24,121 nt of DNA from a virus. Location of the stretch: positions 1 to 24,121 of IMG/VR virus record IMGVR_UViG_3300021092_003150, one strand, 5' to 3'. Under the pieces are notes generated by a model. That model did not search any database, was not told the DNA's origin, and saw nothing but the letters and a program-made list of their open reading frames with translations. This document shows positions 1 through 24,121 of this stretch, piece after piece; the stretch's first letter is position 1; each line of letters starts with the position of its first letter. The position numbers and the translations under genes are program-made.

Positions 1-1
1 C

Positions 2-148
2 CCAGGAAACGATAATTTAGAAAAAACATTAGAAAACATTCCTGCAGGCAAGGAGAGTCTTGAAAAAGGTAGGTTTGCTGCAGCAAAAGCTTTTGCCTCA
101 ACTGTTTTCTTGCAAAAGCTTGAAGATCCGAGTGCTGCTTTTCACTAG
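2..148 (+). CDS. 3' end of an unidentified protein (partial)
   Basis: An open frame runs in from the left edge and stops at TAG 146-148, giving the last 48 residues of a protein. The fragment starts PGNDNLEKTLENIPAG and ends LEDPSAAFH. It is rich in Ala, Lys and Glu and looks helical. No domain can be recognised from this much sequence. It lies on the same strand as the fibre gene that follows 82 bases later, so it may belong to the same structural block, but that is inference. Confidence 0.6.
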   Translation, partial: PGNDNLEKTLENIPAGKESLEKGRFAAAKAFASTVFLQKLEDPSAAFH

Positions 149-230
149 AAAAAATTTAAACCGTAGCACTAACCGGAGCTTGACGTAAAGATGACTCTAC
201 TTTTTCCCCTAAATTAGGTAAAATAGCTTT

Positions 231-2795
231 ATGTCATCGCTAATAAATCTTGCCTCATACAAAATAACTTCTGAAAAGCAGCTGAGTAACAACTACAACT
301 TATTAGTTGATGCTCTTAATTCAAATTTTGATTTTACTCTGACGCAAGTATCCGATCCGATCCCCTCCGCTACAATAGGGAAAGTAAAGGACGTCCTCGC
401 CATAAAGTCGGGATTTATTCTTGGGTATTCGTCGTTAGCAGATTTAATTAGCGTTCCAGATATTTTTAATAAGTTTTTGAGCAATACAGCTCAAAGTATA
501 AGGTTAAATAATAATTTAACTTTTTCATTGCTAAACGATGCGGGAGTTTCTAATAGTCTTACAGTTGCTGCAACCCTACCTGGGGGGACTGCTGCAAATA
601 ATGTAACTTTTCGCCAACTAAGCAACGTTGGAGATATGGAAGAAATCCACACTGTAACTCAGTTTACAGTTGTTGCAAACTCCGGGAGCGTAAATATAAG
701 TCAAGGGTATTTCCAAATTAATGCTCTTAAAGTTGGAACTTATCAATTCCCAACAACTGCACCCCAAAATGGACAAGTTTTGCAAGCATTTGATGGAAAT
801 CTTGAATTTAAAGATTTCTCTATGCATGTAAATCTATACAGCAATGAGTATCAATTTGAAAACAAATATCCCTTACGTTTATCGCTCGGACAATTTTCAA
901 CCTCTGCCTCAGGACTCATGCTTAAATTTGGCGGAGAAGAAAACGGAATTGGATACGCAAATTATGGCTATTCAGATAATAGCAAAAGACTCTTTTTCAG
1001 AGTTGATGCTGAAGAAGTTTTAGAGATTGTAAAACCTCGAAATATCGGCAATAATAATATAGCAGCCTACATCCAGTTTAATTGCGGTTTAGCTTTAGCT
1101 TCATCTAAGCTCATAGATAACTTATATAATCCTGTTGGAGCTCTTTGGTATGAAGCAGGAACAGAGAGTCTGGTGCTAACTACTGCTTCAGGTATTAGGT
1201 ATATAAGTAGTCAATCATTTACAGGGGCTGTAAACACAGAAGAGGTCAAAGATTTTACACTGAATGCCGCGTCTACATTAAGAGTAGACAAAGGATCTAC
1301 TCAAAAACCAGCATTTAACATAGGCGATAATGTTGGTTTAATATCTGATTCGACTAGCCTTAAGTTTGTTGTTAATGGTAATCCAGCAGTGCAGATATCT
1401 GATGTCGGTATAGAGTCTGCAACAAGTAGCTCTACGGCTACTGCTAAAATTACACTTGATGACAGTATTGGTATTAATAACTCCAATCGACCCACTTACT
1501 CGTTCTCTGGTGCAAACGGTCTTGGCATATTCCGAGCAGACACCGATGTCATTGGTATGGCTGTTAAAGGTAAGACCATACTGGAAGTAGCTGAAGAAAA
1601 ACTCAACCTTAAGGGCAATAAAGTCACCAATATTGCGACACCTACTGAATCTCAAGATGCCGTTAATAAAGAGTATGTGGACAATTTAATTCCTTTAGGG
1701 TTTATTGCTGGTTCTTTACCGATTGTGTCATCCGGCACTGTATCAAAATATATACAGAGTGATGCAAAATACTTAAACGGTGTATTAGAAATCGGCAACT
1801 CAGCTAATCCGGCTTCTTTAAAAATGAATTCCGGTGGTGGCGGTGTTGCTATTATTAAGGCCCCAAATACTGTAAATAATATTATATTTGAATTGCCTTC
1901 TAATAATTTGAACAACGGGATTCTACAAAACGTGAGTGGGCAAAGTCGATGGGTTAGCATTGATTCAATTACAGGAAACATACTTAAGGCAGACGGCTCA
2001 GTAAGTTTAAGCAAAGGTCTAAATTTAACTGTAAGCTCAACTCCACAAAATCCAGCAATAGGTAGAGGTAATACTGGTGTATATGCAACTACAGAGCAAG
2101 CTTCAAAAGTGGGCTTCTCTGCTCAAGGCCAGCGTTTGCTTGAAGCAAATGCAAGTTCTAGAGCACTTGTTGGGATCGGCGATACTTTTAACGCCCCGTT
2201 TATCCGTTTATATAATACTATTACAAACTACTCTTCTATAGGCAGCGCACAACCTACCTATGCTTTTGCAGGTGAATCTGAAACGGGATTAGGACAAACT
2301 AAAGTTCAATCTGTAAGCCTGTTTGTAAACGGTGTGGAGAAGTTATCAGCAAACGTAAATGGAATCGACGTACACAACAACAGAGTACAAGCTGTATCAG
2401 ATCCGATTCAAAAAACAGATGCAGCAACAAAAGGCTATGTAGATTCTTCGATTAAGCCTCGAAAAGAGTTTGGCTTCTTAGTTCAAAACTTGCCTACAGG
2501 CTGGGTTAGTGGTAGTGGCGGAGCTCTTATTCTTTCTATCTACGATAAAGTACTTATTTTTGGTAGTGCTGCAGTTTCTTTAGTTTATGAGTCAGCTACA
2601 GATAGTAAACTTGCAGTAGTGCCATCTAATTTTTATATAAATCCAGAATGCCAAGTTTATGTTGATGGAGTACGCATAAATAAAATGGCCAAACCTAATG
2701 GCATTCGAGAAGTATCGTACGGTACATCGGGATCTATAGTTCTGAATTACGATTTATACATCGGTGCAATTGTAACCATACATTTACCCGGTTAA
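231..2795 (+). CDS. Tail-fibre-like structural protein with repeated beta modules
   Basis: An 854-residue protein with no signal peptide. Two copies of a motif common in phage fibre and adhesin proteins are visible: residues about 464-484 (TNIATPTESQDAVNKEYVD) and about 717-738 (VQAVSDPIQKTDAATKGYVD). Each is preceded by a block containing PTYxFxG, then a glycine-rich turn, then NG or KG and a hydrophobic strand. Shorter related blocks start near PAFNIGD and PAIGRGN. This is the usual make-up of a trimeric beta-rich fibre, and the C-terminus (after about residue 740) is unlike the repeats and would be the distal or receptor-binding tip. The start ATG has only a weak AGGT upstream. No tail-fibre chaperone is seen next to it. 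It could instead be a baseplate or head decoration fibre. The family call is good; the exact virion position is inference. Confidence 0.8.
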   Translation: MSSLINLASYKITSEKQLSNNYNLLVDALNSNFDFTLTQVSDPIPSATIGKVKDVLAIKSGFILGYSSLADLISVPDIFNKFLSNTAQSIRLNNNLTFSLLNDAGVSNSLTVAATLPGGTAANNVTFRQLSNVGDMEEIHTVTQFTVVANSGSVNISQGYFQINALKVGTYQFPTTAPQNGQVLQAFDGNLEFKDFSMHVNLYSNEYQFENKYPLRLSLGQFSTSASGLMLKFGGEENGIGYANYGYSDNSKRLFFRVDAEEVLEIVKPRNIGNNNIAAYIQFNCGLALASSKLIDNLYNPVGALWYEAGTESLVLTTASGIRYISSQSFTGAVNTEEVKDFTLNAASTLRVDKGSTQKPAFNIGDNVGLISDSTSLKFVVNGNPAVQISDVGIESATSSSTATAKITLDDSIGINNSNRPTYSFSGANGLGIFRADTDVIGMAVKGKTILEVAEEKLNLKGNKVTNIATPTESQDAVNKEYVDNLIPLGFIAGSLPIVSSGTVSKYIQSDAKYLNGVLEIGNSANPASLKMNSGGGGVAIIKAPNTVNNIIFELPSNNLNNGILQNVSGQSRWVSIDSITGNILKADGSVSLSKGLNLTVSSTPQNPAIGRGNTGVYATTEQASKVGFSAQGQRLLEANASSRALVGIGDTFNAPFIRLYNTITNYSSIGSAQPTYAFAGESETGLGQTKVQSVSLFVNGVEKLSANVNGIDVHNNRVQAVSDPIQKTDAATKGYVDSSIKPRKEFGFLVQNLPTGWVSGSGGALILSIYDKVLIFGSAAVSLVYESATDSKLAVVPSNFYINPECQVYVDGVRINKMAKPNGIREVSYGTSGSIVLNYDLYIGAIVTIHLPG

Positions 2796-2846
2796 GATTA
2801 CAACAACATGAGCATACATAATTGTCCGTCCGGCAGGAGACTGCTG

Positions 2847-3770
2847 ATGGATCGCTGTGAGCTTCACAGCGTTCCAAATCGACTATCTCCATTTCTGTCA
2901 AAGTTAACAAATTCTTACATAGACTCTTTGGTTAAGTTAGGCGGCCCAGATATACATCACGGCTTGATAGAACCTCTCAAGATTTACTACAAAGTCGGGG
3001 ATACTGAACCACTTACCAATAATTGGAGCAGGTTCATCCCTGTAGATTCTCCAAAGTACTTTACGGCTTCTGTCGTTCGTAGACTCGCTCTTACTAAGCT
3101 ATTTCGACTTGGAGTTCGTAGCTGTATTGGTAAGCTTGCAACGGCGAACGCAAATAACAATAACCGAATGTATAGCTGTCCCCCAATAGGTATGAACACT
3201 TCTTCATGGAAGTGTCACAGTATCTTTTGTCCTAATTGCAGAATGCGAATTGCTAATAAAACTTGGCGATTTTTGCGTACTCACTATGAGAATCAAGCAT
3301 TTGAAGCAATATCTGCAGTAGTGTTTAAAGCAGATATTCCATTTACTGAAAGTAGATTTGGCTATAACCCAGTACTTGATGACTCCTTGATGAGAAAAAT
3401 TAGTAACCGGTTAGATAAAGTAGATCACTTTGGGTGTAAGACCTTAGGTGCCAAAGTGATAAATAAAAAGCCGGTAACTTCAGTTCGAATTGCGCTATTT
3501 TCAGATGCAAAAAACATACAACTTATTCAAAATCAAATGACTAAATTTAAGAAATACATGAGGAAGAATTTTCCGGAAATATTAGTCTCCGTAGAGACTA
3601 TGGAGGGGCTGGACAACATATGCTTAGGGCTATATGATGCTACCCCTCTCTGTTTGTTAGCACTACCAAATGAGAATTTTTACAGCAGTTTTGTCCAGCA
3701 TACGGCAGAAGAGTTTAAGCACGCATTAACGTGTAAAAAGAAGGTTTTACTTTTTGGAACAGGAGCATAA
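2847..3770 (+). CDS. Unknown protein with a Rep-like cysteine cluster
   Basis: The frame is open from ATG 2808, but ATG 2847 has a clear Shine-Dalgarno AGGAGA (2835-2840) six bases ahead, whereas 2808 has none, so I choose 2847 (307 residues). The product is basic. It carries C-x4-C-x2-C followed by R-x-R (CHSIFCPNCRMR, from about residue 123 of the chosen start), similar in spacing to the zinc-binding N-terminal motif of some rolling-circle Rep proteins. I cannot find the HxH and catalytic Tyr motifs that would confirm a Rep, so the protein remains unassigned. It sits directly between the fibre gene and the ribonucleotide reductase, and its stop lies seven bases before the reductase start. 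Confidence 0.7.
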   Translation: MDRCELHSVPNRLSPFLSKLTNSYIDSLVKLGGPDIHHGLIEPLKIYYKVGDTEPLTNNWSRFIPVDSPKYFTASVVRRLALTKLFRLGVRSCIGKLATANANNNNRMYSCPPIGMNTSSWKCHSIFCPNCRMRIANKTWRFLRTHYENQAFEAISAVVFKADIPFTESRFGYNPVLDDSLMRKISNRLDKVDHFGCKTLGAKVINKKPVTSVRIALFSDAKNIQLIQNQMTKFKKYMRKNFPEILVSVETMEGLDNICLGLYDATPLCLLALPNENFYSSFVQHTAEEFKHALTCKKKVLLFGTGA

Positions 3771-3774
3771 AAAT

Positions 3775-6294
3775 TTGACCCCGGAAATACTCTCAGCAAA
3801 TAAACCCAGCGAAGAAATCGCTATTGTGCCCCCTATTTACTATCTTTATGAAGAGGCTATTGCAGCCTCTACGGAATATTTTAGTGGAGACGATCTTGCG
3901 GCTCGTGTGTTCGTAGACAAGTACGCACTTAGAGATGGGGAGCAAAATCTCCTGGAGGCAACTCCAGATCAGATGCACCGTAGACTTGCTAAGGAATTTG
4001 CTCGCATTGAAAAGAACAAGTTCAAGCAACCTTACTCAGAGCAAGAGATTTTTAATGCTTTGAATAAGTTTAATCGCATCGTTGCACAGGGTAGCCCTAT
4101 GTATGGCGTTGGCAATATGTATCAGACAATTAGTCTGAGTAACTGCTATGTGTTGCAAAGCCCTGAAGATTCATATTCGGGTATTTGCAGAGCGGACGAA
4201 GAGCTGGTTCAGATCAGCAAGCGTCGTGGAGGCTGCGGTCTAGATCTAGCCACACTACGCCCGGAGGGATCTCTGACTAAGAATGCTGCTCGCACCAGCA
4301 CAGGCACCATCCCGTTTGCAGAGCGGTTCTCCAACTCTATTCGTGAGGTTGGGCAAAACGGTCGTCGTGGCGCTCTGATGATTACGCAGTCAATTCAGCA
4401 TCCAGATGTCGAGGCGTTCATCAAGTGCAAGCGAGACCTAACAAAGGTCACAGGAGCTAATATTTCTGTACGCCTTTCTGATGAATTTCTCAATGCAGTT
4501 GAGCAAGGTAAGGATTACACACAGCAATGGCCTGCCGAAAATCCAAAAGTTAGTCGCAAGGTAAATGCTAGTAAGATTTGGGATATGCTAATTGAAGCAG
4601 CTCACGCTACGGCAGAGCCGGGCATGCTGATGTGGGATACGATTATTCGTGAAAGCATTCCAGATTGCTACGCTGACATGGGCTTTAAGACCATCTGCAC
4701 GAACCCGTGTTCTGAGATTCCACTCTCTGCATACGATTCCTGCCGACTGATGCTGGTGAATGCTTATTCATACGTTAAGCAGCCATTTACCAAGGAAGCA
4801 AAGTTTGACTTTGAATCCTTCAAGCAGGACGCCTATATGTGCCAGCGCCTCATGGATGACATGGTCGATTTGGAACTAGAGTGTATTGATAAGATCCTCG
4901 ATAAGGTCTACAACGACCCTGAAGATCTTGAGCTAAAGGCCAGAGAGCTTACTCTTTGGAAGAAGATTCGTACAGCTGCGCACCACGGTCGTCGTACAGG
5001 CTCTGGTATGACCGCTATTGGCGATACTTTGGCCGCCCTTGGAGTCAGTTACGGTTCAAAGAGTGGTATTGCATTTATTGACGAAATCTACAAGCAGTTT
5101 AAGCTGGCTTGTTACCGCTCGTCCGTGGACATGGCCAAGGAGCTCGGCGCTTTCCCGATCTACGATAGTAATCGCGAAAGAAGTAATCCATTCCTATTGC
5201 GCATTGCTGCTGAGGATCCCGTACTGTATGAAGATATGAATAAATACGGCAGACGTAATATTGCCTTGCTCACTACAGCGCCTTGTGGTTCTGTGTCTAT
5301 TCTTACCCAGACGAGCTCAGGCATTGAGCCTCAGTTTATGATTTCCCCCTATACCAGACGTAAAAAGGGCAATCCTGGTGACAATAATTTCCGTTCTGAT
5401 TTTATAGATCAAAATGGAGATCACTGGATGGAATTTACAGTATATCCTCCAAAGATTTTAGAGTGGATGCGTATTACAGGAAAAACGGATCTAACTAAGA
5501 GTCCTTGGGCTGGGTCTACTGCTCTTGAGCTTGATTGGGAATCTCGAGTAAAGTTACAAGCCGCGGCGCAAAAGCACATCGATCATGCCATCAGTAGCAC
5601 TATCAATCTGCCAGCAGACACTTCCATTGAGACAATAAATAAGATTTATCTTAAGGCTTGGAAAGCTGGCTGCAAAGGCGTCACTATTTATCGAGACAAC
5701 TGTCGTACCGGAGTGCTGGTGGCTAAGGAAGACAAGAAGACTAAAGACACTGGCTACAAGCGTCCTAATATTCTGACTTGCGAAGTACATCATCACACAG
5801 TTGGAGGCACTCCTTATTTTGTAATTGTCAGCACCCGTAATGGCTTACCCTATGAAATCTTTGCCGGGGTAAATCAAAACGAGGACTCTGATCCAATTAT
5901 CCCCAAGCGCTTTAGGGGTGGCACTTTAACCAAAATGGGTAGGGGTCACTATAAAGGCGAGTTTATTGACAATAAAAATGAGGGAGAAATCTTAACCCTT
6001 AATAAGCTGGGTAATCTTGTCTCAAGCGAAGAAAGTGCAATTACAAGACTTATCTCTACCGCTTTGAGACACGATGTGGGAGTACACTATATTGTGCATC
6101 AGCTTGAAAAAGTAAAAGGAGATATGTTCTCTTTTTCTAAAATTGTTGCTCGTGCACTAAAGAAGTACATTCCAGATGGCACAGAGGTTACTGGAGAAGT
6201 TTGTGAAACTTGTGAAACTAAAGATAAATGTATTTTAATTAGGCAGGAAGGGTGTGTTACCTGTAAATCCTGCGGTAGCAGTAAGTGTGGTTAA
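3775..6294 (+). CDS. nrdJ: Adenosylcobalamin-dependent (class II) ribonucleotide reductase
   Basis: This enzyme reduces ribonucleotides to deoxyribonucleotides with a B12-generated thiyl radical, supplying DNA precursors during phage replication. With the start used here (839 residues) the active-site set is complete: Cys124 (SNCYVLQSPEDS) and Cys323 as the redox pair, and NPCSE at 310-314 with Cys312 as the radical site. The 11-residue spacing from Cys312 to Cys323 matches Thermotoga-type class II enzymes. The GQNGRRGA loop (near 192), TTAPCGSVSIL (from about 500) and a C-terminal cysteine-rich tail (CETC...CVTCKSCGSSKCG) are also present; the tail would be the re-reducing or zinc-binding region. 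The frame opens at TTG 3754, inside the previous gene, but TTG 3775 has AGGAG (3761-3765) nine bases ahead and avoids overlap, so it is preferred. No separate small subunit is seen nearby, as expected for class II. Confidence 0.96.
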   Translation: MTPEILSANKPSEEIAIVPPIYYLYEEAIAASTEYFSGDDLAARVFVDKYALRDGEQNLLEATPDQMHRRLAKEFARIEKNKFKQPYSEQEIFNALNKFNRIVAQGSPMYGVGNMYQTISLSNCYVLQSPEDSYSGICRADEELVQISKRRGGCGLDLATLRPEGSLTKNAARTSTGTIPFAERFSNSIREVGQNGRRGALMITQSIQHPDVEAFIKCKRDLTKVTGANISVRLSDEFLNAVEQGKDYTQQWPAENPKVSRKVNASKIWDMLIEAAHATAEPGMLMWDTIIRESIPDCYADMGFKTICTNPCSEIPLSAYDSCRLMLVNAYSYVKQPFTKEAKFDFESFKQDAYMCQRLMDDMVDLELECIDKILDKVYNDPEDLELKARELTLWKKIRTAAHHGRRTGSGMTAIGDTLAALGVSYGSKSGIAFIDEIYKQFKLACYRSSVDMAKELGAFPIYDSNRERSNPFLLRIAAEDPVLYEDMNKYGRRNIALLTTAPCGSVSILTQTSSGIEPQFMISPYTRRKKGNPGDNNFRSDFIDQNGDHWMEFTVYPPKILEWMRITGKTDLTKSPWAGSTALELDWESRVKLQAAAQKHIDHAISSTINLPADTSIETINKIYLKAWKAGCKGVTIYRDNCRTGVLVAKEDKKTKDTGYKRPNILTCEVHHHTVGGTPYFVIVSTRNGLPYEIFAGVNQNEDSDPIIPKRFRGGTLTKMGRGHYKGEFIDNKNEGEILTLNKLGNLVSSEESAITRLISTALRHDVGVHYIVHQLEKVKGDMFSFSKIVARALKKYIPDGTEVTGEVCETCETKDKCILIRQEGCVTCKSCGSSKCG

Positions 6295-6309
6295 TTAATA
6301 AGGAATACT

Positions 6310-6678
6310 ATGAATAAATTTGAATCAATATCTACTGGAAACATCGCAAATACCCCCCTCAAGACGAGTAGCCCCATGAGTCCTTCAGAAAAAGCGGCAT
6401 TTGAGCCGCAGACTATGGATGCTATGGTTGTAGAAACTATTGAAGATAAGCTTTGGGAGACAATCAGTGAGGAGCGCTGGACGGACAATCGTCTCGGCTC
6501 CTCCATTGCTAATAACTTCCATCGTGTCACCCGCCGAATGCCGGTACCTGGTGGCTACCTTTACTCGGTAGCCACCTACGCTATGACTTACGTCAGAGGC
6601 GTATCAGATTCCAGCATTACTGAGACAATGCAGTTTGTGGCAGACACTAGTACTACGATGACCAAGTCTAAGAAGTAA
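6310..6678 (+). CDS. Hypothetical protein, 122 residues
   Basis: Starts at ATG 6310 with AAGGAA upstream, 15 bases after the reductase stop, so it is probably co-transcribed with it. The N-terminal 45 residues are rich in Ser, Thr and Pro and probably disordered. The middle (IEDKLWETISEERWTDNRLGSSIANNF) looks helical, followed by a short hydrophobic stretch (VPGGYLYSVATYAMTYV) that is too short and polar for a sure membrane segment. Function not recognised. A perfect 10-bp inverted repeat lies inside it (6550-6576). Confidence 0.75.
   Translation: MNKFESISTGNIANTPLKTSSPMSPSEKAAFEPQTMDAMVVETIEDKLWETISEERWTDNRLGSSIANNFHRVTRRMPVPGGYLYSVATYAMTYVRGVSDSSITETMQFVADTSTTMTKSKK
6550..6576 (+). repeat. 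Perfect 10-bp inverted repeat inside a gene
   Basis: GGTGGCTACC (6550-6559) is followed by a 7-base loop and its exact complement GGTAGCCACC (6567-6576). It would form a stable hairpin in the mRNA of the 122-residue protein, over codons for GGYL and VAT. There is no T-tract after it, so it is not a terminator. One such repeat could arise by chance in a window of this size. Confidence 0.5.
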
Positions 6679-6702
6679 TTTGCACTAAACTCTCAAATAG
6701 GG

Positions 6703-6746
6703 TAAACAGTGGTGTAAGGAGCTAACATGCTTTACACCACTGTTTA
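6703..6746 (+). promoter_or_regulatory. Hairpin presenting the RBS and start codon in its loop
   Basis: TAAACAGTGGTGTAA (6703-6717) and TTACACCACTGTTTA (6732-6746) are perfect 15-base complements. The 14-base loop between them (6718-6731) holds GGAG and the ATG (6727-6729) of the next gene. The right arm encodes the first residues of that protein (about LYTTVY). The mRNA would thus present its initiation site in a hairpin loop, which suggests translational control or mRNA protection. The structure is seen directly in the sequence; its effect is inference. Confidence 0.8.
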
Positions 6747-7164
6747 TTTACAGTACTCTGAGACTAGAAATGACGACGCTGAGTACGAGGAAGACGACGA
6801 CAAAAACCTCGACGAAGACGTAGATGAGTACGAATATGACGACTATGAAAGTCGTTGTTATATAGAGTTTAATCCAATTAAACTATCCGTTAAAGAACCT
6901 CGAGGGTATTCGGCAGAAATTGAACTAGATTTTGAAGCAAACATTGACGACACGTTACATATTGTCATAGTAAGGTATAACAATCACCGAAGCGGTATAC
7001 TTGAAGACTGGTGCGTGGAGCGTGTTTTTTGCAATGGAGACGAAGCAGAAGAGTTCGTTGAAAGGCTTGAGGACGGCTTTTCCAATGCCGAATGCGCAAA
7101 AAATAAAAATGGGGAGTCAATTATTGTAAAAGCTGAAGTATTCAGTATGCAGTTGCATAAATAG
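6727..7164 (+). CDS. Acidic hypothetical protein, 145 residues
   Basis: Starts at ATG 6727 with AAGGAG seven bases upstream. Residues about 14-42 are almost entirely Asp, Glu and Tyr (for example EYEEDDDKNLDEDVDEYEYDDY), a strongly acidic and probably disordered segment. The rest alternates hydrophobic and charged residues (CYIEFNPIKLSVKE, AEIELDFEANIDDTLHIVIVRYN) and looks beta-rich. A DNA-mimic or protein-binding role is conceivable from the acidic segment, but nothing identifies a family. Its initiation region sits in the 15-bp hairpin at 6703-6746. Confidence 0.75.
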   Translation: MLYTTVYLQYSETRNDDAEYEEDDDKNLDEDVDEYEYDDYESRCYIEFNPIKLSVKEPRGYSAEIELDFEANIDDTLHIVIVRYNNHRSGILEDWCVERVFCNGDEAEEFVERLEDGFSNAECAKNKNGESIIVKAEVFSMQLHK

Positions 7165-7169
7165 AAACA

Positions 7170-7259
7170 ATGCATAACCCTAAACTACAATTACTAAAAG
7201 CCATAGGTATCGTATTGTTTTGGGCAGCACTAGTGCTGTCTTTTAATGGTTGGATTTAA
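7170..7259 (+). CDS. Putative 29-residue single-span membrane microprotein
   Basis: ATG 7170 to TAA 7257-7259 encodes MHNPKLQLLKAIG followed by IVLFWAALVLSFNGWI. The layout is a short basic N-terminus followed by one hydrophobic helix, typical of small inner-membrane peptides. It fills most of the gap between the acidic protein and the GIY-YIG gene. Against it: no clear Shine-Dalgarno is visible and the frame is short enough to arise by chance. Function unknown. Confidence 0.4.
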   Translation: MHNPKLQLLKAIGIVLFWAALVLSFNGWI

Positions 7260-7274
7260 TTAAAGCTTATTTTA

Positions 7275-8348
7275 ATGGCAATTATCTATAAAATTACCAA
7301 TACAGTCAACAGCAAAATCTACATTGGCTACACCAACCAAACGCTTAAAAGTAGATGGGCAGAACATTGCAAAGCCAGTAGAAACTTAGCTAACAGAAGG
7401 GGCAACTCAAGATTTATGCGCGCTATTAGAAAATATGGCGTCGCCGCTTTTGTCAGAGAAATTCTTATTGAAGACGAAGACGCAGAAAAATGTTTAAATT
7501 ACTGGGAACCTTTTTTTATTGCTAAATTCAACTCAACAGATCGAGCCATAGGCTACAATAGCACTAGTGGGGGCGGGGTAATGTTCACTTATACCCCTGA
7601 GGTCAAAGCTAAAATGAGTGCTGGAATAAAAGCTAAATGGGCAGATCCTGAGGTTAAAGCTAGACGGAGTGCTGTATCAAAAGCTAGATGTGCAGATCCT
7701 GAGGTTAAAGCTAGACGGAGTGCTGCATCAAAAGCTAGATGGGCAGATCCTGAGGTCAAAGCTAAAATGGGTGCTGCAGTAAAAGCTAGATGGGCAGATC
7801 CTGAATACGTAGCTAAAATGAGTGCTGTATCAAAAGCTAACTGGGCAGATCCTGAATACGTAGCTAAAATGAGTGCTGTATCAAAAGCTAACTGGGCAGA
7901 TCCTGAGGTCAAAGCTAAAATGAGTGCTGCAATAAAAGCTAAATGGGCAGATCCTGAATACGCAGCTAAAATAAGTGCTGCAGTAAAAGCTAACTGGGCA
8001 GATCCTGAGGTCAAAGCTAAAAAAAGTGCTGCATCAAAAGCTAACTGGGCAGATCCTGAGGTCAAAGCTAAAATGAGTGCTGCAGTAAAAGCTAGATGGG
8101 CAGATCCTGAATACGTAGCTAAAATGAGTGCTGTATCAAAAGCTAACTGGGCAGATCCTGAGGTCAAAGCTAAAATGAGTGCTGGAATAAAAGCTAAATG
8201 GGCAGATCCTGAGGTTAAAGCTAGACGGAGTGCTGCATCAAAAGCTAACTGGGCAGATCCTGAGGTCAAAGCTAAAATGAGTGCTGGAATAAAAGAAGCA
8301 TGGCGTAAACGAAAGGAACAAAACAATGTCAATAGTGCCACGACTTGA
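7275..8348 (+). CDS. GIY-YIG endonuclease with 14 C-terminal tandem repeats
   Basis: A 357-residue, probably free-standing homing-type endonuclease. The N-terminal domain (residues 1-100) has the GIY-YIG layout: IIYKI near 3-7, YIG at 16-18, a likely catalytic Arg27 (LKSRW) and Glu78 (NYWEPFF). From residue 107 to 343 there are fourteen consecutive units of 17 residues with consensus ADPEVKAKMSAAVKAxW, resembling the NUMOD3-type DNA-binding modules of such nucleases but far more numerous than usual. The tail (RKRKEQ) is basic. No Shine-Dalgarno is visible before ATG 7275. The gene ends 23 bases inside the co-chaperonin gene and carries that gene's ribosome binding site, as if the element settled next to a conserved gene. 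Confidence 0.92.
   Translation: MAIIYKITNTVNSKIYIGYTNQTLKSRWAEHCKASRNLANRRGNSRFMRAIRKYGVAAFVREILIEDEDAEKCLNYWEPFFIAKFNSTDRAIGYNSTSGGGVMFTYTPEVKAKMSAGIKAKWADPEVKARRSAVSKARCADPEVKARRSAASKARWADPEVKAKMGAAVKARWADPEYVAKMSAVSKANWADPEYVAKMSAVSKANWADPEVKAKMSAAIKAKWADPEYAAKISAAVKANWADPEVKAKKSAASKANWADPEVKAKMSAAVKARWADPEYVAKMSAVSKANWADPEVKAKMSAGIKAKWADPEVKARRSAASKANWADPEVKAKMSAGIKEAWRKRKEQNNVNSATT
7593..8303 (+). repeat. 51-bp tandem repeat array, 14 units, coding
   Basis: Units of 51 bases (the first is 48) encode the 17-residue repeats of the GIY-YIG protein. Variants fall into types: EVKAKMSA, EVKARRSA, EYVAKMSA and single forms such as EYAAKISA. Units 5 and 6 are identical in protein, and the same unit type recurs as unit 11, a sign of repeated slippage or unequal exchange. 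The low complexity also keeps the opposite strand open for a long way. Confidence 0.95.
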
Positions 8349-8655
8349 AGAAAAGGAAATGCTCGATACGTTTCAACCGCTCCACGATTTTGTCGTGATT
8401 CGCAAGTGGAAGGCCCCCGAGACAACAGCGGCAGGAATCATCGTGCCAGACGACCGCAAGGACTATCAGTCTAAGCGAGGCACCGTGATCAAGATAGGCA
8501 GTTGTGAGAATTTAAAGGTTCGTAAGCTGCCAGTACCCAACGTCAAGGTAGGAGACGAAGTTCTATTTACAGCATTCTCAGGTTCTGAAGTTCCTATGCC
8601 TGATGGGTATCTGATCATGAGGGCTACAGAGATCCTCGCCGTACTGGGGGGGTGA
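8326..8655 (+). CDS. groES: GroES-like co-chaperonin
   Basis: A 109-residue protein with the Cpn10 fold pattern: PLHDFVVIRKW at the first strand, a mobile loop with AGIIVPDD in the place of the GroES GGIVL tripeptide that docks into GroEL, then KRGTVIKIG, VKVGDEVLF and a C-terminal RATEILAVL strand. It would cap the host GroEL (no GroEL gene is present here), as T4 gp31 does for folding its capsid protein. The ATG at 8326 has AAGGA upstream; a second in-frame ATG at residue 12 has no usable spacing. The first 23 bases overlap the GIY-YIG gene, and its stop overlaps the next start (TGATG). Confidence 0.92.
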   Translation: MSIVPRLEEKEMLDTFQPLHDFVVIRKWKAPETTAAGIIVPDDRKDYQSKRGTVIKIGSCENLKVRKLPVPNVKVGDEVLFTAFSGSEVPMPDGYLIMRATEILAVLGG

Positions 8656-9581
8656 TGTACGATAAATCTTTCTTGCCGGTCAGCAAAGACTATAAAATTA
8701 AAGACTTGGAGACCGGCTTCAAACCACCCAAGAAGCCGATCTACAATCGTCCCGACCAATGCGTAGAAGCGGTAACGGCTTTCAATAATATTCTAATTAG
8801 ACAAAAGATTGATATTATTGGTAAGCCTCTGAGTCAAGAGAATCTTGCTGCACTTATTCGCACAGCCAGAAAGGTTACTGGCTGTGAGGCAGAAATAGGC
8901 AGAAATCTTTTACAGCCCTTTCTCGGATGCCTGATAACTAAAAGAATAAAAGACCTTATCTGCTGGCAGGTAGCAGGTAATCGTAAGCGAGTTCTTGATG
9001 AGTCTGTACTGCTCTACTCAGGAAAGCCTGAGGAGCTCGGCTGGATGAGTTGCGCTATTGCGGAGCACCTAGACGACTCCAGTTCTTTTCTAGGTTGCTA
9101 TCGTATACGAGTTTTAGACGGGCCTGCGGCAGGATTTGATATGTACATGAAGGTTCCCAAGACCTTCAGCCGTATGTCTCATGCGCTAGGAGCTCGCTAC
9201 AAGGTAGATAAGCAGCGAATAAAGCTATCGGACCCCAGGGAAGCAGTTCAGCTACAAATGCTGATATATCCCGATGCCGCCTCTCTATTACAATTTAATG
9301 CACATGTAGGGCACACTACCGCCAGTTTTAACGTTAAAGATAATTCAGTAGGTTTGCTAAGAGCTACCCCAAAGCAAAAGGCGTTTAATCTCAAGCTGAT
9401 GAAAGAACGTAAGAAAAATTGCCTACAATTTCTTACAACGGATTGCTCTAAATGCTGGGTTGGGTATGATTCGTGCCCTAGAGGTACACAGCCCTCGACT
9501 GAAATAAATCTACCTGCTCGTGTCAGCATCACCATCAAAGGAAAAAATATATGTCAGAAGAAGATTTCCGAAGAAGCTTAG
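8655..9581 (+). CDS. Hypothetical protein, 308 residues, C-terminal Cys cluster
   Basis: The frame also allows GTG 8652, but ATG 8655 overlaps the preceding stop as TGATG and has a G-rich stretch upstream, so it is preferred. The product is soluble and mixed alpha/beta with no membrane segment. Near the C-terminus is CLQFLTTDCSKCWVGYDSC, four cysteines that could bind a metal, followed by a basic tail. I do not recognise a family. It overlaps the next gene by 31 bases. Confidence 0.75.
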   Translation: MYDKSFLPVSKDYKIKDLETGFKPPKKPIYNRPDQCVEAVTAFNNILIRQKIDIIGKPLSQENLAALIRTARKVTGCEAEIGRNLLQPFLGCLITKRIKDLICWQVAGNRKRVLDESVLLYSGKPEELGWMSCAIAEHLDDSSSFLGCYRIRVLDGPAAGFDMYMKVPKTFSRMSHALGARYKVDKQRIKLSDPREAVQLQMLIYPDAASLLQFNAHVGHTTASFNVKDNSVGLLRATPKQKAFNLKLMKERKKNCLQFLTTDCSKCWVGYDSCPRGTQPSTEINLPARVSITIKGKNICQKKISEEA

Positions 9582-10057
9582 ATATTCCAGTTAACATGGC
9601 TCTTCCGTTTAATACTAACCATATGTTGTCGGTTAGTCCTCGCGGCGTGATGTCAGCTAATGAAAGCTATGTTCCTCAGCATGACATCATTAATTGTATA
9701 CCTGGCGCATTTGTGGGTATGTGCAATCTTATTCAACACGTAGACACATACGTCTCTACACAGAACTTGCAGATTTCTGAGGAAGAGATGCAAAAGGCTG
9801 TTGTGGCCATGCGCTACATACTATCTCGCGAAGGTATCAGCCACGCTACCCCTGAAGAGGCGTATACTGCATCTGGATTTACCGAGCTGTCCTGGCAAGC
9901 TCGCACTTGGGTTCTAAAGAATCTAGGTGATGTCCTTATTCGTATGTGGCATCAGGCAGCTATAGCCAGGGTTAACAGCTTCAAACAGTATATGGACTCT
10001 CCAGTCAACAATGCCGCAGAAAACGTACTCAAAAGCTTTAAGCGAGGTCTAGAATGA
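9551..10057 (+). CDS. Hypothetical protein, 168 residues
   Basis: ATG 9551 has AAGGAA upstream and lies inside the end of the previous gene. The product is mostly helical in the second half (EEEMQKAVVAMRYILSREG, WQARTWVLKNLGDVLIRMWHQAAIARV). No catalytic motif is seen. It ends in an ATGA overlap with the next gene, indicating translational coupling in a multigene operon. Confidence 0.75.
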   Translation: MSEEDFRRSLDIPVNMALPFNTNHMLSVSPRGVMSANESYVPQHDIINCIPGAFVGMCNLIQHVDTYVSTQNLQISEEEMQKAVVAMRYILSREGISHATPEEAYTASGFTELSWQARTWVLKNLGDVLIRMWHQAAIARVNSFKQYMDSPVNNAAENVLKSFKRGLE

Positions 10058-10497
10058 GCGACAACTTTATTGGTAAATTTGCGGTTAACGAGCAAAAAGC
10101 CCTAGGCTATATCGTAGATAAACACGCGCTTGGAGATCAGATTGTATATACGGGTATTCCGATTAATAGTAAACCCATTTGGATTAGCATTAAACCAATT
10201 ATGGTGTTTGATACCAAAATAGATCCCTCATCCTTAATAGACATTATTGCGCAAATAATTCCGTTTAATCCTACCTCTTCTAAAAAAAGCGGTTCACCAG
10301 AGGGTTCATTTCCATTTGTAGTTTTTGATCCCGTTGAAGGCATTAATGCAGAATATATCTTCAAAAATACCTACATGAATTTATTAGATCCGTTCTTTCA
10401 AGCTAAACTTGGGATGAAAAATAAAAAAATGCCAGAATCAAAAGACTTCAAAGTTGACAACGATAGCGACCCTGATAATAATGATCTAAATATATAA
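10054..10497 (+). CDS. Hypothetical protein, 147 residues
   Basis: Starts at ATG 10054 (GAGGT upstream) with a 4-base overlap with the previous gene and ends in a TAATG overlap with the RuvC-like gene. It has a mixed hydrophobic core (PIWISIKPIMVFD, SSLIDIIAQIIPF, FPFVVFDPVEGI) and an acidic, Asn/Asp-rich tail (VDNDSDPDNNDLNI) that is probably disordered. Not recognised. Confidence 0.72.
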   Translation: MSDNFIGKFAVNEQKALGYIVDKHALGDQIVYTGIPINSKPIWISIKPIMVFDTKIDPSSLIDIIAQIIPFNPTSSKKSGSPEGSFPFVVFDPVEGINAEYIFKNTYMNLLDPFFQAKLGMKNKKMPESKDFKVDNDSDPDNNDLNI

Positions 10498-11087
10498 TGA
10501 ATAATGCACCGCTCATAGTTTGTCTTGATCTAGCTCTTGCCAATACTGGCGTAGCAGTTCTTGCTATTAATCTTACTGAGGATGAACTTCTTCATGTGGA
10601 CACCATCCATACAGAGAAGACAGATAAAGCAAAACTGAAAAAGGCTAAGATGCGAGTATCAGACGATGAGTGGCGCAGAACTACAGAATTGGCACAATCT
10701 TTAGAGAAACTTCTCATGGAGTACTCTCCATGTCATATATTTATAGAGTGTCCTACAGGTGGATCAAAGAGCGCTCAAGCAGCTAAAAGTATGGCGATTG
10801 CCAGAGGTGCTGCTTGCGCTGTTGTAGATGGATTCAAAATCCCTACTACTCTCGTGACTCCGTTTGAGGCTAAACGTGCAGCTACCGGTAATATGTCAGC
10901 CTCTAAAGAAGATGTCAAAATTTCCGTAAAGACTTTATTTCCAAACTTTGAAGGATGGGTAAAAGGAAAACGAGGGCAAGTACTAGAAGGAAAGAACGAA
11001 CACGTATATGATGCGCTGTCAGTGTATATGGCAGCTAGAACAACTAACCCCTATAAGGAACTAAAAAATGTCAGAGACCAAAAATAA
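10497..11087 (+). CDS. RuvC-fold nuclease (Holliday-junction resolvase-like)
   Basis: A 196-residue protein of RuvC size with RNase H-fold acidic residues in order: Asp11 in the first strand (IVCLDLALANTG), Glu84 (HIFIECPTGGSKS) after the central strand, and EHVYDALSVYMAA near the end (Glu168, Asp172). A Lys in SASKEDVK (137) fits the region before the last acidic pair. Such enzymes resolve branched DNA before packaging or during replication. The sequence after Asp11 is not the strict DPGxxxTG but keeps an equivalent TG. The start overlaps the previous stop (TAATG). The RNase H-like fold is fairly safe; resolvase activity is inferred. Confidence 0.75.
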   Translation: MNNAPLIVCLDLALANTGVAVLAINLTEDELLHVDTIHTEKTDKAKLKKAKMRVSDDEWRRTTELAQSLEKLLMEYSPCHIFIECPTGGSKSAQAAKSMAIARGAACAVVDGFKIPTTLVTPFEAKRAATGNMSASKEDVKISVKTLFPNFEGWVKGKRGQVLEGKNEHVYDALSVYMAARTTNPYKELKNVRDQK

Positions 11088-11388
11088 CAAACAAGTATCG
11101 TTACTAAATGAAAGCACCTGTTTTACCCGTATGCCCAATCCAGAGGGTGAAGGTGAACTACTAGAAATAAAAGTCACTACCAAGGTGCGCACTCAACTAG
11201 GTGTCATGCACGACACCGCTCAGAGCTTCGTCCTTAGTGGTCAAGACGCAGCTGATACGCTTGGATCTCTCCGAGTCATTCATAACAATCTACAGCTGAT
11301 GCTTATGCGAGCTCAACAAGAAAACGAAAAGACTACTGAAACAACAGCGACAAATGCACCTCTTGAAGTAGTTAAAACCGCAGAGTAA
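11068..11388 (+). CDS. Hypothetical protein, 106 residues
   Basis: ATG 11068 has AAGGAA upstream and overlaps the RuvC-like gene by 20 bases. It has a central beta-like part (ELLEIKVTTKVRTQLGVMHDTAQSFVLSG), a helix (AADTLGSLRVIHNNLQLMLMRAQQE) and a Thr/Ala-rich tail. Family not recognised. Confidence 0.72.
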   Translation: MSETKNNKQVSLLNESTCFTRMPNPEGEGELLEIKVTTKVRTQLGVMHDTAQSFVLSGQDAADTLGSLRVIHNNLQLMLMRAQQENEKTTETTATNAPLEVVKTAE

Positions 11389-11399
11389 AGTGCACGGTT

Positions 11400-12044
11400 G
11401 TGGACAACTCTACTAATAGAATATTCACCCCGGCAAAAGCAGCATCTTCTCCTTTAAGCACCGAACTGGTGCAGGAAGATGCAGTCGAACCTCAGGATGA
11501 ACTGCAAAGTTGGACTAAAGACTACAGCTTGTTTTTTGTCAACACTTTGCACATGTATCTGCGTATTCCAATCAGCCTCTTTGAGCTATATGCTAAAGAG
11601 TTCAATAAGCGGCTAAAGATAATGCACTTTGTATTACCTGGTCCTTTACTTATTGAAGATGTTGTTACCCCTGGAGGATTTGCTTCACCTGAAGCTGGCT
11701 GGAGTAGATACTTGCACGGAATGCCAAAAGAGGATTGGCCAGACTTCAAAAATTGGTTAAGCAATTCTAAATGGCTTGCGCAAAATGCCGCAGGGGAAAA
11801 AATTCTATATGGTTGTGAAGTAGAAGATGTCGAGGTCCGAGATCCCGTAAAGCTGCAAACAATGCAGATAGTGGGTATAAAAGAATTTGTACCCATCACT
11901 TTTTTTATGCCATCTAACCCATCCGGTAGAATATATCTCAACATTAAAAACGGTCCTCCATTTAAATGTATGTATATTAACCGGAATGGGGCAGGAGCAG
12001 GAGAAGCAGCAGCCTTATTTAAGAAACTGAGAGAAGTGATTTGA
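11400..12044 (+). CDS. Hypothetical protein, 214 residues
   Basis: The frame opens at GTG 11400, eleven bases after the previous stop, without a good Shine-Dalgarno, so the true start is uncertain. The first 35 residues are low-complexity. The remainder is a globular, aromatic-rich domain (DYSLFFVNTLHMYLRIPISLFELYAKEF, PKEDWPDFKNWLSNSKWLAQNAAG, ITFFMPSNPSGRIYLNIKNG). It ends with TGA overlapping the TTG start of the next gene. Not recognised. Confidence 0.7.
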   Translation: MDNSTNRIFTPAKAASSPLSTELVQEDAVEPQDELQSWTKDYSLFFVNTLHMYLRIPISLFELYAKEFNKRLKIMHFVLPGPLLIEDVVTPGGFASPEAGWSRYLHGMPKEDWPDFKNWLSNSKWLAQNAAGEKILYGCEVEDVEVRDPVKLQTMQIVGIKEFVPITFFMPSNPSGRIYLNIKNGPPFKCMYINRNGAGAGEAAALFKKLREVI

Positions 12045-12301
12045 AAATTAATTTTCACGAAATAGATCCCATGGAAGCCGAGGCCGTCTTTCCAAAGGAC
12101 AATAAAGGCATTTCTATGGTCGTTGAGCCTTCATTCTACGGTAAGTCCAAGAATGCGATGATATGTGTTCTTACCTCTACCAGCAATACAGGCAAATGGT
12201 TGTACAGGTATCGACTCAAGGTAACTGATACAGGCAAGCTTGTACTTGAAGATTTAGGGGAAAAACGCAAACTTGATGTGGACCTGCCTGCGCTTAAATA
12301 G
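12041..12301 (+). CDS. Small hypothetical protein, 86 residues, TTG start
   Basis: The start is TTG 12041, overlapping the previous stop, with GAGAAG just upstream; the first in-frame ATG (12071) has no Shine-Dalgarno. The product looks like a small beta domain (GISMVVEPSFYG, NAMICVLTSTS, KWLYRYRLKVTDTGKLVLEDLG). Not recognised. Confidence 0.65.
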   Translation: MKINFHEIDPMEAEAVFPKDNKGISMVVEPSFYGKSKNAMICVLTSTSNTGKWLYRYRLKVTDTGKLVLEDLGEKRKLDVDLPALK

Positions 12302-12336
12302 CCACTTAAATGAGTTAAAATAACTTGGTCCTGTTT

Positions 12337-12357
12337 CGCCATGAATCGTTCATGGCG
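12337..12357 (+). repeat. 9-bp hairpin in the gap before the 359-residue gene
   Basis: CGCCATGAA (12337-12345), loop TCG, TTCATGGCG (12349-12357). A second, weaker hairpin (CGCCGA / TCGGCG) follows around 12378-12399, with a short T-run after it. Together they fill most of the 123-base gap 12302-12424. They may be an attenuator or a processing signal of the leader; no convincing promoter hexamers are visible here. Confidence 0.45.
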
Positions 12358-12424
12358 TACTGAGGCCATAAAACTTACGCCGATCTACAATCGTCGGCGG
12401 CTTTTACTAAAAAGAGGTGAAATA

Positions 12425-13504
12425 ATGAGACACTGCAAGGAAGCAGTCGTCAAGCCGTTGTCTATTACAAAGGCATACGGTTACATCAATGAGTGGGGTG
12501 TTTCATATGCCGAAAAATTTAGGCATCGAAATGCTTTGTTCATTGGTTCAGCAGATACCACGGTATGCGCACTCATCATGCGCATGCCCAACGGTATTTC
12601 AGAAGCTTACTGTCTTTTCCACCATTGGACAGAAGGTGAAGATAAGCATCTTAATTTCTTCACTAGCGTGGCATCTTGCATTAATTTGGAAAAACAGGAT
12701 GCACCTAAATGGTTCTTCGATGGAGAGCAAGTCGAGCTAAAGGAACTAGCTAAAACCAGTAATGAAGAAGCGGCTCAAAGGGCTAGAATGGTGGTGTCAG
12801 GACTCCCAGCACTTGCCTGCCTGGCATACAAGTCTTACCTAATTAATGAGGCTTTTAGAAGTCCCAAATTTTGGGTGAATGAGCCAATTCTTATGGTACC
12901 TAAATCGTGTGGCAAAGTAGATATAGCTTTAAATGTAGTCGAGTCATTCTTGAGTTTTATTTGCTCAGGGATGGGCGGCTTAATGAGTCCAGCATACTTG
13001 CGCACAAGAGAGTTGGTGCATAGTTATGCGATTACTCCTTGGCAAATGTATTTAAATGCCGGCTGTGATCCAAAAATCATGATGTCCGACTTCGGCAAGA
13101 AGCAGGGCATGCTTGGTAAGTTGATTAAGGTTGTTTCTGATACTATTGAACAACCGATCGAAATGCTCGGAGTCAATCAGAGAAGTCTCCCTTTGTTACT
13201 AAGTCCAATACAAATCAAGGCATTCAAAGATTGTGTTCCTTGGTTTGTTATGGATGTAGATGGATATGTAGTGCCACAACATAAAGACTGTTTCCTCATG
13301 GGTCGGCGTATGGATACTTTCCAAACGCAGCACAAAAGCCATATAGCAGCGAGGCAATTGGGTTTCGAGATTCCAAATATTGAAGAGCTTCGGCAGCAAA
13401 CGCGTTCTGCCGAGACTCCAAATCAAAAAGCCCCGCTGGTAGTAGAATTGAAAACCCCTGCACAGATAACCCCTGTTGTAGAACTGGAGTCCAGTAAGAC
13501 TTAA
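12425..13504 (+). CDS. Hypothetical protein, 359 residues
   Basis: The frame is open from ATG 12341, but that start lies inside a hairpin and has no Shine-Dalgarno; ATG 12425 has AGAGGTGA upstream and is preferred. The protein is soluble with many aromatic residues (YCLFHHWTEGEDKHLNFF, PWFVMDVDGYVVPQHKDCFLMG). The last 40 residues are Pro/Val/Glu/Thr-rich and low-complexity (QKAPLVVELKTPAQITPVVELESSKT) with a repeated PxVVEL. I recognise no family. It is the last gene before a strong terminator. Confidence 0.75.
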   Translation: MRHCKEAVVKPLSITKAYGYINEWGVSYAEKFRHRNALFIGSADTTVCALIMRMPNGISEAYCLFHHWTEGEDKHLNFFTSVASCINLEKQDAPKWFFDGEQVELKELAKTSNEEAAQRARMVVSGLPALACLAYKSYLINEAFRSPKFWVNEPILMVPKSCGKVDIALNVVESFLSFICSGMGGLMSPAYLRTRELVHSYAITPWQMYLNAGCDPKIMMSDFGKKQGMLGKLIKVVSDTIEQPIEMLGVNQRSLPLLLSPIQIKAFKDCVPWFVMDVDGYVVPQHKDCFLMGRRMDTFQTQHKSHIAARQLGFEIPNIEELRQQTRSAETPNQKAPLVVELKTPAQITPVVELESSKT

Positions 13505-13525
13505 TTTACACTATTCGCACCTCAT

Positions 13526-13575
13526 CCCACCCCATATAGCATGCATGCATGTTGTGTGGGGTGGGTTTTATTTTT
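13526..13575 (+). terminator. Strong intrinsic terminator
   Basis: CCCACCCCATATAGCATG (13526-13543) and 13548-13565 pair along all 18 positions when G-U pairs are allowed, closing on a CATG loop, and TTTTATTTTT follows. It ends the long operon upstream. The remaining bases to 13620 contain no convincing promoter, only AGGAAT before the next start. Confidence 0.9.
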
Positions 13576-13620
13576 CCCAGCTACAGACATCACCCTTACA
13601 TTTAGGAATCAAAGAATAAT

Positions 13621-14124
13621 ATGATACTTTCAGACTATCTTGCTTGTGTAATTAGGGCTGTAGATAAAGCCAAAGTACTACCCGCCGAAGAAATTCGCAA
13701 GGTCGTAGGACTTGACGTTTGCACCTATGATCAGATCATAGGGGGTGCTGACGGACAGAATATTACCATAGAGCATGCTAATCGAATTGTAGACTTTTTC
13801 GGTATGGGCGTGTTTCAAACAACCTTTGTTAAAGAGACTTTCGTATCCGGCAATTCTCACTACAGAACTTGGGAAAGCTTGGAGAAGGATGAGAAAGAAA
13901 TTATCAATGTTGCGGCAGTATTCACGTCAAATAACTCCAAAAGTCCAATCGCCGTTTTGAACTACACAAAGGAGTGTTCATACTTTTTAGACAGCTGTGA
14001 TAATTTAATTTCAATCATTAAAGATACCGGAGCAACTGATGACAACAGCATTAAATCAGAAAACAGCCAACAAGGCGGGGCTGATACTGTTAAAGATTCC
14101 ATATCATTGGGAGACAGAGTCTAG
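13621..14124 (+). CDS. Hypothetical protein, possible helix-turn-helix N-terminus
   Basis: A 167-residue protein. The N-terminal 65 residues (VIRAVDKAKVLPAEEIRKVVGL ... ITIEHANRIVDFFGM) loosely follow the helix order of XRE/Cro-type DNA-binding domains, including a final PTxExxxxIAxxF-like helix, but the key turn is not clear. The C-terminal 35 residues are polar and disordered. It is first after a terminator, which would suit a regulator. The call is tentative. Confidence 0.65.
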   Translation: MILSDYLACVIRAVDKAKVLPAEEIRKVVGLDVCTYDQIIGGADGQNITIEHANRIVDFFGMGVFQTTFVKETFVSGNSHYRTWESLEKDEKEIINVAAVFTSNNSKSPIAVLNYTKECSYFLDSCDNLISIIKDTGATDDNSIKSENSQQGGADTVKDSISLGDRV

Positions 14125-14296
14125 TGTTGAGGCTAATTCAGTTGAGTCTCGAGAAATGGCACAGGTTGAAGTATCGGAGTATAAAAACAAAATAAAAAAA
14201 GACGAGTCAGCTAAACATTACTTTCTTCTAATAGAGGGTTCTATTGTTCCTACCGCAGAGTGGGCCTCTGCTGATGAATTCGTATACCACGCATAA
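14039..14296 (+). CDS. Small hypothetical protein overlapping the previous gene
   Basis: ATG 14039 has GGAG six bases ahead but overlaps the upstream gene by 86 bases, giving 85 residues. A shorter version from ATG 14156 (46 residues, MAQVEVSEYKNKIKKDE) overlaps only slightly if at all, but has a weaker ribosome binding site. The conserved-looking part is the C-terminus (AKHYFLLIEGSIVPTAEWASADEFVYHA). Not recognised. Confidence 0.55.
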   Translation: MTTALNQKTANKAGLILLKIPYHWETESSVEANSVESREMAQVEVSEYKNKIKKDESAKHYFLLIEGSIVPTAEWASADEFVYHA

Positions 14297-14314
14297 AAAC
14301 AGGATTAAAAACAA

Positions 14315-15340
14315 ATGACAGCATCAGTCAACTATATCGAAAAACTTAAGCAGTATCGTAGCGCTAACGTTCCTCTTCTCATCTTTGGTGGTCCCGGTAT
14401 TGGTAAGTCCGAGATCTGCAAGGCTGCAGCAGAAGGCGACGAGGTTAAGGACGTTCGTCTTTCTATGTTGGAGCCGGTGGACATGCGAGGCATGCCAGTT
14501 ATTAACCGCAAAGGTGATGGCACCGAGTTCAGTGTTGAGTGGGCAAAGCCTGACTTTTTACCGACTAGCGGTAAGGGTATAGTCCTCTTTGATGAGCTGA
14601 ATACCGCTGACCCCAGTGTCCAGAATGCTGCTCTGCAGTTCATCCTGGATCGTCGCTGTGGTCCGCACAAGCTTGGTGACGGCTGGTGGATCGTGGCTTG
14701 TGGCAACAAGTCATCGCACAAAGCCCACGTTAATCCGCTTTCTGCTCCTCTCCGTAATCGTTTTGTGATTCTGGAGATGCAGCCGGACTTCAACCAGTGG
14801 CGCAATTGGGCGATGAATAACTACATTCACGAGAATGTGCTTGGCTTCATGAGCAGTACCAGCGGTCAGCACCTGTACTCTGATCCTCAGGACGAGTATG
14901 GCAACTTCCCGACTCCTCGTGGCTGGACCATGGTTTCTCGCCTTCTCAAATGCAACATCAGCGAGCGTGAAGCTATTGAGGGGGCTATTGGCAAAGGCGC
15001 AGCCAACTGGTTTATGCAATACTGCAATGAAATCAAAGTAATGCCGAACATCGACGATCTACTGGAGGGCAAAACCACATACCAAGACGGTCCCAACAAA
15101 CTGTCTGTGACCTATGCGGTCGTTAGCAATATTCTTTATCGAGCTCTGCGCAATATCAATATAATTGATAAGGGCGCAAACGTAATGATGGGTATTCGCC
15201 CTGAGATCAGCAGCCTATATTTTGGTGGTTTACTGCAGCAGAGGAATGAGAAGTTTATGCTGGCCGTTATGAAGTCTCAGAATGCAAAGAACTGGCTTTC
15301 TAAGCACCGTAGCCTCTTGGTGCCATTCGAGGTTGAATAA
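14315..15340 (+). CDS. MoxR-type AAA+ ATPase
   Basis: A 341-residue AAA+ protein. Walker A is GGPGIGKS (25-32), Walker B is IVLFDE with Asp93-Glu94, sensor 1 is CGNKSS (Asn131), and an LRNRF motif near 147 supplies candidate arginine fingers. The DMRGMP insert before Walker B is typical of the MoxR/chelatase group, whose members work with a VWA-domain partner to remodel proteins or insert metals. The next gene is such a partner and starts in the stop codon of this one (TAATG), so the two are very likely one functional unit. The target in the phage is unknown. Confidence 0.9.
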   Translation: MTASVNYIEKLKQYRSANVPLLIFGGPGIGKSEICKAAAEGDEVKDVRLSMLEPVDMRGMPVINRKGDGTEFSVEWAKPDFLPTSGKGIVLFDELNTADPSVQNAALQFILDRRCGPHKLGDGWWIVACGNKSSHKAHVNPLSAPLRNRFVILEMQPDFNQWRNWAMNNYIHENVLGFMSSTSGQHLYSDPQDEYGNFPTPRGWTMVSRLLKCNISEREAIEGAIGKGAANWFMQYCNEIKVMPNIDDLLEGKTTYQDGPNKLSVTYAVVSNILYRALRNINIIDKGANVMMGIRPEISSLYFGGLLQQRNEKFMLAVMKSQNAKNWLSKHRSLLVPFEVE

Positions 15341-16590
15341 TGTTGAAAACCGAAATTGATCCAATAAGAGTTCAGACCGCCAAAAAGCGACTGAACAGAT
15401 CGATGTTCAGAATGTTCCAGGATTTTCCTTTCTGGGCATTTCTGATTGAGAAATGCAACGTCAGATTGACCGAAGACAAGAGGGTGTCCACTGCTTGCAT
15501 TGATCGCAATGGCAACATCTTATTCAATCTGGAATTCTTCACCTCCTTGAATGACAACATGCTCCATTTTGTGCTGGCCCATGAAGTCATGCATATGTTG
15601 TTGGATCATCACAGCCGGGTAGGTGGACGTCAAGCAGATCTATGGAATATAGCTGGCGATGTGCTCATCAACGAGATGCTAAAGGATCACTTCAGCAATA
15701 AAAACATAAGTTTGGATTTATCGCAGTACATCCACAGTAAGGTTTTTAATTTTGAAGTTAACCACAATACGATGACTACAGAGGATATTTACGAGCTGCT
15801 GGTCAAGAACAACCCTGATATGTGTTTTTTGAAGGGAAAAGGTGGTCTATCTGGTAAAAGCTCAGATCAGGGTGATATTCAGAGTGGCAACGACTTGGCG
15901 AACTTTGAGCCAGGAGATGAACCATCAGGTCAGGATATTAGAACAGCCTCTGAGGACACACCTCAGAATGCCAAGGAGTGGGCAGAAGCCGGACTCGAAG
16001 CTGCTACTCGCAGTCGCATGGCTGGCAGCTGCCCAGAATTTATGGAGCGGCAGATTGACAAGCTGCTGAATCCAGAAATTGCTTGGAACGAGGTGCTGGC
16101 TTATTACTTGCGAAACAAGTTTTGTATGAGTAGCAAGAGTCGGCACACTTTCACTCCGCCGAATCGACGATATCTGTATAAAGATATTATCATGACTAGT
16201 CGAATTGGAAAGAAGAAACCTAGCATAGCATTCTCTGTTGACACCTCTGGATCTATGTCCGCTAACGACATAGCCAAGGGTATAACAGAGATGGATGCCA
16301 TTCGTAATATGTACAAGGTGCCTGTCTATTTGTTAGAAGCAGATGCAAAAGTACATAATGCGAAATGGGTACAGCCAAATGAGCAAATCCCCTCATTGAA
16401 AGGCGGTGGTGGCACTTCATTTGTGCCGGTGATGAGTCATTTAAAGGAGCATAAGCCGGATGTAGATGTACTTGTTTACTTCACTGATGGCTATGGCGAT
16501 TTTGGTAGTGATCCTGGGTTTGATGTTATCTGGATAATCAATTCTTCGGTTAATCCCCCCTACGGCAAAACCATCCGTATCAACTTTTAA
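15340..16590 (+). CDS. VWA / metallopeptidase-like partner of the MoxR ATPase (DUF2201-like)
   Basis: A 416-residue protein with two parts. The N-terminal part has an HExxH zinc motif (HEVMH, 81-85) with further His at 90-91, in the sequence FVLAHEVMHMLLDHHSR. A linker of about 170-220 is polar and acidic. The C-terminal part has a VWA-like MIDAS: DTSGS at 301-305, a Thr in GGGGTSF (about 359) and TDG with Asp383. This order matches the DUF2201 family of VWA-like putative metallopeptidases. It starts in the stop codon of the AAA+ gene. Protease activity is not proven by the motif; a structural or chaperone role is equally possible. Confidence 0.87.
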   Translation: MLKTEIDPIRVQTAKKRLNRSMFRMFQDFPFWAFLIEKCNVRLTEDKRVSTACIDRNGNILFNLEFFTSLNDNMLHFVLAHEVMHMLLDHHSRVGGRQADLWNIAGDVLINEMLKDHFSNKNISLDLSQYIHSKVFNFEVNHNTMTTEDIYELLVKNNPDMCFLKGKGGLSGKSSDQGDIQSGNDLANFEPGDEPSGQDIRTASEDTPQNAKEWAEAGLEAATRSRMAGSCPEFMERQIDKLLNPEIAWNEVLAYYLRNKFCMSSKSRHTFTPPNRRYLYKDIIMTSRIGKKKPSIAFSVDTSGSMSANDIAKGITEMDAIRNMYKVPVYLLEADAKVHNAKWVQPNEQIPSLKGGGGTSFVPVMSHLKEHKPDVDVLVYFTDGYGDFGSDPGFDVIWIINSSVNPPYGKTIRINF

Positions 16591-16599
16591 AAAAGGAAT

Positions 16600-16646
16600 A
16601 AAGATAAAGGGGGAGGGGCTGTTAGCATCCCCCTATCTTTAATTTT
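16600..16646 (+). terminator. Hairpin with T-rich tail, probable terminator
   Basis: AAAGATA, a two-base bulge and GGGGGA (16600-16614) pair with TCCCCC-TATCTTT (16628-16640); AATTTTA follows. It closes the MoxR/VWA operon. It ends only a few bases before the presumed ATG of the next gene, which is odd: either termination is partial or the next gene starts further downstream. Confidence 0.65.
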
Positions 16647-16651
16647 ATCTT

Positions 16652-18223
16652 ATGCTGTACCATATAACACTAGAAAATTACTTTATAGACATTAACACTT
16701 TCAACACTTTCAACAAATTCAATCAGGCAGGTCCACATCCAAATACTACTCCTCTGAGCCGCTGTAACAGATGGACTAATCCCGTCGAGAATGGTCCGCT
16801 ATTGCCGGATAATCTGGCGAGCAACAATCCTAGCCCGTTCATTATTGGTAGCATGCTATATTACCCTATAGTCGTCGGACTTAATAATTCGGCAGCTAAC
16901 GGAGCAGGTGGCGTTGTGGGCTTTGTGAGAGCTAAGATTTCCAATAATCTGGAACTTGGGGATAGCGAATACATGGTGTGCTCGTCTGAGGATCTCAAGA
17001 AAGCAGGTGTCAGGCTATCCGTGCAAAGCATAAAAATGCTCAAAAGTTTGCGACATAACAGCAAACTCAATAAAAATGAATCAAACGGAACAATAAGGCA
17101 CTACAACACACAGGGCTTTAAGTGTCGACCCGAAGAAATCATTAAATGTTTGGCTTTTGGATATCTTGATTTCCCAAATGGCAGAACCTTTATTGAGGAT
17201 TTGGCTCATGCTTCACGAGATCAATCCTACACGCTTCAAGAATTGGTGTCGGATAAACGCAACGATATGCAAACTATTTGTGCCGCAGTGGCGAAGCATT
17301 ATCATGATACTGAGAGAAGCTTTTGGAGCAATCGCACCATAGGCACTAAAATCTCGTATGACATTATGCGTACCTCGATAAATGTTGATGAAAAATGCGT
17401 AGTAAAATGGCGCAGGCCAAGTAAGAACAGCAAGTGGCCCTACACTCTGGATCACCATTGGTTCTGTTGTCAAGAGTCTTCAGTGACTATGGCTCACCAT
17501 ACCATGGCTTCGCTTATGTTTACAGCTTCTAGTACCCCTTCGAAATCGGGCGGATACCCCACGGCCAGTCGAGATCAGCTGATGATGAATCTGCCTATCT
17601 TTCTAAGTATTCGAACACTGGATAATTGTAGGAAAATTCTCGAGAATTTCTTTGTAAATATAGTCGAGATCCTGAAAACGAATTCATCGGCTACGGGACA
17701 CTATACCAATCTAATTAATGACTTTGATTGGCCTGTACCTAATCGCTATTCAGGTAAGAGATTAGAGGCAGAAATGTTCCCCGTTAAAGCGGCTTTGGCC
17801 ATGGGAGTTTTGCCAAAGTTTGATGAATCCGGAAGGTTTAATAAGTTTATTCCAATTGATGGTGTCCTGCATGAAAATCCTCAGACCATCTATATTGATG
17901 TGGATTCGGACTATCTGAAGCGCCGTAGACCGGAACATTCTTTATTGCTTATGTATAGCACGGGGATTATTCGCCTGGAAGATTTGGAAAAAATCGTAGG
18001 ATCTGTTTCTCAAAATGATAAGGATCATAAGAACAATTCCACTAAAGTTCAGTTGCGAATGAGCAAAAATGTCGTATGCTGTCTCCCTGTAGAATCTGCT
18101 AGTAAAAAAATCTATGAAACTCTAGCAAGAGAAGGCTATAACCACTTCGGTGTTAACAGCAATAATTCCAGTAAGCTCAATGACCCATTACAGGAAATAG
18201 AAGAATATACCGGAGCTTTCTAA
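16652..18223 (+). CDS. Hypothetical protein, 523 residues
   Basis: The longest frame starts at ATG 16652, without a Shine-Dalgarno and just after a terminator-like hairpin, so the N-terminus is uncertain; the next in-frame Met is near 16850. The first residues come from a short tandem repeat (NTFNTFNKFN). The protein is soluble, His- and Cys-containing (HHWFCCQESSVTMAHHTMASLMF around 272-294), with an Asp-rich strand (TIYIDVDSDYLKRRR). I recognise no domain. It does not look like the other genes around it, and a structural or host-takeover role cannot be told apart. Confidence 0.7.
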   Translation: MLYHITLENYFIDINTFNTFNKFNQAGPHPNTTPLSRCNRWTNPVENGPLLPDNLASNNPSPFIIGSMLYYPIVVGLNNSAANGAGGVVGFVRAKISNNLELGDSEYMVCSSEDLKKAGVRLSVQSIKMLKSLRHNSKLNKNESNGTIRHYNTQGFKCRPEEIIKCLAFGYLDFPNGRTFIEDLAHASRDQSYTLQELVSDKRNDMQTICAAVAKHYHDTERSFWSNRTIGTKISYDIMRTSINVDEKCVVKWRRPSKNSKWPYTLDHHWFCCQESSVTMAHHTMASLMFTASSTPSKSGGYPTASRDQLMMNLPIFLSIRTLDNCRKILENFFVNIVEILKTNSSATGHYTNLINDFDWPVPNRYSGKRLEAEMFPVKAALAMGVLPKFDESGRFNKFIPIDGVLHENPQTIYIDVDSDYLKRRRPEHSLLLMYSTGIIRLEDLEKIVGSVSQNDKDHKNNSTKVQLRMSKNVVCCLPVESASKKIYETLAREGYNHFGVNSNNSSKLNDPLQEIEEYTGAF

Positions 18224-18244
18224 AGTTGAGATTTAAAATCACAC

Positions 18245-18931
18245 ATGAGCAAAAGCAACAGTCCAAGACCAAATACTAACGAACCACTTGGCATGAAGGT
18301 CGCACGTGGACCTGCAGCCAGTAAAACCGCAGTAAAGGTAACCGACAATAATAAAGGTTGGGCAATAGTTGCAAATATCCCCGTACCTCCTGCAGTAGAA
18401 AGTCGTAACTTTAAAAAGCCATTAGGGCTTACCCCAGCATTGATTAATGGGGGTATTATCCCTACTACACCTAACAAGAAGCCAAAGGTCGACTCTACTG
18501 AGCTCAGCTCAACATCAACACAAACCGTGCTGTTTTCAAATCAAAAGAACCTTGGGGGGAACCCTACCCCCCAAGGTCTTTCTTTTACCCGCCGAACTAA
18601 AAAAATTCCAAAGTTTACAAAAACGACTACCCTCGAACTTGATTGGTATGGGGCTAAGCTTTCTCTCAATTGCTTAAATATCGTTCATCAGCCTGCAAAT
18701 ACTGATCGAGGTAATCAAAGTTGGTTAATGTTGGAAATGCCTTTAGATGAAAAAACAGGCAATCCTCCATGGATTCCGCCTGTCGCAGAACTGAAAGAAG
18801 ATGGTAGAATGTTCGTACCCGAGTTCAAATGTGAGGTAAATGGCATTACTTTACGATGTCAGATACTAAACATAGAGCTGTTTGACAAGGTCGGCAAAAA
18901 ATACACGGTAGTGTTTAGAGTGATAGAATAA
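18245..18931 (+). CDS. Hypothetical protein, 228 residues
   Basis: ATG 18245 lies 21 bases after the previous stop, with no strong Shine-Dalgarno. The N-terminal half (to about residue 110) is rich in Pro, Asn, Ser, Lys and is probably disordered. The C-terminal half (TTTLELDWYGAKLSLNCLNIVHQ ... VNGITLRCQILNIELFDKVGKKYTVVFRVIE) is a compact beta domain. A terminator-like hairpin lies in the linker between them (18549-18577). Family not recognised. Confidence 0.7.
   Translation: MSKSNSPRPNTNEPLGMKVARGPAASKTAVKVTDNNKGWAIVANIPVPPAVESRNFKKPLGLTPALINGGIIPTTPNKKPKVDSTELSSTSTQTVLFSNQKNLGGNPTPQGLSFTRRTKKIPKFTKTTTLELDWYGAKLSLNCLNIVHQPANTDRGNQSWLMLEMPLDEKTGNPPWIPPVAELKEDGRMFVPEFKCEVNGITLRCQILNIELFDKVGKKYTVVFRVIE
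18549..18577 (+). repeat. Terminator-like GC hairpin inside a gene
   Basis: ACCTTGGGGGG (18549-18559), a 7-base loop, and CCCCCCAAGGT (18567-18577) form a perfect 11-bp stem, followed by CTTTCTTTT. It looks like an intrinsic terminator but the reading frame passes straight through it (residues NLGGNPTPQGLS). It may act as an internal attenuator or be a relic of an older gene boundary. Confidence 0.55.
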
Positions 18932-18934
18932 ACC

Positions 18935-18982
18935 AATAATATTTGCTAAAAAATTGTAAATTATAAATTAGCAAATATTATT
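18935..18982 (+). repeat. Perfect 15-bp AT-rich inverted repeat
   Basis: AATAATATTTGCTAA (18935-18949) and TTAGCAAATATTATT (18968-18982) are exact complements with an 18-base AT-only-rich loop. It begins four bases after the stop of the 228-residue gene, and a run of seven T lies further on (about 18998-19004). It could be a weak, possibly bidirectional terminator or an operator for the portal-region operon. Confidence 0.6.
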
Positions 18983-19011
18983 AAAATTTCAAGTAACTTT
19001 TTTTAAATACT

Positions 19012-19182
19012 ATGTTAGACCCAGAATTTATTAAAAAAGGCGTGATTGAGCACGAGACAGAGGAGCAGCCTGTAAAAACCGCCTCTGATGAAATTTTTGA
19101 AAAGGTGAAGACTTGCCACCCCGCTTGCCGTTGTAATTGTAAAACAAAACAGCAGGAAAACCCCAATGAACGAAGTAAATAA
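19012..19182 (+). CDS. Cysteine-rich microprotein, 56 residues
   Basis: ATG 19012 to TAA 19180-19182. The sequence starts MLDPEFIKKGVIEHETEEQP and contains CHPACRCNCK near residues 37-46, four cysteines in ten residues, followed by a Lys/Gln/Asn tail. The cluster could bind a metal. No strong Shine-Dalgarno is visible. It overlaps the ankyrin gene by 17 bases, which supports its being a real member of the operon. Not recognised. Confidence 0.55.
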   Translation: MLDPEFIKKGVIEHETEEQPVKTASDEIFEKVKTCHPACRCNCKTKQQENPNERSK

Positions 19183-19498
19183 TATTCAGGAAGCTATTCC
19201 TGTATTAGTTTTAGCAGTAGCCAGAGGAGATCTTCCTACGCTAAACACGCTATTAGATAAGTTTCCAAAGTTGATTGAGCTTAGAGATAGGCGAGGTCGT
19301 ACTTTGCTTATGATGGCGGCATACCTTAGCGATCCCGCTGTAATAAACTATTTAATATCTTTTTATGTTATTGCCAATCCAATTATGGATCCTAATGTAG
19401 AAGATGAAGATGGATTTAACGCACACGACTGGGCAGTACTTGGCGGCAACGAGTTCAGCAGAAGCCTGTTGATTAAGGTAATGGGTACAGAGGAATAA
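19166..19498 (+). CDS. Ankyrin-repeat protein, 110 residues
   Basis: ATG 19166 has AGGAAAA upstream. About three ankyrin units can be seen: VLAVARGDLPTLNTLLDKFP, then DRRGRTLLMMAAYLSDPAVINYLISF, then DEDGFNAHDWAVLGGNEFSRSLLIKV. The G-x-T-x-L-x-x-A-A pattern of the second is typical. Ankyrins bind other proteins; the target here is unknown. The stop is one base before the portal start region, so the two are probably translated together. Confidence 0.8.
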   Translation: MNEVNNIQEAIPVLVLAVARGDLPTLNTLLDKFPKLIELRDRRGRTLLMMAAYLSDPAVINYLISFYVIANPIMDPNVEDEDGFNAHDWAVLGGNEFSRSLLIKVMGTEE

Positions 19499-19499
19499 T

Positions 19500-21359
19500 A
19501 TGCCTGATTTTTCATCTAATCCCCAAGGGTCAATTCGACGAACTCTGTCGCATGCAGAACATGCCCCAAGCCCATTCTTGGACTATGCTTCGCTACACCT
19601 TCCTACTAATCTCAACGAAGCTTTTGAAGTCGCGGAGACTATGTACTACAGTAATAGGACATTTGCTCAAGCTGTCGAGTACGTAGTTTCATATTTTACC
19701 GGCACAGATATCAACATAATTGCTGACGATGAAGATAAGGCCAGTCAGTACAAAAAGTTTCTAATTGAAAAGCTAGACCTTAAGTCTTTATTGTTCATGA
19801 TTGGCAGGGACGTAAAGGTATACGGCAATAGCTGTATTTCTGTACTGGCGCCATTCAAGCGCTTCCTGACTTGCGATAAGTGCGGAGCTAGCAAACCAAT
19901 TCAAAGCATAGATTACAAATTTACGCTTAATCATGGATTCAGCTTTACCTGTGGCAGCTGTAATAAACACACTACTTGCTTAAATCCGGACGATCGTCCT
20001 ACTTTGCAGGAAAACGAAATTTACATTAAGCGCTGGCCTATTAAGCAAATACGCATCGTATCCCACCAATACGGCGGAAAGCCTGATTATTTCTATGAAG
20101 TGCCGCCAAATGATATACAGCAGATCCAAAACGGCAATAAAAAGTATATGGAAACTGTGCCATGGAGTCTGGTGCAGTCGGTGAGATCCGGAACTTTATT
20201 TCAGTTCAGTGACAACATGGTACATCACTTCTCGCTAGGCAATCTAAGCGATATTAAGATGGGCATATGGGGTTTGCCTCCGGTTATTGCTGGTTTTCGA
20301 GATGCGTATCTTGCCCAGATCCTTAAGCGCAATAATGAAAGCATAGCACTAGATCATATGTTGCCAATTCGCTTTATAACCCCCGCCTCTGTTGGAGCGG
20401 GAGGTGACTTTATGAAGTCGATCAATATCGGTAACTTCGGGCAGTCAGTGCTGCGATCAGTGGAGCGAGCTCGTAAAGATCCCACAGGATGGCAGTGGAT
20501 GCCTATGCCTGTTAATTATCAATTGCTTGGAGGAGAAGGTAAGCAATTTGTTGTTCCTCAACTATTGGAACAAGCCCAAGCAGACTTCCTTAACGGTATG
20601 GGCATTCCGGTAGAGTTGTATAGAAAAACTCTGAGTGCCCAAGCTGCGCCATTTGCAGCCAGACTTTTTGAGGCGGGTGAAACGCACTTCCTGCACGGTC
20701 TGCAGACAGCCCTTACTTGGATTGTGGATAGAGTTAGTGCCATACTCAATTGGGAGCCCTGCGAAGCCACCCTTACCAAGCCAACTCATGCCGATGACAT
20801 TGAGCGTCGTATGCTGATGCTCCAGATGATGATGCAAGGCATTGCTGCAGAACAAGATGTACTCAACCTCTTTGGTCTCGACTGGAAGGATACCTTCAAG
20901 AAACGCCAGGGCGAACAGGAATTCAAGATGCGATCTGAAAAAGAGTATATGGATAAAATGCGCAAGGCGGAAGAAAACGAGCAGATCATGTCTGCCCCTC
21001 CTGGCGCGATGATTGCAGGCCCAGGGACTCCAATGGGGGCCGGCGGCATACCAGGTGGGCCCAACCTTGGCGGTCCGCCAATGGCTCCTTCTATGCCAAT
21101 CAATGGCGTTGCAGGGCCCATGGCGGCAGGTCCCAGCAAGGACTTAGATAGTTTCTTTGCGGATGCTCAGGCTAGAGTCAACGAGATTATGGCTACAGCT
21201 CCACTTGGCTCTCCGCAGCGTAGGCAGATCTTGGATCAGATCAAGAGCCAAAATCCAAATCTACATGCCGTGGTGAAGAGTATGCTGGATCAAATTACCC
21301 AACAAGCAGAAAACCAAGGCAAAGATCAATTACGTCAGCCAATGCCTCCCCCTAGGTAA
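19500..21359 (+). CDS. Portal protein
   Basis: A 619-residue protein with the size and layout of a portal, the dodecameric ring through which DNA is packaged. GAGGAAT precedes the ATG. Portal-like features are the N-terminal SNRTFAQAVEYVVSYFTGTDI with a following wing region, the FLNGMGIPVELYRKTLSAQAAPFAARLFE clip/stem-like segment near 364-392, and the helical DDIERRMLMLQMMMQG part. Residues 125-154 hold two CxxC pairs (Cys125, 128, 151, 154), a zinc ribbon inserted in the wing. From about 499 to 547 the chain is Pro/Gly/Met/Ala-rich and disordered, then a helical C-terminus. The terminase and capsid genes that normally flank a portal are not in the window, so the call rests on sequence pattern alone. 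Confidence 0.75.
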   Translation: MPDFSSNPQGSIRRTLSHAEHAPSPFLDYASLHLPTNLNEAFEVAETMYYSNRTFAQAVEYVVSYFTGTDINIIADDEDKASQYKKFLIEKLDLKSLLFMIGRDVKVYGNSCISVLAPFKRFLTCDKCGASKPIQSIDYKFTLNHGFSFTCGSCNKHTTCLNPDDRPTLQENEIYIKRWPIKQIRIVSHQYGGKPDYFYEVPPNDIQQIQNGNKKYMETVPWSLVQSVRSGTLFQFSDNMVHHFSLGNLSDIKMGIWGLPPVIAGFRDAYLAQILKRNNESIALDHMLPIRFITPASVGAGGDFMKSINIGNFGQSVLRSVERARKDPTGWQWMPMPVNYQLLGGEGKQFVVPQLLEQAQADFLNGMGIPVELYRKTLSAQAAPFAARLFEAGETHFLHGLQTALTWIVDRVSAILNWEPCEATLTKPTHADDIERRMLMLQMMMQGIAAEQDVLNLFGLDWKDTFKKRQGEQEFKMRSEKEYMDKMRKAEENEQIMSAPPGAMIAGPGTPMGAGGIPGGPNLGGPPMAPSMPINGVAGPMAAGPSKDLDSFFADAQARVNEIMATAPLGSPQRRQILDQIKSQNPNLHAVVKSMLDQITQQAENQGKDQLRQPMPPPR

Positions 21360-21403
21360 TAGCTAAACAGCTGAATCACACAATAAAAACTTTTTCATTA
21401 TTG

Positions 21404-21443
21404 CCAAGCCCTTGAAATAAAATTCAAGGGCTTGGTTTGTTTT
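21404..21443 (+). terminator. Intrinsic terminator after the portal gene
   Basis: CCAAGCCCTTGAA (21404-21416), a 6-base loop and TTCAAGGGCTTGG (21423-21435) form a perfect 13-bp stem, followed by TTTGTTTT. It ends the portal operon. The ribosome binding site AAGGAA of the next gene follows at once, so that gene may depend on read-through or a promoter within the portal gene. Confidence 0.88.
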
Positions 21444-21454
21444 AAGGAATACAC

Positions 21455-21838
21455 ATGAACCAACGTAATCGTCGACTACGTGATCACTTCATAGCAGGCA
21501 AAGAGTATGTGTCTCGAGCGGATAATCGAAGCGTAATAATTAATAAAGACTATGATCTTATCGACGGTCAAACTATCACAAACATTATAGGAACACTATA
21601 TACAAGTGCAATAGTTAAAAGGACTATTGATAAAAACGGCTGTAACACCTTTTGGATTAACTACTCTAACTGGAGAACTCGTACTACCACGGCTGCTATA
21701 AAAGCATGTATCCCTGGGGGATGGGAAATACGCGGGTACAAGCTATACACCCCCAAGCTAGCAACCATAACTATACCGAATACGGGGTGGGTAGAGCTGA
21801 AAGAGCCCTTGGATGCCTACTTAGATCGGTGGAGCTAA
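21455..21838 (+). CDS. Hypothetical protein, 127 residues
   Basis: ATG 21455 with AAGGAA upstream. The product is basic and beta-rich (SVIINKDYDLIDGQTITNIIGTLYTSAIVKRTIDKNGCNTFWINY, WEIRGYKLYTPKLATITIPNTGW). It stands alone between two strong terminators. Family not recognised. Confidence 0.72.
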   Translation: MNQRNRRLRDHFIAGKEYVSRADNRSVIINKDYDLIDGQTITNIIGTLYTSAIVKRTIDKNGCNTFWINYSNWRTRTTTAAIKACIPGGWEIRGYKLYTPKLATITIPNTGWVELKEPLDAYLDRWS

Positions 21839-21849
21839 TAAAGGAGTTA

Positions 21850-21877
21850 GGTCAGCCCCGGGGCTGACCTTTTTTTT
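21850..21877 (+). terminator. Intrinsic terminator
   Basis: GGTCAGCCCC and GGGGCTGACC (21850-21869) abut as a perfect palindrome, followed by eight T (21870-21877) and then AGGTATT. The hairpin loop must open two to four central bases. Confidence 0.9.
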
Positions 21878-21980
21878 AGGTATTAAATAGGGGGTATTTT
21901 AAGGCCTAAAATAGACCCTTATTTGTGTTATATATATAAGTAGGCTGCAAATGCTTTTAAAAGATAAAGATGAGCTTATA

Positions 21981-21998
21981 TTGCGGTATATATATATA
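21981..21998 (+). promoter_or_regulatory. Putative promoter TTGCGG-TATAYATATATA (copy 1)
   Basis: TTGCGG at 21981-21986 runs directly into a 12-base TA tract ending two bases before the leader helix. The same element stands at 22635-22652. No host-type -35 hexamer is found at the right distance, so this may be a phage-specific promoter that starts transcripts at the base of the leader. The 234-base gap 21839-22072 otherwise holds the terminator and AT-rich sequence. Confidence 0.55.
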
Positions 21999-22055
21999 GA
22001 GGATCTATAGGTATTCCAGCAACTCTGCTGGACCGCCAAAACAATTTAGATCCTT
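21999..22055 (+). promoter_or_regulatory. Structured 5' leader RNA, copy 1
   Basis: Outer helix GGATCTA (22001-22007) pairs with TAGATCC (22047-22053); inner hairpin TCCAGCA-ACTC-TGCTGGA. Between them lie conserved AGGTATT on the 5' side and CCGCCAAAACAAT on the 3' side, where GGT and GCC can form a short extra helix. It begins at the presumed transcript start and ends 18 bases before the GTG of the membrane protein gene. Candidate riboswitch, protein-binding leader or mRNA-stabilising cap; not matched to a known class by eye. Confidence 0.75.
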
Positions 22056-22072
22056 CAAGAAAGAGGAAACAA

Positions 22073-22552
22073 GTGAAAAATTTCTTCAATGGGTTTGCGT
22101 TTATCGTCTTGCCGATTCTGGCTACAGTGGCTCTGACACTTGTCGTGCGGTTAACGATGCCAACTCCGAAGGGAGTCACAAGCATTGTTGAAACCGGAGA
22201 AGTCTGGTACAACCCAACATCTTGGGCGCTGAATGAGAGTGCAGAGCATGCCACCATGCAGGCCAATAAGGCCATGGCAGCGGCAGTCAGCTACACTCAA
22301 GGCATGACACTGGCGGCTTCGGCAGCGGCAGGCGTCGTTCTGACGTTGCTGGTCCTGGCGATTCGCAAGGGATGGGTAGATAAAACCGAGGTCAAGACCA
22401 AGGCTTTTATCGAGCAGGCACCTGCTGCGACCCACACCCCGGCGCAGAAGGGGCCAAATGTCTCAGAGCCGATTACCAGCCGTTCGACCTCTTCGGAGGA
22501 TAGACGTGATTCTGCCCTAACAGGACAGGCCATGGCTACAGCCACGGCTTGA
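22073..22552 (+). CDS. Two-span membrane protein, 159 residues
   Basis: GTG start at 22073 with AGAGGAA upstream. Two membrane helices are clear: residues 7-25 (FAFIVLPILATVALTLVV) and 77-97 (an Ala-rich stretch followed by VVLTLLVLAI), followed by RKGW. The loop between has about 50 residues and the C-terminal 60 residues are Ala/Thr/Ser/Pro-rich and polar. With both positive ends inside, the loop would face the periplasm. Size and topology would allow a holin or another envelope protein, but no lysin gene is adjacent, so this is only a possibility. It forms a single-gene unit with its own leader and terminator. Confidence 0.75.
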   Translation: MKNFFNGFAFIVLPILATVALTLVVRLTMPTPKGVTSIVETGEVWYNPTSWALNESAEHATMQANKAMAAAVSYTQGMTLAASAAAGVVLTLLVLAIRKGWVDKTEVKTKAFIEQAPAATHTPAQKGPNVSEPITSRSTSSEDRRDSALTGQAMATATA

Positions 22553-22565
22553 CACGGAAGCCTCA

Positions 22566-22600
22566 CCTCCTATTAGCCTCACGGCGTAGGGGGTTTTTTT
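22566..22600 (+). terminator. Intrinsic terminator
   Basis: CCTCCTA (22566-22572) pairs with TAGGGGG (22587-22593), with a short inner GCC/GGC pairing, and seven T follow. AGGTATT comes directly after the T-run. The T-run and AGG can also pair with CCTAAAAA at 22617-22624. Confidence 0.8.
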
Positions 22601-22634
22601 AGGTATTAGATATATGCCTAAAAATAAGGATATT

Positions 22635-22652
22635 TTGCGGTATACATATATA
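22635..22652 (+). promoter_or_regulatory. Putative promoter TTGCGG-TATAYATATATA (copy 2)
   Basis: Same element as at 21981-21998 with one T-to-C change (TATACATATATA). It again ends exactly at the outer helix of the leader and lacks a host-type -35 box. Confidence 0.55.
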
Positions 22653-22709
22653 GAGGATCTATAGGTATTCCAGCAACTCTGCTGGATCGCCAAAATAATG
22701 TAGATCCTC
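22653..22709 (+). promoter_or_regulatory. Structured 5' leader RNA, copy 2
   Basis: Outer helix GAGGATCTA (22653-22661) with TAGATCCTC (22701-22709), nine perfect pairs; inner hairpin TCCAGCA-ACTC-TGCTGGA; conserved AGGTATT and TCGCCAAAATAAT. Copy 2 has a C in the outer helix where copy 1 has a T, turning a wobble or mismatch at the base into a full pair. Confidence 0.75.
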
Positions 22710-22726
22710 CAAGAAAGAGGAAACAA

Positions 22727-23470
22727 GTGAAAAGTATCATGATTTGTGTTTTTAGTAGCGTTTTAGCCTTTGCAGCCTGTTTGGCTGTCGAGGCCCGCAG
22801 CTGTAGTGCCGAAACCAACAAGGACAATCAGCATCAGCTGATGTTCCAAAGGGTGAGCACAGAGCTCGCAGCGGCAGCAGCAGCTAAGGTGTCAGCCACG
22901 ACACTGTCGGACAAGCTTACCCTTGCCCGAGTGGAAAGCTCACTGGCAGATGCGCTGGTAACGCTGAGAGCGATGGAGTCGTCCAAGGAACCACCGAAGG
23001 ACAACAAACAGCCTCAGCCTATTACTTCGCAGAACAACAAACAGCCTCAGCCTATTACTTCGCAGCCCAAGGAACCGCAGTCGTATGTTCTCAAGGCGGC
23101 AAAGGAATTCTCAAACCTCGTTCCAGTTTATAGCGGGAATGAAGTTGAGACTCCTAGAGGCTTTGGCAATACGCTCGCTGCCGGTTTCTCTCAGGCAAAC
23201 ATGGAGAATCAGGAGGTCTTGGTTGTAAAGATCGCCGCTTTGAACCGCCTGCAGGAAGCCCACACCCGGGCTGTCCTGGATCAGGAAACTCTTCATATCC
23301 CTGAGTACACCATCTTGTTGAATCAGCAGTATTCAGAGCTGGATTCAGAAACGCAAAATGCGTTGGTTCTGGAAACAATTCAACAAGAACGCCTCGCTGA
23401 TGAGAAGGCTGTCGAAGCTTTGGCTAATCCAAGCTTTTGGCAAACCTTGAAGTGGTGGTGGCAGGAGTAA
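22727..23470 (+). CDS. Putative exported protein, 247 residues
   Basis: GTG start with AGAGGAA upstream. The N-terminus MKSIMICVFSSVLAFAACLAVEARS is a signal peptide or membrane anchor; FAAC resembles a lipobox but has Phe at -3, so lipoprotein processing is doubtful. Then come an Ala-rich helical part (TELAAAAAAKVSATTLSDKLTLARVESSLADAL), a Pro/Gln linker with a perfect 11-residue tandem repeat (NNKQPQPITSQ type), and a long charged helical region (NQEVLVVKIAALNRLQEAHTRAVLDQE...). It looks like an envelope-located coiled-coil protein; a spanin-like role is thinkable but unproven. Confidence 0.75.
   Translation: MKSIMICVFSSVLAFAACLAVEARSCSAETNKDNQHQLMFQRVSTELAAAAAAKVSATTLSDKLTLARVESSLADALVTLRAMESSKEPPKDNKQPQPITSQNNKQPQPITSQPKEPQSYVLKAAKEFSNLVPVYSGNEVETPRGFGNTLAAGFSQANMENQEVLVVKIAALNRLQEAHTRAVLDQETLHIPEYTILLNQQYSELDSETQNALVLETIQQERLADEKAVEALANPSFWQTLKWWWQE
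23001..23065 (+). repeat. 33-bp tandem repeat inside the exported-protein gene
   Basis: A 32-base sequence starting ACAACAAACAGCCTCAGC at 23001 recurs exactly at 23034, a 33-base period in frame, encoding NKQPQPITSQN twice. Identical units imply a recent duplication in a flexible linker. Confidence 0.9.
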
Positions 23471-23497
23471 CACTTCCACAGGCATCCTTTTTTGAGG

Positions 23498-23530
23498 GCC
23501 CCGGGAGAGTAACATCTCCCGGGGCTTTTT
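23498..23530 (+). terminator. Intrinsic terminator
   Basis: GCCCCGGGAGA (23498-23508), loop GTAACA, TCTCCCGGGGC (23515-23525), then five T. It ends the exported-protein transcript. Confidence 0.92.
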
Positions 23531-23550
23531 AACCTGCCTTAAGTGCTTAA

Positions 23551-23578
23551 TTGCAAAAATGTTGATTTGCCACATAAT
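23551..23578 (+). promoter_or_regulatory. Possible sigma70-type promoter before leader copy 3
   Basis: TTGCAA (23551-23556), a 16-base spacer and CATAAT (23573-23578). Start of transcription would fall near 23585, right at the outer helix of the leader. The hexamers are imperfect, and this site differs from the TTGCGG/TA-tract of copies 1 and 2. Confidence 0.4.
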
Positions 23579-23585
23579 GACATAA

Positions 23586-23639
23586 AAGACCCATAGGTAT
23601 TCCATTGCGTAAATGGATTGCCAAAACAATATGGGTCTT
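23586..23639 (+). promoter_or_regulatory. Structured 5' leader RNA, diverged copy 3
   Basis: Outer helix AAGACCCAT (23586-23594) with ATGGGTCTT (23631-23639); inner hairpin TCCATT-GCGTA-AATGGA; conserved AGGTATT and TTGCCAAAACAAT. Both helices differ in sequence from copies 1 and 2 but still pair fully, while the internal-loop bases are kept. That compensatory pattern is direct support for a real RNA structure. The end lies just before the AAAGGAG of the next gene. Confidence 0.75.
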
Positions 23640-23656
23640 GAAAGGAGTCCATGAAA

Positions 23657-23872
23657 ATGGATGAAGCAGTAGTGACGGGAACGCTGGCGGTAGCGCCAAG
23701 GCTTTGGGATGCCTCGATGAAGGACCTTGAAATGCAGCTGACTGCGCAGGCAGCGGAATGTACTCGACAAGAGACAATTCTGCGTGCTGCACTGGAGCAG
23801 AGAGTTAAGCTGCGTCAAGAGGCCGAACGAGCACTCCAAGCCCTGATTTCTTGTCAACCTTCTAGGCGGTAA
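23657..23872 (+). CDS. Small coiled-coil protein, 71 residues
   Basis: The frame has ATG at 23651 and 23657. AAAGGAG (23641-23647) is three bases from the first and nine from the second; the second also keeps the 17-18 base distance from leader to start seen in the other two units, so I prefer it. Residues from about 20 on (MKDLEMQLTAQAAECTRQETILRAALEQRVKLRQEAERAL) form an amphipathic coiled coil. There is no signal peptide. Family not recognised. Confidence 0.68.
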   Translation: MDEAVVTGTLAVAPRLWDASMKDLEMQLTAQAAECTRQETILRAALEQRVKLRQEAERALQALISCQPSRR

Positions 23873-23896
23873 CTTGCCTGAAGAAAAACCTGCCCG

Positions 23897-23932
23897 AACA
23901 CACCAGGAAAAACTCCTGGTGTGTTTTTTTTT
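23897..23932 (+). terminator. Intrinsic terminator
   Basis: AACACACCAGGA (23897-23908), loop AAAAC, TCCTGGTGTGTT (23914-23925), within a run of nine T to 23932, then AGGTAT. Confidence 0.93.
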
Positions 23933-23944
23933 AGGTATCGGAAG

Positions 23945-23974
23945 TTGACAGCTCTAAAGTATTGTGCTTATGAT
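23945..23974 (+). promoter_or_regulatory. Sigma70-type promoter
   Basis: TTGACA (23945-23950), an 18-base spacer and TATGAT (23969-23974). The -35 is a perfect consensus and the -10 differs by one base. It sits between a terminator and the phosphoesterase gene and implies use of the host polymerase. A small GCTGC/GCAGC hairpin (23981-23995) lies in the leader just before the ribosome binding site. Confidence 0.7.
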
Positions 23975-24008
23975 CCTGTCGCTGCATACCGCAGCAATAG
24001 GAGAACTC

Positions 24009-24121
24009 ATGAGCAGAGTACTGGTGATAGGAGATACCCATGTTCCCGCCATGCACAAAAGTTATGTGCAGTTTCTGAAAAGTGTAGCCAAAAAATGGAA
24101 GACAGATAAAGTTATACATGT
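24009..24121 (+). CDS. Calcineurin-like metallophosphoesterase (5' part)
   Basis: ATG 24009 with AGGAGA upstream; the frame runs off the right edge after 37 residues. MSRVLVIGDTHVPAMH contains the first metal-binding motif (GDxH) of calcineurin-like phosphoesterases, in the expected place after the first strand. Such phage enzymes include phosphatases and nucleases; the rest is needed to tell which. Confidence 0.8.
   Translation, partial: MSRVLVIGDTHVPAMHKSYVQFLKSVAKKWKTDKVIH

Follow-up and report, generated by a model that had tools for sequence, protein, structure and literature searches.

The start codon of a gene for a 145-aa acidic protein lies at the end of the loop of a near-perfect RNA hairpin within the window, the 24,121-nt IMG/VR virus record IMGVR_UViG_3300021092_003150. 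Its predicted structure, its conservation among related phages and the computed cost of opening it make repression of translation at the RNA level very likely. The fuller interpretation, that the hairpin is a translation-blocking structure of the T4 gene e/I-TevI kind which is bypassed by RNA without the 5′ arm, is somewhat favoured. Translation-blocking start-site hairpins are known from T4, and the example described here is new.

The arms of the hairpin, at 6703–6717 (TAAACAGTGGTGTAA) and 6732–6746 (TTACACCACTGTTTA), are 100% complementary and form a perfect 15-bp inverted repeat. The 14 nt between them contain GGAG (6718–6721) and ATG (6727–6729). A G6718–U6731 wobble and a G6719–C6730 pair lengthen the stem from 15 to 17 bp, giving a non-coding 5′ arm at 6703–6719 (+ strand) and a 3′ arm at 6730–6746 (+ strand) within codons 2–7 of the acidic-protein gene. 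As these two pairs form, the loop (6720–6729, AGCTAACATG) is 10 nt instead of 14. The original prediction placed both the Shine-Dalgarno (SD) sequence and the start codon in the loop of a perfect 15-bp hairpin. The stem, its coordinates and the position of the ATG stand, but the loop is shorter than supposed and the AAGG of the SD sequence AAGGAG (6716–6721) is paired in the stem, leaving only AG in the loop, with a 5-nt spacing to the ATG. The ribosome site is therefore hidden, not presented. The same prediction held correctly that the right arm lies in codons 2–7 (it begins with the third base of codon 2 and ends with the second of codon 7) and that a 15-bp match is unlikely by chance.

The 15-bp inverted repeat is not due to chance, as two perfect stems of at least 15 bp with loops of up to 30 nt are found in the window and none in 60 first-order Markov resamplings. 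The RNA fold of 6680–6770 has a free energy of −29.6 kcal/mol (z −4.25), a stability that was equalled in 0 of 200 shuffles. Overlapping matches in the window to cis-regulatory families of Rfam all fell below the gathering threshold, and the three related loci searched gave none. The second perfect 15-bp stem of the window, at 18935–18982, is AT-rich, has an 18-nt loop and no U tract, and is located between two genes. A hairpin resembling it, with some bases changed, is present in the related contig G008 at 24134.

The genes of the window include those for a ribonucleotide reductase large subunit, a GIY-YIG homing endonuclease, GroES, an ATPase (phrog_1297) and a RuvC-like resolvase, together with a weak portal match. 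Downstream of nrdA, a 122-aa gene (6310–6678, + strand), a possible source of read-through RNA, is separated by 48 nt from the acidic-protein gene (6727–7164, + strand), and the hairpin sits in this gap. The intervening leader (6680–6702, + strand) carries a TTGCAC/TTGCAT-AAA block which is moderately conserved in the closer relatives and diverged in contig L071, and it holds no accepted promoter. The acidic protein has no convincing Pfam hit and no PHROG, and its AlphaFold model (pLDDT 64.7) has no significant PDB match. Its homologues occur only in uncultured phage contigs; no relatives were found in cultured phages or in GTDB genomes. Distant blastn matches in cultured phages cover the Asp/Glu-rich stretch only and were set aside.

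Directly 3′ of the acidic-protein gene, at about 7170–7260, is a tiny ORF (about 29 aa) with the membrane-like sequence LLKAIGIVLFWAALVLSFNGWI, and similar sequences follow the acidic gene in the relatives, including L071. The GIY-YIG gene (7275–8348) contains many 51-bp repeats (WADPEVKAKMSA units) within its coding sequence. Its N-terminus is near-identical in contig G002, although the neighbouring acidic gene there has only 58% amino-acid identity, and its position is taken by other genes in L017 and L019. Together these observations suggest that the GIY-YIG gene has spread recently.

Relatives were sought in IMG/VR, where a single-sequence search gave four contigs and a scan for the exact hairpin gave eight in all. 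Alignment searches in which the hairpin was not required added further contigs. The set compared consists of eight distinct hairpin-bearing sequences, namely the window and seven others, all from uncultured lake and sea phages. The hairpin is present at the ATG in all eight, with acidic proteins of 46–82% amino-acid identity to that of the window (46% in L071). It is kept nearly letter for letter among distant relatives, with stems of 15–20 bp. The distance from the end of the upstream gene to the ATG is 48–49 nt in six sequences and about 68 nt in L071, which has an extra gene between the 122-aa homologue and the hairpin. This insertion leaves the hairpin at the acidic gene, to which it therefore belongs. 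The hairpin is missing from the acidic-protein homologues of L089/L090/L091 and L092; L091 is nevertheless syntenic, with a homologue of the 122-aa gene upstream and groES downstream. The hairpin is thus a feature of a lineage and is not obligatory for the protein.

The comparison points to selection acting on the RNA, because of frozen codons, a coordinated base-pair change, the pairing of codon 2 and a shift in loop length. Codons 3, 4, 5 and 7 are each represented by a single codon in all eight sequences. Beyond codon 10, by comparison, 2 of 28 codons for invariant amino acids use one codon only (Fisher p = 4e-4 versus the arm, which is indicative only, the rows being related). The pair at alignment columns 28/64 is C-G in six sequences and U-A in two, the U-A form being accompanied by a change of Val6 to Ile. 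If the locus follows the NrdA tree, this double change represents at least two events, since L023 and L025 are sisters on that tree (support 100/99) but differ at these columns and L071 also has U-A; the tree of the acidic protein itself is poorly resolved. Codon 2 is CCT, CTT or TCT (Pro, Leu, Ser) and always pairs with the GG of the SD sequence, which is paired in 8/8 aligned sequences, through G-U in two of them. The loop varies in sequence among the relatives and is 10 or 11 nt long, a 1-base difference between lineages. In slid controls the pairing falls from 98% to at most 59%. Across the stem, 13 of 19 pairs are invariant and only one has changed on both sides; for the number of covarying pairs, a control with shuffled 3′ letters was not decisive (229/500). 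The original proposal that coding and structure are selected together is borne out by the frozen synonymous sites of the arm, the double change involving a codon and the constant pairing of codon 2, and the arms are indeed conserved as pairs in relatives.

These patterns bear on two readings that dispense with RNA regulation. According to the first, the repeat is a template-switch palindrome of no regulatory role, kept by constraint on the N-terminal peptide YTTVYLQY. The T-V/I-Y-L-x-Y pattern is conserved in homologues without the hairpin, as this reading would have it, but protein constraint leaves the invariant wobble bases, the conserved non-coding arm and the matching double change unexplained, and the reading is highly improbable. 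The second is a DNA-level element, in which a phage protein binds the palindrome as an operator or a cruciform. Near-identical palindromic arms of strongly conserved sequence would suit such an element, but the spacing of the arms shifts by one base between lineages, which fits an RNA element more easily than a rigid operator in DNA. Moreover, G-U pairs in the window and L019 break the DNA symmetry while keeping the RNA pairing, and the element is locked in position to the SD and ATG and occurs once per contig. A DNA-level role is accordingly improbable.

As judged from the alignment, both arms are more invariant than pairing alone requires. Twelve non-coding positions of the 5′ arm (columns 29–40) never vary, though the helix would survive G-U or swapped pairs there. 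An undetected promoter or factor acting on the 5′ arm, together with the codons on the 3′ arm and the pairing itself, would jointly explain this excess and is a candidate explanation. The invariance of these twelve positions would also agree with a translational operator, in which the gene is switched through recognition of the double-stranded RNA, either by an RNase III-like enzyme or by a protein of phage or host origin, perhaps even the acidic protein, as this would fix both shape and sequence. Autogenous RNA operators are known in phages, as for T4 genes 32 and 43 (PMC3014915). Those operators likewise have an RNA structure overlapping or adjoining a phage ribosome site, but they are defined by the protein bound, and none is known for the hairpin described here. 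An operator is considered unlikely, given that the near-perfect 17-bp helix already hides the start unaided, that a strongly acidic protein would not be expected to bind RNA and that the syntenic homologue of L091 has no hairpin.

The reading of the hairpin as a translation block is consistent with the energy needed to unfold it. Opening the region from −15 to +13 is computed to cost 21.6–23.5 kcal/mol in six contigs, where the gene medians are 5.8–8.4 kcal/mol. In five of these contigs the hairpin gene has the highest cost of all, and in the sixth it ranks 3 of 145. With this cost, a half-buried SD sequence and paired codons 2–7, the earlier suggestion that the hairpin exposes the start site is not supported. 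The two other roles suggested with it, protection of the mRNA and a target for a repressor, may still apply. An RNA thermometer, whose helix would melt in the physiological range, is not supported either, given the perfect stem and the same opening cost, computed at 37 °C. Between the end of the upstream stop codon and the helix there are 24 nt, so a ribosome terminating there would probably not open the structure. The computed cost falls to about 6–8 kcal/mol only when the RNA starts at −14 or later. Hairpin promoters of the N4-type virion RNA polymerase have a short stem and a 3-nt loop and occur in several copies per genome. This type was ruled out by the 17-bp stem, the 10-nt loop and the single copy.

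In T4, hairpins at genes e, soc, 49 and I-TevI silence early read-through RNA, and short late transcripts escape. The structure at gene e lowers synthesis about 100-fold and the late transcripts are without the 5′ arm (PMC3014915; PMC2988022). The hairpin described here is similar to these and to that of Aeh1 mobE in having its 5′ arm in the leader with the SD and/or AUG region in a helix, in belonging to a gene that lies 3′ of another transcription unit on the same strand, and in that loss of the 5′ arm from the RNA would leave the site accessible (PMC3014915, PMC2988022). Prediction and comparative evidence place the SD and/or AUG in a helix, and the upstream same-strand unit could supply read-through RNA. 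The differences are the perfect stem of 15 bp (as many as 20 bp when G-U pairs are counted), a start codon at the loop's end, an unrelated product, the very strong conservation of both arm sequences, no detectable T4 late sigma factor and no promoter identified here. A hairpin at the gene start is also found in T4 genes 25 and 38, whose ribosome sites are split. In these the helix lies between the SD and AUG and shortens the spacing, whereas the hairpin described here has an SD sequence that is itself partly in the stem and already stands 5 nt from the AUG, which rules out a split SD of this type.

On an mRNA carrying both arms, such as read-through RNA from the nrdA side, 15–20 bp would bury the SD sequence and codons 2–7. 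As a result, 30S subunits would be unable to start and the acidic protein would not be made. The gene is probably silent on long messages until this lock is opened or removed, and the protein would be produced only from RNA in which the helix is absent or undone. The likeliest form of release would be an RNA with its 5′ end inside the 5′ arm, either initiated or processed no more than about 14 nt from the ATG; T4 genes e and soc and I-TevI are precedents. By analogy with these genes, release through RNA lacking the 5′ arm is a reasonable though tentative proposal. It is rather doubtful that the helix is opened or cut by a specialised factor, possibly encoded by the phage, that reads the invariant arms and so activates the gene at a defined point in the infection. 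In a sequence-specific switch of that kind, protein recognition, pairing and coding would together freeze both arms.

No sigma-70-like site was found near the 5′ arm, and searches for a phage promoter motif by k-mers and EM gave nothing convincing and no shared motif. The 5′-arm sequence does not recur elsewhere in the scanned contigs. In the L023/G002 lineage, GATAAATA is located at −27, with a start expected near −13; the other relatives have no match and the motif is not clearly enriched. A T4-type late promoter in the arm is not well supported. The T4 late sigma family (phrog_234) was not found in four related contigs, with T4 itself matched as the positive control, and TATAAATA-like sites match at this position only in the L023/G002 lineage. 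Sites of this kind are modestly enriched in G001 and G009, many of them within a repeated intergenic element. A recurrent intergenic element like TATATTGYGGTATATATA...CTATAGGTATTCCAGCA is found before several genes at about 21900–22072 and in contigs G001, G002 and G003, and is possibly a phage-specific promoter or a small repeat. Contig G001 also has a large open frame at 32011–36816 (L095, L097) related to Gp206 of Salmonella phage Arash (E 1e-132), with a further relative in G010. Gp206 is annotated as an RNA polymerase beta subunit (PMC10585845), and the promoter rules of the group may therefore be unusual. The sigma-like protein of Arash was not found in the relatives, in a search run without a positive control.

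Transcription could also be affected at its end, if the hairpin acted chiefly as an intrinsic terminator of the nrdA operon, or as its attenuator, with a 13-bp core (CAGTGGTGTAAGG/CCTTACACCACTG) followed by TTTATTT and a chance overlap with the next start; a ribosome on the SD might then serve as an antiterminator. A U-rich tract does follow the core in 8/8 sequences, where Leu8 is always TTA or TTG. This tract is partly paired in the predicted fold, however, and the other candidate terminators of these phages are mostly G+C-rich stems with short loops. A terminator would also have no need to hide the SD sequence or to keep codon 2 paired, and this function is improbable for the hairpin.

The conserved block at the acidic-protein gene suggests that start-site hairpins which prevent translation are not peculiar to T4, and that strong selection also maintains one in a separate lineage of large environmental phages. 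At least one member of that lineage has a gene for a relative of Gp206, the RNA polymerase beta subunit of Arash. The timing of synthesis of the acidic protein seems to matter, and the excess conservation of the arms is a testable hint of a sequence-specific factor.
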